DNA from: an uncultured Pseudoflavonifractor sp.
GTDB taxonomy: Bacteria; Bacillota; Clostridia; Oscillospirales; Oscillospiraceae
Reading direction: 5' to 3'
DNA length: 64,000 nucleotides
Assembly: GCA_947651395.1 (NCBI GenBank)
Contig: CANSYW010000007.1
Coordinates: 1-64,000, forward strand
The notes under the pieces were generated by a model that did no database searches, was not told the DNA's origin, and saw only the letters and a program-made list of their open reading frames with translations. The translations under genes were made by a program, and so were the position numbers. This document shows, in pieces, positions 1-64,000 of this stretch (position 1 is the stretch's first letter; every line of letters starts with the position of its first letter).

Positions 1-147
1 AAGACCCAGTTTATCGTCATCACCCACCGCCGGGGCACCATGGAGGAGGCCGACGCCCTCTACGGCGTGACCATGCAGGAGCAGGGGGTCACCCGGGTAT
101 TGACCATTAATCTCAACGATGTGGAGAAGGAACTCAATATCAAATAA
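1..147 (+). CDS. smc: Chromosome segregation protein SMC, C-terminal end (partial)
   Basis: Only the last 48 codons lie in the window; the reading frame is open from base 1 to TAA at 145-147. The visible piece contains [15 protein letters not shown] and [11 protein letters not shown], the D-loop/H-loop end of the SMC ABC-type head. SMC condenses and organises the chromosome as an ATP-dependent dimer with ScpA and ScpB. ftsY follows after 12 bases, the usual smc-ftsY order of Firmicutes, which supports the call. Everything upstream is outside the window. Confidence 0.9.
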
Positions 148-159
148 CGGGAGTATACC

Positions 160-1059
160 ATGGGATTTTTTGAGAAGATACGCCAGGGACTTGTCCGGAC
201 CAAGGAAAATATCGGCCATTCCTTTGACCAGCTCTTTGCCGGAGAGCTGGACGACGATTTCTACGATCAGCTGGAGGAGACCCTCATCCTCTCCGACATG
301 GGAGTGGACACCGCCCTGGCAGTGAGCGAAACGCTGCGGGATCGCTGCAAGGAGGCCCACATCAAGACCGCCGGGGAGGCCCGGGAGGTTTTGAAGAGCG
401 TTCTCACCGAGCTGCTGACGGTGGGACAGCCTGAGCTGGAGCTGTCCCAAAGGCCCGCCATCGTCCTCTTTATCGGGGTCAACGGCGTGGGCAAGACCAC
501 CACCATCGGCAAGCTGGCCGCCAGGCTCCGGGTCGAGGGAAAGCGGGTGCTGCTGTGCGCCGGGGACACCTTCCGGGCCGCCGCCGCCGACCAGCTCACC
601 ATCTGGAGCGAGCGCTCCGGGGTGGAGATCGTCCGGCAGCACGAGGGGGCCGACCCCGCCGCCGTGGTGTTTGACGCCCTGTCCGCGGCCAGGGCCCGCC
701 GGGCCGACGTGGTGCTGGTGGACACCGCCGGGCGGCTCCACAACAAGCAGAACCTGATGAACGAGCTGAATAAGATCGCCCGGGTCATTGAGCGGGAGGC
801 GCCTGAGGCCAGCCGGGAGACCCTTCTGGTGCTGGACGCCACCACGGGTCAGAACGGCCTTATTCAGGCCAAGCAGTTTATGGAGTCCGCGGGACTCACC
901 GGGGTGGTGCTCACCAAGCTGGACGGCACCGCCAAGGGGGGCATCGTCATCGCCATCGCCAGAGAGCTGAGCGTGCCGGTGAAGTTCATCGGCGTGGGCG
1001 AGGGCGTGGACGACCTGATGCCCTTTGACGCCAAAGAATTTGTGGAGGCTTTGTTATGA
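160..1059 (+). CDS. ftsY: Signal recognition particle receptor FtsY
   Basis: A 299-residue SRP GTPase that docks ribosome-SRP complexes at the membrane for co-translational insertion. The N domain (about 1-95) is followed by the G domain: P-loop GVNGVGKTT at 106-114, DTFRAAA at 136-142, DTAGR at 188-192 and [10 protein letters not shown] at 252-261. The acidic A domain of E. coli FtsY is absent, as is usual in Firmicutes. The ATG at 160 has GGGAG six bases upstream. The stop overlaps the rph start by four bases (ATGA), implying translational coupling in the smc-to-rsfS operon. Confidence 0.97.
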
Positions 1060-1769
1060 GAGTTGACGGAAGAACAAACGACCAGCTGCGGCCCATAGAG
1101 ATCATCCCCGGCTTCAGTAAATTTGCCGAGGGCTCCTGCCTGATCAAGTGCGGGGATACCCAGGTGCTCTGCTGCGCCAGCGTGGAGGAGCGCACCCCGC
1201 CCCATGTTCCCGAGGGGGAGGGCTGGGTCACCGCGGAATATTCCATGCTTCCCCGGGCCAACCGGGAGCGCAGCCGCCGGGATGTGAGCAAGCTGAAGCT
1301 CTCTCCCCGCTCCGCCGAGATCCAGCGCCTGGTGGGTCGTTCCCTCCGGGCCTGTGTGGACATGAAGAAGCTGGGGGAGCGCACCGTCACCGTGGACTGC
1401 GACGTGCTCCAGGGAGACGGCGGCACCCGCACCGCCAGCGTCACCGGCGGCTTTGTGGCCCTGTCCCTGGCTCTCTATAAGCTGGTGGAGGCCGGATTGC
1501 TGGAGGAGATGCCCCTGGTGGACTGCGTGGCCGCCGTGTCCGCCGGCATTGTGGAGGATGAACTGTTGCTGGATCTGTGTTATGAGGAGGACTCCCGGGC
1601 CCAGGTGGATCTCAACTGCGTGATGACCGGCTCCGGAAAGCTGGTGGAGATCCAGGGTACCGGAGAGGGCAGGGCCTTTACCCTTGCCGAGCAGCGGGCT
1701 CTGGTGGATCTCTGCGCCAAGGGGATCCGGGATATCCAGGACATACAGAAGCGTGTTTTAGGAGGTTGA
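1056..1769 (+). CDS. rph: Ribonuclease PH
   Basis: A 237-residue phosphorolytic 3'-5' exoribonuclease that trims tRNA 3' ends and forms a hexameric ring. Family motifs seen are the early GDTQVLC segment, MLPRANRERSRRD, GRSLRACVDM and DCDVLQGDGGTRTA, which carry the RNA- and phosphate-binding residues. Length is typical (about 240). Its ATG overlaps the ftsY stop, with GGAGG at 1044-1048. rdgB follows directly, and the rph-rdgB pair is common in Firmicutes (in some genomes the two are fused). Here they are separate: the rph TGA is at 1767-1769 and the rdgB ATG at 1775. Confidence 0.97.
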   Translation: MRVDGRTNDQLRPIEIIPGFSKFAEGSCLIKCGDTQVLCCASVEERTPPHVPEGEGWVTAEYSMLPRANRERSRRDVSKLKLSPRSAEIQRLVGRSLRACVDMKKLGERTVTVDCDVLQGDGGTRTASVTGGFVALSLALYKLVEAGLLEEMPLVDCVAAVSAGIVEDELLLDLCYEEDSRAQVDLNCVMTGSGKLVEIQGTGEGRAFTLAEQRALVDLCAKGIRDIQDIQKRVLGG

Positions 1770-1774
1770 GGGCC

Positions 1775-2374
1775 ATGAAGATGGTGCTGGCAAGCAAGAA
1801 TCCCCATAAGCTCACGGAAATGGCCGCCATCCTCTCCCAGCTGGGGGTGGAGGTGGTTTTAGAGTCTGAGGTGGGGATCGATGTGGACGTGGAGGAGACG
1901 GGGGAGACCTTTGAGGAGAATGCCGCATTGAAGGCACAGGCGGTGATGGAGGCCTCCGGGCTGCCCGCCATTGCCGACGACTCCGGCCTGTGCGTCACCG
2001 CCCTGGGAGGCGGGCCGGGGGTCTACTCCGCCCGCTACGGCGGCGAGGGGCTTACCGACCGGCAGCGCTATGAGCTGGTACTCAGCGGGCTCTCCGGTCA
2101 GCTCGACCGCAGCGCCAAATTTGTCTCCTGTATCTGCTGTGTCTTCCCCAATGGGGACAGGCTCACCGCCCGGGGAGAGTGCCCCGGGATCATTGCCTAT
2201 GCCCCCCAAGGGGAGGACGGTTTTGGCTACGATCCGGTGTTTTTTGTGCCGGAAAAACGCAAGACCTTCGCCCAGATGACCGGAGAGGAGAAGAACGCTA
2301 TCTCCCATCGGGGCAGGGCCCTGGAAAAATTCAAGGTGGAATTGGAGCGATATCTCAATGGAACTCACCAGTAA
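1775..2374 (+). CDS. rdgB: XTP/dITP diphosphatase (RdgB/HAM1 family)
   Basis: Hydrolyses ITP, dITP and XTP to monophosphates, cleaning the nucleotide pool. The protein has the N-terminal SKNPHKLTEM substrate loop, ADDSGLCVTALGGGPG with the catalytic acidic residues, GFGYDPVF, and C-terminal SHRGRAL. I place the start at ATG 1775 rather than the upstream TTG at 1766, because GGAGG at 1761-1765 gives good spacing and family members begin directly with the strand leading to SKNPHK. The predicted length is 199 residues. The last codons overlap yhbY by 17 bases. Confidence 0.95.
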   Translation: MKMVLASKNPHKLTEMAAILSQLGVEVVLESEVGIDVDVEETGETFEENAALKAQAVMEASGLPAIADDSGLCVTALGGGPGVYSARYGGEGLTDRQRYELVLSGLSGQLDRSAKFVSCICCVFPNGDRLTARGECPGIIAYAPQGEDGFGYDPVFFVPEKRKTFAQMTGEEKNAISHRGRALEKFKVELERYLNGTHQ

Positions 2375-2663
2375 ACAGCGTGCCCGGCTTCGGGCCATGG
2401 CAAACACTCTGGAGCCCATCGTCCATATCGGTAAGGGAGATATGGGGGACAACCTCATCAGGCAGGCCGATGAGGCCCTGGAGGCCAGGGAGCTCATCAA
2501 GTGCCGGGTGCTGGAGACCTCCGAGCTCTCGCCCAGAGAGGCGGCCGACGCCCTGGCCAGAGCGGCCCGGGCCGAGGTGGTGCAGGTCATTGGAACAAAA
2601 TTCGTTTTATATCGTCAAAGCCATAAAAAGGATAAAAAGGATCGCATCGTCCTGGTGAAATAA
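2358..2663 (+). CDS. yhbY: YhbY/CRM-domain RNA-binding protein
   Basis: A 101-residue single-domain CRM protein associated with 50S subunit assembly. The alpha-beta fold begins MELTSKQRARLRAMA; the hallmark GKGD loop is at about 28-31, and a basic C-terminus (KKDKKDRIVLVK) probably contacts rRNA. It overlaps the end of rdgB, so the two are translationally coupled. It sits between rdgB and nadD, matching the yhbY/yqeI-nadD neighbourhood of Bacillus and Clostridia. Confidence 0.93.
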   Translation: MELTSKQRARLRAMANTLEPIVHIGKGDMGDNLIRQADEALEARELIKCRVLETSELSPREAADALARAARAEVVQVIGTKFVLYRQSHKKDKKDRIVLVK

Positions 2664-2676
2664 GGGGGGACTTGGC

Positions 2677-3876
2677 GTGAGGATCGGCATTTACGGCGGC
2701 ACCTTCAACCCGCCTCATCTGGGCCATCTGATCTCGGCCCGGTTTGCCATGGATTTTCTGGAGCTGGACAAACTTCTCCTGATCCCCGCGGGGGAGCCGC
2801 CCCATAAGGCGGTGCCGGAGGGCTCGCCCACCGGGGAGCAGCGGCTGGAGATGACAGAGCTTGCCGCCGACGCCCTGCTTCTGCCGGGGCGGGCGGAGGT
2901 CTCCGACATGGAGCTGCGCCGGGGGGGAAAGAGCTATACCGCCGACACCCTGCGGGCGCTGAGACAGGAATATCCTGAGGCGGAGCTGTGGCTGCTGATG
3001 GGGACGGACATGTTCCTCACCCTTCAGAACTGGCGGGAGCCGGAGGTCATTTGCTCCCTGGCCCATCTGGGCGCCTTTACCCGCACCCGGTCGGATACGG
3101 GCGAGATGCTGGAGATCCAGGGGAAGTATCTCAGCGACCGGTTTGGGGCGAAGGTGTGTACCATCCTACTGCCCCAGATCACGCCGGTGTCCTCCACACA
3201 GCTCCGGGCCATGCTGGAGCAAGGGGAGGGGGCCCAATATCTGCCCCCGGCGGTCTACGGCTATATTCTGCGGCACGGCCTCTATGGTACGCACGCCGAT
3301 CTGAAGACCCTCACGGTGGATCAGCTGCGCGCCTGCTCTTTGTCCATGGTATACGCCAAGCGGCACGCCCACATCCTGGGCGTGGAGGAGGAGGCTGTAA
3401 AGCTGGCCCGCCGCTGGGGCGCCGACGAGGAGCTGGCCCGGCGGGCGGGGATCCTTCACGACTGCACCAAGTATCTGAAACTGGAAGAGCACCTGGCCAT
3501 CTGTGAGGCGGCGGGGATCGGGCTGGACGACATGGAGCGCAGCAGTGAAAAACTGCTCCACTCCAAAAGCGGAGCCGCCGTCGCGAAGAATGTCTACGGT
3601 CAGAGCGACCAGGTGTACCAGGCCATTTTGTACCACACCACCGGCCGGGCGGACATGACCCTGTTGGAGAAGATCGTCTATCTGGCCGACTACATGGAGC
3701 CCAACCGAAGCTTTGAGGGCGTGGACAAACTTCGCCAGCTCTGTTATACTGATCTGGACGCTGCCCTGGAGATGGGACTTGGGATGAGCGTGGAAGACCT
3801 GAAACAGCGGGACGTGCCCATCCATCGAAATACACAGGGCGCTCTGGATTGGATACAGGAACACCGGAAAGGATAA
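2677..3876 (+). CDS. nadD: Fused nicotinate-nucleotide adenylyltransferase (NadD) and YqeK HD-domain hydrolase
   Basis: A 399-residue fusion. Residues 1 to about 200 are NadD (NaMN + ATP to NaAD): GGTFNPPHLGHL carries the nucleotidyltransferase HxGH motif, and a late ISSTxxR-type segment reads PVSSTQLRAM. Residues from about 205 on are YqeK: an HD phosphohydrolase with GILHDCTKYL (the HD pair), a later LLHSKSGA segment and YLADYMEPNR. YqeK homologs hydrolyse diadenosine tetraphosphate. In Bacillus these are adjacent separate genes. The start is GTG 2677 with GGGGGG upstream. No stop or restart separates the halves, so this is a real fusion rather than a frameshift. Confidence 0.94.
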   Translation: MRIGIYGGTFNPPHLGHLISARFAMDFLELDKLLLIPAGEPPHKAVPEGSPTGEQRLEMTELAADALLLPGRAEVSDMELRRGGKSYTADTLRALRQEYPEAELWLLMGTDMFLTLQNWREPEVICSLAHLGAFTRTRSDTGEMLEIQGKYLSDRFGAKVCTILLPQITPVSSTQLRAMLEQGEGAQYLPPAVYGYILRHGLYGTHADLKTLTVDQLRACSLSMVYAKRHAHILGVEEEAVKLARRWGADEELARRAGILHDCTKYLKLEEHLAICEAAGIGLDDMERSSEKLLHSKSGAAVAKNVYGQSDQVYQAILYHTTGRADMTLLEKIVYLADYMEPNRSFEGVDKLRQLCYTDLDAALEMGLGMSVEDLKQRDVPIHRNTQGALDWIQEHRKG

Positions 3877-3885
3877 ATACCGCCT

Positions 3886-5493
3886 ATGAGTCAGGATAAA
3901 GAAAAAAGAGAGGGCATGCCCCACACCCCGGCCGGGGAGAAGAAGGCCCCGGCGGGAAAGCCCCGGCAGGGGGCTCCGACGGCCCATAAGAGTCCCAAGA
4001 CGCCCCGGGCCGGCGACAGGAAGCCGGCGGGGGGACAGAAGAAGCCGCAATATACCGGCCGGGAGCTGATCCTGCGCCGGGTGTATCTGGGTGTGACCAT
4101 TCTCTCGGCCATCATTGTGGCGGTCTACGTTTTCTGGAGCTTTTTTGCCGCCCCCCCCGATGTGGAGCGGCCCGGCCCCGGCGCGGAGATCGTGACCCGT
4201 CCCCCCATCACCACCAACTACATCGACCCCGACACCGGGGAAGAGGTGGAGGTGGAGATCCCCGGTCTGCCCACGGACCGGAAAAAAGAATTCTACACCT
4301 TCCTGATGGTGGGCCAGAGCCAGGATACCGGCGGCAAGCTTTCGGACACCATGATGCTGGCGGCCTACGATGTGCCCAACCAGGCCCTCAGCGTGATGAG
4401 CCTGCCCAGAGATACCTATGTGAAGTACAACGGCCGGCTCATGCTCCTCAACGCGGTCTACAACGCCGCGGGAGGGGACAAGGACGGCAAGGGGATCCAG
4501 GGACTGAAGCGGGCGGTGAAGGACCTCACCGGCGTCTACCCCGACTTCCATGTGATCATCCAGTGGGAGGCGCTGGGAGAGCTGGTGGACGCCATCGGCG
4601 GGGTATACTTTGAAGTGCCCTTCGACATGTACTATAACGACCTCTCCCAGCATTTCAAGATCAATTTGAAGAAGGGGTATCAGTTGCTGGACGGGGAGGG
4701 GGCCATGGGCCTGGTCCGCTGGCGGCATAACAGCGACGACTCGGGCCATATCTCCAAGACCTATGGCTACGCCGAGGGAGATATCGGCCGTATCAAGACC
4801 CAGCAGGCCTTCCTGAAGGAGGTCATCCGGCAGTGCCTCCAGATGGACAAGCTGCTGAAGAACCTGGGGGACTATGTGGGGATCTTCCAGAAAAATGTGA
4901 CCACCGATCTCTCCGTGGGCAACATGGCCTACTTTGCCCAGTCCGCCCTCACCGGCCTGGATATGGACAACGTGAAATTTGATACCCTCCCCTGGTACAG
5001 CGCGGGCAATGCCCACATCCTGCCCTCGGGCAGCGAGATCGTAAAGACGGTAAACAATGGGTATAATCCCTATGAGACGGATATCCGTCTGGGTGAGCTG
5101 AAGCTGGCCGTTATGGACGACGTCCCCCGGCCCAGTGCGGAGCCTTCGGAGAGTCCCGACCCGGACGAGACGGAGGAGCCCGATCAGACCCCGGATCCCG
5201 ACGAGACCCCCAATGAGGACGACCCCATTCTGCCGCCCGGGGTGACGGCTTCCCCCAAGCCTTCCCGGCAGCCCGGGGAGAGTACCCGTCCCTCGGGGAG
5301 CCCCGGCCCCAGCGGCAGCGTCCGGCCCACCGACAGTGCCCGGCCGACGGAGAGCGAAGGGCCCGCCGAGAGCCAGGGCGGACAGGAGACCCCGCCGCCG
5401 GCGGAGCCCTCTCAGCCCCCGGAGCTCACCCCGCCCCCCGCCCCCACCCCCGCGCCGTCCGAGGATGAGCCGTTGCTGCCTCCCGGCGTTTGA
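3886..5493 (+). CDS. LytR-CpsA-Psr (LCP) family cell-wall ligase with long acidic/proline-rich tail
   Basis: A 535-residue membrane-anchored LCP protein. These transfer undecaprenyl-linked glycopolymers (teichoic acid-like or capsule) to peptidoglycan outside the membrane. A basic, Pro/Lys-rich cytoplasmic segment (1-60) precedes one membrane helix at about 66-88. The LCP domain (about 130-345) shows SDTMMLAAYD, SLPRDTYV and GGVYFEVP with the conserved Asp and Arg residues that bind the polyprenyl phosphate. The last 120 residues are low-complexity Pro/Ser/Glu/Asp, probably a wall-spanning spacer. It sits in the nadD-lcp-rsfS order; the WecA/WecB pair at 23.9-26.1 kb could make its substrate, which is inference. 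Confidence 0.9.
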   Translation: MSQDKEKREGMPHTPAGEKKAPAGKPRQGAPTAHKSPKTPRAGDRKPAGGQKKPQYTGRELILRRVYLGVTILSAIIVAVYVFWSFFAAPPDVERPGPGAEIVTRPPITTNYIDPDTGEEVEVEIPGLPTDRKKEFYTFLMVGQSQDTGGKLSDTMMLAAYDVPNQALSVMSLPRDTYVKYNGRLMLLNAVYNAAGGDKDGKGIQGLKRAVKDLTGVYPDFHVIIQWEALGELVDAIGGVYFEVPFDMYYNDLSQHFKINLKKGYQLLDGEGAMGLVRWRHNSDDSGHISKTYGYAEGDIGRIKTQQAFLKEVIRQCLQMDKLLKNLGDYVGIFQKNVTTDLSVGNMAYFAQSALTGLDMDNVKFDTLPWYSAGNAHILPSGSEIVKTVNNGYNPYETDIRLGELKLAVMDDVPRPSAEPSESPDPDETEEPDQTPDPDETPNEDDPILPPGVTASPKPSRQPGESTRPSGSPGPSGSVRPTDSARPTESEGPAESQGGQETPPPAEPSQPPELTPPPAPTPAPSEDEPLLPPGV

Positions 5494-5511
5494 TGAAAGG
5501 AGAGAGCGTAT

Positions 5512-5877
5512 ATGATGACACCAAAAGACACCGCGTTGCTGCTGGCCAAGGCGCTGGACAGTAAGAAGGGGATCGATATCAAGGTTTTGGAGACCGGAGA
5601 GCTGACCACGCTGGCGGATTACTTCGTTTTGTGCTCCGCCACCTCCAGCAGCCAGATCAAGGCTCTGGGCGACGCCTGTGAGAAGGCCATGAAGGAGCAG
5701 GCCGGAGAGGATCCCCACCATGTGGAGGGCCATCGGGGCGGCACCTGGGTGCTGCTGGACTTCTCCGCCGTGGTGGTCCACATCTTCAACGAGGAGGCCC
5801 GGGAGTACTACGATCTGGAGCGGCTGTGGAGCGACGCCAGGCCGGTGGATATCAGTGATATCCTCATTGAGAACTGA
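5512..5877 (+). CDS. rsfS: Ribosome silencing factor RsfS
   Basis: A 121-residue RsfS/YbeB/Iojap protein that binds uL14 and blocks 30S-50S joining in starved cells. Diagnostic segments are DYFVLCSATSSSQIKALGD and HRGGTWVLLDFSAVVVHIF, followed by YYDLERLW. Length is typical. The start has AAGGAGAG upstream; ATG 5512 and 5515 are both possible. It is the last gene of the operon, with a terminator 11 bases after the stop. Confidence 0.96.
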   Translation: MMTPKDTALLLAKALDSKKGIDIKVLETGELTTLADYFVLCSATSSSQIKALGDACEKAMKEQAGEDPHHVEGHRGGTWVLLDFSAVVVHIFNEEAREYYDLERLWSDARPVDISDILIEN

Positions 5878-5887
5878 AAAAGAAAAA

Positions 5888-5924
5888 AGAGAGCTGACCC
5901 TTTGGGGGTCAGCTCTCTTTTTTT
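5888..5924. terminator. Bidirectional intrinsic terminator between rsfS and the VanX-like gene
   Basis: A 13-bp stem AGAGAGCTGACCC pairs with GGGTCAGCTCTCT around a short loop. It is followed by T8 on the + strand and flanked by a matching A-run, so it should stop transcription from both the rsfS operon and the convergent gene ending at 5942. Confidence 0.9.
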
Positions 5925-5941
5925 CTATGGAAGGGGACGGC

Positions 5942-6643
5942 TTAGTCGTCGCACACGGGGCAGAAGCCGTAGATGGGGGCCCGGCCGGTGCGGGCCGCCC
6001 ACTGGCGCTCCCCGTAGGCAAAGTGCCACCACTCGCTGTCATAGTTTACCAGCCCTGTTGAGGCCATGAGGTGGAAAAGGAAACGACGGTTTTCCCGAGC
6101 CTTCTCCAGACCGGAAGGGCAGGTACGCTCTAGGGCGGCGGTGCGGGCCAGACCACTGAAATCGTCAAAGTCGGTGCCCATATCCAGGGGCCTTCCCTCC
6201 CGGCAGAGGGTCAGATCCACCGCGCCGCCGGTGGCGTGAGGGGAGGGGCGCTCAGGGCGCTTCACCGGCAGAGCCACGAACTCGTCCAGAATGGGCTCCA
6301 GCTCCTCCTCGGTGAGTCCGGGACGTTCCCGGAGCACCTCGGCCTTGAACCGGTCATAGATGCCCCGTTGAACGGAGAGGGGACGCAGGGCGTCGAAGAT
6401 GAGGATGGAGTGGCCTGCCGGGAGCTTGTCCGCTGCCCGGCACAGCAGTCTGGCCGTCGTCTCCCGCAGGAGGCATTGGGCGCCGGGAATGCCCTGCCGG
6501 CGGTAGGTGTCGTCGTAGGCGATGCGGGGGGAGAGCGTCCTGGGATCCACCAGGGGCTCTCCGCACTCCACGGGGGCGGGGATGGCGTCCCAGTCATACT
6601 CCAGGGGCAGGGGGATGGGCGCGAGGAATGCGTCAGGGAACAC
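5942..6643 (-). CDS. D-alanyl-D-alanine dipeptidase-like M15 metallopeptidase (VanX/DdpX family)
   Basis: A 233-residue M15D peptidase. Zinc and catalytic motifs are present: SPHATGGAVDL (SxHxxGxAxD, with His and Asp ligands) in the middle and EWWHF near the C-terminus (catalytic Glu and third zinc His). FDALRPLSVQ holds the conserved Arg of the family. No signal peptide is visible, so a cytoplasmic role is likely: recycling D-Ala-D-Ala from wall turnover rather than vancomycin resistance, because vanH, vanA and vanRS are absent. It abuts the GNAT gene at 6644 in one minus-strand operon. Confidence 0.88.
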   Translation of the reverse strand: MFPDAFLAPIPLPLEYDWDAIPAPVECGEPLVDPRTLSPRIAYDDTYRRQGIPGAQCLLRETTARLLCRAADKLPAGHSILIFDALRPLSVQRGIYDRFKAEVLRERPGLTEEELEPILDEFVALPVKRPERPSPHATGGAVDLTLCREGRPLDMGTDFDDFSGLARTAALERTCPSGLEKARENRRFLFHLMASTGLVNYDSEWWHFAYGERQWAARTGRAPIYGFCPVCDD

Positions 6644-7318
6644 TCAGACCACCTCGAACCAGCCGGAGACCAGCTCTGTCTGGGCAAAGCCCTCGCCCTG
6701 GAGAAGGGCCAGAGCGGCCACGGCGGTGGAGGGGAGGGTGAGGCCGCAGGCGGAGGCCTTGCCCAATGTCTCCAGGGCGGAGCGGAGAAGGTCGCGGCCC
6801 AGGCCCTGGCGGCGGTGGTCGGGGGCCACGGCCAGAGTCAGCAGCTCGGGCAGGCGCTCGCTCATGTCCAGCTCAAGGACGCCCACGGGAGTCTCCCCCT
6901 GCCAGGCGATAAAGTAGCGGTGGTTGGGCTGGCGCAGGCTGGCGGGGGTCTGGAGACGGAAGCCGGGGAGATCGGCCTGGGCGTGGTTGACCAGATCCAG
7001 GTAGAGCTTCTCCTCCGTGGCGGTCTTTTTCAGCGGCCGGAGACTGGACTTGCCCTCGGCCTTTGCCGCCTGGGGGAGGGGGAGCTCCATGCGCAGCAGA
7101 TCGTAGACGTGGTTGAGCCGCCACAGGCCCACGGGGCCGGGGTGGAGGGGCTCCCCCTCGGGGAGGGAGGTGGCCAGGACCTGCTTGGCTCCCGCCTTCT
7201 TCAGCTTTTCCATCCCCTTGCCCAGGGCCTCGCCCAGGCGCTCCTCCGGGCAGTCCCGGAGGATGAGGTAGCCGACGCCCCGGAGGGCGACTTCCCGCTG
7301 GATGACTTCAATGACCAT
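6644..7318 (-). CDS. GNAT-family N-acetyltransferase
   Basis: A 224-residue protein whose C-terminal half is a GNAT domain. The acetyl-CoA loop reads LAVAPDHRRQGLGRDLL (Q/RxxGxG/A), followed by the helix and ALLQGEGF near the end. The N-terminal 100 residues form a less clear domain, possibly a second degenerate GNAT fold. The substrate cannot be deduced. It lies between the M24 peptidase and the VanX-like dipeptidase, with 14 and 0 bases between genes, so the three are likely cotranscribed. Confidence 0.8.
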   Translation of the reverse strand: MVIEVIQREVALRGVGYLILRDCPEERLGEALGKGMEKLKKAGAKQVLATSLPEGEPLHPGPVGLWRLNHVYDLLRMELPLPQAAKAEGKSSLRPLKKTATEEKLYLDLVNHAQADLPGFRLQTPASLRQPNHRYFIAWQGETPVGVLELDMSERLPELLTLAVAPDHRRQGLGRDLLRSALETLGKASACGLTLPSTAVAALALLQGEGFAQTELVSGWFEVV

Positions 7319-7332
7319 AATGGGGCCTCCTT

Positions 7333-8397
7333 TTATAGGGTAATGAGCTCCTTGGGGGAGCGGGTGATGTCGGTGCAGCCGTCCCGATCCATACGCACCA
7401 CGTCCTCGATGCGCACGCCGAACTGGCCGGGAATATAGATCCCCGGCTCGGCGGAGACCATGGCGCCCACGGGGAGAAGGGCGGTCTCACGGGCGTTGGC
7501 GTTGGGGGACTCGTGGATCTCCAGACCCAGGCTGTGGCCGTAGCCGTGGCCGAAGAAGCGGCCGTAGCCGGCCTCCTCAATGACTTTGCGGGCGACGGCG
7601 TCGATGTCCCTGCCCTGGATCCCGGCCCGGGAGGCGGCAATGCCGGCTTTCTGAGCGGCCAGAACGGTGTCGTAGACCCGGCGCTTGTCTTCGTCGATCT
7701 CGCCCAGGGCCACGGTGCGGGTCATGTCGGAGCAGTAGCCCTGATAGACACAGCCGAAGTCCATGGTGATAAACTCTCCCTTTTGGATCCGGCGGGGCCC
7801 GGGGATGGCGTGAGGCCTGGAGCCGTTGGGGCCGGAGGCCACGATGGGGTCAAAGGAAACCCGCTGGGCGCCCCGGCGGAGCATCTCATAGACCAGGCGG
7901 GCGGCGATCTCCGCCTCGGTGAGGCCGGGACGGATAAAGTTCAGGATCTCGGAAAAGGCCTCGTCGGTGATGCGCTGGGCCTCCAGCATACGGGCAAATT
8001 CCTCCTCGTCCTTCCCGGCGCGCAGGTGGGCAAGGAGCCTGCCCGCGGGGACAAGTCTGGCGTGGAGGGATTTTTTCAGGCTCTCATACTGGCTCAGGGA
8101 CATGTAGTTGTCCTCGATGCCCAGGGTCCTGATGTTGTGGGCGTCGGTGAAGGCGTTGATGAGCTCGGTATAGCCGCCGCCCTTGCCCACGGTGAGAACT
8201 TCGGCGCCGGTGACGGCCTCCTCGGCGGCCTCGGTGTAGCGGGAGTCGGTGATATACCGGGCGGCACCGGGTGCCACCACGGCGTAGCCCTCCCCGTGGA
8301 GGCCCACGGCGTAGAATTCTCCCGGGGCGCTGGACACCAGCATGGCGTCGATTTGATATTCAGGGAGCTTGGCGGCGATCTGGCTGAGGTGATTCAT
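7333..8397 (-). CDS. Xaa-Pro aminopeptidase / M24 metallopeptidase
   Basis: A 354-residue pita-bread metallopeptidase releasing N-terminal residues next to proline. The creatinase-like N-domain is followed by M24 ligands: ITMDFGCVYQGYCSDMTRT (two Asp), GHGYGHSLGLEIHE (His), SAEPGIYI (Glu) and GVRIEDVV (Glu). I chose ATG 8397, which is preceded by AAGGAGGTAACTTCC. A longer in-frame start at 8532 would run through the intergenic repeats and has no support. No signal peptide is seen. First gene of a three-gene minus-strand operon. Confidence 0.93.
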   Translation of the reverse strand: MNHLSQIAAKLPEYQIDAMLVSSAPGEFYAVGLHGEGYAVVAPGAARYITDSRYTEAAEEAVTGAEVLTVGKGGGYTELINAFTDAHNIRTLGIEDNYMSLSQYESLKKSLHARLVPAGRLLAHLRAGKDEEEFARMLEAQRITDEAFSEILNFIRPGLTEAEIAARLVYEMLRRGAQRVSFDPIVASGPNGSRPHAIPGPRRIQKGEFITMDFGCVYQGYCSDMTRTVALGEIDEDKRRVYDTVLAAQKAGIAASRAGIQGRDIDAVARKVIEEAGYGRFFGHGYGHSLGLEIHESPNANARETALLPVGAMVSAEPGIYIPGQFGVRIEDVVRMDRDGCTDITRSPKELITL

Positions 8398-8418
8398 GGA
8401 AGTTACCTCCTTGTTTTG

Positions 8419-8598
8419 AGTGATCCAGCCACTCGGGCTGGGAGGAGAATGTGGGGGACTATTCTTGGGGGCAAGGTGGCTCCCCCATTGTTCCCCCGAG
8501 GGTAAGGGATCTTTTTCCGATGATCCAGCCACTCGGGCTGGGAGAGAATGTGGGGGGCCATTCTTGACGTCAAGAATGGTCCCCCGGTCTCTCTCAGG
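8419..8598. repeat. Two imperfect ~50-bp direct repeats and a 20-bp palindrome
   Basis: The block starting TGATCCAGCCACTCGGGCTG at about 8420 recurs at about 8521, each time followed by GGGAG(G)AGAATGTGGGGG and a variant tail. The second copy runs into a perfect 20-bp palindrome (CATTCTTGAC/GTCAAGAATG, about 8560-8579) flanked by GGGGGC and GTCCCC, giving a long possible hairpin. No convincing gene lies here. It looks like a family of intergenic repeats upstream of the M24 operon. Confidence 0.7.
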
Positions 8599-8628
8599 CC
8601 AGGGGTCTGTAGCATCAATACGATAAGT

Positions 8629-8847
8629 CTATCGTTGATCCGACCGCCCCAATAAATAGTCCGCGGAGACATGGAAGTATTCGCACAAAATCCACAGCCG
8701 GGCCATGGTGGTAGTAGTCTTACCATTTTCCAGATCACTGATCTGAGTAGGGGTGACATCCAGTAGTTTCGCAATTTGAGCTTGCGTCACGCCTTCCTCT
8801 TTCCTGAGACCGAGAAGACGCTGACCAAATATTTTCGGATCAAACAT
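8629..8847 (-). CDS. Small XRE-family HTH transcriptional regulator
   Basis: A 72-residue single-domain Cro/C1-type helix-turn-helix protein: a TQAQIAKLLDVTPTQISDLE recognition region after RLLGLRKEEGV, and a C-terminal ADYLLGRSD, as in many Clostridia repressors. I start it at ATG 8847, which has AAGGGGGATCC upstream; an ATG at 8868 is in frame but lacks a ribosome site. It is divergent from a small gene whose promoter region holds two inverted repeats that suit this repressor. Probably autoregulated. Confidence 0.9.
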   Translation of the reverse strand: MFDPKIFGQRLLGLRKEEGVTQAQIAKLLDVTPTQISDLENGKTTTTMARLWILCEYFHVSADYLLGRSDQR

Positions 8848-8858
8848 AAGGATCCCCC

Positions 8859-8887
8859 TTGACAACATTAGATAAAATCTATATAAT
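8859..8887 (+). promoter_or_regulatory. Consensus sigma-A promoter of the divergent small gene
   Basis: TTGACA at 8859-8864, a 17-bp spacer and TATAAT at 8882-8887 form a perfect vegetative promoter. It reads toward the ATG at 8922. The spacer contains an inverted repeat (8869-8881), so repressor binding would block RNA polymerase. Confidence 0.9.
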
Positions 8888-8907
8888 GAACTTAGAATAA
8901 ATCTAAG
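8868..8907. promoter_or_regulatory. Two putative XRE operators
   Basis: Operator 1 is TAGAT-AAA-ATCTA at 8869-8881, inside the -35/-10 spacer. Operator 2 is CTTAGA-ATAAA-TCTAAG at 8891-8907, around the expected transcription start. Both share the half-site TTAGA(T) and lie in the XRE/small-gene divergent region. That the 8629-8847 repressor binds them is inferred from position and symmetry. Confidence 0.65.
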
Positions 8908-8921
8908 TGAGGCGAATATAG

Positions 8922-9436
8922 ATGGACTATTTAGACATCCTGTTTAACTGCCTGGAGGAGGAGCCGCCCTCCGATACCCCGGAATACCGGGAGAGCAAAA
9001 ATATCCGGGGGCTGCTGCTGGATGACATTCAAAAAGCCATGGGAAGCTTCGATTGACAAGGGCAAACACGCCCCAGAGAGCCCCAAAGGGCGTGCTGGCT
9101 TCGTTTTCGTCCTTGCCGGGCGACAGCCCGCCTGCGGACTGCAGCCTCGCCATCCCATCCTTTGGGGCCCTCTGGGGTCCGAAAGAGTTTTACGGGAGCG
9201 GGGGGCGTTCCTGGCAAGGTGGGCGACGAAGCCTTACTGGCGTAAGGCGAGGAGACCTAACGCAGTCCGGGGATGGCCCCCGCCCCGCAAAACCGTGTCT
9301 GCCCTTGTCAATCGAAGCTAACGATATGGCAGAAAAAGCAGTGGCTGTTTTTGATGGACATGAGACGATGGAATGCCGCCGCTTTTTCCGCTGCGGCCTC
9401 CGCCTGGGCCTGGAGCTACTGGGCCTGCTGGTATAG
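8922..9436 (+). pseudogene. Small unknown gene interrupted by a 275-bp inverted-repeat element
   Basis: The ATG at 8922 opens a 44-codon frame ending TGA 9054-9056, starting MDYLDILFNCLEEEPPSDTP; the last three codons and stop lie inside the left terminal repeat of the element at 9045-9319. After the element a second frame (9320-9436) reads NDMAEKAVAVFDGHETMECR and ends FFRCGLRLGLELLGLLV. Removing exactly 9045-9319 joins GGA to AAC in frame and yields one 79-residue protein. Its end resembles the GxRLGxxLxxE-type terminus I recall in small Clostridia proteins next to XRE genes (DUF6809-like; family call uncertain). The function is unknown. The 3' end overlaps the convergent gene at 9416 by 21 bases. 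Confidence 0.6.
9045..9319. mobile_element. 275-bp MITE-like element with 26-bp terminal inverted repeats
   Basis: The ends are 26-bp inverted repeats with one mismatch: 9045-9070 begins AGCTTCGATTGACAAGGGCA and 9294-9319 is its complement. Inside are nested inverted repeats: CCCCAGAGAGCCCCAAAG (9071-9088) pairs with 9160-9177 with one mismatch, GCCTTAC-TGGC-GTAAGGC sits at 9231-9248, and GGACTGC near 9137 matches GCAGTCC near 9262. There is no transposase frame, so it would be non-autonomous. No target duplication longer than one base is evident. It splits the small gene next to the XRE regulator. Confidence 0.75.
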
Positions 9437-10264
9437 CCTCTTCATGGTCAGGGCGTCTACCTCCTGGGTGCCGGCGCTCTCGCAGATGAAGGTGGGGCTC
9501 CAGCCCCGCCGGGCCACCGCCGCCATCAGGGGGGCGGGATCGGGGCCGAAGCCGCCGTTGTCGGAAAAGGTGCGGTGACACTTCTCGCCCCCGTTGGGGG
9601 TGAATTCAATCTGGGAGAAGTGGCTGTGGAACACAGAGGCCCGCTGGGCGCCCAGCGCTGCCTCCATCTGATCCAGCATGGCCTCGCAGGCGTCGGCCCC
9701 CGTGAGCTCCCCCAAACTCCGGGCATAGAGATGCCCAAAATCCACACAGGGGATGAGCCGGTCATCAAGTTTACATAATTCGAGAACCTCGGCCAGATCC
9801 CCCAGCTGATTGATCTTGCCCATGGTCTCAGGGCACAGGGAGATGTGGGCAAAGCCGGCCTCCTCCCAGTCCCGCAGTACCGATACCATGGAGGCCTTGG
9901 CAATGTCCAGGGCCTCCCGGCGGGTGCGCTTCATCAGGGCTCCGGTGTGGACCACCACCCGGGTGGCGCCCATCCAGTCCGCCGCCTGACAGGCGGCGAG
10001 GATATAGCCGGTGGTCTTGCGCAGGCTCTCGGGGTCGGGGTTGGCCAGGTTGATGAAATAGGGGGCGTGGAGGGAGAGGGCGATCCCCGCCTCTCCGGCG
10101 GCCTGGCCGATCTTTCGGGCGGAGGCCTCGCCTACATGGACGCCTTTGCCGCACTGGTATTCGTAGCAGTCCAGGCCCAGGCCCCGGAGCCAGCCGGGGG
10201 CGTCGGCGGAGGATTTATGGGGAAAGGCGTCGGGGTTGCCGGCGGGGCCGAATTTGGCGGGCAT
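9416..10264 (-). CDS. Endonuclease IV-like (Nfo family) TIM-barrel protein
   Basis: A 282-residue xylose-isomerase-like TIM barrel with the endonuclease IV metal-site pattern: SLHAPYF, VVHTGA, LCPETMGK, VDFGHLYARS, VFHSHFSQIEF and a final FICES. Nfo enzymes cut DNA at abasic sites using three zinc ions; the His, Glu and Asp ligands appear present. I use ATG 10264 with AAAGGAGCTGACTCC upstream rather than the in-frame 10303. It follows the YqeG phosphatase by 35 bases in the same direction. A sugar isomerase-like activity cannot be excluded, but the motif set favours Nfo. Confidence 0.82.
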   Translation of the reverse strand: MPAKFGPAGNPDAFPHKSSADAPGWLRGLGLDCYEYQCGKGVHVGEASARKIGQAAGEAGIALSLHAPYFINLANPDPESLRKTTGYILAACQAADWMGATRVVVHTGALMKRTRREALDIAKASMVSVLRDWEEAGFAHISLCPETMGKINQLGDLAEVLELCKLDDRLIPCVDFGHLYARSLGELTGADACEAMLDQMEAALGAQRASVFHSHFSQIEFTPNGGEKCHRTFSDNGGFGPDPAPLMAAVARRGWSPTFICESAGTQEVDALTMKRLYQQAQ

Positions 10265-10299
10265 GGAGTCAGCTCCTTTTTCAGGTGATATAGGGCGGG

Positions 10300-10809
10300 T
10301 CAATTGTGTCCGCCCCCGCGGCGGCCGAGGAGCCGGAAGGGGGTCTCGGCGGCGTAGCGCAAAAGCCGGCCGGGGTTTTTCCCCCAGGCCATGGGCTTGA
10401 CCAGAACGGTGGCGATCCCCGCCCGGTTGGCCCCCAGGATATCGGTGAAGATCTGATCCCCCACCATGACGGCCTGGTCGGCGGAGACGCCGGCGCGGGC
10501 CAGGGCCGCCCGGAAGCCCTTTGTCCCCGGCTTGCCCGCGTGGCGGACGTAGGGGACGCCCAGAGCTTCGCAGAAGTCGGGACAGCGGTGGCTTTTCCGG
10601 GAGTTGGAGACCACAAAGAGGGTGACGCCCGCCTCTTCCAGCGCCTCTTTCCAGGCCGTGAGCCGGGGGGAGGGGAGGGTCTCCTCATAGGGGGAGAGGG
10701 TGTTGTCCAGGTCGCAGAGCACCAGCCGCACGCCGACGGAGCGGAGGGCGTCGGGGGACAGGTCATATATACTTTCCTTTACCCGGTCGGGGATCAGGAG
10801 ACATCCCAC
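10300..10809 (-). CDS. YqeG family HAD phosphatase
   Basis: A 169-residue HAD protein: LCDLDNTL (DxDxT nucleophile loop), VVSNS (motif II), KPGTKGF with the motif III Lys, and MVGDQIFTDILGANRAG (motif IV). YqeG/Gep4-like proteins act on phosphatidylglycerophosphate or related phosphates. The start is GTG 10809 with GGGAGG eight bases upstream. A longer frame to 10890 starts upstream of the probable promoter (TATAAT at 10861-10866 on the minus strand), so it is rejected. First gene of a two-gene operon with the endonuclease IV-like protein. Confidence 0.9.
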   Translation of the reverse strand: MGCLLIPDRVKESIYDLSPDALRSVGVRLVLCDLDNTLSPYEETLPSPRLTAWKEALEEAGVTLFVVSNSRKSHRCPDFCEALGVPYVRHAGKPGTKGFRAALARAGVSADQAVMVGDQIFTDILGANRAGIATVLVKPMAWGKNPGRLLRYAAETPFRLLGRRGGGHN

Positions 10810-10860
10810 ATCATCCACCTCCCTGGACTTCTTTTTCCCCGGAGTCACACATATAAAAGA

Positions 10861-10890
10861 ATTATAACACTTCTGGGGGCCAAAGGACAA
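10861..10890 (-). promoter_or_regulatory. Probable sigma-A promoter of the YqeG operon
   Basis: On the minus strand, TTGTCC (10890-10885), an 18-bp spacer and TATAAT (10866-10861). The transcript would begin near 10854, about 45 bases upstream of the YqeG GTG. Confidence 0.65.
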
Positions 10891-10904
10891 GGGGGAAATC
10901 AGAT

Positions 10905-11696
10905 ATGGAGCAGATGGAACGGCTGATTTTGGCGGTGGCGCCGGGGCAGCTCACGGCCGCCGGGCGCTGGGGGCTTCCCCTGGCCCACCTGGCCTACCGG
11001 GCGGGAAGCGGGCCCCATCTCTTTCGTGCCAACGCTCCGGTGTCCCCCAGAGGGGGACTCATGGTCATTGACGACGCCCGACTCACCGGCGGGGGAGAGG
11101 CGGAGGGCTTCTGCAACGAGGTGCTGCGGGAGTGCGCCGCCCGGCGCTTTACCGGGGTGGTGTGCCGCTTCCGTACCCGGCCCACCGCGCTGATGGAGGA
11201 GATCACCGGAAAGCTGGGGGAGCTGTGCCGGGGACGGGGGCTGAGCTGTTACGTCACCGAGCCCTACGGTCTCAGCGCTCCCCAGGCCAGGGTCATCATC
11301 CCCACCGCCGTGTCCGGGGGCTCCCTGCGTGGGCGGCTGGAGGAGGCGGTCGGCCGATTCGGGGCAGGTCGGCTGGCTTTGTGGGTGGATCGGGTGGCGG
11401 AGGATTTTCTGCTGCCCTCCCCCAACGGGGCGGGAGCCCCTCTGACGGCGGAGGAGCTTCAAAAGCGCCGGGAGGAGTTTGGCTCCAGTGTATTTTTCTC
11501 CGACGAGCTGTGCGCCCACTACTTTACCTACATGGCGGGGGAGCGGGGACATTTTGTCCTCTTTGACGATGCCGGAAGCATCCAAAAGAAGCTGCGGGTG
11601 GCCCGATCCCTGGGGGTGGACACCGCCTTCTTTCCCCATGAGGAGATGGCCGACCTGCTGGAGGCTCTGGTGGAACGGCCGATGGAGGGAGCATAA
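10905..11696 (+). CDS. Hypothetical protein, 263 aa
   Basis: I do not recognise this protein. Composition is that of a soluble alpha/beta protein with no signal peptide or membrane helix. Features are GGLMVIDDARL near residue 55, FTGVVCRFR and ALWVDRVAEDF in the middle, and SLGVDTAFFPHEEM near the C-terminus, a pattern of alternating strands and helices that suggests a TIM-barrel-like or glycosidase-like fold without clear catalytic residues. It stands alone, divergent from yqeG and convergent with rpsU, and ends in a strong terminator. Codon use matches its neighbours. Confidence 0.8.
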   Translation: MEQMERLILAVAPGQLTAAGRWGLPLAHLAYRAGSGPHLFRANAPVSPRGGLMVIDDARLTGGGEAEGFCNEVLRECAARRFTGVVCRFRTRPTALMEEITGKLGELCRGRGLSCYVTEPYGLSAPQARVIIPTAVSGGSLRGRLEEAVGRFGAGRLALWVDRVAEDFLLPSPNGAGAPLTAEELQKRREEFGSSVFFSDELCAHYFTYMAGERGHFVLFDDAGSIQKKLRVARSLGVDTAFFPHEEMADLLEALVERPMEGA

Positions 11697-11701
11697 AAGG
11701 A

Positions 11702-11735
11702 AAAATTCCCGTGTCCATATGGACACGGGAATTTT
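11702..11735. terminator. Bidirectional terminator between the hypothetical gene and rpsU
   Basis: A perfect 15-bp stem (AAAATTCCCGTGTCC pairing with GGACACGGGAATTTT) around ATAT, with the A/T ends acting as U-tracts in both directions. Confidence 0.9.
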
Positions 11736-11741
11736 ATCTTC

Positions 11742-11924
11742 TCAGTAGAACTTTTTGCGGTTCTTACGGGCGGCCTCGGACTTCTTGCGGCGCTTGACGC
11801 TGGGGCTCTCGTAGTGCTCGCGCTTACGAACCTCGGCCAGGACTCCGGACTTGGCGCAGCTGCGCTTGAAGCGCTTGAGCGCGTTCTCCAGGGACTCGCC
11901 CTCTTTTACATGGATCTCCGACAT
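11742..11924 (-). CDS. rpsU: 30S ribosomal protein S21 (bS21)
   Basis: A 60-residue basic protein starting [20 protein letters not shown] and ending in an Arg/Lys-rich tail ([18 protein letters not shown]), typical bS21 length and layout. It sits on the 30S platform near the anti-Shine-Dalgarno sequence. I use ATG 11924 with GGAGGGAGGGGAAAG upstream; an upstream frame extension to 11978 is not family-like. It has its own consensus promoter at 12002-12030 and a terminator just beyond the stop, so it is monocistronic. Confidence 0.97.
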
Positions 11925-12001
11925 TGTCTTTCCCCTCCCTCCGAAGCGGCGGGATCTTGTCCACCGCGAAAGGGCCACATAGCTATGGCTTTAACAGTAG
12001 C

Positions 12002-12030
12002 ATTATACGTGATTCGGTTCGGGTTGTCAA
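12002..12030 (-). promoter_or_regulatory. Perfect consensus promoter of rpsU
   Basis: On the minus strand TTGACA (12030-12025), 17 bp, TATAAT (12007-12002). This fits a highly expressed ribosomal protein gene. Confidence 0.9.
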
Positions 12031-12037
12031 GACCGAT

Positions 12038-14470
12038 TTACGCCTGGGGCCTGACAATGAAGTTGACCAGTTTTCCGGGGACGTGGATGACCTTGATGAT
12101 CTCCATTCCCGCCAGGAATTTCTGGACGTTGGGCACCGCCTTGGCGGCCTCTTCGATGGCGGCGTTGTCGCTGCCGGCGGGCACCTCGGCGGTCCCCCGG
12201 AGCTTACCGCCCACCTGGACGGCGATATTCACCGTGGCGGCCACGGTCTTGCTCTCGTCGTAGGCGGGCCAGCCCTGCTCACAGGCCATACAGCCGGTCT
12301 CCCGGGCGTAACCCAGCTGCTCCCACAGCTCCTCGGCCATATGGGGGGCGAAGGGGGAGAGCATGATGAGAAGAGGGGCGTAGTCACCCTTGGTGCAGCC
12401 GTTCTGGTAGTAATCGTTGACCAGGCTCATGAGGGTGGCGATGGCGGTGTTGAACTTCATGGCGTCGATGTCCTCGCCCACCTTCCGGATGGCCTTGTGG
12501 AGGGCGGCGGCGTTGACGTCGGAGGCGGGGCCCTCCTTCACCTGCTCGGAGAGGTTCCACACCCGATCCAGGAACCGCTTGCAGCCCTTGACGGCGTTGT
12601 CGCTCCAGGCGGCGGCCTTTTCAAAGTCGCCGATGAACATGATATACATGCGCATGGTGTCGGCGCCGTACTGGGCGATGACGTCGTTGGGGTTGACCAC
12701 GTTGCCCCGGGACTTGGACATCTTCTCTCCGCCCTCGCCCAGGATCATGCCGTGGCTGGTGCGCTTGGCGTAAGGCTCCTTGGTGGGCACCACTCCCAGG
12801 TCGTAGAGGAACTTGTGCCAGAACCGGGAGTAGAGCAGGTGGAGGGTGGTGTGCTCCATGCCGCCGTTGTACCAGTCCACCGGGGACCAGTAGTTCATGG
12901 CCTCCTTGGAGGCGAGGGCTCCGGTGTTGTGGGGATCCATATACCGGAGGAAATACCAGCTGGAGCCCGCCCACTGGGGCATGGTGTCGGTCTCCCGACG
13001 GGCGGGAGCGCCGCAGTGGGGGCAGGTGGTGCTGACCCAGTCGGTCATCTTGGAGATGGGGCTCTCTCCGTCGTCGGTGGGCTCGTAGTTTTCCACCTCG
13101 GGGAGGGTGAGGGGGAGCTGCTCCTCGGGGAGGGGCACCCAGCCGCACTTGTCGCACCAGACCATGGGGATGGGCTCGCCCCAGTAACGCTGGCGGGAGA
13201 ACACCCAGTCCCGGAGCTTGTAGTTGACCTGCTCGTGGCCGATGCCCTTCTCCTCCAGCCACTTGGTGATGACGGGGATGGCCTCCTTCACGGTGAGGCC
13301 GTTTAAAAACTCGGAGTTGCAGAGAATGCCGGTGTCGTCCTTGGCGGTGAAAGCCTCCTTCTGCACATCCTCGCCGCCGGCGACCACCTCGATGATCTCG
13401 CAGCCGAATTTCTTGGCGAAGGCCCAGTCCCGGGTATCGTGGGCGGGGACGGCCATGATGGCGCCCGTACCGTAGGAGGCCAGGACGTAGTCGGAGATGA
13501 AGATGGGGATCTCACGGCCGTTTACCGGATTGACCGCCTTTACGCCCTGGAGCATGACCCCGGTCTTTTCCTTGTCGGCGGCCAGCTCGGTGCGCTCGAA
13601 GTCGGACTTCCGGGCGGCCTCGGCCACATAGGCGTTGACCTCGTCCAGATTGGTCAGCCGATCTGCCCACTCCTTGACGTACTTATGCTCGGGGGAGATG
13701 ACCATATAGGTGGCCCCGAAGAGGGTGTCGGGCCGGGTGGTGAAGACCACGATATCGTCCCCGGTGGTGGCCTTAAAGGTGACCTCCGCGCCGGTAGAGC
13801 GGCCGATCCAGTTCTTCTGCTGGATCTTCACCCGCTCGATAAAGTCCAGGCCGTCCAGATCGTCGATGAGCCGCTGGGCGTACTCGGTAATTTTGAGCAT
13901 CCACTGGCTCTTCTCCTTGCGGATGACGGGGGAGCCGCAGCGCTCGCACACGCCTTCGACGACCTCCTCGTTGGCCAGCACGCACTTGCAGGAGGTGCAC
14001 CAGTTTACGGGCATGGTGGTCTTGTAGGCCAGACCCTTTTTGAAGAGCTGGAGGAAGATCCACTGGGTCCACTTATAGTACTCCGGGTCGGTGGTGTTCA
14101 CCTCCCGGTCGTAGTCGAAGGAGTAGCCCAGCATCTGGAGCTGCTTCCGGAAGTTCTGGATGTTATCGTGGGTCACCTTGGCGGGGTGGATGTGGTTTTT
14201 GATGGCGTAGTTCTCGGTGGGCAGGCCGAAGGCGTCGTAGCCGATGGGGAAGAGGACGTTATAGCCGTCCATCCGCTTCTTCCGGGCCACCACGTCCATG
14301 GCGGTGTAGGGCCGGGCGTGGCCCACGTGGAGGCCCTGGCCGGAGGGGTAGGGGAACTCCACCAGGCCGTAGAACTTGGGCTTGTCGGAGCCGGTGACGG
14401 CGGTAAAGGTCTTCTCCTCCAGCCACTTCTTCTGCCACTTGGGCTCAATGGACGCAAAATCGTATTTCAT
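12038..14470 (-). CDS. leuS: Leucyl-tRNA synthetase
   Basis: An 810-residue class Ia synthetase charging tRNA-Leu. The HIGH-type motif is in [18 protein letters not shown] near residue 40; a Cys-rich zinc module ([19 protein letters not shown]) lies at about 155-180; the CP1 editing domain covers roughly 220-410 ([12 protein letters not shown]); a second Cys cluster ([15 protein letters not shown]) lies at about 440-490; KMSKSRGN is near 575. The C-terminal domain ends FIVRPQA. The promoter lies only about 50 bases upstream of the ATG, so the T-box leader common for Firmicute synthetase genes is absent. Confidence 0.98.
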
Positions 14471-14511
14471 GGTATCACGCTTTCCTTCGTAATATGGAGA
14501 ATGTGCCCAAT

Positions 14512-14540
14512 ATTATATAAGAAAACGTGGAGAAATGCAA
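14512..14540 (-). promoter_or_regulatory. leuS promoter
   Basis: On the minus strand TTGCAT (14540-14535), 17 bp, TATAAT (14517-14512). Start of transcription about 35 bases from the leuS ATG, leaving no room for a T-box riboswitch. Confidence 0.75.
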
Positions 14541-14609
14541 GGGGGTAGGGGAGGCGGGGTAATTCACCGCGCGGGGTGCCCGCCGGGGGAAAGGCTTGTC
14601 ATAAAAATA

Positions 14610-14641
14610 GTTTGGGCGGGCCAAGCCTGGCCCGCCCAAAC
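14610..14641 (-). terminator. Terminator of the FMN-binding lipoprotein gene
   Basis: A 14-bp stem GTTTGGGCGGGCCA/TGGCCCGCCCAAAC with a 4-base loop, followed on the minus strand by TATTTTTAT. It lies 30 bases after the stop at 14674. Confidence 0.85.
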
Positions 14642-14673
14642 AGGGAGCGATCACAATGATTTCGTTTACAGTT

Positions 14674-15648
14674 TTACTTCACCTGGGCCAGGGCGGCCTT
14701 GACGGCCTCCTTCAAAGCGCCGGAGGTAACGCTGGCGCCGCTGACGGCATCCAGGGCGTCGATCTCGTCGGCGGTGGACAGACCGTTGAACTGAGTGGGC
14801 AGGGCATCGATGGCGTTGGTGCCGATGCTGGGAGTCTCACTGTGCTTGAGCACCTCTACCTGAGCGATCTTGCCGTCGGCCATGGTCACACGGACGGTCA
14901 CATCGCCGCCGTAGCCGGCAGCGGTGCCCAGATACTGGTTTTCGCCGCACTCGAAGCTGTCGCCGTCCCCGGAGGCAGCGGCGAAACCGTAGTAGACGTT
15001 CAGCATCTCAACGACTTTCCGGGCCACATCGGCAGAAACGCCGGCGCAACGAGCGATACGGGAAGGATCGCTCATCTCGGCCACACCGGCGGCGGCCATC
15101 CACTTGGTGACGGACTCGGAGCAGTTCACAGAGCCGGATACGGTGGTGATCAGCTCCTTCTCGGGCTGATACATGGGGAAGGCGGCGGCACTGTACCAGG
15201 CAGCCAGATCCATGACCATGGCATCCTGATCCTCGGTGGGGACGAACAGGCCAATGACGCCGAAGGCGCCGGCCATAGAACCGCACAGAGTGCCCACCTT
15301 GTAGCCGGCGTGGCCGGCGTGGTACATCTGGCTGGGAACCTGGTTGTAGGGATAGCCGTACTCCTCGGACAGCATGCCCAGGATGCAGTCAAACACAGTG
15401 CGGGCGCAGCCGCCCAGCTTGGAGAATCCCTCATAGGTCCGCTTCTCAACGGCGAGGGGATCCAGCTCGTGCCAGACGAAGGGGAAGGTGGGGGCCTCAA
15501 CGGAGCCCTGAGCGGGAGCCGGAGTGGGAGCCGAAGTGGGCGCGGCCGCCCCAGCGGCACAGGCGCCCAGCAGACCCAGAGAGGCAATGCTCACCACACC
15601 GGTGGCGCCTTTTTTGAGAAAGTCGCGACGGGAAAGATCGTTTTTCAT
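14674..15648 (-). CDS. Tat-exported lipoprotein with C_GCAxxG_C_C-like and FMN-binding domains
   Basis: A 324-residue exported redox protein. The N-terminus has a twin-arginine motif (LSRRDFLKK), a hydrophobic stretch and a lipobox LLGAC, so it is probably folded and cofactor-loaded before export and then lipid-anchored. Residues about 55-200 carry Cys at spacings like the C_GCAxxG_C_C family: GGCARTVFDC, GTLCGSMAGAFG, VNCSESV. The C-terminal 90 residues are an FMN-binding domain with DAVSGASVTSGAL, where Ser replaces Thr at the usual ApbE flavinylation site. I use ATG 15648 with GGAGG upstream. Probably extracytoplasmic electron transfer; the acceptor is unknown. Confidence 0.85.
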   Translation of the reverse strand: MKNDLSRRDFLKKGATGVVSIASLGLLGACAAGAAAPTSAPTPAPAQGSVEAPTFPFVWHELDPLAVEKRTYEGFSKLGGCARTVFDCILGMLSEEYGYPYNQVPSQMYHAGHAGYKVGTLCGSMAGAFGVIGLFVPTEDQDAMVMDLAAWYSAAAFPMYQPEKELITTVSGSVNCSESVTKWMAAAGVAEMSDPSRIARCAGVSADVARKVVEMLNVYYGFAAASGDGDSFECGENQYLGTAAGYGGDVTVRVTMADGKIAQVEVLKHSETPSIGTNAIDALPTQFNGLSTADEIDALDAVSGASVTSGALKEAVKAALAQVK

Positions 15649-15738
15649 TTCAGTATCCTCCAACTAATTTGATTTTCTTTCGGAGCGGCTTGGGATAGGT
15701 TGCAGCGATACCTGATGTCGAAGGGAGGCACCAGGCTT

Positions 15739-15774
15739 TGTTAAAATGGTAACATAAATGTCAGGGGAAGTCAA
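15739..15774 (-). promoter_or_regulatory. Promoter and inverted-repeat operator of the FMN-binding lipoprotein
   Basis: On the minus strand TTGACT (15774-15769), 17 bp, TACCAT (15751-15746). The inverted repeat TGTTA-N6-TAACA (15739-15754) covers the -10 box, which suggests repression by an unidentified dimeric regulator. Confidence 0.6.
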
Positions 15775-16027
15775 GAAAAGTCGATAATTTTAGGGGGAAA
15801 TTCGGCTCGTTGGCGCCACTGTTGGCATGATGTCCGGGTTTTATCAGAAATTCTGATCTCTTCTGATGGGATAAAGGGCTGGCGTGGGGGAGGGGCGTCC
15901 TTTGCCCGGAAGGATCCTGTAAAGGGAATGTTCGTTTTTGCTTCGGAAATCTTAATGTCTTCTTTAGGCGGGGAAAAGAAGTCTGTGTTATAGTGATATC
16001 ATTCCAAAAGAAGAGGAGGGCCCGAAC
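15775..16027. other. Gene-free intergenic stretch
   Basis: Two divergent genes face away from this AT-richer stretch. I see no open frame with a ribosome site and no strong hairpin. A loose TTATAG -10 candidate near 15990 may serve the 16028 gene, with a ribosome site (AGAGGAGGG) just before its ATG. Confidence 0.5.
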
Positions 16028-16567
16028 ATGGCCCAGCGCACGGTCTACATCTTACTTACCCGGTCCCAGACCTGGTTTTCCCGGCTGATCCATCTGGCCA
16101 CCGCCGACGATTTTACCCACGCCTCCATTGGTTTGGAGGGCCCCGGAGGGCCCTTTTATTCCTTTGCCCGAAAGAACCCCTCCACCGCCCTGCCCGCCGG
16201 ACTGGTGGAGGAGCGGGCGGGGGCCGGCTTCTTCCACCGCCATCCCGGCATCCCCTGCGCCCTCTATGCTCTGGAGGTGGATGAGAAAACATACCGGGAT
16301 CTGCGGGAGCGGGTGAGGGAGATGTACGCGCGGCGGGAGGAGTACCGCTACAACCTGCTGGGGGCGGTGAGCTGTTTTTTCCGGCTTCCTCTGGCCCGGC
16401 GGCGGCACTATTTTTGCTCGGAGTTTGTGGCGGAGGTGCTGGAGCGCAGCGGAGCGGCGGAGCTGAGCAAGCCTCCCGCCCTCACCCGTCCCATGGATCT
16501 TTGCCGGATGAGGGCCTTGCGGCCGATCCTGCAGGGTCGGGTGGACGCCCTGGCGGGGGTGGCATAA
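16028..16567 (+). CDS. YiiX/YebB-like permuted papain (NlpC/P60 superfamily) protein
   Basis: A 179-residue protein with the circularly permuted papain layout: DDFTHASIGL provides the His early, and RRRHYFCSEFVAEVLERSG provides the nucleophile Cys late. Such proteins are amidases or thioesterases acting on wall peptides or lipids. No signal peptide is visible. AAGAGGAGGGCCC precedes the ATG. Single gene with its own terminator. The exact substrate cannot be deduced. Confidence 0.8.
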   Translation: MAQRTVYILLTRSQTWFSRLIHLATADDFTHASIGLEGPGGPFYSFARKNPSTALPAGLVEERAGAGFFHRHPGIPCALYALEVDEKTYRDLRERVREMYARREEYRYNLLGAVSCFFRLPLARRRHYFCSEFVAEVLERSGAAELSKPPALTRPMDLCRMRALRPILQGRVDALAGVA

Positions 16568-16580
16568 GAATACATAGCAA

Positions 16581-16609
16581 GAGGCGCGCGGAAGCTTTCC
16601 GCGCGCCTC
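16581..16609. terminator. Hairpin terminator
   Basis: A 13-bp perfect stem GAGGCGCGCGGAA/TTCCGCGCGCCTC with a 2-3 base loop region, followed by GTTTGATAA. It lies between the convergent 16028-16567 and 16637-18058 genes. The T-run is short. Confidence 0.75.
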
Positions 16610-16636
16610 GTTTGATAAGTCCGGCCGGGAGAAAGC

Positions 16637-18058
16637 TCACAGCCGATAGCAGACTTTTCCGGGATTCAGGATGAGCTTGGGATCAAAAACCTTTTTGATC
16701 TCCCGCATGAGCCGGATGTTCACCGGGCCCACCGACTGCTCCAGATACGACACCTTGCCCATGCCGATGCCGTGCTCGCCGGAGATCTGACCGCCCAGCT
16801 CGGTGGTCTTGGCATAGAGCTTTTCCATAAAGCGGGCCACCTGGGCCTTGAAGGGCTCCTCCTCCATGTCGTTGGAGCAGGTGTAGACGTGGAGATTGCC
16901 GTCCCCGGCGTGGCCGAACATTTTTACGGAGAAGTCAAATTCCCGGTCGATCTCCTTGATGTAGAGGACAAAATCGGGGATATGGCTCACCGGGACCACC
17001 ACGTCGCACTCGTCCAGGAGCCGGGTCTGTTCCTCAATGCCCTCCAGGAAGGAGGAGCGGGCGGCCCAGGAATCCCGTATCTTGGCGGGGGTGTCGGCCA
17101 CCAGCACGTCCAGAGCGCCGGCCTTCAGCACCAGCTCGGCCCCCTGCTCTACCAGGGCGTCGATCTCGTCCTGACTGTTGGCGTCAAAGGTCACCAGAAG
17201 ATAGGCCCCCACCTCCTGGCCCTCCACGGTTCGGGGGAAGACCGCCTTGCCCAGGAACTCCTCGGAGGAGATGAGGATCTCCCGCTCAAAGAATTCCAGC
17301 GCCTGAGGCGACATGTGATTTTTCTTGAACATGGGGACGGCGGAGATGGCGGCGGCCAGATCCCCGAAGGGACAGACCAGGCTGACAGTCTGCTTGGGGG
17401 CGGGGATGAGCTTCAGGGTCAGCTCGGTGATGATGCCCAGGGTGCCCTCGGATCCCACCATCAGGTTGAGCAGGGAGTAGCCCGAGGAGGTTTTGGACAC
17501 GGTGGCGCCCAGGCGGATGACTTCACCGGTGGGCAGCACCACCGTCATGGCTCTGACGTAGTCCCGGGTGGCGCCGTACTTCACCGCCCGCATACCGCCG
17601 GCGTTGGTGGCCACATTGCCGCCCAGGGTGGCAAACTTCTCGCCGGGGTCGGGGGGATAGAGAAGGCCCCGGCTCAGGGCATCCTCGGCCAGGTCGTTGA
17701 GCAGTACGCCGGGCTGGACCCGAACCACGAAGTTGTCCAGATCATACTCCAGGATCTGCTTCATGCGCATGGTGCACAGCACCACGCCCCCGGCGATGGG
17801 GGTGCAGGCGCCCACCAGTCCGGTGCCCGCGCCGCGGCATGTGACGGGGATGTTATTGCCATAGCACAGCTTCATGATGGCGGAGATCTCCTCTGTGGTC
17901 AGCACATCAATGGACACAGAGGGCATCCGGGTGCCGTAGATGGGCATCTCGTCCCGGGCGTAGTCGGGATTTACGTCCGGGCCCACCATGACCCGGTCGC
18001 CGGAGATCTTTTTCAGCGCCTCGATGAACTGAGGGGTCACCTGCTGATAATCACTCAT
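16637..18058 (-). CDS. FAD-linked 2-hydroxyacid dehydrogenase (GlcD / D-lactate dehydrogenase type)
   Basis: A 473-residue VAO/PCMH-family flavoprotein oxidising glycolate, D-lactate or another 2-hydroxyacid. The FAD domain shows CRGAGTGLVGACTPIAGG, ATLGGNVATNAGGMRAVKYG and GSEGTLGIITELTL; the C-terminal cap has FGHAGDGNLHVY (metal-binding His) and SGEHGIGMGKVSYL. Length is typical of GlcD. In anaerobes these enzymes often work with EtfAB in electron confurcation, but no etf genes are in the window. The substrate is unresolved. ATG 18058 is followed by SDYQQVTPQF; an AAAGGGGAACGG ribosome site precedes it. Confidence 0.9.
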   Translation of the reverse strand: MSDYQQVTPQFIEALKKISGDRVMVGPDVNPDYARDEMPIYGTRMPSVSIDVLTTEEISAIMKLCYGNNIPVTCRGAGTGLVGACTPIAGGVVLCTMRMKQILEYDLDNFVVRVQPGVLLNDLAEDALSRGLLYPPDPGEKFATLGGNVATNAGGMRAVKYGATRDYVRAMTVVLPTGEVIRLGATVSKTSSGYSLLNLMVGSEGTLGIITELTLKLIPAPKQTVSLVCPFGDLAAAISAVPMFKKNHMSPQALEFFEREILISSEEFLGKAVFPRTVEGQEVGAYLLVTFDANSQDEIDALVEQGAELVLKAGALDVLVADTPAKIRDSWAARSSFLEGIEEQTRLLDECDVVVPVSHIPDFVLYIKEIDREFDFSVKMFGHAGDGNLHVYTCSNDMEEEPFKAQVARFMEKLYAKTTELGGQISGEHGIGMGKVSYLEQSVGPVNIRLMREIKKVFDPKLILNPGKVCYRL

Positions 18059-18127
18059 GTTCCGTTCCCCTTTCCTTTACGAAGATCATGTCTGCGTCGA
18101 TCTGAAGCTCCCGCTTCGCGGGCTTGC

Positions 18128-21124
18128 TCACTTTGCCCGGAACAGGAAGGTGACGATCTCTCCCCGGGAACAGGAGGCTGCGGGACTGAAGGCATTTTTG
18201 GAGGTGCCCTTTGTGATGCCCTGCTCCACCGCCCAGCGTACCGCGTCGGAGTAGTAGGCGTTTGCGGGGACGTCGGAGAAGGTGTTTCCGCCGGTCACAA
18301 CAGGAGCGCCCGCCGCCCGCCACAGGAAGGTCACGGTCTGATCCCGGCCCACGGCGGCGTCCGGGTTGAAGAGGGTCTTTCCGGTGCCGGTGGTGATGCC
18401 CTGCTCCACCGCCCACAGTACGGCGTCATAGTAATAGGCGCCGGGCCGAACGTCGGTGAAGGGGTTGTCGGTGCTTCTGGGCTTGGGAGAGCCGGCGGCG
18501 CGCCAGAGGAAGGTGACGATCTCTCCCCGGGAACAGGAGGTCCCGGGACTAAAGGCGTTTTTGGAGGTGCCCTTTGTGATGCCCTGCTCCACCGCCCAGG
18601 CCACCGCCTCGGAGAAATACTGCCCTTCGGGCACATCTACAAAATCCGGGAGGATGACCTTGGCGCTCCAGTGGGCGTAGATGGTGGCGTCCCGGTCAAA
18701 GACGGTGGCGGTGGTCACCTGCTGGCCGCCGTCGGCCCGGGTGAACCAGCCCTCAAAGGTATAGCCCTCCCGGGTGGGGGTGGGCAGGCTGTCCAGCCGG
18801 TAATTCTTGTTGACGGTGAGCCGGGCGGCGTTCCCCGTCAGCTGTCCTCCCGCCGGATCCAGGGTGACGGTGTACAGGGTGGGGGTGGCGGAGAAAAAGT
18901 CCACCTGATAGGCCAGGGAGACCTCTTCTCCGGACGTGTTGCGCAGGCCGTCCACAGTGACGGTGTAGACCCCGTCGTAGTTCTCCACCCCGTCGGGGCG
19001 AAAGATGATACAGTTGTTGATCCCATAGCTGCCGGTATCCACGGTAAAGTATTTCCCCGAGGAGGCGGCCTTGTAGCTGCTGCCCGAGAAGCTCCAGCTC
19101 TTTTTGTCGCGCTCCCGGTACAGGGAGACGGAGACTCTGGAGAGGCTGGGCTTCTCATAGAGGTAGGGATCCAGGGAGATGCTCCAGGCGGTGTCCGGGT
19201 CAAAGAGCTCCCGGGGGAAATGGCCGGAGGCCGGCCAGGCGATGAACTCGTAGTCCACATCGCTGCCGGAGGTGTCAAAGACCTTTTCGCAGATGTAGCC
19301 GGCGCTGCCCTCTTTGGCGTATCCAAACCCCACCTTGCCCATCCTGGGGTTGAGCTGCCAGCGGCGGTGGCCCAGCCGGCTGACGTTGGAGGAGTCGCTG
19401 TCGTCCATAAAGCTGTCCATGGAGTAGATCAGGTTGCCGTATATGCCGCCAGAGCCGTAGTGGATGTTGCTGCTGCCGGTGGCGGAGTAGGCCTTCTGAT
19501 AGAAGCTGTTGTCCATGTCATCGGGCCTGGCGGGGGTGTGGGAGAACTCGGAGGCCGCCAGCAGAACGGCGCCGTACTGGGCGCTCTCGTTCAGGGCGCT
19601 GTCCAGCTTCACATTGGGCAGACCGGCGATCCGCCGCATGGCGTTGAGCCGGGCCAGGGCCGCGTTCAGGGCTTCGGCGGTGACCTTGCCGGCGGCATAG
19701 GGGGCGGAGACGGAGGGCTCTTGGGAGAAGACTGTCTCCGGCATGGTCAGGGGGGCGTTGGCCAGCAGGGTGGTGATCTCCTTTTCGCTGAGCTTGGAGA
19801 GGCTTCCGCTGTCCCTGTAGGTATCTCCGTCGCTCCAGTGGGCGTAGACGGTGGTATTGGAATCAAAGACGGTGCTCACGGTGATCCGGGTGCCCCGGTC
19901 GGCCTTGGTATACCAGCCCTCGAAGCGGTAGCCGCCCCGGGTGGGGGTGGGCAGACTGGTCAGCTTGCCCCCGGTGTTGGTGACGGCACTCTTTGTGGAG
20001 ACGCTGCCTCCGTTGGGGTTGAAGGTGACGGTGAAGGTATTGGCCGACCACTGGGCGTAAACGGTGGTGTTGCTTTTAAACACCGTTCCGGTGGTGATCT
20101 CACTGCCGCCGGCGGCGCTGGTGTACCAGCCGTTGAAGCGGTAGCCGCTGCGGGTGGGGGTGGGCAGACTGGTCAGTTTGCCGCTGGCGTTGGTGACGGC
20201 GCTTCTTGTGGAGACGCTGCCTCCGTTGGGGTTAAAGGTGATGGTGTATGTCCTGGCCAGGGCCCACCGGGCATAGACGGTGGTATTGGCGCTGAATACG
20301 GTGCCGGTGGTGACCTCATTGCCGCCGGAGGTGCTGGTGTACCAGCTATCAAAGACATAGCCGCTCCTGACGGGGGTGGGCAGGGAGGAGAGCCTGCCGG
20401 CGGTATTGGTGACGGCGCTTTTTGTGGAGACGCTGCCTCCGTTGGGGTTAAAGGTGATGGTATAGGTCTTGTTGGGCGTCCAGCGGGCGTATATTTGGAG
20501 GTTCCGGGTGAAGACATAGTCGGTGGTGACCTTACTGCCGCTGGTCGGCTCGGTATACCAGCCGGAAAAGGTATAGCCCTCCCTGGTGGGCTCGGGCAGA
20601 CTGGACAGCTTGCCCTTCTCCGTGACGGCACTTGTGGGGGAGACCTTTCCGCCGACGGGATGGAATGTCACCGTATATTCCGCCGGCGCGGGCGAAGGGG
20701 AGGGAGACGGAGAGGGGGAAGGGGAAGGCGTACCTGTGGGCTCGGGAGAACCTGTGGGTTCCGGGGAGCCGGTGGGCTCCGGCGTCTGGGTGGGGGCGGG
20801 ACTCTCCGAGGGACTGGGCTCAGGCTCGGGGCTCTCCGAAGGACTGGGCGCGGGATCAGGGCTCTCCGAGGGGGTGGGTGCGGGATCGGGACTCTCCGAG
20901 GGTTCCGGGGACTCTGTGGGCTCCTCCGAGGGCTCAGGATCAGGCTCCCTGGAGGGCTCCTCTTCCTTGGGCGGGGTCTCGGGTTCCGGGGTGGAGCCGC
21001 CCTCCTGAGAGGAGCCGGGGGAGGAGCTCCCGGCCCCGTCCTCCTCTTCGGCCATGGCGCCGATGGAGGAAAGGGTCAGGAGCATGCACAGGGCCAGGAG
21101 CAGGGCCGGAAATCGCTTTTTCAT
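18128..21124 (-). CDS. S-layer/cell-surface protein with InlB-type repeats, CAP domain and three SLH domains
   Basis: A 998-residue secreted protein. Signal peptide at 1-25 (KKRFPALLLALCMLLTLSS), then about 125 residues of Pro/Glu/Ser spacer. Four InlB B/Flg_new repeats follow (TFNPNGGSVSTKSAV...YARW units, roughly 150-420), then a CAP/SCP-like domain (about 480-730; LNAMRRIAGLPNVKLDSAL, EFSHTPARPDDMDN, RRWQLNPRMGKVGFGY), a fifth repeat (about 735-810) and three SLH domains (VAWAVEQGITKGTSKNAFSP) that bind secondary wall polymer. It should be non-covalently anchored to the surface. Repeats are near-identical at DNA level. It ends at FRAK just after the third SLH. Confidence 0.92.
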   Translation of the reverse strand: MKKRFPALLLALCMLLTLSSIGAMAEEEDGAGSSSPGSSQEGGSTPEPETPPKEEEPSREPDPEPSEEPTESPEPSESPDPAPTPSESPDPAPSPSESPEPEPSPSESPAPTQTPEPTGSPEPTGSPEPTGTPSPSPSPSPSPSPAPAEYTVTFHPVGGKVSPTSAVTEKGKLSSLPEPTREGYTFSGWYTEPTSGSKVTTDYVFTRNLQIYARWTPNKTYTITFNPNGGSVSTKSAVTNTAGRLSSLPTPVRSGYVFDSWYTSTSGGNEVTTGTVFSANTTVYARWALARTYTITFNPNGGSVSTRSAVTNASGKLTSLPTPTRSGYRFNGWYTSAAGGSEITTGTVFKSNTTVYAQWSANTFTVTFNPNGGSVSTKSAVTNTGGKLTSLPTPTRGGYRFEGWYTKADRGTRITVSTVFDSNTTVYAHWSDGDTYRDSGSLSKLSEKEITTLLANAPLTMPETVFSQEPSVSAPYAAGKVTAEALNAALARLNAMRRIAGLPNVKLDSALNESAQYGAVLLAASEFSHTPARPDDMDNSFYQKAYSATGSSNIHYGSGGIYGNLIYSMDSFMDDSDSSNVSRLGHRRWQLNPRMGKVGFGYAKEGSAGYICEKVFDTSGSDVDYEFIAWPASGHFPRELFDPDTAWSISLDPYLYEKPSLSRVSVSLYRERDKKSWSFSGSSYKAASSGKYFTVDTGSYGINNCIIFRPDGVENYDGVYTVTVDGLRNTSGEEVSLAYQVDFFSATPTLYTVTLDPAGGQLTGNAARLTVNKNYRLDSLPTPTREGYTFEGWFTRADGGQQVTTATVFDRDATIYAHWSAKVILPDFVDVPEGQYFSEAVAWAVEQGITKGTSKNAFSPGTSCSRGEIVTFLWRAAGSPKPRSTDNPFTDVRPGAYYYDAVLWAVEQGITTGTGKTLFNPDAAVGRDQTVTFLWRAAGAPVVTGGNTFSDVPANAYYSDAVRWAVEQGITKGTSKNAFSPAASCSRGEIVTFLFRAK

Positions 21125-21164
21125 ACTGTATGCCTTCTTTTGGGGTGAGATATGGACGCGCGGG

Positions 21165-22649
21165 TCACCTGCTCAGCTGTTCGATGCCGAGGGCCATGCG
21201 GCGCAGGGTCTCCTCCTTGCCCAGGATATGGCACAGCTCCACGGCGCCGCCGGGGGTCACCGGCTTGCCGGAGAGGGCGGTGCGTACCGGCCACATGATC
21301 CGGCCGTTTTTCAGCTCCAGCTTTTCCGCCAGGCCCACAAGGGCGTCGTGGATGGCGTCATAGGTCCAGTCGGACAGGGCCTCCAGCACCGGCAGGGTGG
21401 CCCTCAGCGCCTCCAGGGAGTTGGCCTCGTCGGTCTTCATCTTCTTGTGGCAGTAGAGCTCGTTGGAGTACTCGGGCAGGGCGTCAAAGAAGTCCGCCTG
21501 AGGCGCGATGTCCAGCAGGGTGTCGCACCGGCCCTGAACCAGGGGGGCGATGAGCTCCAAATCGATGGAGGGGGTCTTCACCGCCTGGGCGAGATAGGGC
21601 TGGGCCAGGGGGTAGAAGTCCTCGGGGGAGAGCTGGCGCAGGTAGTTGGCGTTGAAGTATTTCAGCTTTTCGATGTCGAAGATGGCGGGGGACTTGGACA
21701 CGCCGGAGAGTTCAAAGATCCGGGAGAGCTCGTCCAGCGTGAAGAACTCCCGCTCGGAGTTCTCTCCCTTGGGCGCCCAGCCCAGCAGCGCCACATAGTT
21801 GAGGATGGCCGCGGTGAGATAGCCCTGGGCTTTCAGATCCTCGTAGGAGGGATCTCCGTGGCGCTTACTCATCTTGTTGTGGGCGTCCCGCATGACGGGG
21901 GAGCAGTGGATATATTCGGGCACCGTCCAGCCGAAGCCCTCATAGAGCAGGTTGTACTTGGGCGCGGAGGACAGGTACTCACTGCCCCGGACCACGTGAG
22001 TGATGCCCATGAGGTGGTCGTCGATGACGTTGGCGAAGTTGTAGGTGGGAAGGCCGTCCCGTTTCAGGAGCACCTGGTCGTCCAGTGTGTCATTGTCCAC
22101 GGTGATGGAGCCGAAAATGGCGTCGTGAAAGGTGGTCTGTCCCCCCTGGGGAATGCGCTGGCGGATGACATAGGGCTCTCCCGCCGCCACCCGGGCCTTG
22201 GCCGTCTCAAGGGACAGATCCCGGCAGGGGTCGGCCTCTCTGGTGAAATCCCCAGAGTCCTCGGCAGACTCTGCCTTGTCGCAGAAGCAGTAATAGGCGT
22301 GTCCCTTTTCCACCAGAAGATGGGCATACTTGCCGTAGAACTCCCGGCGTTCGGTCTGGATATAGGGGCCCACCGGGCCGCCCACATCGGGGCCCTCGTC
22401 CCAGGTGAGGCCGCACTCCCGGAGGGTCTTGTAGATCACGTCCACAGCGCCCTCCACCAGACGGCCCTGGTCGGTGTCTTCGATGCGCAACAGGAACTTG
22501 CCCCCCTGATGCCGGGCGATGAGCCAGGTGTAGAGGGCGGTGCGGAGATTACCCACATGCATATAGCCTGTGGGAGAGGGGGCGAACCGGGTGCGGACCT
22601 CCCCCTGGGGGATGCGCTTTTCCATTTCGTTGAACCAGGACATGTCCAT
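21165..22649 (-). CDS. gltX: Glutamyl-tRNA synthetase
   Basis: A 494-residue class Ib synthetase. HIGH-type motif in RFAPSPTGYMHVGNLR near residue 25; KMSKR in HNKMSKRHGDPS near 250; then the anticodon-binding helical domain. Start set at ATG 22649, preceded by GGAGGAATTTATC; an in-frame ATG at 22673 lies upstream of that ribosome site. A separate GluQ homolog is at 28641-29564. Divergent from trpS with overlapping promoters. Confidence 0.95.
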   Translation of the reverse strand: MDMSWFNEMEKRIPQGEVRTRFAPSPTGYMHVGNLRTALYTWLIARHQGGKFLLRIEDTDQGRLVEGAVDVIYKTLRECGLTWDEGPDVGGPVGPYIQTERREFYGKYAHLLVEKGHAYYCFCDKAESAEDSGDFTREADPCRDLSLETAKARVAAGEPYVIRQRIPQGGQTTFHDAIFGSITVDNDTLDDQVLLKRDGLPTYNFANVIDDHLMGITHVVRGSEYLSSAPKYNLLYEGFGWTVPEYIHCSPVMRDAHNKMSKRHGDPSYEDLKAQGYLTAAILNYVALLGWAPKGENSEREFFTLDELSRIFELSGVSKSPAIFDIEKLKYFNANYLRQLSPEDFYPLAQPYLAQAVKTPSIDLELIAPLVQGRCDTLLDIAPQADFFDALPEYSNELYCHKKMKTDEANSLEALRATLPVLEALSDWTYDAIHDALVGLAEKLELKNGRIMWPVRTALSGKPVTPGGAVELCHILGKEETLRRMALGIEQLSR

Positions 22650-22685
22650 GATAAATTCCTCCAAATAGAGCATAGGTTTGTTCCT

Positions 22686-22714
22686 ATTTTATCGGGAGGG
22701 GAAGAACTTGTCAA
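22686..22714 (-). promoter_or_regulatory. gltX promoter
   Basis: On the minus strand TTGACA (22714-22709), 17 bp, TAAAAT (22691-22686). The -35 hexamer occupies the same bases as the trpS -35 on the other strand. Confidence 0.8.
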
Positions 22715-22736
22715 GCAGGGAGAAATGTGGTATGAT
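22708..22736 (+). promoter_or_regulatory. trpS promoter
   Basis: TTGTCA (22708-22713), 17 bp, TATGAT (22731-22736) preceded by TGTGG, which may act as an extended -10. It overlaps the gltX -35 on the opposite strand. Confidence 0.8.
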
Positions 22737-22787
22737 ATTTTAGTATTATCAGGGCCTTCTTCGGCTTTTGGAAAAGGAGTGTTTCAC

Positions 22788-23789
22788 GTGATAAAAGACC
22801 GTAAGATCAGCTTCAGCGGCATTCAGCCCAGCGGCGATATCCATCTGGGCAACTATATGGGGGCACTCCGGCACTGGCCGACCTATCAGGATGCGTACGA
22901 CTGTGTCTACTGTGTGGTGGACCAGCACGCCATCACTCTGCGTCAGGAGCCCGCTGTTCTGCGCCGCCGCTCTGTGGAGCTCTTCGCGCAGCTCATCGCC
23001 TGCGGTATCGATCCGGACAGGAGCATCCTCTTTGTGCAGTCCCATGTGCCTCACCACGCCGAGCTGGCCTGGATCCTCAACTGCTTTACCATGTTCGGTG
23101 AGCTCTCCCGTATGACCCAGTTCAAGGATAAGTCCGCCAAGCACGCCGACAACATCAACGCGGGCCTGTTCACCTATCCAACCCTTATGGCCGCGGATAT
23201 CCTTCTCTATCAGACCGACATCGTCCCCGTGGGGGAGGATCAGCGCCAGCATGTGGAGCTGACCCGGGACATCGCCCAGCGCTTCAACGGCGTCTACGGC
23301 GACGTGTTTACCATGCCGGAGGCGGTGATCCCCAGGCAGGGCGCCCGGGTCATGGGCCTGAGCACCCCGGAGAGCAAGATGAGCAAATCCATCCCCGAGG
23401 GCTGTGTGTTCGTCATGGATAAGCCGGAGGAGATCATGCGCAAGTTCAAACGGGCCGTCACCGATTCGGATACGGAAAACTGCGTGCGCTATGACCGCTC
23501 AGCCAAGCCCGGGGTGAGCAATCTGCTGGACATCTATTGCGCCGCCACCGGAGAGAGCCTGGAGGCAGCTCAGAGCCGCTTTGCCGGCCAGGGCTACGGC
23601 GTGTTCAAGCCCGCTGTGGGCGAGGCGGTGGTGGAGTGCCTGCGCCCTGTCCGGGAGGAGACCGAACGGCTCCTGAACGACAAGGGAGAGCTGGAGCGTC
23701 TGATGCGGCAGGGCGCGGAAAAGGCGGCCTCGGTGGCGGGGCGCACCCTGAGCAAGGTGAAGAAAAAAGTGGGCTTTCTGCCCCGGTAA
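22788..23789 (+). CDS. trpS: Tryptophanyl-tRNA synthetase
   Basis: A 333-residue class Ic synthetase. HIGH-like segment SGIQPSGDIHLGNYMGAL near the N-terminus, QLIACGIDPDRSILFVQS, and ESKMSKS (KMSKS) near residue 200. The start is GTG 22788 with AAAAGGAG eight bases upstream; the reading frame runs on upstream without a stop but there is no other good start. Length matches the family (about 330). A 52-base leader leaves no space for a T-box. Confidence 0.95.
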   Translation: MIKDRKISFSGIQPSGDIHLGNYMGALRHWPTYQDAYDCVYCVVDQHAITLRQEPAVLRRRSVELFAQLIACGIDPDRSILFVQSHVPHHAELAWILNCFTMFGELSRMTQFKDKSAKHADNINAGLFTYPTLMAADILLYQTDIVPVGEDQRQHVELTRDIAQRFNGVYGDVFTMPEAVIPRQGARVMGLSTPESKMSKSIPEGCVFVMDKPEEIMRKFKRAVTDSDTENCVRYDRSAKPGVSNLLDIYCAATGESLEAAQSRFAGQGYGVFKPAVGEAVVECLRPVREETERLLNDKGELERLMRQGAEKAASVAGRTLSKVKKKVGFLPR

Positions 23790-23870
23790 AAACAGGCGCC
23801 TCCTGTGAGGGGGAGCCCGTGCGAAAGATAAAATCCCTCCGGCCGGACGCCGGAACAAGGAGAGACACCT

Positions 23871-24959
23871 ATGCCTATTTCACTGGAACTCATCGGTCAG
23901 GTGGCTGCCGCCCTGGGGGTGGCCTTCCTCATCGCCCTGATCCTCACCCCGGTGGTCAAGTCCCTGGCGGTGAAGATGGGGGCGGTGGACGACCCCCGAA
24001 AGGACAAGGATCCGGAGCGGCGGATGCACGTCAACCCCATCCCCCGGATGGGAGGGCTGGCCATTGTGCTGGGCTTTCTGCTCAGCACCCTTGTCTTTGT
24101 GCCCCTTAACGGGCAGCTCAAGGGAGCGCTGCTGGGCGCGGTGCTCATCGTGGTGCTGGGGGTCTTTGACGACATCTACGACCTGCGGGCCAAGTTCAAG
24201 CTGGCGGTACAGATCGCCGCCGCCCTCATCGCGGTATTTACCGGCAACGTGATCGAATATCTCTCCAACCCCAACATCTTTTCCAGCGATCCCTACTGGG
24301 AGCTGGGCATTCTGGCCTATCCCATTACGGTGATCTGGATCGTGGCCATGACCAACGCCGTCAACCTCATCGACGGTCTGGACGGCCTGGCCTGCGGGGT
24401 GAGCTCCATCAGCTCCATGACCCTGCTGGTCATCGCCCTGCTGCTGGGGGAGCCCCAGGTGGCCTTGCTGGTGGCGGCCCTGGCGGGAGGCTGTCTGGGC
24501 TTTTTGCCCTATAACTTCAATCCGGCCAAGATCTTTATGGGGGACACCGGCTCCACCTTCCTGGGCTATATCCTGGCGGTGATCTCGGTGCAGGGCCTCT
24601 TTAAGATATACACCCTCATCTCTTTCGTGGTGCCCTTCCTTCTGTTCGGTCTGCCCATCTTTGACACCTGCTTTGCCTTCATCCGCCGCATCGCCCACGG
24701 GCAGAGTCCCATGCACGCCGACCGGAGCCATGTGCATCACCGGCTCATTGACATGGGCTTCTCTCAGAAGCAGGCGGTGGCGGTGCTCTATGTCATCACC
24801 GCCATTCTGGGCCTCTCCGCCGTAGTGCTCACCACCAGCGGAGCGGTGAAGGCCATGCTGCTTCTGTTTGCCTTCTGCGCAGCGGGAGCCGTGGCTCTGA
24901 GCGTATTTTACGGTACCCACCGGCCCCATCGGGAGCGGGAAGAGGAGGAGAGAAAATGA
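23871..24959 (+). CDS. Undecaprenyl-phosphate GlcNAc-1-phosphate transferase (WecA/TagO family)
   Basis: A 362-residue polytopic membrane enzyme that starts teichoic acid-like or other wall polysaccharide synthesis by moving GlcNAc-1-P to undecaprenyl phosphate. Family motifs: PRMGGLAIVLGF, DDIYDLRAKFKL (Asp pair), NAVNLIDGLDGLACG, FMGDTGSTFLGY and the cytoplasmic His box HADRSHVHHRLIDMG, which favours WecA/TagO over MraY. About 10 membrane helices. Its stop overlaps the epimerase start by four bases, so both act in one pathway supplying glycopolymer, perhaps for the LCP ligase at 3.9 kb. Confidence 0.92.
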   Translation: MPISLELIGQVAAALGVAFLIALILTPVVKSLAVKMGAVDDPRKDKDPERRMHVNPIPRMGGLAIVLGFLLSTLVFVPLNGQLKGALLGAVLIVVLGVFDDIYDLRAKFKLAVQIAAALIAVFTGNVIEYLSNPNIFSSDPYWELGILAYPITVIWIVAMTNAVNLIDGLDGLACGVSSISSMTLLVIALLLGEPQVALLVAALAGGCLGFLPYNFNPAKIFMGDTGSTFLGYILAVISVQGLFKIYTLISFVVPFLLFGLPIFDTCFAFIRRIAHGQSPMHADRSHVHHRLIDMGFSQKQAVAVLYVITAILGLSAVVLTTSGAVKAMLLLFAFCAAGAVALSVFYGTHRPHREREEEERK

Positions 24960-26101
24960 GCGTACGGGTCATGTCTATTTTCGGCACCCGGCCCGAGGCC
25001 ATCAAGATGGCCCCCCTGGTGCGGGAGCTCTCCAACCGGGAGGGCATTGAGAGCCTGTGCTGCGTCACTGCGCAGCACAGACAGATGCTGGACAGCGTGC
25101 TGGACATCTTTCAGATACGGCCTGACTTTGACCTGAACATCATGGAGCCGGGGCAGACCCTCTCCACCATCACCACCAAGTGTCTGCTGGGGTTGGAGAA
25201 GGTCTTTGACCAGGCCCGCCCCGACCTGGTGCTGGTCCACGGGGACACCTCCACCGCCTTTTCCGCCGCCCTGGCCGCCTTCTACGGACAGATCAAGGTG
25301 GGCCATGTGGAGGCCGGTCTTCGCACCTACGACAAATACTCTCCCTTTCCGGAGGAGATGAACCGCACGTTGGTGGGCGATCTGGCGGATCTCCATTTCA
25401 GCCCCACTGCGGCCAACCGGGACAACCTCCGCCGGGAGGGGATCACCCAAAACGTATTTCTCACGGGCAATACGGTCATAGACGCCATGGCCACCACCGT
25501 CCGGCCTGATTTCCGCTTTCCCACCGAGGAGCTCAACCACCTGGATTACCGGGAGAAGACCGTCATTGCCGTCACCTGTCATCGGCGGGAGAACTACGGG
25601 GAGCCCATGGCCCACATCATGACCGCCCTGCGCCGCCTGGTGGAGACCTACCCGCAGGTGGAGCTGGTCTATCCCGTCCACCTGTCTCCCGTGGTTCGGG
25701 AGGCGGCGGGGAAATACCTGGGAGGCCATGAGCGGATCCATCTTATCGACCCCATCGACGTGGAGGAGATGCACAACCTCATGGCCCGATGCGCCTTTGT
25801 GATGACCGATTCCGGCGGCCTTCAGGAGGAGGCCCCCGCCCTGGGCAAGCCGGTGCTGGTGCTGCGCCGGGAGACCGAGCGGCCCGAGGCGGTGTCGGCA
25901 GGTACGGTGAAGCTGGCGGGTACCGAGGAGGAGAATATCTTTGTCCTGGGCGCGCAGCTCGTCACGGACAGGGCGGCCTATGACGCCATGGCCCATGCGG
26001 TGAACCCTTACGGGGACGGCCGGGCCTGTCGGCGGATCGGGGACGCCATCGAATACATCTTCGGCCTTCGGGACAAGGCCCCGGAAGAATTCCGGGCATA
26101 A
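24956..26101 (+). CDS. wecB: UDP-N-acetylglucosamine 2-epimerase (non-hydrolysing)
   Basis: A 381-residue GT-B fold epimerase interconverting UDP-GlcNAc and UDP-ManNAc (WecB/MnaA). Motifs: IFGTRPEAIKMAPLVREL, HGDTSTAFSAALAAFY, GHVEAGLRTYDKYSPFPEE, VTCHRRENYG and TDSGGLQEEAPALGKPVL, including the catalytic Asp, Glu and His residues. Length is typical. Coupled to the WecA/TagO-like gene through an ATGA overlap. Supplies ManNAc for wall polymer linkage units, as in TagO/MnaA systems. Confidence 0.95.
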   Translation: MSVRVMSIFGTRPEAIKMAPLVRELSNREGIESLCCVTAQHRQMLDSVLDIFQIRPDFDLNIMEPGQTLSTITTKCLLGLEKVFDQARPDLVLVHGDTSTAFSAALAAFYGQIKVGHVEAGLRTYDKYSPFPEEMNRTLVGDLADLHFSPTAANRDNLRREGITQNVFLTGNTVIDAMATTVRPDFRFPTEELNHLDYREKTVIAVTCHRRENYGEPMAHIMTALRRLVETYPQVELVYPVHLSPVVREAAGKYLGGHERIHLIDPIDVEEMHNLMARCAFVMTDSGGLQEEAPALGKPVLVLRRETERPEAVSAGTVKLAGTEEENIFVLGAQLVTDRAAYDAMAHAVNPYGDGRACRRIGDAIEYIFGLRDKAPEEFRA

Positions 26102-26142
26102 ATAAGACCGGCCAGCTGAAGGCCGATATCGCTGAAGGTTTC

Positions 26143-26184
26143 ACCGTGGGAAGGGGAAAGCCCGGTTTTTTCCCTTCCCACGGT
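26143..26184 (+). terminator. Terminator after the wecA-like/wecB operon
   Basis: A strong inverted repeat (ACCGTGGGAAGGG-rich left arm pairing with CCCTTCCCACGGT) 42 bases after the wecB stop. The T-rich stretch lies inside the right arm, so stem-loop termination is likely but not textbook. Confidence 0.6.
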
Positions 26185-26240
26185 CAGCCTTCCCTCCCAT
26201 ACGGGGGGAAGCCTTTTTCATAAGAGAGGAGGCCGGAGAC

Positions 26241-27008
26241 ATGGAAGGACGCAACCGGAACATTTTAGTGGCGCTCACCGCCATCGTCATCGCCCTGGCG
26301 GTCTTCTCCAGCTTTGGCCTGCCCCTCTTTACCGGGCCCACCGCCACCATTACGCTGCCCACCCCCGCCCCCGAGGGCTCGGCCCAGCCGGGCCAGAGCG
26401 AACAGGGAGGAGGGGTGCGGGTGGAGGTGACCCCTGACACGGTCCAGAGCGTGATCGCGGCCATCAGCCGTCTGGAGAGCTACTCCCGGGTGGTCACCGT
26501 CACCCTGGAGGGGAGCGCCTCCACCGCTCTGGTCTGGGTGGACGGGGGTTGGACCCGCTCTGATCTGAACCTGCCCACCGGCCTTACCGTCCACACCATT
26601 GTGGGACAGGAGCAGGTGTGGCGGTGGAACAATAGCGAGCGGACGGTCCTCACCTGGGGCGCCGACGAGGCTTCGGTGGACGTGGAAGGCCAGCGCATCC
26701 CCACCTATGAGGATGTGCTGGCCCTGGATCGATCTGATATCACCGACGCCGGTTATGAGAATAAAAACGGGTTTCCCTGTGTCTACGCAGAGGTCTGTAT
26801 CCCGGAGCTGAACCAGTGGGAGCGGTACTGGGTCTCCTCCGATACCGGCCTTCTTATGGCCGCCGAGACCCAGGTGGGAGAGACGGTGGTATACACCATG
26901 GCGGCCACCGCCGCGGAGATCCCCGCCCCCGCCTGGGCCTCCTTCCAGCTGCCTGACGGCACCGTGCTCCACACTGTGGGAGAGGAGCCGCCTCAGGTCT
27001 CGCCGTAG
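26241..27008 (+). CDS. Membrane-anchored hypothetical protein
   Basis: A 255-residue protein with one N-terminal membrane helix (NILVALTAIVIALAVFSSFG), a short Pro/Gly/Gln linker, then an extracytoplasmic domain of about 190 residues rich in strands: SYSRVVTVTLEGSAS, ALVWVDGGWTRSDL, VWRWNNSERTVLTW, PTYEDVLAL, ERYWVSSDTGLLMAAE. The layout resembles LolA/RseB-type beta proteins that read or carry lipids, but I cannot assign a family. GAGAGGAGGCCGGAG precedes ATG 26241. Stands alone between the wec genes and a convergent minus-strand operon. Confidence 0.8.
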   Translation: MEGRNRNILVALTAIVIALAVFSSFGLPLFTGPTATITLPTPAPEGSAQPGQSEQGGGVRVEVTPDTVQSVIAAISRLESYSRVVTVTLEGSASTALVWVDGGWTRSDLNLPTGLTVHTIVGQEQVWRWNNSERTVLTWGADEASVDVEGQRIPTYEDVLALDRSDITDAGYENKNGFPCVYAEVCIPELNQWERYWVSSDTGLLMAAETQVGETVVYTMAATAAEIPAPAWASFQLPDGTVLHTVGEEPPQVSP

Positions 27009-27022
27009 GGCGCCGGCCAGGG

Positions 27023-27268
27023 TCAAAGCAGCAGCATCAGCCCCAGGGTGATGAGCAGCTCCAGGTTATTTTCCCTGTCGTCCAGAAACAGGAACAGGAG
27101 GATGAGCAGAAGAAGCACATCCCCCGTGTCCAGTTCCTCCAGCTTCAGCCCGCCCAGCAGAGCGCCCAGCCCTTTCTTTTCCTCCCGGGGGGAGGCGGGG
27201 GGAGCTTCCCCTGTGGGGACAGAGGCCTCCGGGAACTGGCGGGACAGGGGGAGATAGGGGTTATACAT
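27023..27268 (-). CDS. Small hydrophobic-tailed protein of unknown function
   Basis: An 81-residue protein. The N-terminal 40 residues are Pro/Glu/Lys-rich; the C-terminal half is very hydrophobic with two short leucine-rich segments (DVLLLLILLFLFLD and LELLITLGLMLLL) joined by a charged DDREN turn, suggesting a small membrane hairpin. AAAGGAGGAGGG precedes the ATG. Its start overlaps the end of the preceding gene by eight bases, so it is the third gene of a tight operon. No annotated family recalled with confidence. Confidence 0.7.
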   Translation of the reverse strand: MYNPYLPLSRQFPEASVPTGEAPPASPREEKKGLGALLGGLKLEELDTGDVLLLLILLFLFLDDRENNLELLITLGLMLLL

Positions 27269-27743
27269 GGTCGCCCTCCTCCTTTAAAAGCGCCACCGCC
27301 ACCCGGATCACCCGGGAGAGTCGGGCGATCTTTTCCGCCTTTTCCAGCTTTTCCTGACGCTCCGGACGGAGAAAGGGTTTCAGGGAGGCCAGAAGGGCGG
27401 CTTTGTCGTCGTCCTGGGCAGAATATTCTCCATAGACCCGCAGGGCGATCTGGATGAGCTTGGGATCGATGTTGGGAAGCCCTCCGCCCCCCAAGGCGCC
27501 CAGCAGTGCGGAGAGATCGGGCGCTTCGGCGGTCGGGGAAGGGGGCTGGGGGGACTCGTCGGAGGGCTCTGAGGTCTCCACCGGGACATAGTCGGCCTCC
27601 GGGGGCGCCGGGGTTCCGGCCTGAGGCTCCGCCTCCTCCGGACTTCCGCCGGTGAGGGCCCGGGCAATGGCGGTGATCTGGCTCATGGCCTGGGGATCCC
27701 CCAGAATGGCCTGCAGCTGTTCCTGAAGCTCCGCCACGGTCAT
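27261..27743 (-). CDS. Hypothetical protein, 160 aa, second of a three-gene set
   Basis: Not recognised. The N-terminal helical segment (TVAELQEQLQAILGDPQAM) is followed by about 60 residues of Pro/Glu spacer and a C-terminal helical domain (IDPKLIQIALRVYGEYSAQD, LLASLKPFLRPERQEKLEKA, LSRVIRVAVALLKE). The GDPQAM motif echoes QDPQAA/KDPKGL in the neighbouring 27768 product, suggesting related N-terminal helices. AAAGGGGGT precedes the ATG. Acts with its neighbours, role unknown. Confidence 0.75.
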   Translation of the reverse strand: MTVAELQEQLQAILGDPQAMSQITAIARALTGGSPEEAEPQAGTPAPPEADYVPVETSEPSDESPQPPSPTAEAPDLSALLGALGGGGLPNIDPKLIQIALRVYGEYSAQDDDKAALLASLKPFLRPERQEKLEKAEKIARLSRVIRVAVALLKEEGDHV

Positions 27744-27767
27744 ACCCCCTTTCCGGCAGTTGCGAAG

Positions 27768-28046
27768 TTATTTCTGGGTCTTCTTTTTCAGCCCCTCTAC
27801 GGCCTGGGCCCCCTCGGGACTGCCCATGACCTGATTCAAAAGGCCCATAAGGGCCTCCGGCTTGCCCTTGGCCGCGGCCTGGGCGGCGGATTGGAGCCCC
27901 GTACCGGCGCTCTGATTGAGCAGGGTCATAAGGCGCTGGGTCTCCGGGGAGGAGAGAAGGGCCTGAAGGCCCTTGGGATCTTTGAGAAGCTGCGCGGCCT
28001 GGGGGTCCTGCTTCAGGGCGTCCAGGGTGGGATCGGGTTTGGTCAT
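27768..28046 (-). CDS. Hypothetical protein, 92 aa, first of a three-gene set
   Basis: A small all-helical protein (DALKQDPQAAQLLKDPKGLQ, ALLSSPETQRLMTLLNQSAG, ALMGLLNQVMGSPEGAQAVE) ending KKKTQK. Repeated xxDPxxxxxL and SPExxxxxxL helices give an internal pseudo-repeat. No signal peptide. ATAGGAGGGAACC precedes the ATG. First gene of the minus-strand trio ending at 27023; function unknown. Confidence 0.75.
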   Translation of the reverse strand: MTKPDPTLDALKQDPQAAQLLKDPKGLQALLSSPETQRLMTLLNQSAGTGLQSAAQAAAKGKPEALMGLLNQVMGSPEGAQAVEGLKKKTQK

Positions 28047-28118
28047 GACGGTTCCCTCCTATGGTCATCATAGTTGGCTTCCTTCTATTATATGAATGGG
28101 AATGGAGAAGGTGACAGA

Positions 28119-28589
28119 ATGAAATGGCTGGTTTTTTCCGATTCTCACGGAAATGTGGAGTATATGCGCCGTGCCCTGGAGCTGGAAAAGCCGGATCGCG
28201 TCCTCCATTTGGGAGATGTGGTTCGGGACGGCACCAGACTGCTTGCCCTCTATCCGGAGCTGAGGCTGGAGCAGGTCCGGGGCAACTGTGACCATGGGGA
28301 CGGGGGATCTCCCGAAGAGAGGGAGCTCTTCTTTGGCGCCCACCGGGTCTGGATGCTTCACGGTCACACCTATTGGGTGAAGTCGGGGACGGCCATGGTG
28401 GCCGAGGAGGCCCGTACCCGGGGCGTGGAGGCGGTGCTCTTCGGCCACACCCATGTTCCGCTGTGCGACCGGATGGGGAGCCTTTGGATCATGAATCCGG
28501 GTACCGTCAGCGGACGGCCCAGAGCCACCTATGGAGTGATGGAGGAACGAAAGGGTGAACTCTGGTGCCGCACGGCGGTGATCGAATAG
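28119..28589 (+). CDS. YfcE/MJ0936-type metallophosphoesterase
   Basis: A 156-residue calcineurin-like phosphodiesterase. Metal ligands are visible in order: VFSDSHGN (DxH), LHLGDVVRDG (GD), VRGNCDH (GNCD), MLHGHTY (GHxx) and FGHTHVP (GHTH). YfcE homologs hydrolyse phosphodiesters in vitro; the natural substrate is unclear. Start at ATG 28119 after GGAGAAGGTGACAG; an in-frame TTG at 28074 is not supported. Monocistronic, divergent from the small-protein trio, ending in a terminator. Confidence 0.9.
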   Translation: MKWLVFSDSHGNVEYMRRALELEKPDRVLHLGDVVRDGTRLLALYPELRLEQVRGNCDHGDGGSPEERELFFGAHRVWMLHGHTYWVKSGTAMVAEEARTRGVEAVLFGHTHVPLCDRMGSLWIMNPGTVSGRPRATYGVMEERKGELWCRTAVIE

Positions 28590-28590
28590 A

Positions 28591-28626
28591 AAAAGCGCCT
28601 GATACCCATCGGTATCAGGCGCTTTT
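28591..28626. terminator. Bidirectional terminator
   Basis: A 16-bp stem AAAAGCGCCTGATACC/GGTATCAGGCGCTTTT with a CATC loop, between the convergent phosphoesterase and gluQ genes. Confidence 0.92.
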
Positions 28627-28640
28627 GTCACTGTGAGGGA

Positions 28641-29564
28641 TCATTGTAAAAGCTCCGGGGCCACGGTGATATCCTCCCGGGGGACCTTGGCCCAGTCAAA
28701 ACGTTCCGCCAGGGCCCGGGCGGCGACGGGACCCGGGGAGTCCTGCTGTCCCGCCATCTGAGCCAGAAGGCCCAGAAGCTCCCCGGGGGTATAGCGGCGG
28801 CGCAGGGCCCCTATGTCCAGGTCGGCGTCCCGCTTGGCCAGCCTCCGGCCGTCGGGGGCCAGGAGGAGGGGGACGTGGTAAAACGCCGGGGCGGGGAGGC
28901 CAAGGGCCTCGTAAAGCCAGAGCTGGCGGGGGGTGGAGGAGAGCAGGTCACGGCCCCGCACCACCTGGGTCACCCCCATGGCGGCATCGTCCACCACCAC
29001 GGCCAGCTGGTAGGCCCAGGCTCCGTCGGCGCGCTTGATGGGGAAGTCGCCGCACTCGGTGGCCAGATCCTGGGAATAGGGGCCCTGGAGGCCGTCCACA
29101 AAGGAGACGGTTTTGCGGGGCACCCGCACCCGGTAGCTGGGGGCCTTTTCCGCCGTGTGGGCGGCCGCCTCCTCCGGGGTAAAGCCGGCGCAGGGGCAGG
29201 AGGGGGAGACCACATGGATATGGGGGGCCTCGTTGAGCCGCTGGAGGCGGGAGCAGAAGCAGGGATAGGTGAGGCCCCGCTCTTCCAGCCGGGCAAAGGC
29301 CCCGGCGTAGAGCCGGCCCCGGTTACTCTGCCAATAGGAGGCGCCGTCGCCCCCCTCGTCCCAGGTAAGGCCCAGCCACTCCAGATCCTCCATGAGCTGC
29401 CAGGCGTGGGCGGGGAGACAGCGCACCGGATCCAGATCCTCGATGCGCAGGACCAGGGAGCCCCCCTCATGCCGGACGGAGAGCCAGGCCAGAAGGAAGG
29501 AGAACAGGTTCCCCAGGTGCATCCGCCCGCTGGGGGAGGGGGCAAAACGGCCTTTCACGGGCAT
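28641..29564 (-). CDS. gluQ: Glutamyl-Q tRNA(Asp) synthetase
   Basis: A 307-residue truncated GluRS paralog (YadB/GluQRS) that places glutamate on queuosine-34 of tRNA-Asp. It has GRFAPSPSGRMHLGNL (HIGH region), a zinc Cys cluster (YPCFCSR, SCPCAGF) and RLAKRDADLDIG in place of KMSKS, and lacks the anticodon-binding domain of full GluRS. tRNA-Asp with a GUC anticodon, the expected target, is at 45904. No queuosine genes are in the window. ATG 29564 follows GGAGGTGTCCCC. Confidence 0.92.
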   Translation of the reverse strand: MPVKGRFAPSPSGRMHLGNLFSFLLAWLSVRHEGGSLVLRIEDLDPVRCLPAHAWQLMEDLEWLGLTWDEGGDGASYWQSNRGRLYAGAFARLEERGLTYPCFCSRLQRLNEAPHIHVVSPSCPCAGFTPEEAAAHTAEKAPSYRVRVPRKTVSFVDGLQGPYSQDLATECGDFPIKRADGAWAYQLAVVVDDAAMGVTQVVRGRDLLSSTPRQLWLYEALGLPAPAFYHVPLLLAPDGRRLAKRDADLDIGALRRRYTPGELLGLLAQMAGQQDSPGPVAARALAERFDWAKVPREDITVAPELLQ

Positions 29565-29597
29565 GGGGACACCTCCGTATGTACGACGTTCAGGGGG

Positions 29598-30479
29598 TCA
29601 GGCCCCGATGAAAAACAGGGTCCCGCCCTCCTGCTTGCAGACCACCTCGGTCTTCTCATCCAGGGGGATGAGGGCCATGTTGCGGTAGAGCTGCCTGCCG
29701 GTGATCTGGAGGCAGGACATGGAGTAGAGCAGGTCCAGAAGCTCCCCCACCTCCCGCTTGGAATCGAAAAAGCCCAGCTCAGGGAGGCCGAAGTCATCCA
29801 GGCCATGGGTCTGGATGGTGGGTCTGCCCTCATCGGTGGTGGTGACGTAGACCCAGACCCACAGGGGGACGGGAAAGAAATGGTCGGGATTGTCCCAGGT
29901 TTTGCTCTCCATCAGCTCTCGCTGCTGTAAGTAGTGCCGCTTGCTGACCAGAAGGCCGCCCCGGTTCACCGGATCGACGCCCACGGCCCCCTCCTGGTCC
30001 AGGAGGGCGGCGCAGAGAAGGGAGAGGGCCCAGCAGGCCCGGCGCTTTTCGGGCAGGGTGGTCCCGGCTCCCTTCTGGGCCAGCATCCAGAAGGACTTAT
30101 GGGAGGAGAAGGCGGCCTTCTCCTCCTCGGTGAGGAGGAAGCTGTATTTCGCCGCGGTGGGGATGTCCGCCGTGCTCGGGGGGACGGGCATGGGGAGGTA
30201 GGAGACCCAGAACTCCAGGCCCTCCACAGTGGCGGTGAAGGCGGGAACTCTGGGGTGGCTGCGGTCGATATGGCTCACCGCACCCTCCCCGAAAGCGGCG
30301 CGTACACAGGCCACGGCGGGCTCTATATCCTCCAGTACCCGATCCATGAGCAGCAGACACATGGTGTCCGCCTGGGGTGGCTGGGGCCACTGGGGGAGAC
30401 CGGCTTCCGGGGGCTTGGCCTCACTGTTTTGCGGGGCGGCGTTGGGGGCTTTTTCCTTGAAGCGGTCAAACAGGCCCAT
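29598..30479 (-). CDS. DUF4261-type protein
   Basis: A 293-residue cytoplasmic protein starting MGLFDRFKEK, with a short Pro-rich linker, then DTMCLLLMDRVLEDIEPAVA and a mixed domain containing FWVSYLPMPVP, KSFWMLAQKGAGTTLPEKRR, KRHYLQQRELMESKTWDNPD and PLWVWVYVTT. The C-terminal RTIQTHGLDDFGLPELGFFD-like segment (here RPTIQTHGLDDFGLPELGFF) is what I associate with DUF4261. I use ATG 30479 with GGAGTACATACCC; an extension to 30548 overlaps lysA. Function unknown; it lies 65 bases downstream of lysA in the same direction. Confidence 0.75.
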   Translation of the reverse strand: MGLFDRFKEKAPNAAPQNSEAKPPEAGLPQWPQPPQADTMCLLLMDRVLEDIEPAVACVRAAFGEGAVSHIDRSHPRVPAFTATVEGLEFWVSYLPMPVPPSTADIPTAAKYSFLLTEEEKAAFSSHKSFWMLAQKGAGTTLPEKRRACWALSLLCAALLDQEGAVGVDPVNRGGLLVSKRHYLQQRELMESKTWDNPDHFFPVPLWVWVYVTTTDEGRPTIQTHGLDDFGLPELGFFDSKREVGELLDLLYSMSCLQITGRQLYRNMALIPLDEKTEVVCKQEGGTLFFIGA

Positions 30480-30544
30480 GGGTATGTACTCCTTTCCAAC
30501 GTGAGGGGCGGTATGTAGGGGCGGATACGCTCCGCCCGGCTTGC

Positions 30545-31804
30545 TCACTCAAACAGCATGGTGGCGAAATAGTCCTCCGGGGTCTCGGCCCGGCGGATGA
30601 GCTTGACCGTGCCGTCAGGTTTCAGCAGCAGCTCCGCCGAGCGCAGCTTGCCGTTGTAGTTGTAGCCCATGGAAAAGCCGTGGGCCCCGGAGTCGTGGAT
30701 CACCAGCAGGTCCCCAATCTCAATTTCCGGCAGGGCCCGGTCGATGGCAAATTTGTCGTTGTTCTCGCACAGGGAGCCCACCACGTCGTAGACGTGATCC
30801 GAGGGTTTGTCCTCCTTGCCCATCACGGTGATGTGGTGGTAGGCCCCGTACATGGCGGGGCGCATCAGGTTGGCGGCGCAGGCGTCCACCCCCACGTACT
30901 CCTTGTAGGTGTGCTTGAAGTGGAGGACTCTGGTCACCAGACACCCGTTGGGGCCCAGCATGTAGCGGCCCAGCTCGGTGTAGATGGCCACATCCCCCAT
31001 GCCCGCGGGGACGAGAATGCTCTCAAACTGCTCCCGCACCCCTGCGCCGATGGCGGCGATGTCGTTGGCGCTCTGGTCGGGTCGGTAGGGGATTCCCACG
31101 CCGCCGGAGAGGTTGATGAAGCACACGTCGCAGCCGGTCTCCTGCTCCAGGTCGGCGGCCAGCTGGAAGAGGATGCCCGCCAGGGCGGGGTAGTAGTCGT
31201 TGCTGAGGGTGTTGGAGGCCAAAAAGGCGTGGATGCCAAACCGCTTGGCCCCCAGAGCCTTCAACTTTTTAAAGCCCTCGAAGAGCTGATTCCGGGTGAA
31301 GCCGTATTTGCTGTCTCCCGGGGTGTCCATGACCTGGAAGCCCTCCTTGCTCTCCCCCAGCTGGAACACCCCGCCGGGATTGAAGCGGCAGGAGACGGTC
31401 TCGGGGATATGGCCCAGAGTCTCCTTGAGAAAGTCGATGTGGGTGAAGTCGTCCAGGTTGATGACCGCCCCCAGCTTTTCCGCCAGCTGGTACTCACAGG
31501 CGGGGGTCTCGTTGGAGGAGAACATGATATCGTGGCCATGAAAGCCGCACTTGTCCGAGAGCATCAGCTCAGTGAGGGAGGAGCAGTCCACGCCGCAGCC
31601 CTCTTCCTGCAAAATTTTCAGGATGGCGGGGGTGGGGGTGGCCTTGACGGCAAAATACTCCTTGAAGCCGGGATTCCAGGCGAAGGCGGCCTTCAGGTTC
31701 CGGGCCGTCCGGCGGATGCCCTCCTCGTCATAGAGGTGGAAGGGGGTGGGGTATTTTTCGGTGATGGCCTGGAGCTGGGGAAGGGTCACAAAGGGCTTTT
31801 TCAT
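30545..31804 (-). CDS. lysA: Diaminopimelate decarboxylase-like fold-III PLP decarboxylase
   Basis: A 419-residue alanine-racemase-fold PLP enzyme. EYFAVKATPTPAIL holds the PLP Lys; CGVDCSSLTEL, HAFLASNTLSN, NLSGGVGIPYRPDQ (phosphate loop), ELGRYMLGPNG and VGSLCENNDKF (active-site Cys from the partner subunit) follow the LysA pattern. It converts meso-diaminopimelate to lysine. The sequence is somewhat longer and more divergent than classical LysA, so a carboxynorspermidine or other diamino acid decarboxylase is a minor alternative. No other lysine genes are near. Confidence 0.85.
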   Translation of the reverse strand: MKKPFVTLPQLQAITEKYPTPFHLYDEEGIRRTARNLKAAFAWNPGFKEYFAVKATPTPAILKILQEEGCGVDCSSLTELMLSDKCGFHGHDIMFSSNETPACEYQLAEKLGAVINLDDFTHIDFLKETLGHIPETVSCRFNPGGVFQLGESKEGFQVMDTPGDSKYGFTRNQLFEGFKKLKALGAKRFGIHAFLASNTLSNDYYPALAGILFQLAADLEQETGCDVCFINLSGGVGIPYRPDQSANDIAAIGAGVREQFESILVPAGMGDVAIYTELGRYMLGPNGCLVTRVLHFKHTYKEYVGVDACAANLMRPAMYGAYHHITVMGKEDKPSDHVYDVVGSLCENNDKFAIDRALPEIEIGDLLVIHDSGAHGFSMGYNYNGKLRSAELLLKPDGTVKLIRRAETPEDYFATMLFE

Positions 31805-31849
31805 TTGGGGGCCTCATTTCTATCTGAAAGTAGGGAGCTTTGGCTCAGA

Positions 31850-33244
31850 TTATACCCCACAGGCCCGCTCACTGTCAACGCTTGGACAGTGGGCGGCAAT
31901 GGTGCGGGGGGTACAGCGGAAGAAGAGGAAGGCGGACAGGCAGGCGGCAATCACGTCGCACAGGGGCTCGGCACAGAAGGCGGCGGCCGCGGAGAAGATC
32001 TGGGGCAAAAGGATGAGGGCGGCGACCAGAATGCTCTTGCGGACCAGGGAGCAGAAAAGGGCCAGGCGGGTCTGCCCCAGGGCGGTGGAGCCGTCCACCG
32101 CCACCCACTGGATCGGCAGGAACAGGAGTCCGGCGGTGTATACCTTGATCAGTGTGACACTGCGTGCCATGAGATATTCGCTTCCGGTGAAAAGCCGGAC
32201 GAAGAGAGGGGAGGCCAGGTGTGTGATGATCAGCATCACGGCCGAGAAGGAAAAGCACAAGGCCAGGATGCCCCGGAGGGAGTGCTTGACACGCCGGGCG
32301 TCCCCGGCCCCCAGATTATAGCTCACCAGGCCCTGACAGCCCAGCGTGATGCCGCCCATGGGCATGGTAATGAGAAGCATGTAGCTCTGAACGATGGAGC
32401 AGCAGGTGAGCAGGGCGTCTCCCTCGCCGGGGCCGCCAAACCGCTGGAGCATGGTGTTGAGGATGATGAGGATGACGCTGTCCAAAGCGTAGGTGAGAAA
32501 GGGAGCCAGGCCGAAGACCACCACCCGCCGGCAGACGGCGGGGTTGAAACGGCCCCAGCGCAGGGGCACCGGCACGGTGGGGCGGGTGAGGGCAAAGAGG
32601 GCGAAGAGGCAGGAGGCGGCCTGGGACAGCAGGGTGGCCCAGGCCGCCCCCGCCACCCCCATGTCCAGGACAAAGATGAAAACAGGGTCAAGGGCAATGT
32701 TCAGCACTGCCCCCAGGATCACGGTGACCATCCCCAGCCCCGAGCGGCCCTGACAGATGAGGAAGTTGTTCAGGCCGGTGGCCATGAGGGCGAAGGCGGT
32801 GCCGACGATGTAGATGGTCATATAGGTCAGGGCATAGGGGAAGGTGTTTTCGCTGGCGCCGAACCACCACAGCAGCTGCCGCCGCAGCAGGAAAAACAGC
32901 AGGGACAGTCCCATGGACATGCCCAGCAGCATCCGCAGGCAGTTGGAAAGGATCTCTGAGGCCCCCTGGATGTCCCCGGCCCCCCGCTTCATGGAAAACA
33001 GGGGCCCACCGCCCAGACAGGTCAGATAGGCAAAGGAGGACAGCAGGGTGATGATGGGCCCGCAGACCCCCACCCCCGCCAGCGCCAGATCGCCTACCCC
33101 CGGGATGTGGCCGATGAACATCCGGTCGACAATGCTGTACAGGACGTTGATGAACTGGGCCAGCATGGTGGGAAGGGCCAGCCGCAGGATCAGTGCCCGG
33201 ATGGGATCCCGCCCAAGATCGATTTTTGGGGCCACGGTCATCAC
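31850..33244 (-). CDS. MATE-family multidrug/sodium efflux protein
   Basis: A 464-residue membrane protein with about 12 helices in two six-helix halves, typical MATE size. Signature stretches: LRLALPTMLAQFINVLYSIV with MFIGHIPGVGDLALAG in the first half and GITLGCQGLVSYNLGAGDAR in the second (the PxxxGxxxLVGQxxGA-like turn). It exports cationic drugs or metabolites using Na+ or H+. The substrate is unknown. CAGGAGCGTG precedes the start; single gene. Confidence 0.9.
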   Translation of the reverse strand: MMTVAPKIDLGRDPIRALILRLALPTMLAQFINVLYSIVDRMFIGHIPGVGDLALAGVGVCGPIITLLSSFAYLTCLGGGPLFSMKRGAGDIQGASEILSNCLRMLLGMSMGLSLLFFLLRRQLLWWFGASENTFPYALTYMTIYIVGTAFALMATGLNNFLICQGRSGLGMVTVILGAVLNIALDPVFIFVLDMGVAGAAWATLLSQAASCLFALFALTRPTVPVPLRWGRFNPAVCRRVVVFGLAPFLTYALDSVILIILNTMLQRFGGPGEGDALLTCCSIVQSYMLLITMPMGGITLGCQGLVSYNLGAGDARRVKHSLRGILALCFSFSAVMLIITHLASPLFVRLFTGSEYLMARSVTLIKVYTAGLLFLPIQWVAVDGSTALGQTRLALFCSLVRKSILVAALILLPQIFSAAAAFCAEPLCDVIAACLSAFLFFRCTPRTIAAHCPSVDSERACGV

Positions 33245-33353
33245 GCTCCTGAAAGTTCAAATCAAAGCCTGAGAAATTATACTCGCTTTTCCGGAGGGAG
33301 TAAAGAGCGGAAAAAGAAAAAGTGAAAAAGGGGGGAAAAGGGCGGCTTCCCCC

Positions 33354-33382
33354 TTGACACAGGGGGTGAGCTCTGGTAAAAT
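33354..33382 (+). promoter_or_regulatory. uraA promoter
   Basis: TTGACA (33354-33359), 17 bp, TAAAAT (33377-33382). It would start a leader of about 175 bases before the uraA ATG. Confidence 0.85.
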
Positions 33383-33388
33383 ACCACC

Positions 33389-33564
33389 CAATGAGGAAAG
33401 GAGGGATGGGCCGTGGCCAAGCTGACGGATGGACGTTTTCGCTTGGGGTACGGGACTTTTCTTTCCTTTTTGAATGGGCAATTTATTGGAAGACGATCAC
33501 TTTTGTGATCGTCTCTTTTTTTGCCCCTGGGAATCTTGCCGGAGAAAAGAAAGGAGAATGTCCC
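33389..33564 (+). promoter_or_regulatory. uraA 5' leader with intrinsic terminator (probable attenuator)
   Basis: The roughly 175-base untranslated leader contains the terminator AGACGATCAC-TTTT-GTGATCGTCT followed by CTTTTTTT at 33491-33522, well before the ribosome site (AAAGGAG, about 33550). GGGCAA (33476-33481) and TTGCCCC (about 33520-33526) can extend the stem. This layout suggests control by premature termination, as for PyrR-regulated pyrimidine genes, but I do not find a convincing PyrR-binding loop. Confidence 0.65.
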
Positions 33565-34923
33565 ATGAATCAAGAGCCTATCCGTGACGCCCGCGCCCTC
33601 GGAGTGCCCAAAATGCTGCTGCTGGGCCTCCAGCACATGTTCGCCATGTTCGGCGCCACCATTCTGGTGCCCATTTTGGTCAACAGCCAGACCGACGCCG
33701 CGGGAGCGGCCATCGGCATGCCGCTGTCCATCCAGACCACCCTGTTCTTCGCCGGCTTCGGCACCCTGCTGTTCCACCTCTGTACCAGGCTGAAGGTGCC
33801 CGCCTTCCTGGGCTCCTCCTTTGCCTTCCTGGGCGGGTTCGCCGCCATGGGCGGCATGCGGGAGGGCATTTACGCCTCCATGTCCCAGGCCGAGAAGCTC
33901 CAGTACGCCTGCGGCGGCATCGTGGTGGCCGGGCTTCTCTACCTGTTGCTGGCCCTGCTGGTGAAGGCGGTGGGGGTCCACAAGGTCATGCGGTTCCTGC
34001 CTCCGGTGGTCACCGGCCCCATCATCATCTGCATCGGCCTGAATCTGGCCCCCTCCGCCGTCAGCAACGCCTCTACCTGCTGGTGGCTGGCCCTCATCGC
34101 CATGGCCATCATCATCGCGTGTAATATCTGGGGCAAGGGCATGATCAAGATCATCCCCATTCTCCTGGGCGTGGTGGGCGCATACCTGGTGGCCATGCTC
34201 ACCCGTCAGGTGGACTTCACCGGCGTGCGGGAGGCCGCCTGGTTCGGCCTGCAGCCCTTCTTTACCGACTTCGGCGGCAGTGTGGCCAAGTTTGACCTCT
34301 CCGCCGTCCTGGTCATGGCCCCCATCGCCATCGCCTCCATGATGGAGCACATCGGCGACATGTCCGCCATCTCCGCCACCGTGGGGGAGAACTTCCTGGA
34401 CGACCCCGGTCTGCACCGCACTCTGGTGGGCGACGGCATCGCCACCTCTCTGGCCGGTCTCTTCGGCGGCCCTGCCAACACCACCTATGGGGAGAACACC
34501 GGCGTGTTGGTCCTTTCCCGGGTCTATGACCCCAAGGTCATTCGCCTGGCTGCCCTCTACGCCCTGCTCCTCTCCTTCAGCCCCAAGTTTGCCGCTCTCA
34601 TCGGGGCCCTGCCCTCCGCCATCATCGGCGGCGTCTCCTTTATCCTCTACGGCATGATCTCAGCCATCGGCGTGCGCAATGTGGTGGAGAACCGGGTGGA
34701 CTTTACCAACTCCCGGAACCTGATCATCGCCGCCGTCATCCTGGTGTGCGGCCTGGGCTTCGGCGGCGGGCTCACCTTCCGGGTGGCGGGGGCCGGCGTG
34801 ACCCTCACCGGCTTGGCCATCGCCGCCATCGCCGGCATTGCCCTCAACGCCGTTCTCCCCGGCAACGACTATGAGTTCGGCAAGGACGACGGCCACAACT
34901 CCGGAAATCTGGGGAAATACTAA
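33565..34923 (+). CDS. uraA: Uracil permease (NCS2 family)
   Basis: A 452-residue nucleobase:cation symporter with about 14 helices. GLQHMFAMFGATILVPIL is the NCS2 N-terminal signature; FLGSSFAFLGGFAAMGG, MMEHIGDMSAISATVGENF (substrate-site Glu/His) and GGPANTTYGENTGVL (second substrate-site Glu) match UraA. ATG 33565 has AAAGGAG about eight bases upstream. An in-frame extension back to 33391 crosses the leader terminator and is rejected. Single gene; its clear terminator is 220 bases downstream. Confidence 0.94.
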   Translation: MNQEPIRDARALGVPKMLLLGLQHMFAMFGATILVPILVNSQTDAAGAAIGMPLSIQTTLFFAGFGTLLFHLCTRLKVPAFLGSSFAFLGGFAAMGGMREGIYASMSQAEKLQYACGGIVVAGLLYLLLALLVKAVGVHKVMRFLPPVVTGPIIICIGLNLAPSAVSNASTCWWLALIAMAIIIACNIWGKGMIKIIPILLGVVGAYLVAMLTRQVDFTGVREAAWFGLQPFFTDFGGSVAKFDLSAVLVMAPIAIASMMEHIGDMSAISATVGENFLDDPGLHRTLVGDGIATSLAGLFGGPANTTYGENTGVLVLSRVYDPKVIRLAALYALLLSFSPKFAALIGALPSAIIGGVSFILYGMISAIGVRNVVENRVDFTNSRNLIIAAVILVCGLGFGGGLTFRVAGAGVTLTGLAIAAIAGIALNAVLPGNDYEFGKDDGHNSGNLGKY

Positions 34924-35144
34924 GCGCGGAGAAGTGGGCTGCTGAGGGGCTAACGACGGAGCGCTGCCCAGCCGTCGGGAGCGAAGCGACCTTACGGATG
35001 GGGCGTGCCCCTTGCGGGTTGAGCGGACGGATCAACGGGGCAAAGCCCCGACAAACGGCGCGCGAAGTCGGAGGAGTTAGATCCCGAAGCGTCCAGCCCG
35101 CTTCGAAGCGTGATAATGCGGCGTGACAATGTAGCAGAAAAGGA
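34924..35144. other. Gene-free GC-rich stretch with short hairpins after uraA
   Basis: About 220 bases without a believable gene. Short hairpins occur: GGGGC-GT-GCCCC near 35004, GGGGC-AAA-GCCCC near 35038 and GCTTCGAAGC near 35100. The composition and hairpins resemble a decayed small repeat element or structured 3' UTR, but I found no matching ends. Confidence 0.4.
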
Positions 35145-35180
35145 GGCCCCGGACACCGCCCTGTCCGGGGCCGCTTTTTT
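35145..35180 (+). terminator. uraA transcription terminator
   Basis: An 11-bp perfect stem GGCCCCGGACA/TGTCCGGGGCC with a CCGCCC loop and GCTTTTTT tail. Confidence 0.93.
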
Positions 35181-35188
35181 CACCGACA

Positions 35189-35215
35189 TTAGCACTCCGA
35201 TTAACGGAGTGCTAA
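35189..35215. promoter_or_regulatory. CIRCE element 1 (HrcA operator)
   Basis: Exact consensus TTAGCACTC-N9-GAGTGCTAA. CIRCE is bound by the HrcA repressor and controls class I heat shock genes. It lies 200 bases upstream of hsp20. hrcA itself is not in the window. Confidence 0.97.
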
Positions 35216-35356
35216 TGTTTACAATTTGGACATAATTTATGGTATATTTGTTCACAGCCATTGACTATACTTGGTTTCAGAAAACAGGAGCAGGCCGGGG
35301 AGAGAAAAGAAGCTCCCACTGCCGGAAAGGATGAGGCCCGTGGAGCCCGAAAAATA

Positions 35357-35383
35357 TTAGCAGGACAAATATGTGAGTGCTAA
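35357..35383. promoter_or_regulatory. CIRCE element 2 (degenerate left arm)
   Basis: TTAGCAGGA-N9-GAGTGCTAA: same 27-bp frame as CIRCE with a perfect right half and six of nine left-arm bases conserved. It ends 32 bases before the hsp20 ATG, in the 5' leader or promoter. Confidence 0.75.
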
Positions 35384-35415
35384 ATAGAAATCAAAATGAA
35401 AAAGGAGTTTTTACT

Positions 35416-35841
35416 ATGTTTGGAATGATCCCCTTTGACCGCGGCGACAACAATTTCTTTGATACCTTTGACAACTTCACCCGTGACTTTTTCCGCAAGA
35501 GCAACGCGGAGCTGCCCGCCTTCCGCACCGACATCCGGGACACCGGAGACAGCTATCTGCTGGAGGCCGAACTGCCCGGCTTCCGGAAGGAGGATATCTC
35601 CCTGGATCTGAAGGACGGTATTCTCACCATCACCGCCGTCCATCAGGACAGCGCGGAGACCAGGGATGAGGGCGGCTATATCCGCCGGGAGCGCCGGGTG
35701 GGCTCCTTCCAGCGCAGCTTTGACGTCACCGGCATTGACGAGGGCGCCATTACCGCCGCCTACGAAAACGGCGTGCTGGCCCTGACCCTGCCCAAGGTCA
35801 AGCCTGTGGAGCCGGAGACCAAGAAGATCATGATCCAGTAA
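35416..35841 (+). CDS. Hsp20/alpha-crystallin family small heat shock protein
   Basis: A 141-residue ATP-independent holdase that binds unfolding proteins as an oligomer. N-terminal DNFTRDFFRKSN is followed by the alpha-crystallin domain (about 40-130: PAFRTDIRDTGDSYLLEAEL, GFRKEDISLDLKDGILTITA) and the ENGVLALTLPK motif, ending with a short KKIMIQ tail. ATG 35416 with AAAGGAG upstream; the longer frame from 35377 overlaps CIRCE 2. It is first of an hsp20-clpB unit under two CIRCE operators. Confidence 0.95.
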   Translation: MFGMIPFDRGDNNFFDTFDNFTRDFFRKSNAELPAFRTDIRDTGDSYLLEAELPGFRKEDISLDLKDGILTITAVHQDSAETRDEGGYIRRERRVGSFQRSFDVTGIDEGAITAAYENGVLALTLPKVKPVEPETKKIMIQ

Positions 35842-35882
35842 AGAAGTGCGCAGCATGACAGTAAAGAAGTGCGAGGAAAAGA

Positions 35883-35914
35883 GGCCGGTCAGCGGACGCT
35901 GGCCGGCCCTTTTT
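35883..35914 (+). terminator. Hairpin between hsp20 and clpB
   Basis: An 11-bp stem GGCCGGTCAGC/GCTGGCCGGCC with GGAC loop and CTTTTTG tail. Probably a leaky terminator that makes hsp20 more abundant than clpB. Just upstream, AGTAAAGAAGTGCG occurs twice (about 35838 and 35860). Confidence 0.75.
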
Positions 35915-35931
35915 GAAAGGACGTGAGAAAT

Positions 35932-38559
35932 ATGAATACACAAAACTATACCCAAAAGACCCTTGAGGCCATTCAGGCGGCCCAGTCTGTGGCCACGGGA
36001 TACGGCAGCCAGCAGCTGGAGCAATGCCACCTGCTGCTGGCCCTTTTGGAGGCGGAAAACGGCCTGGTTCCCCAGCTTCTGGCCGGGATGGGCCTTACGG
36101 TACCTAGCTTTCACGCCGCGGCAAAGGCCCTGGTGGAGCGCCAGCCCAAGGTCTCCGGCCCGGGTCGGGAGCTGGGGAAGATCTATATCTCTCCGGGGGC
36201 GGAGCGGACCTTGCGTGCCGCTGGGGAGACCGCCGGGCAGATGAAGGACGAGTACGTCTCAGTAGAGCATCTGCTGCTGGCCCTGTGCGAGACCGCCGAG
36301 CGGGATCTGGCGGAGCTGTTCAAGACCTACCAGGTCACCCGGGAGGGGATCCTGGCGGCCCTGGCCAACGTGCGGGGGGATCAGCGGGTGACCTCGGACA
36401 ATCCGGAGGAGACGTACGACGCCCTGAAAAAGTACGGCACCGACCTGGTGGAGCGCTCACGGCGCAACGAGCTGGATCCGGTGATCGGCCGGGACGAGGA
36501 GATCCGCAACGTGATCCGGATCCTCTCCCGGAAGAGCAAGAATAACCCGGTGCTCATCGGCGAGCCCGGGGTGGGCAAGACCGCCATCGCCGAGGGGCTG
36601 GCCCAGCGGATCGTGAAGGGGGACGTGCCCGCCTCCCTGAAAGACAAGACCATCTTCAACCTGGATATGGGCGCCCTTATCGCGGGGGCCAAGTACCGGG
36701 GTGAGTTCGAGGAGCGGCTCAAGGCCGTTCTCACCGAGGTGAAGAGGTCCGAGGGCCGGATCATCCTGTTCATCGATGAGCTCCACACCATCGTGGGGGC
36801 GGGGAAGACCGAGGGCAGCATGGACGCGGGCAACCTCTTAAAGCCCATGCTGGCCCGGGGAGAGCTCCACTGCATTGGCGCCACCACCCTCAACGAGTAC
36901 CGCCGGTATATCGAAAAGGACGCTGCCCTGGAGCGGCGCTTTCAGCCCGTGCTGGTGAAGGAGCCCACCGTGGAGGATACGGTGGCCATCCTCCGGGGCC
37001 TGAAGGAGCGTTACCAGGTCTTCCATGGGGTGAAGATCACCGACGCGGCGATCATTGCCGCCGCCACCCTCTCCAACCGCTATATCACCGACCGGTTCCT
37101 CCCGGATAAGGCCATCGACCTTATCGATGAGGCCTGCGCCACCGTGCGTACCGAGATCGACTCCATGCCCACCGAGCTGGACGTGCTCCAGGGCAAGATG
37201 ACCCAGTTGGAGATCGAGGAGCGGGCTTTGGTGAAGGAGACCGACAAGCTCTCCCGGGAGCACCTGGAGGATATCCGCAGGGAGCTGTCCGACCTGGAGG
37301 AGGAGTTCAAAGCCAAAAAAGCCCGGTGGGAGAACGAGAAGGGCGTCATCGGCCGGGTGCAGAAGCTCCGGGAGGAGCTGGAGCAGGCCAACGGCGAGCT
37401 GACCCGGGCCCAGCGGCAGTATGACCTGGAGAAGGCCGCCCAGCTCCAGTACGGCCGCATTCCCCAGCTCCAAAAGGAACTGGAGGCCCAGGAGGCCCTG
37501 GCCAATCAGGATCGGGAGGAAAGCCTGCTCCGGGACAAGGTCACCGAGGAGGAGGTGGGCCGCATCGTGGAGCGGTGGACGGGCATTCCCGTGGCCCGGC
37601 TCATGGAGGGCGAGCGGGAGAAGCTGCTGGGCCTGGAGGAGCTGCTCCACCGGCGGGTTATCGGACAGGAGGAGGCGGTTCGACTGGTGAGCGAGTCCAT
37701 CCTCCGCTCCCGGGCGGGAGTGGCCGACCCCAATAAGCCCATCGGCTCCTTTCTCTTCCTGGGGCCTACCGGCGTGGGCAAGACTGAGCTTGCCAAGGCC
37801 CTGGCCGCCGCCCTCTTTGACAGCGAGAAGAACCTGGTGCGCATCGACATGTCGGAGTACATGGAGAAGTTTGCCGTCACCCGTCTCATTGGCGCCCCGC
37901 CGGGATATGTAGGCTATGAGGAGGGGGGGCAGCTCACCGAGGCGGTGCGCCGCAGTCCCTATTCGGTGATCCTCTTTGACGAGGTGGAGAAGGCCCACCC
38001 CGACGTGTTCAACGTGCTGCTCCAGGTGCTGGATGACGGCCGGATCACCGACGGCCAGGGCCGGACGGTGGACTTTAAAAATACCGTCATCATCCTCACC
38101 TCCAACCTGGGCAGTCAGTACCTGCTGGAGGGCATCGACGGGGAGGGGGAGATCACCCCGTCGGCCAGGGAGCAGGTGGAGACCCTGCTGAAGCAGGCCT
38201 TCCGGCCCGAGTTCCTCAACCGGCTGGACGAGATCGTATTCTACAAGCCCCTGACAAGGGACAACGTGAGCCGCATCGTGGATCTGATGATGGACGCTCT
38301 CAACGCCCGGCTGGCCCAAAAGGAGCTGCGTTGCGAGCTTACGGCACAGGCCAGGCAGCTCATCCTGGAGAGAGGCTACGAGCCCCTCTACGGCGCCAGG
38401 CCCCTGCGGCGCTATCTCCAGCACTCGGTGGAGACCCTGGTGAGCCGGGCCATCATCGCCGGGGAGGTCTCGGAGGGAGATACCCTGACGGTGGGGGTAA
38501 AGGACGGAGAGCTGACGGTGGAGGGCCGGCAGATCCTCCGGGGAGAGATCGTGGAATAA
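35932..38559 (+). CDS. clpB: ATP-dependent disaggregase ClpB
   Basis: An 875-residue hexameric AAA+ unfoldase rescuing aggregated proteins with DnaK. Clp N-domain (about 1-145); NBD1 with Walker [10 protein letters not shown] near 210 and Walker B ILFIDELH near 280; coiled-coil M domain (about 400-530), the mark of ClpB rather than ClpC; NBD2 with [15 protein letters not shown] near 605 and [15 protein letters not shown] near 680. ATG 35932 starts [15 protein letters not shown] after GAAAGGACG. Shares CIRCE control with hsp20 through readthrough. Confidence 0.97.
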
Positions 38560-38566
38560 CATCGGT

Positions 38567-38609
38567 AAAAACCGGGACGCTCTGCCACATGGCAGAGCGT
38601 CCCGGTTTT
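38567..38609. terminator. Bidirectional terminator after clpB
   Basis: A 19-bp stem AAAACCGGGACGCTCTGCC/GGCAGAGCGTCCCGGTTTT around ACAT, between clpB and the convergent carboxypeptidase gene. Confidence 0.93.
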
Positions 38610-38626
38610 CATCCGCGAAAGAGCTC

Positions 38627-40120
38627 TCACATCCCCATATAGGAGAAGTGCATGTAGTCGTGGTAGCCGCTGGCCTGGTCGGCATCCCCAGCCCAGGCGT
38701 CCCCGCCCCAGGACCAGCCGTGCTCGGCGAAGATGCGCACCACCGAGCCGTCCGGGTCGATGGAATAGGGATCCTCCCCGGGGGCCCAGTGGCTGCCCAC
38801 CATGGCCTTCCCGTCCCTGACCTGGTAGTTTTCGTTGGCGTTGATGTCGATGGCGGTGCCGCAGTTGTGTTCCCCGGTGGCGCTGTCTCCCCGCCAGGAG
38901 TAGCCGCCGATGTCGTGGATGGGGAACTGCTCGGGATCGTTGAAGATCTCGGTGAAGAGGGCCAGAGTATCCTCGGCAATGGCGGAATGGATGACCAGAT
39001 CGGCGGAGGAGGCTGTCTTGTTCCCCTGTCGGTCTATCTGCCATATGGGAACGGTGATGGTGGTCATGGCGGCGTAGGCCTCGGCCTGGTTGGCAAAGCG
39101 GCGTTTTTCCGCCTCCCCGAAGAGGAGAGTGTGCTTCTGCTCGTTCTCCCCCTGGAACCAGAGCCAGAAGGGCTGGGCGTCGTAATCCTCCCAGCTGACC
39201 TCTCCCCGCTGCGCGGCCTCTTCAAAGTCGGCCTGGGCGTTCTCCGCCCTGGTATAGGGCCGGTAGACCAGGGTGTACTCGTCCCTGCGGGTGGTCACCC
39301 ACTCATAGCCGGAGATATTGACATGGCGGGGAAGTAGCTCATAGAGGGCGGCAAGGTCCATCGAATACGTAATGGGAAGCCCCACCGTGGTCTCCACGAT
39401 CTGATCCTCCATCAGAGGGTTGCCCTTTTGGTCGGTGATGTGGACGGTCACCGTCTTTTCCTCCCCGTAGTGGTTCTCCTCCTCGGCTTCTGTGACCCGC
39501 AGCAGCAGGACGCTGCCGTCGGCGCGCTTTATGGTCTCCCCGCCGCCGAAGGTGCCGTCGTCCCGGCCCCGGACGATGCCGGCGTCATAGAGCCGGGTGA
39601 GGGCCTGCTGATAGGCTTCGCCCAGGGCGGCATAGTCGGAGAAGGTCTCCTGGGCGGTTTTGGGCTCCTCCCAGTACCAGCCGAAGCCCTCACTGCGCTT
39701 GTCGGCCTCCTCGGGCAGCATACGTGCCAGCAGTACGGCGGCGTCGGCCCGGAGGATGGGCTCTGAGAGGGTGAGGGGGGTCACGGGGAGAAAATCTCCC
39801 TCGGTGAGCAGCCCCTCCCCCAGAGCGGCCCAGTAGCCCGCCTGATCCCAGTTGGTTCCCGAGGCGACGAGGGCGGCGTAGGTCTCGGGGTAGAAGGCCC
39901 GATCCAGCATCACCAGGTACTGCCCCCAGGTGAGGGTGTCCTCCGGACGGATGGAGCCGTCGTCATAGCCGGTGATAATGCCCAGCTCCACGGCCTGGAC
40001 CATGTCCTCATAGGCCCAGTGGGAGGAGGACAGGTCGGAAAAGCGGGCGGCCTGGGCTCCCTGGGACAGAAGGAGGGCGGCGGCAAGGGTCAGGGGAAGG
40101 AGTCGGAAGGGACGTTTCAT
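38627..40120 (-). CDS. Secreted SLH-domain D-alanyl-D-alanine carboxypeptidase (M15, VanY type)
   Basis: A 497-residue exported protein. Signal peptide MKRPFRLLPLTLAAALLLSQ; SLH modules at about 25-85 (SHWAYEDMVQAVELGIITGY), about 90-150 and about 165-215 anchor it to the wall polymer. A middle region of unknown fold is followed by the C-terminal M15 peptidase with TGEHNCGTAIDINANE (SxHxxGxAxD-like: His and Asp ligands) and YHDYMHFSYMG (catalytic Asp/His end). It trims pentapeptide stems. ATG 40120 has AGGAGG upstream. Promoter TTGACT-N17-TATACT at 40159-40187. Confidence 0.88.
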   Translation of the reverse strand: MKRPFRLLPLTLAAALLLSQGAQAARFSDLSSSHWAYEDMVQAVELGIITGYDDGSIRPEDTLTWGQYLVMLDRAFYPETYAALVASGTNWDQAGYWAALGEGLLTEGDFLPVTPLTLSEPILRADAAVLLARMLPEEADKRSEGFGWYWEEPKTAQETFSDYAALGEAYQQALTRLYDAGIVRGRDDGTFGGGETIKRADGSVLLLRVTEAEEENHYGEEKTVTVHITDQKGNPLMEDQIVETTVGLPITYSMDLAALYELLPRHVNISGYEWVTTRRDEYTLVYRPYTRAENAQADFEEAAQRGEVSWEDYDAQPFWLWFQGENEQKHTLLFGEAEKRRFANQAEAYAAMTTITVPIWQIDRQGNKTASSADLVIHSAIAEDTLALFTEIFNDPEQFPIHDIGGYSWRGDSATGEHNCGTAIDINANENYQVRDGKAMVGSHWAPGEDPYSIDPDGSVVRIFAEHGWSWGGDAWAGDADQASGYHDYMHFSYMGM

Positions 40121-40158
40121 GAAATGCCTCCTGCGCTTCGACATATTTCTACTTCAAA

Positions 40159-40187
40159 AGTATAGCCCTCCCAAGGGGGCAAGTCAA
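40159..40187 (-). promoter_or_regulatory. Promoter of the SLH-M15 carboxypeptidase
   Basis: On the minus strand TTGACT (40187-40182), 17 bp, TATACT (40164-40159). No WalR-type box is seen here, unlike the two SleB genes upstream. Confidence 0.75.
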
Positions 40188-40198
40188 GGCGCGGCGGG

Positions 40199-40230
40199 CA
40201 AAAAACCGCCCCTCCCTTTGGGAGGGGCGG
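40199..40230 (-). terminator. Terminator of the first SleB gene
   Basis: An 11-bp stem CCGCCCCTCCC/GGGAGGGGCGG with AAA loop and, on the minus strand, a TTTTTTG tail. It separates the 40253 gene from the carboxypeptidase promoter. Confidence 0.9.
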
Positions 40231-40252
40231 CAACAATTTTTGGAACGGAAGA

Positions 40253-41071
40253 TCAGGCGTAGAAGGCGTGGGCGCCGATGGTGGCCACATAGGGGCGGTT
40301 CCGGCTGGCCCAGCTGTTGGGGGAGTAGCGGGGATTGATGAAGTAGAGGGCGTTCCCGGCGGTGTTTGCCCCGTCCAGACACAGCTTGGCGGCCACCAGA
40401 CATTCAGCGGTGGGGGTGCTGTAGATGGTGCCGTTGGACACGGGGGTGAACTGGTTGCGCTGGAAGATCACCTCATAGACCGTGTTGGGGAACCTGGGGT
40501 CGCTGACCCGGTTGAGCACCACGTTGCCCACGGCGATCTTGCCCTCCAGGGACTGGTTTCCGCTCTCGGCATAGATGATATGGCTCAGCCAATAGACCAC
40601 GTCCTCCGGATAGGCTGTCTCGCCGGCGAGGATGGGGCCGGCGCCGGCGGTGAAGACCACGTCCCGGCCTATGGGATCCCAGGACACATTGGCGCCCAGA
40701 GCGGTGGCCAGCACCCGGCTGGGTACCTGAATGATGCCGTCCAGGGTCTTGGTGCCCTGGGGCATATAGAGATAACGGCCGTTGGCGATGAGGTAGGGCC
40801 GCCCGGGCTGAATGGTCATGAACAGGCCGGTGGCGGTGACCACCACCTGGCCGTCCTGCCAGATGGTGTAGGCGTCGGGGTACAGGGCCCGGACTATGGG
40901 CCAATAGGACACGAAGGTGGTTTGCCCTTCGACCTGAACGGGGACGTCCAGGTCAATGACGGCGTTGTTGACGATAACGTCGATGCCGTCGCTCTCAACA
41001 GCGATGACGTTGCCGCTCAGGCCAAAGGTCAGGCACAGGCACATCGCCAGAGTGAGAAGACGTTTCAACAT
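40253..41071 (-). CDS. SleB-type cell-wall hydrolase, paralog A
   Basis: A 272-residue secreted protein. Signal peptide (MLKRLLTLAMCLCLTFGLS), an N-terminal copper-amine-oxidase-like stalk domain (about 30-145), then a Hydrolase_2/SleB domain (about 155-272): VYWLSHIIYAESGNQSLEGK with the catalytic Glu, AVGNVVLNRV, FPNTVYEVIF and the final GAHAFYA. SleB enzymes are lytic transglycosylases of spore cortex or vegetative wall. Its promoter overlaps a WalR-type box, which argues for a vegetative role in wall remodelling. Paralogous to 41396-42172. Confidence 0.9.
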   Translation of the reverse strand: MLKRLLTLAMCLCLTFGLSGNVIAVESDGIDVIVNNAVIDLDVPVQVEGQTTFVSYWPIVRALYPDAYTIWQDGQVVVTATGLFMTIQPGRPYLIANGRYLYMPQGTKTLDGIIQVPSRVLATALGANVSWDPIGRDVVFTAGAGPILAGETAYPEDVVYWLSHIIYAESGNQSLEGKIAVGNVVLNRVSDPRFPNTVYEVIFQRNQFTPVSNGTIYSTPTAECLVAAKLCLDGANTAGNALYFINPRYSPNSWASRNRPYVATIGAHAFYA

Positions 41072-41121
41072 GAAAGTATTCCTCCTGCATAGTCACAATT
41101 TGGGATCCGTTCCTCACAAAT

Positions 41122-41159
41122 TGTAACCGCATTGTAACCGTTTTGAAACCAAAAGTCAA
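41122..41159 (-). promoter_or_regulatory. Promoter with WalR-type box, SleB paralog A
   Basis: Minus-strand promoter TTGACT (41159-41154), 17 bp, TACAAT (41136-41131). On the + strand TGTAAC-N5-TGTAAC at 41122-41138 is an exact match to the WalR (YycF) consensus TGTWAH-N5-TGTWAH and covers the -10 box. Confidence 0.75.
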
Positions 41160-41336
41160 GAAAAATTTTTTGAAAACGGCATATTTGGAGAAAAAATGTC
41201 GATTTTGAAGTCAAAAAATTATCGAAAGAAGTTACAGGTGAAAACGGGCGGAGGCCTTGGGAGAACAGGGATAGCGCCTTGGAAGCAATTTCTGTGCCAA
41301 AGAGGAGAGAAAAGGAGAGGGGCAGGCAAAAAAATT
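41160..41336. other. AT-rich intergenic stretch between the SleB paralogs
   Basis: No supported gene. Bases 41160-41230 are strongly AT-rich, upstream of the paralog A promoter, and might act as an UP-element-like region. Confidence 0.45.
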
Positions 41337-41380
41337 GAAAGGGCCCGCCGCAAAACAGCCGTTTTGCGGCGGGCCCTTTC
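41337..41380 (-). terminator. Terminator of the second SleB gene
   Basis: A 20-bp perfect stem beginning GAAAGGGCCCGCCGC with a 4-base loop, followed on the minus strand by AATTTTTTTGCC. Confidence 0.93.
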
Positions 41381-41395
41381 GGATCTGACCTGTTT

Positions 41396-42172
41396 TTAAA
41401 GATAGAACCAGTGGGCGCCGATGGTGGTGACATAGGGGCGGTTTTCCATGGTCCAGTGGTTGTCGGTGAGCTCGGGGGCAAGGAAGTAAAGGCTTTCTCC
41501 CACGGTGTTCTCCCCCGCCAGACAGGCGATGGCGGCCTGGACGCTCTCCTGGGTGGGCGTGTTGTAGACCGTGCCGTTTCGAACCGGCTCAAACTGGCCG
41601 CCCCAGCGGTCGTCGAAGATGACGCCGTAAATGGTATTGGGAAACTCGGGGCTTTTGACCCGGTTGAGTACCACGTTGCCCACGGCGATCTTTCCCTCCC
41701 AGCACTCCCCCTGACTTTCGGCGGAGATAATACGGGAGAGCCAGTAGACCTGGTCGTCATAGTCGGTGTCCACGGTGGTGAGCTCCACAGCGCCGGTGAG
41801 GCGGTTCCAGGTGACCTCCGCCCCCAGCAGGGCGGCCAGGGGCCGGATGGGGACCAGGGTGCGGCCCTCCTCCAGCCGGACGGGGGAGGAGAGGGGAAGG
41901 GTGTCGCCGTTGTGGATGAGCTGGGTCTCCCCGGGTCGGGCGGTGAGGGTGAGCCGGGGGGTGCGGACAGCGGCTTTTCCGGATTCCCAGGTCACGTCGG
42001 CCTCGGGGCAGAGGGCCTCCGACACGGCCCGGAGGGAGACGTAGGTGGAGCCGTCATAGACCGGGGCGTGGCCCACGTCCAGGGGAAGGCCGTCCAGAGT
42101 CAGCTCTACGGCGCCGGCAGGGGAAGTCAAGAGGAGCAGGCCCAGAAGAAGGGCGGGGATCTGGCGTTTCAT
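41396..42172 (-). CDS. SleB-type cell-wall hydrolase, paralog B
   Basis: A 258-residue paralog of the 40253 product with the same layout: signal peptide (MKRQIPALLLGLLLLTSPAG), a stalk domain (about 22-130), then the SleB hydrolase domain with VYWLSRIISAESQGECWEGK (catalytic Glu), AVGNVVLNRVKSPEFPNTIY and terminal GAHWFYL. It has its own terminator and promoter, so the pair arose by duplication but is expressed separately. The promoter has the same WalR-type box in the same register. Confidence 0.9.
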   Translation of the reverse strand: MKRQIPALLLGLLLLTSPAGAVELTLDGLPLDVGHAPVYDGSTYVSLRAVSEALCPEADVTWESGKAAVRTPRLTLTARPGETQLIHNGDTLPLSSPVRLEEGRTLVPIRPLAALLGAEVTWNRLTGAVELTTVDTDYDDQVYWLSRIISAESQGECWEGKIAVGNVVLNRVKSPEFPNTIYGVIFDDRWGGQFEPVRNGTVYNTPTQESVQAAIACLAGENTVGESLYFLAPELTDNHWTMENRPYVTTIGAHWFYL

Positions 42173-42195
42173 GGGGGTGCCTCCTTGAAATGGAA

Positions 42196-42233
42196 TGTAA
42201 CAAAAGTGTAACCGATAGCAAACCTTGTTTCAA
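42196..42233 (-). promoter_or_regulatory. Promoter with WalR-type box, SleB paralog B
   Basis: Minus-strand promoter TTGAAA (42233-42228), 17 bp, TACACT (42210-42205). On the + strand TGTAAC-N5-TGTAAC at 42196-42212 overlaps the -10 with the same geometry as in paralog A. Confidence 0.75.
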
Positions 42234-42278
42234 GGGACAATGTTTTCCTTGGAAGAACCTGGCGGCAATGGACAAGAT

Positions 42279-42329
42279 CCCCCGGCGAGGGGGCCTCGCC
42301 GGGGGTAAGTACCGCCCGTTACGGGCGGT
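42279..42329. other. Two adjacent strong hairpins
   Basis: CCCCCGGCGAG/CTCGCCGGGGG (42279-42305) and ACCGCCCGT-T-ACGGGCGGT (42311-42329). Neither has a good T-run. They lie just downstream (minus strand) of the small reading frame at 42348-42533. Confidence 0.55.
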
Positions 42330-42347
42330 GGGGATGCTGGGTATAGT

Positions 42348-42533
42348 TTACATAATGTGTTCCTGACAGAAGTCGTCCAGGACCTGGACGCCCATTCGAT
42401 CCCAACTGGCCAGAGGAAACTTTCGAATACTCGTGGCGTCCCATTGGGAACACAGGCGTTTTTCCGGGTCCAGACGAAGACTGTCGGCAGGGCGGGCTGT
42501 TCTCTTTTTGTTCACGCTCACACCGGTCTCCAT
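42348..42533 (-). CDS. Possible small protein, 61 aa
   Basis: A short frame starting METGVSVNKKRTARPADSLR and ending DRMGVQVLDDFCQEHIM. GGGGGTGACGGT precedes the ATG, a fair ribosome site, and hairpins follow the stop. Composition is protein-like (basic N-terminus, acidic amphipathic C-terminus). No family recognised. I see no clear promoter, so this remains tentative. Confidence 0.4.
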   Translation of the reverse strand: METGVSVNKKRTARPADSLRLDPEKRLCSQWDATSIRKFPLASWDRMGVQVLDDFCQEHIM

Positions 42534-42634
42534 ACCGTCACCCCCAGAAACAAGTGTGCCCCATGGAGAGGAAAGAATGGCTGGAATTTGATGGAAGGGA
42601 ATTTGATCCTGGTGATTTGCGGAAAAAGGACAAG

Positions 42635-42663
42635 AAAAAACCGCCGTCTGAGGACGGCGGTTT
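42635..42663 (-). terminator. rpmB terminator
   Basis: A 10-bp stem AACCGCCGTC/GACGGCGGTT with a 4-base loop and, on the minus strand, a TTTTTTC tail, 16 bases after the rpmB stop. Confidence 0.9.
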
Positions 42664-42678
42664 CTGCCTGAATTGAGA

Positions 42679-42867
42679 TCACACAGCGCGGGTGACCTTG
42701 CCCGAACGGAGGCAACGGGTGCAGACGTACACGTGCTTGGGTGTGCCGCCGACGATTGCCTTGACCCGCTTCACATTGGGCTTCCAGGGACGATTGGAGC
42801 GGCGGTGAGAGTGGGAGACCTGATTGCCGAACACAACGCCCTTGTTGCAGAATTCACATTTGGCCAT
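42679..42867 (-). CDS. rpmB: 50S ribosomal protein L28 (bL28)
   Basis: A 62-residue ribosomal protein, zinc-binding (C+) form: CEFC near the N-terminus and CTRC near the C-terminus, with SHSHRRSNRPWKPNVKRV between. The family and length match exactly. AGGAGG precedes the ATG; own promoter and terminator. Confidence 0.97.
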   Translation of the reverse strand: MAKCEFCNKGVVFGNQVSHSHRRSNRPWKPNVKRVKAIVGGTPKHVYVCTRCLRSGKVTRAV

Positions 42868-42918
42868 TCGCTTTTACCTCCTCGCTGGTCAGGATTCGCT
42901 TGAAAAGCATCGGCTTCT

Positions 42919-42947
42919 ATATTAGCAGAACCAGGGAGAAAAAGCAA
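42919..42947 (-). promoter_or_regulatory. rpmB promoter
   Basis: On the minus strand TTGCTT (42947-42942), 17 bp, TAATAT (42924-42919). Confidence 0.7.
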
Positions 42948-42968
42948 GGGTTTTTTTCAAAAAACGGT

Positions 42969-43643
42969 TTAAAGTGGGGAGGCGGGGGCTTCCGGCCTGT
43001 AAAAAGGGCACAATTCGGCCAGGGAAAAGGTGGGAAAGCCCTCCAGGGCAGGGGCGATGGTCTCCGGGGGATAGAAGAGCACGGGCCCCTCTTCGGTGAG
43101 ATAGACCCGCTCCGGGGAGAAGTGCTGAGAGACCAGCCGGGGCCAGTCCTCGTAGTAGATCACCTCCCCGGTTTGCAGCCGGGGCCCCACCTGGGCGCGG
43201 ATGTGCTCCAGTATCCGCCCCCGCCGCCACCGGCCGCGGGGCAGCAGCTCCCACAGGCGCAGGGGAACGCCGGCGGGGAGAAGCCAGATATCCCCCTGCC
43301 GGACCCGCCGGGGCCGCCCGCCGCTATTCTCTGTGGCGTCCAGATACAGGCTGTAGATCTCCCGGTCGAACCTGGCGACGGAAAAGTCCAGATCTGCCGA
43401 CCAGGGGGGAGTCTCCGGCCCGGCGGCGGCTCTGGCCCGCTCCAGGAGAGGCCCTTCCCAGCGGCGTCGCCAGCGCTGAAAGAGGGCGTCATAATAGCGG
43501 TTTACACGGCGGACGCCGGGGAAATCGCCCTCCAGTCGGGGCCATCGGGCGGTCACCGTCAACAGGACGGCCTCCCCCTCCTTGAAGACCTGCCGGTAGG
43601 CTCCGGGCGAGGCCGGGGCGAGGGTTGGCGGCTCTTTTTTCAT
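42969..43643 (-). CDS. DUF3298-like protein
   Basis: A 224-residue, Arg-rich protein. The N-terminal segment GEAVLLTVTARWPRLEG and RRVNRYYDALFQRW resemble DUF4163/RsiV-like domains; the C-terminal part, FSPERVYLTEEGPVLFYPPE followed by TIAPALEGFPTFSLAE, matches the DUF3298 pattern seen in anti-sigma factor RsiV and lysozyme-binding proteins. There is no signal peptide or membrane helix, so unlike RsiV it is probably cytoplasmic. Function unknown. AAAGGGGGAGAC precedes the ATG. Confidence 0.75.
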   Translation of the reverse strand: MKKEPPTLAPASPGAYRQVFKEGEAVLLTVTARWPRLEGDFPGVRRVNRYYDALFQRWRRRWEGPLLERARAAAGPETPPWSADLDFSVARFDREIYSLYLDATENSGGRPRRVRQGDIWLLPAGVPLRLWELLPRGRWRRGRILEHIRAQVGPRLQTGEVIYYEDWPRLVSQHFSPERVYLTEEGPVLFYPPETIAPALEGFPTFSLAELCPFYRPEAPASPL

Positions 43644-43704
43644 TTTGTCTCCCCCTTTCTCAGGTATTTCAGTCTATGCGGCAAAAAAATTTTCGTTTCA
43701 AGGC

Positions 43705-43733
43705 TTTACTTTCATGCTTCACTTTGGTAAAAT
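43705..43733 (+). promoter_or_regulatory. Promoter of the yerC operon
   Basis: TTTACT (43705-43710), 17 bp, TAAAAT (43728-43733), 40 bases before the yerC-like ATG. Confidence 0.7.
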
Positions 43734-43772
43734 TGGAAAAACGGAACCTATATTTTAGGAGGAGGCTGTCCA

Positions 43773-44075
43773 ATGATGAAAGGCGGTAAGCGTCGGGAGA
43801 GCGACATCCTGTATGAGGCGATCCTCTCCCTGAAGGACATGGAGGAGTGCAAGAAATTCTTCCAGGATCTGTGCACCGTGTCGGAGCTGCGCTCTATGGA
43901 GCAGCGCTTTGAGGTGGCCATTCTTTTGAGCGAGGGCATGATCTACAACGATATTCTGGAGCGCACCGGGGCCTCCAGCGCCACCATCAGCCGGGTGAAC
44001 CGCTCCCTCCACTATGGGGCGGACGGCTACCAGGAGGTGCTTCCCCGGATCAAGGAGAAGTATGGCAAGCTATGA
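43773..44075 (+). CDS. YerC/YecD family TrpR-like regulator
   Basis: A 100-residue all-helical protein: YEAILSLKDMEECKKFFQDL, CTVSELRSMEQRFEVAILL and the HTH NDILERTGASSATISRVNRS. It matches the YerC subgroup of the TrpR superfamily; the targets of YerC are not well established. GGAGGAGGCTGTCCA precedes ATG 43773 (43776 also possible). Its end overlaps the methyltransferase start by 14 bases. Confidence 0.9.
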   Translation: MMKGGKRRESDILYEAILSLKDMEECKKFFQDLCTVSELRSMEQRFEVAILLSEGMIYNDILERTGASSATISRVNRSLHYGADGYQEVLPRIKEKYGKL

Positions 44076-44805
44076 GTTCCTGGCCGGAAGCTATGACGCG
44101 CTGACCACGGATGTGGATTACTCCCGCTGGGCGGATTACGCCCAGCGGCATTTTGGCCGCTTGGGCAGGGAAGTGCATACGGTGCTGGACTTGGCCTGCG
44201 GGACTGGAAGTCTGACTTGGGAGCTTGCCCGCCGGGGCTATGAGGTGACAGGGGTGGATCTGTCCCCCGATATGCTGGCGGTGGCGGAGGAAAAATGCCG
44301 GGGCCTGGAACAGAGGCCCCGGTTCTTCTGCGAAGCCATGGAGGCTCTTCGCCTCCCTGGGCGGGTGGACGCCTGCGTCTGTTTTCTGGACAGTGTGAAT
44401 TACGTCCTCCAGCCCAAAAAGCTGCAGCGGGCCTTTCGGCGGGTGTGGGAGCACCTGGAGCCGGGGGGACTGTTTCTCTTTGACGCCGACACCCCGGAAA
44501 AGTTGGAGAGCATGGACGGACAGGTCTTTCTGGACGAGACGGAGGAGGAGCTGTGTATCTGGCGGGGGGAGTACAGCCCCAAGCGGCGCTTGTGCAGCTT
44601 TTGGATGGATATCTTCCGCCGGGAGGGACAGCTCTGGCGCCGGGGGGAGGAGCTCCACCGGGAGTACGCCTACACCATGGATCAGCTGGAGGAGTATTTG
44701 AAGGACGCGGGCTTTGAAAAGGTCAGGCGTTTCGGAGAGCTTCGGATGGGCCCGCCCAGACAATTGGAGCAGCGGGTGTTTTTTGCCGCGGTCAGGCCGC
44801 GGTAA
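44062..44805 (+). CDS. SAM-dependent methyltransferase
   Basis: A 247-residue class I methyltransferase. Motif I VLDLACGTGSLTWELARRG near residue 40, VTGVDLSPDMLAVAEEK with the acidic ribose-binding residue, and FLDSVNYVLQPKKLQRAF after it. The substrate is unknown (small molecule or tRNA-like). ATG 44062 with AAGGAGAAGT upstream; the in-frame 44014 start would be deep in yerC. It sits between yerC and hslO, a conserved order in related Clostridia as far as I recall. Confidence 0.9.
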   Translation: MASYEFLAGSYDALTTDVDYSRWADYAQRHFGRLGREVHTVLDLACGTGSLTWELARRGYEVTGVDLSPDMLAVAEEKCRGLEQRPRFFCEAMEALRLPGRVDACVCFLDSVNYVLQPKKLQRAFRRVWEHLEPGGLFLFDADTPEKLESMDGQVFLDETEEELCIWRGEYSPKRRLCSFWMDIFRREGQLWRRGEELHREYAYTMDQLEEYLKDAGFEKVRRFGELRMGPPRQLEQRVFFAAVRPR

Positions 44806-44828
44806 GGATATTAAAGGAGAGAATGTGT

Positions 44829-45713
44829 ATGGACCGGATCGTCCGTGTTATCGCGAAAAACGCGCCGGTGAAGGCCAGCGCCATCACAGGCCGGGACTTG
44901 GTGGAGCGCGCCCGGCAGATCCACAAGACCCTGCCGGTGGTCACCGCCGCCTTGGGCCGGGCCCTGATGGCGGGCGCCATGATGGGGGATCAGCTCAAGG
45001 GGGAGGGCTCCTCCGTGACCCTGCGCTTCAAAGGGGACGGGCCTATGGGGTCTCTTACCGTGGTGTCGGACAACACCGGCAACGTCCGGGGCTATGCCCA
45101 GAATCCGGCGGTGCTCCTGCCCTTAAAGGAGAACGGAAAGCTGGACGTGGGCGGCGCGATGGGGGGCCAGGGCACCCTGACCGTCATCAAGGATCTGGAC
45201 ATGAAGGAGCCCTATGTGGGGATGGTCCCCCTGGTCTCAGGTGAGATCGCCGAGGACGTGACCCAATATTTTGCCGTCAGCGAACAGATCCCCACCGCCT
45301 GCGCTCTGGGAGTGCTGGTGGACACCGACCAGTCGGTGCTGCGGGCGGGGGGCTACCTCATCCAGCTCCTTCCGGGAGCGGGAGAAGAGGTCATAGAGAA
45401 GGTGGAGGCGGGGGTGAAGGCCCTGGGGCCGGTGACCGCCGCCCTTATGGCGGAGGGAATGGACGCCGAGGGACTTCTGCGCCGTGTTCTGCCGGATCTT
45501 GAGCTGGAGATCCTGGAGAGCCACCCTGTGGAGTACCGGTGCTACTGCAGCCGGGAGCGGGTGGCCCAGGCCCTCATCAGTATGGGCCCTGACGAGCTCA
45601 GGGCCCTGATCAAGGAGCAGGGCTGTGCCGAGCTGACCTGCCAGTTCTGCGACGCGGTGTATCAATTCAGCCGGGAAGAGCTGGAAGAGCTGCTGAAAAG
45701 GGCGGCCCGATAA
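44829..45713 (+). CDS. hslO: 33-kDa chaperonin Hsp33
   Basis: A 294-residue redox-regulated holdase activated by oxidation. The N-terminal substrate-binding domain (KASAITGRDLVERARQIHKT, GRALMAGAMMG) is followed by the linker and the zinc redox switch: YRCYCSRE (CxC) and LTCQFCDAVY (CxxC) with the four conserved Cys. Typical length. ATG 44829 is better spaced from AGGAG (44815-44819) than ATG 44823. Confidence 0.96.
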   Translation: MDRIVRVIAKNAPVKASAITGRDLVERARQIHKTLPVVTAALGRALMAGAMMGDQLKGEGSSVTLRFKGDGPMGSLTVVSDNTGNVRGYAQNPAVLLPLKENGKLDVGGAMGGQGTLTVIKDLDMKEPYVGMVPLVSGEIAEDVTQYFAVSEQIPTACALGVLVDTDQSVLRAGGYLIQLLPGAGEEVIEKVEAGVKALGPVTAALMAEGMDAEGLLRRVLPDLELEILESHPVEYRCYCSRERVAQALISMGPDELRALIKEQGCAELTCQFCDAVYQFSREELEELLKRAAR

Positions 45714-45764
45714 GGGCCGTCCGGATCAAAAAAAGAAAAAATTCCCGAAACTTGAGATTTGCGC

Positions 45765-45793
45765 TTGACAGGCGGCGGAGGTTTTAGTATAAT
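45765..45793 (+). promoter_or_regulatory. Promoter of the tRNA operon
   Basis: Perfect consensus TTGACA (45765-45770), 17 bp, TATAAT (45788-45793), about 30 bases before tRNA-Val. Confidence 0.93.
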
Positions 45794-45822
45794 TGAGAAC
45801 GCCGCTTGGAGCAAGACAGCAG

Positions 45823-45898
45823 GGGAGCATAGCTCAGCTGGTAGAGCGCACGCCTTACACGCGTGATGTCACAGGTTCGAGCCCTGTTGTTCCCACCA
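45823..45898 (+). tRNA. tRNA-Val (anticodon UAC)
   Basis: A 76-base cloverleaf: acceptor GGGAGCA/TGTTCCC, D-arm AGCTCAGCTGGTAGAGC, anticodon arm ACGCCTTACACGCGT, T-arm CAGGTTCGAGCCCTG, encoded CCA at 45896-45898. First of three tRNAs. Confidence 0.96.
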
Positions 45899-45903
45899 AA
45901 AAT

Positions 45904-45980
<77 letters not shown>

Positions 45981-46007
45981 TCTGTTGGGCGCAGCCGCGC
46001 CTGACAT

Positions 46008-46083
<76 letters not shown>

Positions 46084-46087
46084 AAAA

Positions 46088-46123
46088 GGTACCCGATTCC
46101 ATTTGGAATCGGGTACCTTTTTT
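46088..46123. terminator. tRNA operon terminator
   Basis: A 13-bp stem GGTACCCGATTCC/GGAATCGGGTACC around ATTT with TTTTTT tail; an A-run on the other side lets it also end the convergent kinase transcript. Confidence 0.93.
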
Positions 46124-46222
46124 ATTTGTGGAAAGTTGAGATGAAGATTTTTGTCCCACACTGTGACCCTTGTGGATGGGCCATTAGCGGCCCTGTTCTT
46201 TTTTGCCGCATTGCTGCAATTT

Positions 46223-47452
46223 TCAGGTACACGGAAGGGTGATGAAGAAGCTGATCACGCCGTTGGCGTATCGATTGTCGATCTTGCCCTTGTGCCGGAG
46301 GACAATGGCCTTTGCGGTGGACAGGCCGATGCCGTAGCCGCCGGTGGTTCGGGCCCGGGAGGAGTCGGCCCGGTAGAAGCGATCAAAGTACCGGGGCAGT
46401 TGGGCCGGATCAAGGTCCTGGCAGGGGTTGGAGACAACGATGCGCGCACCCCGTCCCTGTCGCTGCAGCGTCAGACGGATCGTCCCGCCTGGGTCACAGT
46501 ACTTCACTGCGTTATCCAGGAGAATGGAAAAAAGCCGGAACAGGTTGTCCTGCACGCCGCAGAGATCAATACCGCTCTCCACCTCCGCCTCCAGAGTCTT
46601 GCCCGCCGACTCCGCCAGGGGAGTAAAAGCGTCAATGTTGGCCTGGGCTACATCGCTGAGGGAGAAGGTGGTCATGGAGGCCTCCTTCACGGTCTCCTCC
46701 GTTCGGGCAAGCTCCACCAGATTTTTGGTCAGCTTGTCCAGGCGGAGGATCTGGGCCCTGGCGCTGTCCAGCCATTGATTTTCCCCGTAGGAGTCCCCCA
46801 GCAGGGACATATCGGCGGAGAGGATGGCCAGGGGGGTTTTCAGCTCGTGGGAGGCGTCTGTGATAAACTGCCGCTGCCGCTCCAGATTTTCCGCAAAGGG
46901 GCGGACCACCCGGCCGGACAGGAACAGCAGCAGGATGAAGACGATGCCCGCACAGACGGAAAAGATGGCAAGGACCATCCGCAGCGTGTTTTCTGAGGTC
47001 TGTAGCTGCCGAAAGCAATCCAGCACCAGGATCATGCTGCCTCCATCCTCGGTGGCGAACACCCCGTATCGGTAGTGATCCACATATCCCCGCGGCCGCT
47101 GTTCCTTCAGGATCTCACCGATCCGCTCTATCGCCGAATGGCGGTCAAAGGCGGCGATGTGGGCCGTGTTGACCGACTGCACCTCATGCTGGGCGTTCAG
47201 GGATACCACAAAGTATCGGGTCTCAAAGGGGCTCTCCTTTGTGACCTGGAAGCCGTGTTCCCCCGCATTGGGGGGAGCGGCCGGCCGGGGGAACTCCCCG
47301 CCGTTTTCGTGGAGCAAATTGATAATGAAGTCCGCCCGGTTTGTGGCAAGGGCGTGGCTTCCCAGTCCGATGGCGGTGCAGAGAAGGGCCATGGTGACGA
47401 GCAGCGAGGCCATGGCGATGAAGACGAATTTTTTTCGCAGAGAACGGATCAT
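46223..47452 (-). CDS. Two-component sensor histidine kinase
   Basis: A 409-residue membrane kinase. Helix 1 at about 9-32 (FVFIAMASLLVTMALLCTAI), an extracytoplasmic sensor of about 140 residues, helix 2 at about 180-205 (MVLAIFSVCAGIVFILLLFL), then the dimerisation box DASHELKTPLAILSADMSLL with the phospho-His, and HATPase motifs LFSILLDNAVKYCDP (N box), DRFYRADSSR and GGYGIGLSTAKAIV (G box). No clear HAMP. It overlaps the regulator gene by four bases; the pair probably senses envelope stress or the substrate of the divergent exporter. Confidence 0.93.
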   Translation of the reverse strand: MIRSLRKKFVFIAMASLLVTMALLCTAIGLGSHALATNRADFIINLLHENGGEFPRPAAPPNAGEHGFQVTKESPFETRYFVVSLNAQHEVQSVNTAHIAAFDRHSAIERIGEILKEQRPRGYVDHYRYGVFATEDGGSMILVLDCFRQLQTSENTLRMVLAIFSVCAGIVFILLLFLSGRVVRPFAENLERQRQFITDASHELKTPLAILSADMSLLGDSYGENQWLDSARAQILRLDKLTKNLVELARTEETVKEASMTTFSLSDVAQANIDAFTPLAESAGKTLEAEVESGIDLCGVQDNLFRLFSILLDNAVKYCDPGGTIRLTLQRQGRGARIVVSNPCQDLDPAQLPRYFDRFYRADSSRARTTGGYGIGLSTAKAIVLRHKGKIDNRYANGVISFFITLPCT

Positions 47453-48123
47453 TTGATCTCCTCCAACAGATACCCCTGGCCCCGGCGGGCGGCGATGCGG
47501 ACATTGGCGCCGATGGTCTCCAGCTTCCGCCGCAGATAGGAGATATAGGCCCAGACCACATTGATCTCCGCCTCGCTGTCATAGCCCCAAATGTGCTCCA
47601 TGAACTGCTCGGTGGAAATGAGGCGGCCCTTCTGCCGCATCAGCAGCTCCAGCATCTGGAACTCCTTGCTGCCCAGGCGGATGGAGTTGCTGCCGCAGGT
47701 CAGGGCAAAGGTGGAGCGATCCAGGGTGATGTTCCCGGCGGAGAGAAGGCTGGGGGTGTAGACCCCGCTCCGGCGAGTCAGGGCCCCTACACGTGCAATA
47801 AACTCCCCGGCGTCAAAGGGCTTGGGCAGATAGTCGTCGGCGCCGCTGTTGAGTCCGGCGATCCGGTCCTCCACCTGGCTTTTGGCGGTAAGCAGAAGAA
47901 CCGGGGTGGAGGCTCCCCGTTGGCGCAGGGCGGTCAGGACCTGTATCCCGTCCAGCCTGGGCATCATAATGTCCAGCACCAGGCAGTCATAGTGGGCCGC
48001 CAGGGCGTAGTCCAGGGCGTCCTGCCCGTCGTAGACCAGATCCACCGAGTAGCGCTCCCGCTTCAAAAGGGCCTCCAGCACGGCGGTCATATCGGGCTCG
48101 TCGTCGGCCACCAAGATCCTCAT
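47449..48123 (-). CDS. OmpR/PhoB-family response regulator
   Basis: A 224-residue regulator. Receiver domain: acidic pocket VADDEPDM, phospho-Asp in CLVLDIMMPRLDG, Thr in LLLTAKSQ, and a Lys in DDYLPKPFDAGE. C-terminal winged helix: GSKEFQMLELLMRQKGRLIS and EINVVWAYISYLRRKLE. It is co-transcribed with the kinase. The direct repeats upstream of the divergent exporter are good candidate sites. Confidence 0.95.
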   Translation of the reverse strand: MRILVADDEPDMTAVLEALLKRERYSVDLVYDGQDALDYALAAHYDCLVLDIMMPRLDGIQVLTALRQRGASTPVLLLTAKSQVEDRIAGLNSGADDYLPKPFDAGEFIARVGALTRRSGVYTPSLLSAGNITLDRSTFALTCGSNSIRLGSKEFQMLELLMRQKGRLISTEQFMEHIWGYDSEAEINVVWAYISYLRRKLETIGANVRIAARRGQGYLLEEIK

Positions 48124-48163
48124 GGGCTCTCCTCCTGCCTTTTCGGGGCCTTGTATGATAAGG

Positions 48164-48193
48164 ATTCTATCATATCCCGTCCCGGTCTGTCAA
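48164..48193 (-). promoter_or_regulatory. Promoter of the two-component operon
   Basis: On the minus strand TTGACA (48193-48188), 18 bp, TAGAAT (48169-48164). A nearby hairpin CCCGGGGCC/GGCCCCGGG lies at 48206-48229. Confidence 0.7.
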
Positions 48194-48259
48194 AATTCCT
48201 TCCCCGGGGCCTTCTATGGCCCCGGGCTCATTTTTATGATAGCCCTTTAACTCAAAACG

Positions 48260-48318
48260 AACTTAAAAAAGAGGAGGCGTCCTCCTTTTAAGTTGCTTTT
48301 AAGTTCACCCGATATAAT
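48260..48318 (+). promoter_or_regulatory. Exporter promoter with response-regulator-type repeats
   Basis: Two 11-bp direct repeats CTTTTAAGTTG (48285-48295) and CTTTTAAGTTC (48296-48306) cover the -35 region of a promoter with TATAAT at 48313-48318. An inverted copy (AACTTAAAA at about 48260) makes the left repeat half of a large palindrome. An 11-bp period and absence of a good -35 are typical of OmpR-type activation. Confidence 0.65.
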
Positions 48319-48363
48319 GGGCCGTGCTATTTGAGGCAAATGCACGGAAAGGGTGACAGATAT

Positions 48364-50169
48364 ATGATATTTGCAAAAAAGCAAGAGGAAAAAGCGGTGG
48401 TGCCCAGGCCGAAAAAGTCAAAGCCGGTCAAGCGGGGGGTGGCGGTGCTCCTCCTCTGTGCTCTGGCCGGCGGCGGATTCTATATCTATTCCGGTCGCAG
48501 CCGTCGTCCTTCGGCGGACTTCACCGATATGACCTATACCACCGCCGCCGTGGAGCGGCGGAGCATCACGGCGGCCATCACCGGCAGCGGGACCCTCCAG
48601 GCCGCCAACACCTACTCAGTGACCACCAACCTGTCCGACACCATCCTCACCGCCGACTTTGAGGAGGGGGACCGGGTGGAGATGGGACAGATCCTTTATA
48701 CTATCGACTCCTCTGATATGGCCACCACCCTGGAGCAGTCCGCCATCTCCCTCAGCCAGGCGGAGCGATCCTATCAAAATAAACTGGAGAGTAAAAATGA
48801 TCTCAATGTGACGGCCACTCTCTCCGGCCGGATCATGGCCCTGAATGTGGAGGTGGGAGACGAGGTCAGCCCGGGCCAGACCATCGCTACGATCCGAAAT
48901 TCGGACACTATGACGTTGACGGCGCCCTTCCCCGCAGACGATGCGGAAGGGTTTTATGTGGGCCAAGCGGCCCAGGTCACTCTGGACAGTACCTTTGAGC
49001 CCCTCTCGGGGACAGTGAGCAAGATCTCGGCCAACACCTCTGTGCGCACCGGCAACATGATCGTCCGGGAGGTGACCATCGACGTAGCGAACCCCGGCGG
49101 CATCTCTACCACCCAGAGCGCCTCTGCCCAGGTGAACGGCGTGGGCAGCAGCGCCGGCGGCGCCTTTACTTATAAAGAGGAGGGCACTGTCACCGCCGGC
49201 CTCTCCGGTCAGGTGGCCGGCGTTAACGTGTCCGAGGGCGACTGGGTGGAGAAGGGGCGGCTGCTGGTCACCCTGACCAGCGACAGCCTGGACGACGAGA
49301 TCACCAACGCCTCCAACAGCCTGCGCAACGCCCAGATCTCCCAGGAGAGCCAGTATAACCGGTTGGAGGATTACACCATCACCTCCCCCATCTCAGGGAC
49401 GGTCATCGACAAGAACTACAAGGCGGGAGAGACCTCCGAGGCCAACAAGACCCTGTGTACCATCTACGACCTTTCTTACCTCCAGATGACCCTCAACGTG
49501 GACGAGCTGGACATTGCCGACATCGCCGTGGGCCAGACCGTCTCGGTGGTGGCCGACGCCCTGGAGGACAGGACTTATGAGGGAGTGGTCACCAAGGTGA
49601 GCGTGGTGGGCAGTACCTCGGGCGGGGTCACCACCTACCCTGTATCCATCCGCATCGACGAGACCGATGGTCTGCTTCCCGGCATGAATGTGGACGCCAC
49701 CATTCTCTTTGGAAGCGCCGAAAATGTGCTGACCATCCCCGCCGCCGCATTGAACCGGGGCAACCGGGTATTGATCACAGCTGACTCCCCCAGCGCAAAG
49801 AATGCCTCTGCCGCCGAAGGCTCCGGCCAGGGGGGAACGCCCGGCGAGGGCGACGCCATGCCGGATTTTGGCGGTTCCGCTCCCGAGGGCAGCGGTGACC
49901 GGCCCAACATCAGCAAAAACGGCGAAGGACAGAATACCTCCGCCCAAGGTGATGTCGCCGGCTATGTGTCGGTAGAGGTGGAGATCGGCCTCAGTGACGA
50001 TAACTACATTGAGATCGTCTCCGGCCTTCAGGAGGGGGACACGGTGGCCTACATCCCCACTGCCTCCAGCGGCGGATTTGGCATGATGATGGGCATGGGC
50101 GGTATGCCTGGCGGTATGGGCGGCGGAATGCCCAGCGGCGGCCCCGGTGGCCGGCCGGGAGGATTCTGA
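48364..50169 (+). CDS. MacA-like HlyD/RND-type periplasmic adaptor (efflux membrane fusion protein)
   Basis: A 601-residue membrane-anchored adaptor. A basic N-terminus and one helix (GVAVLLLCALAGGGFYIYSG) precede two lipoyl/biotinyl-like half-motifs (GTLQAANTYSVTTNLSDTIL, ADFEEGDRVEMGQILYTI; GQVAGVNVSEGDWVEKGRLL), a helical hairpin, beta-barrel and C-terminal domain, then a Ser/Gly/Asn spacer and a Met/Gly-rich tail (GMMMGMGGMPGGMGGG). It couples the MacB-like ABC transporter to extrusion across the wall. ATG 48364 after AAAGGGTGACAG. The gene ends one base before the ATPase start. Confidence 0.88.
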   Translation: MIFAKKQEEKAVVPRPKKSKPVKRGVAVLLLCALAGGGFYIYSGRSRRPSADFTDMTYTTAAVERRSITAAITGSGTLQAANTYSVTTNLSDTILTADFEEGDRVEMGQILYTIDSSDMATTLEQSAISLSQAERSYQNKLESKNDLNVTATLSGRIMALNVEVGDEVSPGQTIATIRNSDTMTLTAPFPADDAEGFYVGQAAQVTLDSTFEPLSGTVSKISANTSVRTGNMIVREVTIDVANPGGISTTQSASAQVNGVGSSAGGAFTYKEEGTVTAGLSGQVAGVNVSEGDWVEKGRLLVTLTSDSLDDEITNASNSLRNAQISQESQYNRLEDYTITSPISGTVIDKNYKAGETSEANKTLCTIYDLSYLQMTLNVDELDIADIAVGQTVSVVADALEDRTYEGVVTKVSVVGSTSGGVTTYPVSIRIDETDGLLPGMNVDATILFGSAENVLTIPAAALNRGNRVLITADSPSAKNASAAEGSGQGGTPGEGDAMPDFGGSAPEGSGDRPNISKNGEGQNTSAQGDVAGYVSVEVEIGLSDDNYIEIVSGLQEGDTVAYIPTASSGGFGMMMGMGGMPGGMGGGMPSGGPGGRPGGF

Positions 50170-50170
50170 T

Positions 50171-50911
50171 ATGAGCGCTCTTATCGAATTTCAGAACGTT
50201 TGTAAATACTACGAGATGGGGGACACCACCGTAGTAGCCGCCGACCACATCTCCTTTCAAATTCAACGGGGGGAGTTCGTGGCCATCGTGGGATCCTCCG
50301 GTTCCGGCAAATCCACCTGTATGAACATCATCGGGTGTCTGGATGTTCCTTCGGAGGGCACTTACCTTTTGGATGGCCGGGATGTGGGAGGGATGAACAA
50401 AAATGAACTGGCCGAGATCCGCAACGAGCTTTTGGGCTTCATCTTCCAGCAGTATAACCTCCTGCCCAAGCTGAACCTGCTGGAAAATGTGGAGGTGCCC
50501 CTGATGTATGCCGGCATCTCCCGGTCTGAGCGGCGGGAGCGGGCCGAGGCGGCCCTTGGCATGGTGGGGCTGGAGGAGAAGCTGAAGCACAAGCCCAGCC
50601 AGCTCTCCGGCGGCCAGCAGCAGCGGGTGTCCATCGCCCGGGCATTGGCGGGGGAGCCCGCCGTTATCCTGGCCGACGAGCCCACCGGCGCCCTGGATTC
50701 CCGCACCGGTCGGGAGGTGCTCTCCCTTCTTCAACAGCTTCACGCCGCTGGAAACACGGTGGTCCTTATTACCCACGACAACACCATTGCCGTCCAGGCC
50801 CAGCGGATCATCCGGCTGGAGGACGGCCGGGTGGTCTACGACGGCCCCTCCGACGCCCCCGATGCGGTGGTGACCCCTCGTGTCGCCGGTACAGGAGGTG
50901 GAGCGGCATGA
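50171..50911 (+). CDS. MacB/LolD-type ABC transporter ATPase
   Basis: A 246-residue ATPase: Walker [10 protein letters not shown] near 41-49, Q-loop [16 protein letters not shown], signature [15 protein letters not shown], Walker [13 protein letters not shown] and switch His ITHDNTI. Typical for the 3.A.1.122-125 exporters. ATG 50171 with GGGAGGATTCTGAT. Overlaps the permease start by four bases. Confidence 0.95.
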
Positions 50912-52095
50912 GTATTTTTGAATCTCTGACCCTGGCCTTTAAGAACATCGTCTCCAGCAAGACCCGGACCCTGCTGACCATGCTGGGCATCATCATCGGC
51001 GTGGCGGCGGTCATCGTTATTGTGGGCCTGGGCAACGGCCTGGAGGGATATATTACCGAGAGCTTTTCCAGCATGGGCACCAACACCCTCACGGCCAGCG
51101 TCTCCGCCCGGGGCTCCACCCGGACCCTGAGCGTGGACGATATGTACGACATCGTGGAGGAGAACAGCGGCTATCTGGATCTGTGCTCTCCCACTGTGAA
51201 TATGATGGGCAGCGTAAAGATTGGCTCGGAGACCTCCCGTACCTCGGTGACCGGGGTCAGCGAGGACTACTTCTCCATCAAAAACTACACGCTCTCCAAG
51301 GGGCGGGGCATCCAGTACAGCGACATTGCCCTGCGTGCCAAGACCTGCGTGGTGGGGGCCTATGTGGACATGGCCTACTACGGGGGCAGCGCCGTGGGGG
51401 AGACCCTGCGGGTGGGGGGGCAGAGCCTTACCATTGTGGGGGTCATAGAGCAGCAGTCCGAGGAGCTGGAGGAGGGGGGCAGCGACGACTGTTTGTTTCT
51501 CCCCTACTCCACCGCCGCCCGGCTCAGCGGCGGGGTGAGCAGCTACACCGTCACCGTCCGGGACGAGAGCCTGATCGCCGAGGGCAAGGCCGCCCTGGAG
51601 AACGCCCTGGAGGACTTTTTTGGAAGCGACTCCTTCTATACGGTGACCAGCATGTCCGAAATGCTGGAGACCATGACGGGAATGATCAGTATCCTGGTGG
51701 CGGTCCTGGCTGGCATTGCCGCCATCTCTCTGGTGGTAGGCGGCATCGGTATCATGAATATCATGCTGGTATCGGTGACCGAGCGGACCCGGGAGATCGG
51801 CATCCGTAAGTCCCTGGGGGCCAAGGAGCGGTACATCATGGAGCAGTTCGTCATTGAAGCGGCGGCCACCAGCGCCCTGGGGGGCGTCATCGGCATTCTG
51901 CTGGGCTATGCCCTCTCCGCCGTGGCCTCCAAGGTGGTGGCCGGCCTTATGGAGACGGCCCTGACCGTGGCCCCCACAGTGGGAGCGGTGGGGACGGCCT
52001 TCGGCATCTCGGTGGGCATCGGCATCCTCTTCGGTTACCTGCCGGCCAAGAAGGCAGCCGTCCTCAATCCCATTGACGCCCTGCACTACGATTAA
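50908..52095 (+). CDS. MacB-type ABC transporter permease (FtsX fold)
   Basis: A 395-residue permease with one N-terminal helix ([20 protein letters not shown]), a large extracytoplasmic MacB_PCD domain (about 45-265) and three C-terminal helices ([60 protein letters not shown]), with the typical [20 protein letters not shown] coupling segment. With the ATPase and adaptor it should export a peptide or amphipathic drug by mechanotransmission. Confidence 0.95.
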
Positions 52096-52107
52096 AGGAG
52101 CATGAAT

Positions 52108-53967
52108 ATGAAAAAACGATTGATCGGTCTGATCTGCACCGCCTGCCTTCTGCTGGGCATGGCATCCCCCGCTGCCCTGGCGGCAGACGCCGATACCCGG
52201 CTGGAGACCATCCGGGTCCTGGGGATCCTGAGCGGCAATGAAAGCGGGGACCTGATGCTCTCTTCTCCCGTGTCCCGGGCGGAGTTTGCCAAAATGATGG
52301 CTGCCGCCTCCGCCTATAAGGACTCGGTGGGTAAGGGCTATGGCGTCTCCCTGTTCGCCGATGTGAAAAGCGGCCATTGGGCGGGGGAATATATCAAGCT
52401 GGCGGTGGAGCAGGGGTGGTTTACCGGCTATGTGGACGGCACCTTCCGGCCGGATAACTCCATCACCCTGGAGGAGGGCTGTACCGCACTGCTGCGGCTT
52501 TTGGGCTATGACTCAGGCAACCTGGTGGGCACCTTCCCCGACGCCCAGCTGGCCAAGGCGGCCTCCGTTGGCCTTCTGGATGATGTCTCCGCCGGTCGGG
52601 GGCAGATTTTGACCAGGCAGGACTGTGTCATCCTCTTCTATAATCTGCTGACCGCCCCTACCAGCGGAAATATGGTTTATGGCACTACATTGGGCTACAG
52701 CGTGACAGGCGGTGAAGTGGACTATTCCGCTCTGGTCAGCGCCGACCTGAAGGGCCCCTATGTGGCGGAGTCCGGCGGAAGCGTGACGCTCCCATTCACC
52801 GAAAGCGGCGCCACGGTGTACCGGGACGGCTCATCCTCCAGCCTGTCCGAGGTAAAGCAGTATGATGTTTACTACTACAATACAAACCTGCACACCGTCT
52901 GGGTCTACAGTGACCGGGTCACCGGCACCCTCACCGCCGTCTCCCCCAACCGGGTCTCCCCGGCTTCCGTGACGGTGGGGGGTGTGTCCTACTCCCTGGG
53001 CACCTCCGGTGTCGTCTATAAGCTCTCCAGCAAGGGCGGATTTCCGGAGGGGGCGTCAGTGACCTTTCTGCTGGGTATGAACGGGGAGGTAGTGGAGGTG
53101 CTCTCCGCTCAGGATAGCCAAGGCATTTATTACGGTGTGATCCAGTCTGCCCAGCAGCAGGCCTCCACTGCCTCCACCGGCTCCGCCTCCGCCGGGGTGC
53201 AGACCCAGGTCAAGGTGGCCTGCTCCGACGGCATCGTCCGCACCTTTTACCAGGCCGGCAGCAAGTCCTTCGCCGCCGGCCGCCTGGTCAGTGTGTCCAC
53301 AGACCAGACCGGCACGAGCATAAAAACCCTTTCCGAAAAGACCCTGGAGGGGAGCTTCAGCAGTGATGGGACCCGTTTTGCCGGCTACGCACTGTCTGAC
53401 AAGATAGAAATATTGGATACGGATGAGGGAGGGGTATACATGAAGCTCTATCCCTCCCGGTTGGCCGGAACAAAGCTGAAGAGTTCGGATGTCCGCTACT
53501 ATACCCTGGACGAAAACGGCGCCATTGACCGGCTCATTCTGAAGGAAGCCACAGGAGACACCCTGGACTATGCCTACGTGACCTCCGCCAACAGTGTGAC
53601 CGAGGGTATGAATATCTCAGGCAGCTACACCTATCTCCAAAATGGAGAGAGCCGGACCATCAGCGGGAGCACCGTATACAGCGTCACAGTGGGAGGCGCG
53701 GCCCTTCTCTATGACGGCGGAGCTTTTAAAACCTTCAAGCAGCTCAAATCTGTAAAACTGACCGATCTGACCGACACCTATGCTGTTTCCGGCAATCAAA
53801 AGTATCAGATCGCCGAAAACGTCCAGGTTCTTTTAAAAGGCGGCAACGGAAAAATTTATACTACAAGCCTTTCAGAGATCAACAGCTCCGACTACACGCT
53901 GACCGGCTGGTATGACAGCTTCGGCCTCTCCGCCGGGGGCCGGATCCGCATCCTCGTGGCCTCCTGA
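52108..53967 (+). CDS. Secreted SLH-domain surface protein
   Basis: A 619-residue exported protein: signal peptide MKKRLIGLICTACLLLGMAS; SLH modules at about 25-85 (RLETIRVLGILSGNESGDLM), 88-150 (GHWAGEYIKLAVEQGWFTGY) and 150-195; then about 420 residues rich in Ser/Thr/Gly/Tyr with beta character and no recognised domain. It follows the permease by 12 bases with an AAAGGAG site, so it belongs to the exporter operon; a role in the surface-associated function of the exporter is inference. The final 30 residues, SDYTLTGWYDSFGLSAGGRI and onward, look intact. Confidence 0.9.
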   Translation: MKKRLIGLICTACLLLGMASPAALAADADTRLETIRVLGILSGNESGDLMLSSPVSRAEFAKMMAAASAYKDSVGKGYGVSLFADVKSGHWAGEYIKLAVEQGWFTGYVDGTFRPDNSITLEEGCTALLRLLGYDSGNLVGTFPDAQLAKAASVGLLDDVSAGRGQILTRQDCVILFYNLLTAPTSGNMVYGTTLGYSVTGGEVDYSALVSADLKGPYVAESGGSVTLPFTESGATVYRDGSSSSLSEVKQYDVYYYNTNLHTVWVYSDRVTGTLTAVSPNRVSPASVTVGGVSYSLGTSGVVYKLSSKGGFPEGASVTFLLGMNGEVVEVLSAQDSQGIYYGVIQSAQQQASTASTGSASAGVQTQVKVACSDGIVRTFYQAGSKSFAAGRLVSVSTDQTGTSIKTLSEKTLEGSFSSDGTRFAGYALSDKIEILDTDEGGVYMKLYPSRLAGTKLKSSDVRYYTLDENGAIDRLILKEATGDTLDYAYVTSANSVTEGMNISGSYTYLQNGESRTISGSTVYSVTVGGAALLYDGGAFKTFKQLKSVKLTDLTDTYAVSGNQKYQIAENVQVLLKGGNGKIYTTSLSEINSSDYTLTGWYDSFGLSAGGRIRILVAS

Positions 53968-53999
53968 CCTATACGGGAAAACCAGCGGGTGGAGCACGC

Positions 54000-54049
54000 A
54001 GCAGCTCCAAAAAGGCGCCCGATCCCAAATGGGATCGGGCGCCTTTTTT
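54000..54049. repeat. Duplicated tRNA-Thr 3' end plus matching bidirectional terminator
   Basis: Bases 54000-54015 (AGCAGCTCCAAAAAGG) are identical to 46074-46089, the 3' end of tRNA-Thr and its downstream A-run. The following hairpin GGCGCCCGATCCC/GGGATCGGGCGCC (54014-54043) with TTTTTTATTTG parallels the tRNA terminator, including an identical tail. No tRNA body precedes it. It also terminates the convergent SLH and DUF169 genes. Confidence 0.75.
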
Positions 54050-54073
54050 ATTTGCGGACGGGGAATAAAACCG

Positions 54074-54844
54074 TTATTTCAGATCCACGTGGCTGCCGCT
54101 CTCCCGGGCCATCTCCTGCCAGTGGGTCATGCGGGCTTTCAGATCGGCTTTGCTGGCCTCGTCCTCCCGGAAGGCGATCAGGGTCCAGTCCATCTCCTCC
54201 AGGGCCTGGAAGAACTCGGGCAGCTTCTGGAAGGGCACCGAGATCATCCGCAGTCCGGCGGGGTAGGCCTTCCGGCGGCGCAGGCCGTGGTAGAAGCCGG
54301 TGGTGATGTGGTTGGCCTTTCCCGAGATAAGGGGATAGGCGTACATCCACCCGCAGCTGATCACCGGGCTGGACTTGCTCTCCCACAGGTCGCCGCTGAT
54401 ATAGCTGGTGGCCCGCATGATGATGTCCGCCTGAGGCAGGTCGGCCACGAAGAACAGGAGATCGGGATCGAAGTCGCAGTCCACGGCGGGGCAGTACTCC
54501 ACATAGTTTACCGTGTGGGGCTCCACAATGGGCAGCTTCTGATAGAGCTGCTGACAGCCCACGGGGGACTTGTAACAGCCGAAGTCGTAGCCCGCCTGGC
54601 CGCTGGCGGTGACGGGGGGCTTGTCGATCATGCCCATGACCATTTTGCCGTAGCACTCGTCGTCATTGACGTCGATATAGAAATGTCTGCCGGTGTCCTG
54701 GGCGTATTTCACATACTGACAGAAGGCCACCTTTTCCCCGTCGTAGTGGGGCACGTCGGGCTTTTCAAAGCGCAGCTTGATGGCCACCGCCGGATAGGGC
54801 AGTTCCAGCTTGCGCAGCAGTTCTTTATCCTTTTCACGCAGCAT
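54074..54844 (-). CDS. DUF169 family protein
   Basis: A 256-residue protein of the DUF169 family: YPAVAIKLRFEKPDVPHYDG, FCQYVKYAQDTGRHFYIDVN, CYGKMVMGMIDKPPV, DLLFFVADLPQADIIMRATS and the C-terminal VPFQKLPEFFQALEEMDW. Several conserved Cys (FCQY, ECYG, FGCYK, GCQQL, EYCPAVDC) suggest metal or cofactor binding. The function is not established. Start at ATG 54844 with GAGGTGA upstream, 23 bases after the LarA-like gene; last gene of the TRAP operon. Confidence 0.85.
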   Translation of the reverse strand: MLREKDKELLRKLELPYPAVAIKLRFEKPDVPHYDGEKVAFCQYVKYAQDTGRHFYIDVNDDECYGKMVMGMIDKPPVTASGQAGYDFGCYKSPVGCQQLYQKLPIVEPHTVNYVEYCPAVDCDFDPDLLFFVADLPQADIIMRATSYISGDLWESKSSPVISCGWMYAYPLISGKANHITTGFYHGLRRRKAYPAGLRMISVPFQKLPEFFQALEEMDWTLIAFREDEASKADLKARMTHWQEMARESGSHVDLK

Positions 54845-54867
54845 GAGATTCACCTCGCGATTTCGTT

Positions 54868-56148
54868 TTAAAAGAGATTTCCGGCCCGGTCAAAGGCCAG
54901 GGGGGCGGGGTCGGAAAGGATCTCCGCGTGGGGGTGGGCCTCCGCCTCGGGGATGAGGGCCTCGGAGATCCAGATCTGTCCCAGGTGGAGGGTGTCCCGA
55001 ATGCGAACCATCCGCAGCCGGGACCGGTCGGCCCCCACCAGGGTCTTGACCGCCGCCTGGAGGGCCAGCCTGTCGCTGTCAAAGACCATGGGCAGCTTGG
55101 CCGAGACGGTGACGCCCCCAGTGAGACAGTTGGGATAGGTCATGTCAAAGTCCATTTTCTTAAAGAGCCGCCGGGTGGTTACGTCGGCCATGCCGACCCC
55201 CATGGCCGCCCCGTGGGTCTCCTCCGTGAGGTCCAGCACGGCCACTCGCTGGGCCCGCCTGGCCCGGAGTTCTTCCGGAATGGCGGCGCCGGGGAGGTAG
55301 GTGTGGGTGATGTTGGGGTCCATGCCGGGGCCGGAGATGTTTTTGCCAATGCGATCCACCGCCAGCACGTCCAGGCCCTCAAAGAGGATACGGGGCAAAT
55401 TCCCCTTGGCCTTTTCCAACAGCCTGGGCTCCTCCGTAAAGATCTCCTCTTTGGTCAGCAGGCGAAGATCACAGACCTTGTCGAAGGCGTTTTCCACCGT
55501 GGCCAGGGCCAGGATCACCTGGGTGGAACGAATGGCCCGGGCGCCGAACTCCAGGACCCGGTGGCCCATGACGGCCGGCCCGCCCCCGTGGACGGTCTCC
55601 GCCCCCTTCTGTTTGCCCAGGCCGATGGCCGCCATCTTGACAAGGCCGCTTTCAAACTCGCCCCGAAAGCCGGTGTGGGGCTTGACACGGTTGAACAGGA
55701 TGATGCCGTCGGCCTCCAGGGCCAGCTTATCCGCCCAGACCGGTTCCCCGGCGTCGGTGGTATCCACCTGAACCACCTCCATGGTGGCCCGGATGGGCGC
55801 GCCCACGGTCTCCCGGGTAATGCCGTAGCCCGCCAGCAGGGCCTGCTGACCCTGGGCGGTGGCCCCGCCGTGGCTGCCCATGGCGGGAAAGACGAAGGGC
55901 TCCACGCCGGCTTCCTTTAAGAGGCGGATCAGCTCCCGGAGGAGGGGGACATAGCAGTCGATGCCCCGGCTCCCGGCGGTGATGGCCACCGTCATGCCGG
56001 GCCGAAGGAGAGCGCGGATCCTAGGGCTCTGAAACTCCAGGCGGAGGGCCTCCACCGGATCGGGGAGAGTTTCCCCGGGAAAAGTCTGGCGGACGAAGAC
56101 GCCCCGGGGAAGGGCCACGTCCCGGAGCATATCGTTGACCGCGCCCAT
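54868..56148 (-). CDS. LarA-family (DUF2088) racemase/epimerase-like protein
   Basis: A 426-residue homolog of nickel-pincer lactate racemase LarA. MTVAITAGSRGIDCYVPLLR, FPAMGSHGGATAQGQQALL (the GSHG-type loop with cofactor-contacting His), GIILFNRVKPHTGFRGEFES (the KPH motif) and LAVDRIGKNISGPGMDPN are LarA features. LarA homologs epimerise various 2-hydroxyacids; operon context (TRAP transporter, enolase-type dehydratase) points to a sugar acid or hydroxyacid rather than lactate. larB, larC and larE for cofactor synthesis are not in the window. One base follows the TRAP permease gene. Confidence 0.85.
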   Translation of the reverse strand: MGAVNDMLRDVALPRGVFVRQTFPGETLPDPVEALRLEFQSPRIRALLRPGMTVAITAGSRGIDCYVPLLRELIRLLKEAGVEPFVFPAMGSHGGATAQGQQALLAGYGITRETVGAPIRATMEVVQVDTTDAGEPVWADKLALEADGIILFNRVKPHTGFRGEFESGLVKMAAIGLGKQKGAETVHGGGPAVMGHRVLEFGARAIRSTQVILALATVENAFDKVCDLRLLTKEEIFTEEPRLLEKAKGNLPRILFEGLDVLAVDRIGKNISGPGMDPNITHTYLPGAAIPEELRARRAQRVAVLDLTEETHGAAMGVGMADVTTRRLFKKMDFDMTYPNCLTGGVTVSAKLPMVFDSDRLALQAAVKTLVGADRSRLRMVRIRDTLHLGQIWISEALIPEAEAHPHAEILSDPAPLAFDRAGNLF

Positions 56149-56149
56149 C

Positions 56150-57436
56150 TTACTTCAGCCCGTTGAGGACGCCCAGCAGCCCGGTGGACAGAGCGGGCAC
56201 AAAGCCCACGGCCAGCAGGGCCAGGATGAGTACGGCGATAAAGGGCACCGCGGGTTTGACGATCTTGTCCATGGGCAGGCCGGTCATGGACTGGGCCACA
56301 AATACGTTGGCGCACACCGGCGGAGTGCAGAAGCCAACGGCCAGGGCCAGGGTCATGACAACGCCGAACTGGAGGGAGCTGACGCCCACCGCCTTGGCCA
56401 CATTGAGCAGCACAGGGCTGAAGATGACGATGGCGGGGGTGGTCTGCATGAACATGCCGATGATAAACAGGATGCAGGTCACCAGGAACATGACCACATA
56501 GGTGTTGGTGGAGATGCCCAGGAAGAAGTTGGCGATGGCCTTGTTCACACCCAGATAGGCGAAGATCAGGCCGATGGCGGTGGCGGGCGCCACCGTCCAC
56601 ATCATGCCGCCGGAGAAGGTTGCGGTGGCCTTGAACTCAGCCCACAGCTGTTTAAAGGTGACCTCTTTATAGACAAAGCAGCCCACGACGATGCCGTACA
56701 CGGTGGCTACCACGGCGGCCTCGGTGGCGGTAAAGGCGCCCGAGTAGATGCCGCCCAGGATGATGATAGGCATGAGCAGGGCCCACTTGGCGTCCCAGAA
56801 GCCCTTGAGGGCGGTCTTCAGACGGAATTTGTTGTCCCCCTTGATGCCCCGCTTTTTGCAGTAGATGTAGTTGACCAGCATCAGCAGAGCGCCCACCAGA
56901 ATGGCGGGGACGATGCCGGCGATGAACAGATCGCCAATGGACTCGTTGTTGGTCACGCCGTAGATGACCATGGGATAGCTGGGGGGCACGATGATGCCCA
57001 GTCCGCCGGCCACGGCGCACAGGCCGGTGGCATAGTATTTGTCATAGCCGTTGCGCACCATCTCAGGCAGCATGATGGCGCCGATGGCGGCCACGGTGGC
57101 CACGGCGGAGCCGGAGACCGCGCCGAAGAACATACAGGCCAGGATGGTCACCATGCCCAGAGAACCGGTGACGCCGCCGATGCAGTTGTTGGCCGCGGCC
57201 ACCAGTCGCTTGGAGATGCCGCCCTTATCCATAATGTTGCCGCAGATCATGAAGAAGGGCAGGGCGATCATGGCGGAGGAGGCCACGCCGGTATAGAAGT
57301 TCTGGGCCAGGAAGGAGGCCGAGGTCACCGGGTTGACCAAAAGCATCAGGAAGCAGGGGAAGATGAGACAAATGCCGATGGGCACGCCGATGGCGAAAAA
57401 GAGCACCATGCTGCCGAACAAAATGAGAAGATCCAT
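56150..57436 (-). CDS. dctM: TRAP transporter large permease DctM
   Basis: A 428-residue protein of about 12 helices with the DctM/DedA-like core: LFFAIGVPIGICLIFPCFLM, ALPFFMICGNIMDKGGISKR, GAVSGSAVATVAAIGAIMLP, PPSYPMVIYGVTNNESIGDL and TPPVCANVFVAQSMTG. It drives Na+-coupled uptake of a carboxylate delivered by the binding protein. Three bases separate it from dctQ. Confidence 0.95.
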   Translation of the reverse strand: MDLLILFGSMVLFFAIGVPIGICLIFPCFLMLLVNPVTSASFLAQNFYTGVASSAMIALPFFMICGNIMDKGGISKRLVAAANNCIGGVTGSLGMVTILACMFFGAVSGSAVATVAAIGAIMLPEMVRNGYDKYYATGLCAVAGGLGIIVPPSYPMVIYGVTNNESIGDLFIAGIVPAILVGALLMLVNYIYCKKRGIKGDNKFRLKTALKGFWDAKWALLMPIIILGGIYSGAFTATEAAVVATVYGIVVGCFVYKEVTFKQLWAEFKATATFSGGMMWTVAPATAIGLIFAYLGVNKAIANFFLGISTNTYVVMFLVTCILFIIGMFMQTTPAIVIFSPVLLNVAKAVGVSSLQFGVVMTLALAVGFCTPPVCANVFVAQSMTGLPMDKIVKPAVPFIAVLILALLAVGFVPALSTGLLGVLNGLK

Positions 57437-57439
57437 AGC

Positions 57440-58012
57440 TTACTTCGCCTCCTTTTCTTTCTCGGCCTTTTTGGCCGCCCACTCGGCCTCCATGGCCTCC
57501 AGGTCGATGGAGGGCTTGGAGGCGCCCAGCCGCTTCTCGTCCTCGTGGGCCAGCTTATAGATGTCGCCCAGCAGCTTCAGGCTGGCGATGACCAGCACCA
57601 CGGGAATGAGCCAATAGGACAGGGCCTTGGGGATGCCGAGAAGGGGAGTCTTGGAGTTGCCGATACTGCCGATCAGCTCCACGAAGGGGAAGATGAGGTA
57701 GATGTTGAAAATGATGAAGATGACGTCGCTGATGATGAGCATGGCCTTTTTCACCTTGAAGGGGACCACGTCCAAAAGGGCGTCGATGCGCAGATTCTTG
57801 CGGTAGGTGACGGCGCTGGATACGCCCATATAGGTCATCCACACGAACAGGATAATGGACAGCTCCTCCGCCCAGGTGAAGGAGTAGCCCAAAACGTAGC
57901 GGCTGATCACCTGGATAAAGAGCAGCACCATGATGGCGATGAACAGCACGGCGCTGATGTACTGGTCGATGTTGATAATAAACTTCTTCCAGTCAAAATT
58001 TTTCTGTTCCAT
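57440..58012 (-). CDS. dctQ: TRAP transporter small permease DctQ
   Basis: A 190-residue four-helix protein: QYISAVLFIAIMVLLFIQVI, then the conserved YVLGYSFTWAEELSIILFVW, RKNLRIDALLDVVPFKVK and a fourth helix LIPVVLVIASLKLLGDIYKL, with a charged C-terminus. It pairs with DctM in the membrane. It is separated from dctP by a 94-base gap containing a strong hairpin. Confidence 0.93.
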   Translation of the reverse strand: MEQKNFDWKKFIINIDQYISAVLFIAIMVLLFIQVISRYVLGYSFTWAEELSIILFVWMTYMGVSSAVTYRKNLRIDALLDVVPFKVKKAMLIISDVIFIIFNIYLIFPFVELIGSIGNSKTPLLGIPKALSYWLIPVVLVIASLKLLGDIYKLAHEDEKRLGASKPSIDLEAMEAEWAAKKAEKEKEAK

Positions 58013-58035
58013 AGCTATATTTCCTTTCTATAAGA

Positions 58036-58067
58036 GACGGCCGGGCCGAGGAACCGGCCCGGCCGTC
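58036..58067 (-). other. Intercistronic hairpin between dctP and dctQ
   Basis: A 12-bp stem GACGGCCGGGCC/GGCCCGGCCGTC with a small loop and no T-run. Such hairpins protect upstream mRNA and raise binding-protein levels over the permease, which fits the TRAP stoichiometry. Confidence 0.7.
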
Positions 58068-58106
58068 AATGCCACAGATTTCAGTTCAGGACAGACAGGG
58101 GAGCGC

Positions 58107-59204
58107 TTACATGCCCAGGGCGCTCATCAGGGCGTTGTAGCGGGTCTCGCCCATGATGTCCTTGGCCTGGCCCCAGCAGGAGCTGGCGGCGTCCTTGAAG
58201 CCCTGGAGCTCCTCGGGGGTGGGCTGATAGATGGTGGCGCCCGCCTCGGTGAGCATGTCGCGGTACTCGCCCTCCGCCTTCTCGGCGGCGTCCTTGGAGG
58301 CGGCGGTGGCGGCCTCGTTGGCCTTGTCGATGGCGGCCTTCTGATTGTCGGACAGGCCGTTATACACATCGGCGTTCATGAACACGAAGGTGGAGGTGTA
58401 GGAGTGCCGGGTCTCGCAGATGTTGGGGTTGACCTCATAGAACTTGTTGGAGTAAATGGTGGACAGGGGGTTTTCCTCGGCGTCCACCAGCTTGGTCTGC
58501 AGAGCGCTGTAGAGCTCGCTGATGGGCACGCTGGTGACAGCGGCACCCATGGACTCCATGGCGGCGATCTGGAGCTTGTCGTTCATGGTGCGGATCTTCA
58601 GGCCCTTCATGTCGGCCACGGTCTGAATGGGCTTGGAGGAAGTGACATTGCGGAAGCCGATGGAGATGTAAGCCAGGGGCTTCACGCCCTGGACGTCGGC
58701 CTCCAGCTGATCCTTCATGGCCTGGCCGATCTCACCCTCCAGAACGGAGTGGACGGAGTCGTAGCTGTCGTAGAGGAAGGGCACGTTCAGCTCGGCAAAA
58801 GCGTTGGAATACTCCGACCAGTTGCCGGTGGTAAAGTGGGCCACCTCAAAGGCGCCGGTCTGAATTCCGTTGACGATGGCGTCGGTGCCGGAGGCCAGCT
58901 GGCTGTCGGGGAACAGATCCACGGTGATGGAGCCGCCGGACTCGGCCTGCACGGTGTCGATCCAGGTCATCAGGCCGGCGGCCATGCCGGTGTTGCGGGC
59001 TTCCAGCTCGCTGTTGGCCACGACGGAGGCCATGCGCAGCTTGACGGGCTTATCTTCGGGGGCGCCGGCCGCGGCGCTCTGGGCGGGATCGGCGGCCTTG
59101 GACTCGGCGGGGGCGGGGGTGTTGGAACTGCCGCCGCCGCAGGCGGCCAGGGTGAGGGACATGGCAAGAGAAAGGGCCAGGGCGGTAAATCTCTTTTTCA
59201 TCAT
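58107..59204 (-). CDS. dctP: TRAP transporter solute-binding lipoprotein DctP
   Basis: A 365-residue DctP-type binding protein. Lipobox LTLAACGGGSS near residue 20, Ala/Pro spacer, then the TRAP signature region: VDLFPDSQLASGTDAIVNGI, FELAHF-like EVAHFTTGNWSEYSNAFAEL, FRNVTSSKPIQTVADMKGLK with the carboxylate-binding Arg (KIRTMN), and QTKLVDAEENPLSTIYSNKF. Ligand is a carboxylate, probably a sugar acid given the regulon. GAAGGAGATCAA precedes the start. Confidence 0.95.
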   Translation of the reverse strand: MMKKRFTALALSLAMSLTLAACGGGSSNTPAPAESKAADPAQSAAAGAPEDKPVKLRMASVVANSELEARNTGMAAGLMTWIDTVQAESGGSITVDLFPDSQLASGTDAIVNGIQTGAFEVAHFTTGNWSEYSNAFAELNVPFLYDSYDSVHSVLEGEIGQAMKDQLEADVQGVKPLAYISIGFRNVTSSKPIQTVADMKGLKIRTMNDKLQIAAMESMGAAVTSVPISELYSALQTKLVDAEENPLSTIYSNKFYEVNPNICETRHSYTSTFVFMNADVYNGLSDNQKAAIDKANEAATAASKDAAEKAEGEYRDMLTEAGATIYQPTPEELQGFKDAASSCWGQAKDIMGETRYNALMSALGM

Positions 59205-59294
59205 TTGATCTCCTTCTCCAATTGATTTTTGGGTTGATTATGGTGGGACATGCGGGGATAATTTGGCCAGGTCATATGACTGTATTCCTGTCCT

Positions 59295-59337
59295 CCTGTT
59301 ATACAGGCATATTACCACAGGCCATTTCAACCTGCAA
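59295..59337 (-). promoter_or_regulatory. dctP promoter with operator A
   Basis: Minus-strand promoter TTGCAG (59337-59332), 17 bp, TAATAT (59314-59309). Operator A, CCTGT-TAT-ACAGG (59295-59307), lies immediately downstream of the -10. It shares the TGT-N3-ACA core with operators B and C. Confidence 0.75.
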
Positions 59338-59473
59338 CAGTTTTTTAAGCCGAAGCAAATAAGTTCTTCTTTTTTCACAAAAAGACCGTCAAGAAATTGT
59401 CAAATTCATCCAAGAATGGACGGAGATCCACCCTGAAAAACGGGGTCGGGCGCCTCAAATAAGGAAATTGTCC
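59338..59473. other. Intergenic stretch between the divergent dctP and gntR promoters
   Basis: No gene. The stretch is AT-rich around 59340-59410, with no strong hairpin; it separates the two promoters. Confidence 0.5.
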
Positions 59474-59525
59474 TTGCCAATCGCACATGGGTGTGGTATG
59501 ATATCCTATACGGTTGTTATACATC
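59474..59525 (+). promoter_or_regulatory. gntR promoter with operator B
   Basis: TTGCCA (59474-59479), 17 bp, TATGAT (59497-59502) with TGG upstream as extended -10. Operator B, GTTGT-TAT-ACATC (59513-59525), begins about 10 bases after the -10. Suggests autoregulation. Confidence 0.7.
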
Positions 59526-59583
59526 TATACCTTTATATCCGCGGTATGACGCCCCACTTTGAATGAGCGAAGGAGTACCACGT

Positions 59584-60279
59584 ATGAAAAAGATCGTGAA
59601 GTCCAGCCTGACAGACCAGATATTTGACTATCTCCAGAGCGAGATCCTGAAGGGGACCTGGAAGCCGGGAGAGAAGCTGCCCTCGGAAAATGAGCTCTCC
59701 GCCGAGCTGGGGGTGAGCCGCATGTCCCTGCGCAGCGCCATCCAGCGCATTTGCGCCATGGGTCTGGCGGAGACCAGGGTGGGAGAGGGCACCTTTGTGC
59801 GCAGCTTTAACCTGCGCTCCTATTTTTCCGAGCTCTACCGCCTGGGGCTGTTGGGCCAGAGCCCCAACGAGATCAACGACCTGCGCTTTGTGCTCCAGAT
59901 CGGCAGTGTCCGGCTGGCCATGGTGGACGGCGTGGACAGGGTGGATCTGGCGGTGCTGGAGAAGCTGGTGGAGGATATGGAGAGGGCTGCCGCCGCCAAC
60001 GACCAGGACGCCTTCCATATCGCCGATCTCCAGTTCCACCGCAGCGTGTGCGAGCTTTGCAAGAACGAGCTCCTCTATAATATCTATGACGCGGTGGAGG
60101 AGGTGCTGGACGATGTGACCAAGAAAAACGTCCAGCGATCGGTGGAGGAGGCCTCCGGCTATGACCGGGTGCTCAGACACCACCGGGAGATCCTGGAGAG
60201 CCTGGGCACACAGGACATGGATCGCTTTGTCCGGGCCATGATGGAGTCCAGAGAGCGCTCTTTGCGGTACTACTCCTGA
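59584..60279 (+). CDS. GntR/FadR-family transcriptional regulator
   Basis: A 231-residue regulator: N-terminal winged HTH (KLPSENELSAELGVSRMSLR, RVGEGTFVRSF) and C-terminal FCD helical domain whose metal/ligand residues include DLQFHRSVCEL and a late RHHREILESL. FadR-type regulators of this subgroup respond to sugar acids and hydroxyacids. ATG 59584 with AAGGAGTACCACGT. Three matching operators (59295, 59513, 60361) place it over the TRAP operon, itself and the dehydratase gene. Confidence 0.92.
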   Translation: MKKIVKSSLTDQIFDYLQSEILKGTWKPGEKLPSENELSAELGVSRMSLRSAIQRICAMGLAETRVGEGTFVRSFNLRSYFSELYRLGLLGQSPNEINDLRFVLQIGSVRLAMVDGVDRVDLAVLEKLVEDMERAAAANDQDAFHIADLQFHRSVCELCKNELLYNIYDAVEEVLDDVTKKNVQRSVEEASGYDRVLRHHREILESLGTQDMDRFVRAMMESRERSLRYYS

Positions 60280-60313
60280 TCCGGCTCTCATCAGCCGGCG
60301 CTTTGGAAAGCAA

Positions 60314-60373
60314 AAAATTGCCGCTCCCTCTTGACAGGGGGCGGCAATTTTGATAGTATACTTGTATAACAAG
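60314..60373 (+). promoter_or_regulatory. Terminator with embedded promoter and operator C ahead of the dehydratase gene
   Basis: AAAATTGCCGC (60314-60324) pairs with GCGGCAATTTT (60341-60351) and forms the gntR terminator. The loop region contains TTGACA (60331-60336), the -35 of a promoter with TAGTAT (60354-60359) after 17 bp. Operator C, CTTGT-ATA-ACAAG (60361-60373), follows the -10 directly. Confidence 0.75.
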
Positions 60374-60439
60374 CATATGGCCCTCATACAGACCCTTCTC
60401 CTGTCCTCCTGTTAAAATGTGATAAGGAGCGTGGACTGT

Positions 60440-61639
60440 GTGAAGATCACCAGTGTACAGGTAATTGAATGTAAGCCCAATGTGATGGGCAAGGTCATCT
60501 GCGTGCGCATCAACACCGACTGCAAGGAGATCTACGGCTATGGTGAGGTGGGCCTGTCCTACGGCAAGGCCCACCATGCCGGCGTGGGCATCGCCCGGGA
60601 TTTTGGCGAGATCATTGTGGGGATGGATCCCCTGAAGCCGGAGCTCATCTGGGAGACCCTGTTCCGCACCACCTTCTGGGGAATGGGCGGCGGCACCGTC
60701 ATCAACGCGGGTATGAGCGCCATCGACACCGCCCTGTGGGACATCATGGGCAAGGCCTACAAGATGCCGGTGTATCAGCTCCTGGGCGGCAAGAGCAACG
60801 ACCGGATCCGGGCCTATGCCAGCCAGCTCCAGTTCGGCTGGGGCCCCGAGCACCTGTTTCTCACCGATCCCAAGGATTACGCCAAGGCCACTGAGGACGC
60901 CCTGGCCGACGGCTATGACGCCATCAAGGTGGATCCCATGGGCGTCACCGACGAGGGCAAGTGGGCCCGTGAGGCCACCAACCCCAACTGGAAAATGCGG
61001 GGCAAGCTCAGCGAGAAGATGCTGGATACCTGCTACAGGCGCACCGAGGCCATGCGCGAGGCGGGCGGGGAGGATCTGGACATTATCATCGAGACCCATT
61101 CCTATCCCGACATGAACACCGGCATTCAGCTGGGGCAGCGTCTGGAGCCGCTGAACATCTACTACTATGAGGAGCCCTGCAATCCGCTGAATGTGGAGAA
61201 CATGCTGGAGATCCACAAGGCGCTGCCCCATGTGGCCTTGGCCAGCGGCGAGCGCATTTACACCCGCTGGGGCTTCCGTGAGTTCCTGGAGAAGCATGTG
61301 CTCCAGGTCATCCAGCCCGACCTGACCATCTGCGGCGGCATTTCCGAGACCAAGAAGATCTGCGATATGGCCAACATCTATGACGCCGCCGTCCAGCTCC
61401 ACATCTGCGGCGGCCCCATCGCCACCGCCGCCAGCCTTCAGGTGGAGGCCGTCATCCCCAACTTCCTCATCCACGAGGTCCACGAGGGCGCCATCAAGAA
61501 GGACATGCGGGAGCTGGGCATGTACGAGGACATCAAGCCTGTCAAGGGCTATTACGAGGTGCCCGACCGGCCCGGCATCGGCCAGGAGCTCTCCCAGAAG
61601 GCCCTGGACGAGGCGGACAAGATCTACACCTGCCAGTAA
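60440..61639 (+). CDS. Enolase-superfamily sugar-acid dehydratase (mandelate racemase/muconate lactonizing type)
   Basis: A 399-residue MR/MLE-family protein. N-terminal capping domain, then a TIM barrel with metal ligands in IIIETHSYPDMN, YYEEPCNPLN and LASGERIYTRWGF, an acid/base Lys in DAIKVDPMG, and HICGGPIATAASLQVEAV near the end. The pattern is nearest to galactonate/mannonate/gluconate dehydratases, which convert sugar acids to 2-keto-3-deoxy acids. No KDG kinase or aldolase is in the window. The start is GTG 60440 with AAGGAG 10 bases upstream. Four bases before the glutaredoxin-like gene. Confidence 0.88.
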   Translation: MKITSVQVIECKPNVMGKVICVRINTDCKEIYGYGEVGLSYGKAHHAGVGIARDFGEIIVGMDPLKPELIWETLFRTTFWGMGGGTVINAGMSAIDTALWDIMGKAYKMPVYQLLGGKSNDRIRAYASQLQFGWGPEHLFLTDPKDYAKATEDALADGYDAIKVDPMGVTDEGKWAREATNPNWKMRGKLSEKMLDTCYRRTEAMREAGGEDLDIIIETHSYPDMNTGIQLGQRLEPLNIYYYEEPCNPLNVENMLEIHKALPHVALASGERIYTRWGFREFLEKHVLQVIQPDLTICGGISETKKICDMANIYDAAVQLHICGGPIATAASLQVEAVIPNFLIHEVHEGAIKKDMRELGMYEDIKPVKGYYEVPDRPGIGQELSQKALDEADKIYTCQ

Positions 61640-61642
61640 ACC

Positions 61643-61930
61643 ATGCCCATCACGGTATACGGCAGCAATGTCTGCCCCGGCACGCTGTGTTTTCTGTCCA
61701 TCCTGACCCGCAATGGGGTCATGCCAAGCTTTGTCAACATCACCGGCTCCATTGACCGCCTCAAGGAGTTCATCACCTTTCGTGATACCAGCCCTCTTTT
61801 TGACGGGCTCCGGGGGACGGGCGCCATCGGCTTTCCCCTGATCCGTCTGGAGGACGGGAGCTACACCAGAGACGTCAATGGCGTACTGGAAAGCCTGGGG
61901 ATCCGGGAACGGATGGAGTTTGGAAAGTAA
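61643..61930 (+). CDS. Glutaredoxin-like protein
   Basis: A 95-residue thioredoxin-fold protein. ITVYGSNVCPGTLCFLSILT shows an N-terminal strand with Cys-Pro-Gly-Thr-Leu-Cys (CxxxxC, not the CPYC of glutaredoxin), then IGFPLIRLEDGSYTRDVNGV with the cis-Pro and GSH-site-like segment. It could be a thiol oxidoreductase or a structural thioredoxin-fold protein of unknown role. Translationally linked to the dehydratase, so it probably belongs to the same pathway. Confidence 0.85.
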   Translation: MPITVYGSNVCPGTLCFLSILTRNGVMPSFVNITGSIDRLKEFITFRDTSPLFDGLRGTGAIGFPLIRLEDGSYTRDVNGVLESLGIRERMEFGK

Positions 61931-61942
61931 ATACGCGATCCA

Positions 61943-61980
61943 AAAGAGGCCCCGAAGCGAAAACGCTTCGGGGCCTCTTT
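61943..61980. terminator. Bidirectional terminator
   Basis: A 17-bp stem AAAGAGGCCCCGAAGCG/CGCTTCGGGGCCTCTTT with AAAA loop between the convergent glutaredoxin-like and YhcH genes. Confidence 0.93.
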
Positions 61981-61984
61981 GAGG

Positions 61985-62428
61985 TTACAGCTCCAGCTTG
62001 ATCACCGCTTTGCGGTAAGGGGCGGCGGTCAGCGTGTGGCGGCAGGCCTTGTGGCCGTCCTCGGGCCACAGGATATAGCAGCTCCCCTCCGGCACGGTCA
62101 GGGTCAGGTCGGGGCGGCCGGTATACATGGCCTTGTCGCTGTCTGGGTCATAGGGACGGGCGGGGCTGAGCCGGGGGAGGTCGGCCCAGGCCAGAAGCTC
62201 CTGGCCCCGGAGAAGGATCTGCAGATCCAGATGGCGGCGGTGGGCTTCAAAGTCACCCTCCCACAAGGGGCGGGTGGTCCCCTCCTGAAGAAGCAGAAAG
62301 CCGCCGGAGAAAGCAAAGCGGGCGGGGGCGGGCGCCTCCCGGTGTTCGGCCAGGCAGGCCAGAGCGGCCTCCAGATGGGGCAGAGGGGGCCGGGTACGCT
62401 CCAGCCAGTCAAAGGTCTGTATCAGCAT
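61985..62428 (-). CDS. YhcH/YjgK/YiaL family protein
   Basis: A 147-residue cupin-like protein of the DUF386 family: EGDFEAHRRHLDLQILLRGQ (His-rich strand with the metal ligands), LTLTVPEGSCYILWPEDGHK and the final KAVIKLEL. Members occur in sialic acid, glycan and sugar-acid operons, probably as anomerases or isomerases. ATG 62428 follows AGAGGTGCTTCCCC; the upstream extension to 62515 overlaps the sialidase-like gene and is rejected. Confidence 0.92.
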   Translation of the reverse strand: MLIQTFDWLERTRPPLPHLEAALACLAEHREAPAPARFAFSGGFLLLQEGTTRPLWEGDFEAHRRHLDLQILLRGQELLAWADLPRLSPARPYDPDSDKAMYTGRPDLTLTVPEGSCYILWPEDGHKACRHTLTAAPYRKAVIKLEL

Positions 62429-62441
62429 GGGGAAGCACCTC

Positions 62442-63602
62442 TCAGCGGGTGACGGCGGCGGTGGGGTTATAGATCCCGGAGCGCTCCCGCCTGGCCCCCA
62501 TAACAGCCTCCTCACGGAAGGACATCCATTTCACGCCCCGGCGGGTCTGGTAGGCAAAGGCCAGGTGGAGCAGTCCGTCGGCGCCCTGCATGAGGAAGGG
62601 GTACTCATATTGGCGGTTGTTGGTGGCGTTTTCCGCCCCTACAAAGCCCTCGCCCAGTTCCATGTGGCGGATCATGGGCCAGGTCAGGCCCTCGTCCTCG
62701 GAGAGGGCCACCGCCACAGGGCAGCGCAGGCCGGGCCAGGCGGCCTGCCCGGGGATGGGATCAGGGGCGTGGGTGGGGTTGTAGGCGATGGCCAGACGCC
62801 CGCTTCGGAGCCGCAGGGCGCTAATGCTGGAGTTGTTGTTGGGCAGGGGGGTGGCCTCCGGCTCCGACCAGTGCTCGCCGTAGTCCGGGGAGCGGCTGCA
62901 GTAGATGAAGTCCGCCTCCCGGCTGCGCATAAAGGCGATGAGCCGGCCGCCGCCCAGCTCCACCACATTGGCATGGACCCTGCCGCTGCTGTGGGGCATG
63001 TCCGCCTGCCGCCAGGTCTTGCCCTGGTCGTCGGAGAGTTGGAAGACGGTGGGATCGCCGGAGAGGCCGGAGGCGCTGTCGGTACACAGCCAGTTGGCAA
63101 AGATCCAGCGGCCGTTGGAGAGGATCTGGATGGGCTGTCGGCAGAAGGTGCCCTCCCGGGGGAAGACCACCTCCGGCTCGCTCCAGCTCCGGCCTCCGTC
63201 GGTGCTGCGCTGCCGGCGGACAACGGAGGTAAACTGCATGTTGTCCTTGCCCTCCATCCGATCCAGCTGGGCGGTGTACATGGCCCAGATCTCTCCCGCG
63301 GGGGAGAGGAAGAGGGAGGGGTTCTGCTCACTGCGGTGGGGATCGCGGGAGACCCGGACGGGCTCGCTCCACCGGTGGGCCCCCTTGTCCAGACGGGCAC
63401 AGACGATGCTCACATCGGCACTGCCCTCGTAAGAGCCGGCGAACCAGGCGCACAGAAGCGCGCCGTCGGGCAGCTCCAGCAGGGCCGGGGCGTGGGCGGA
63501 GGCGAAGGGGCCGGGGGGCAGCATGGCCTCCACCGTATCCATAAGGGGATTTTGGTAGATCCGTCCGTCGGGGGTGAGACCGGGCAAAAGGGGATAATCC
63601 AT
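62442..63602 (-). CDS. BNR/Asp-box sialidase-like protein
   Basis: A 386-residue six-bladed propeller protein. Four Asp boxes are visible (RSTDGGRSWS, LSDDQGKTWR, RSPDYGEHWS, LSEDEGLTWP), with FAGSYEGSADVSIVCARLDK and PHRSEQNPSLFLSPAGEIWA. There is no signal peptide, so the substrate must be imported. It could be an intracellular exo-glycosidase or a lyase-like BNR_2 protein; catalytic Arg-triad and Tyr/Glu assignment is uncertain. ATG 63602 lies just inside the end of the SDR gene context (GGAGTGAGGTGG upstream), so it is cotranscribed with the SDR and YhcH. Confidence 0.85.
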   Translation of the reverse strand: MDYPLLPGLTPDGRIYQNPLMDTVEAMLPPGPFASAHAPALLELPDGALLCAWFAGSYEGSADVSIVCARLDKGAHRWSEPVRVSRDPHRSEQNPSLFLSPAGEIWAMYTAQLDRMEGKDNMQFTSVVRRQRSTDGGRSWSEPEVVFPREGTFCRQPIQILSNGRWIFANWLCTDSASGLSGDPTVFQLSDDQGKTWRQADMPHSSGRVHANVVELGGGRLIAFMRSREADFIYCSRSPDYGEHWSEPEATPLPNNNSSISALRLRSGRLAIAYNPTHAPDPIPGQAAWPGLRCPVAVALSEDEGLTWPMIRHMELGEGFVGAENATNNRQYEYPFLMQGADGLLHLAFAYQTRRGVKWMSFREEAVMGARRERSGIYNPTAAVTR

Positions 63603-63612
63603 CACGTCCACC

Positions 63613-64000
63613 TCACTCCATAAATTTTCCGCCGCTGATGTTCAGACTGCATCCGCTGACAAAGGAGGACAGGTCGGAGGCCATATAGACCGCCGCGTTG
63701 GCGATGTCCTCCGGCTCCCCCACCCGGCCCACGGGGATCTTCTGGATCACGGCGGCACGGTATTCCGGCGTCCACTGGTCGGTCATTTCCGAATGGATGG
63801 GGCCGCACTGGAGGGCGTTGACCCGGACGCCGTACTTGCCGAACTCCATGGCGAAGTGCTTGGTGAGATAGGTCACGGCGGCCTTTGACGCGCCATAGGC
63901 CGGGGAGGCGTTGGGGTGGGCGGACTTGCTGGCGGTGGAGGTGATGTTGATGATGTTGCCGCCCTGCTGTTTGGCCATTATGGGCAGAACAGCCTTGCAG
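63613..64000 (-). CDS. SDR-family oxidoreductase (partial, cut by window end)
   Basis: The C-terminal 128 residues of a short-chain dehydrogenase; the frame is open through base 64000. NIINITSTASKS (Ser), AYGASKAAVTYLTKHFAMEF (YxxxK catalytic pair) and RVNALQCGPIHSEM, GEPEDIANAAVYMASDLSSF and the final FVSGCSLNISGGKFME are SDR landmarks. The NAD-binding N-terminus is outside the window. It precedes the sialidase-like and YhcH genes in one minus-strand operon, likely handling a sugar or sugar acid. Confidence 0.93.
   Translation of the reverse strand, partial: CKAVLPIMAKQQGGNIINITSTASKSAHPNASPAYGASKAAVTYLTKHFAMEFGKYGVRVNALQCGPIHSEMTDQWTPEYRAAVIQKIPVGRVGEPEDIANAAVYMASDLSSFVSGCSLNISGGKFME

Follow-up and report, generated by a model that had tools for sequence, protein, structure and literature searches.

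A small gene beside an XRE-type regulator gene most likely disrupted by a TA-inserting non-autonomous element in an uncultured Pseudoflavonifractor

The window, a 64,000-nucleotide stretch of contig CANSYW010000007.1 from an uncultured Pseudoflavonifractor species, contains a small gene that has very probably been disrupted by a non-autonomous, TA-inserting element (MITE) of the IS630/Tc1-mariner type, which brought in 273 bp plus a 2-bp target duplication and whose left TA has probably since been altered. The element belongs to a multi-copy family with TA at its ends, orthologous sites in related genomes are uninterrupted, and the two halves of the split gene are still recognizable on either side. 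The features concerned are collected in Table 1.

Table 1. Features of the interrupted locus and its neighbours (positions in the window)
Feature	Position	Strand	Basis or remark
Divergent XRE-type regulator gene	8629..8868	-	Pfam HTH_3, E 9.4e-15; neighbour kept in five relatives
5′ part of interrupted small gene	8922..9044	+	Matches residues 1-42 of intact homolog L030
Left target-duplication copy, now AA (probably a former TA)	9044..9045	.	Other copies have TA here
Non-autonomous element (TA-type MITE), 273 bp	9046..9318	+	Borders by homology, ten full-length copies
Left terminal inverted repeat, 25 bp	9046..9070	+	
Core copy A (loop repeats and covarying stems)	9080..9167	+	Covariance model R1, 68.6 bits; L001:1536-1623
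Core copy B, inverted	9197..9285	-	Covariance model R1, 34.4 bits; L001:1653-1741
Right terminal inverted repeat, 25 bp	9294..9318	-	
Right target-duplication copy, TA	9319..9320	.	Intact
3′ part of interrupted small gene with natural stop	9320..9436	+	Matches residues 42-79 of L030, different frame
Endonuclease-IV-like gene	9416..10303	-	Pfam AP_endonuc_2, E 2.1e-25; neighbour kept in five relatives

The interrupted gene and its uninterrupted orthologs

The reading frame that starts at 8922 encodes 44 amino acids and ends at 9056, its stop codon (9054-9056) lying three codons inside the left arm of the element, and deletion of 275 bases from the window yields a frame of 79 residues; both points were made in a first-pass annotation of this DNA and are reproduced here. 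Homologs of the 5′ part are found in five relatives (G014, G008, G015, G007 and G001; 6 of 60 genomes match when its own is included). All five are uninterrupted and run on to 77-82 residues from their likely starts, none ending naturally near residue 44, and in each of them the homolog is adjoined by a divergent XRE-like gene (judged by translation) and by an endonuclease-IV-like gene (judged by its C-terminal sequence). The proposal of the first-pass annotation that a non-autonomous mobile element interrupts the partner gene of an XRE regulator is borne out by these uninterrupted homologs at the same place. When the protein of G008 was used as a query against 200 genomes of the family, matches were obtained in four, and the window gene was returned as two pieces in different frames (8922-9047 and 9320-9433) that abut at the element. 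Once joined, the two halves need no internal gaps to be aligned with any of the five orthologs; 16-23 of 40-41 residues are identical before the joint, and 12-24 of 36-38 after it. The five uninterrupted orthologs and the two pieces abutting at the element thus argue for disruption of the gene by a TA-inserting MITE. Through these orthologs, a filled and an empty site can be compared for the window insertion alone.

The likely course of events can be outlined as follows. A 273-bp non-autonomous element of the TA-inserting IS630/Tc1-mariner kind would have entered the TA of GG-TA-AC in a 79-codon gene divergent from the XRE regulator; this empty site reads Gly-Asn in frame and gives the same protein as the GGA-AAC joint left by the deletion. 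The insertion would have added 275 bases (273 and the duplicated TA), displaced the reading frame by two and brought in the stop three codons into the left repeat, and one base of the left TA would have changed to A afterwards. The gene would now yield at most a 44-residue fragment and has probably lost its function. A distant uninterrupted relative of the broken protein is encoded in the same genome (L097, G000:C23:25153-25356; 28% identity, E 2.4e-4), in view of which loss of the window copy may be tolerated. The interrupted protein may resemble DUF6809 (PF20648) at a level below the Pfam cut-off of 27, since the best intact homolog, L030, scores 18 bits (E 0.0051) and neither the 5′ part in the window nor L031 gives a match to this family.

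Several observations concern the surroundings. The space that separates the small gene from the XRE gene contains an inverted repeat, ACTTAGA-ATAAA-TCTAAGT (8890-8908), which is likely to be an operator. The endonuclease-IV-like gene matches TIGR00587 with E 6.8e-16, below the cut-off of that family. Upstream of a peptidase-like gene on the minus strand, a stretch beginning GATCCAGCCACTCGGGCTGGGAG is present twice, at 8421-8450 and 8522-8550, about 100 bp apart.

Borders of the element and the TA rule

The arms at 9045-9070 and 9294-9319 are 26 nt long and 96% complementary, with one mismatch and 223 nt between them, and a 29-nt inverted pair is nested inside (9071-9099 and 9149-9177), so that the terminal and nested repeats lie where the first-pass annotation had placed them. 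The interior was also correctly described as free of protein genes, no Pfam match being found in two frames through the element. The folding energy of the element strand is -168.5 kcal/mol against a mean of -115.05 for shuffled sequences (z -9.34), a value reached in 0 of 200 shuffles.

Full-length copies, ten in total, are distributed among four genomes of the genus (one each in the window, G006 and G001, and seven in G014), and the element is matched in 8 of 60 genomes including its own. TA stands on both sides in eight of the ten; the exceptions are the window copy, AA-element-TA, and L014, TA-element-AA. Eight copies are 273 bp long, one is 272 and one 274, and in the six bases outside the TA on each side there is no longer direct repeat (L027 starts at a contig end). 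With TA-element-TA borders and a length of 273 bp, one insertion therefore adds 273 + 2 = 275 bases. The 275-bp unit originally described is accordingly the right number of bases added, of which 273 (9046-9318) were transposed and the other two are the TA duplication. This duplication had been thought to lack any clear sign; it is visible in the other copies, and in the window its left copy is now AA. The AA flank counts against the TA-MITE reading, and a one-sided defect of the same kind is present in one of the nine other full-length copies (L014); we infer that AA is a changed TA.

In its own genome, sequence of the 275-base unit is found, partial or shorter, in seven other places (the search gave 11 rows, namely the element, its two arms, a second piece of the contig 18 copy and the rest). 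A 24-nt terminal-repeat pattern with up to three mismatches matches this genome nine times, two of these being the window arms, against none for the reversed control; with a weaker 18-nt end pattern and three mismatches the control matches too (0-3 per genome), and single weak ends may be due to chance. Two very short copies in the same genome (L010 1501-1548 and L011 1501-1548) consist of little beyond two terminal repeats back to back. The sequence is thus not single-copy, as the search in its genome and relatives proposed earlier has made clear. It is short and gene-free, has terminal repeats of 25 bp, is dispersed in many copies, is bounded by a target duplication and can be compared with an empty site, which are the attributes of a MITE.

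The mobilizing transposase

Duplication of TA points to a transposase of the IS630/Tc1-mariner kind. A gene for the DDE_3 domain of IS630 is present in 28 of 300 genomes of the family and in none of 16 genomes of the genus, several of which are incomplete. At 30 DDE_3 loci, the two highest-ranking candidate pairs of ends from each, with a spacing of 700-1900 bp, were compared by eye (several loci gave none), and no autonomous element with ends resembling those in the window was found; this and the absence of DDE_3 from the 16 genus genomes count against the TA-MITE reading. Frames of at least 90 amino acids in 13 loci with one terminal repeat, read by eye rather than by profile scan, included nothing that resembled an IS630 protein; at L020 a frame recognized in the same way is presumably a serine recombinase. 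The 18-nt end pattern has no exact match in viral contigs.

A closer connection with IS630 comes from a sister end type, TACTAnnnTCnnATTAAAAC, for which 96 end matches were counted in G153 against one for the reversed control. Near the starts of contigs 27 and 38 of this genome, the final 38 codons of a transposase gene lead into ends of the sister type, and these fragments have up to 84% identity over 38 residues to sequence that lies beside a DDE_3 domain; being short, they had no match in an NCBIfam scan. A partner of the IS630 class is shown by these fragments for the G153 sister group and would by extension be expected for the window end type, which was probably mobilized in trans by an IS630-type transposase.

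G153 carries about fifty copies of one element type with the same ends, in size classes near 81, 143, 159, 259, 280 and 319 bp. IS1182 was also considered as a partner and set aside: at two contig ends its junctions with the element fall, by eye, at internal positions that differ, and it has been read as an insertion into elements. Such sequence seems to be inserted in copies at L236 (G153 contig 16) and L238 (contig 40), and a frame at L236, truncated where the contig stops, scores 239 bits (E 8.8e-71) against the IS1182 transposase family, below the cut-off of 270.

A conserved folded core

The interior of the element contains a core of about 87 nt, which consists of an outer stem, a symmetric internal loop made up of a pair of direct repeats, each about 17 nt long (roughly CTKCGTYNTCNKCCTYG), and a hairpin whose loop has four bases. 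Its GC content is 0.68-0.70. The window element carries two cores in inverted orientation, an arrangement also present in further long elements, e.g., L015, L076, L136 and L197. Some part of the element is matched in 41 of 300 genomes of the family when two candidates are scored per genome, mostly by inner parts without the ends, and many of these inner parts sit in elements that are bounded by TA, measure about 150-160 or 270-275 bp and have other ends. A covariance model, used with an E threshold of 0.001, detected at least one core in 36 of 120 genomes of the family, which represent 34 of 106 genera; since 37 candidates were scored per genome, the core counts per genome are lower bounds.

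Among 21 cores taken from such elements, 91 cells are changed on both sides of a pair, compared with 32.4 in shuffles, and pairing drops from 79% to 35-43% when the partner is displaced by one to three columns. For 94 distinct cores from 78 loci (out of more than 200), in an alignment (A2) fitted to the model, two-sided cells number 606, compared with 199.5 in shuffles and 148-219 in slid structures; the covariation score reaches 0.602, the shuffled value being 0.158 and the slid ones 0.110-0.160. Pairs with two-sided changes number 24, close to the shuffled mean of 22.3, and 24 of 500 shuffles reach that number. Many positions of the loop repeats exceed 1 bit and most of the outer stem stay below 0.75 bit; conservation of the hairpin is in part an effect of ascertainment, since the pattern from which alignment A1 was seeded included the sequence of the hairpin. 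In the outer stem, 38 G.T and 170 A.C mismatches were counted (shuffled means, 129.6 and 212.4), 136 of the 170 A.C being concentrated in alignment columns 11-15, while in columns 6-9 both kinds are rare (3 and 6 of 372). No conclusion about a selected strand is drawn from the asymmetry. The core may act as folded DNA, as RNA or through duplex binding sites, and the mismatch asymmetry does not decide among these; it may also have a likeness to integron attC sites. A 160-bp sister element has no match in plasmid and phage collections. The only exact match to the core pattern among viral contigs is in IMGVR_UViG_3300035326_000454 (L275 6790-6835).

Exchange of the ends

Of 60 core loci in G066, G069, G110, G149 and G153, 45 are enclosed by a TA-bounded inverted pair with a score of 10 or more in a search that requires TA with no more than one mismatch, and five of the other 15 are cut off at the end of a contig; this search succeeded at 1 of 60 loci with shuffled flanks and at 2 of 200 random places in the window. 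The ends were compared for 19 elements picked by hand from the 60 loci. For seven of the nine elements fetched from G149, arms belonging to the same element are 79-100% identical, a figure biased upward because the search maximizes the arm match and asks for TA, and arms of different elements are 25-83% identical, a figure free of this bias. Some elements in G066 and G069 share their ends (88%) and others do not (21-54%). Within one genome, cores of one kind are therefore found in elements with unrelated ends.

From these observations we tentatively propose, as a possibility on the doubtful side, that the TA-bounded elements of this bacterial family form a modular superfamily, in which a conserved folded core (two direct repeats of about 17 nt across a symmetric loop, with covarying stems, doubled in inverted orientation in the class of about 273 bp) would be retained in many genera and have a job of its own, and ends would have been swapped among TA-inserting transposons.

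Alternative explanations

A stronger departure from the classical picture would be that the element is not a MITE recognized by a transposase, and that a modular, folded core with exchangeable ends is recognized by its structure. The excess of two-sided cells and covariation among the 94 cores, and the presence of cores of the same kind beside unrelated ends in one genome, speak for it. Yet the ends fall into families, one of them common to an IS630 gene, as expected for recognition by a transposase; the number of pairs with two-sided changes hardly rises above the shuffled mean; the structure had guided the fitting of the alignment; stems could stay complementary through template-switch repair of a palindrome; and proteins could bind the loop repeats as duplex DNA. 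We consider this explanation unlikely.

Two other proposals concern the gene itself and compete less well with its disruption. The element might be kept as a part of the gene, as in Rickettsia palindromic elements, with translation restarting so that a peptide encoded by the element is joined to the former C-terminal half. The frame of the downstream half is indeed open through the whole element (136 amino acids from stop to stop), an open frame at 9053-9436 begins with a TTG overlapping the TGA stop, and two of the six element frames are without stops. However, this frame has no Pfam match, the open frames vary among the seven copies checked, so that no reading frame is conserved, and the GC-rich composition of the element would favour open frames by chance; such a fusion is very unlikely. 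Even less probable, to the point of being scarcely credible, is that precise DNA excision, programmed or frequent, or removal of 275 bases at the RNA level restores the 79-residue protein of a conditionally split gene; the first-pass annotation had hinted at precise excision, RNA-level processing and conditional splitting. Exact removal does connect the halves in one frame, and the downstream one has kept both its open frame and its conservation, but the same joint is given by a plain TA insertion and the left TA is altered. Nor does any self-splicing or other Rfam family exceed its cut-off in a search of 8500-9700 at E up to 1, which gave no match inside the element and three weak sub-threshold matches outside it (8508-8600); 12 related loci had none. 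The clean in-frame joint of 275 bases without a visible duplication arises because a 273-bp element and its TA duplication were added and one base of the left TA was changed. The most likely reading hence remains the disruption of a small gene through the insertion of an ordinary MITE.

Relation to known elements and significance

Rickettsia palindromic elements are palindromic elements inside protein genes, and the window element likewise lies in one; unlike them, the window insertion shifted the frame and stopped the protein. These elements are named in PMC2229807. RUP, the repeat unit of pneumococcus, is proposed to be moved by IS630-Spn1 and resembles the window element in being small and gene-free, with terminal inverted repeats, TA insertion, strong folding and the ability to interrupt genes (PMC3049150; PMC2229807). 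It is 107 bp long and AT-rich, has 9-bp repeats and comes from one genus (PMC3049150; PMC2229807), whereas the window element is 273 bp long, with 25-bp repeats, a GC-rich core in two inverted copies and no partner found. Correia elements, or NEMIS, of Neisseria share with the present elements TA ends, terminal repeats of about 25 bp, size classes with the same ends and filled and empty sites, a likeness by description; they are families defined by constant ends (PMC2229807), whereas here a core is common to elements with different ends. BOX elements of pneumococcus are likewise modular, folded and variable in size and vary in their inner modules (PMC3049150), whereas here the inner core is shared and the ends vary. 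In the literature covered, which leaves out most subscription papers, nothing on such elements in these bacteria was found.

MITE families are usually defined by their ends, and a conserved core with variable ends is unusual. Disruption of a gene by such an element is routine; yet the clean pair of a filled and an empty site fixes the borders and the TA rule of an element family for which no description was found. The conserved interior and the varying ends lead to testable questions, namely whether the core of a MITE is selected as a structure and whether transposase partners are changed by exchange of ends. If the modular proposal is true, the job of the core may be to help movement, to capture new ends or to act on the host.
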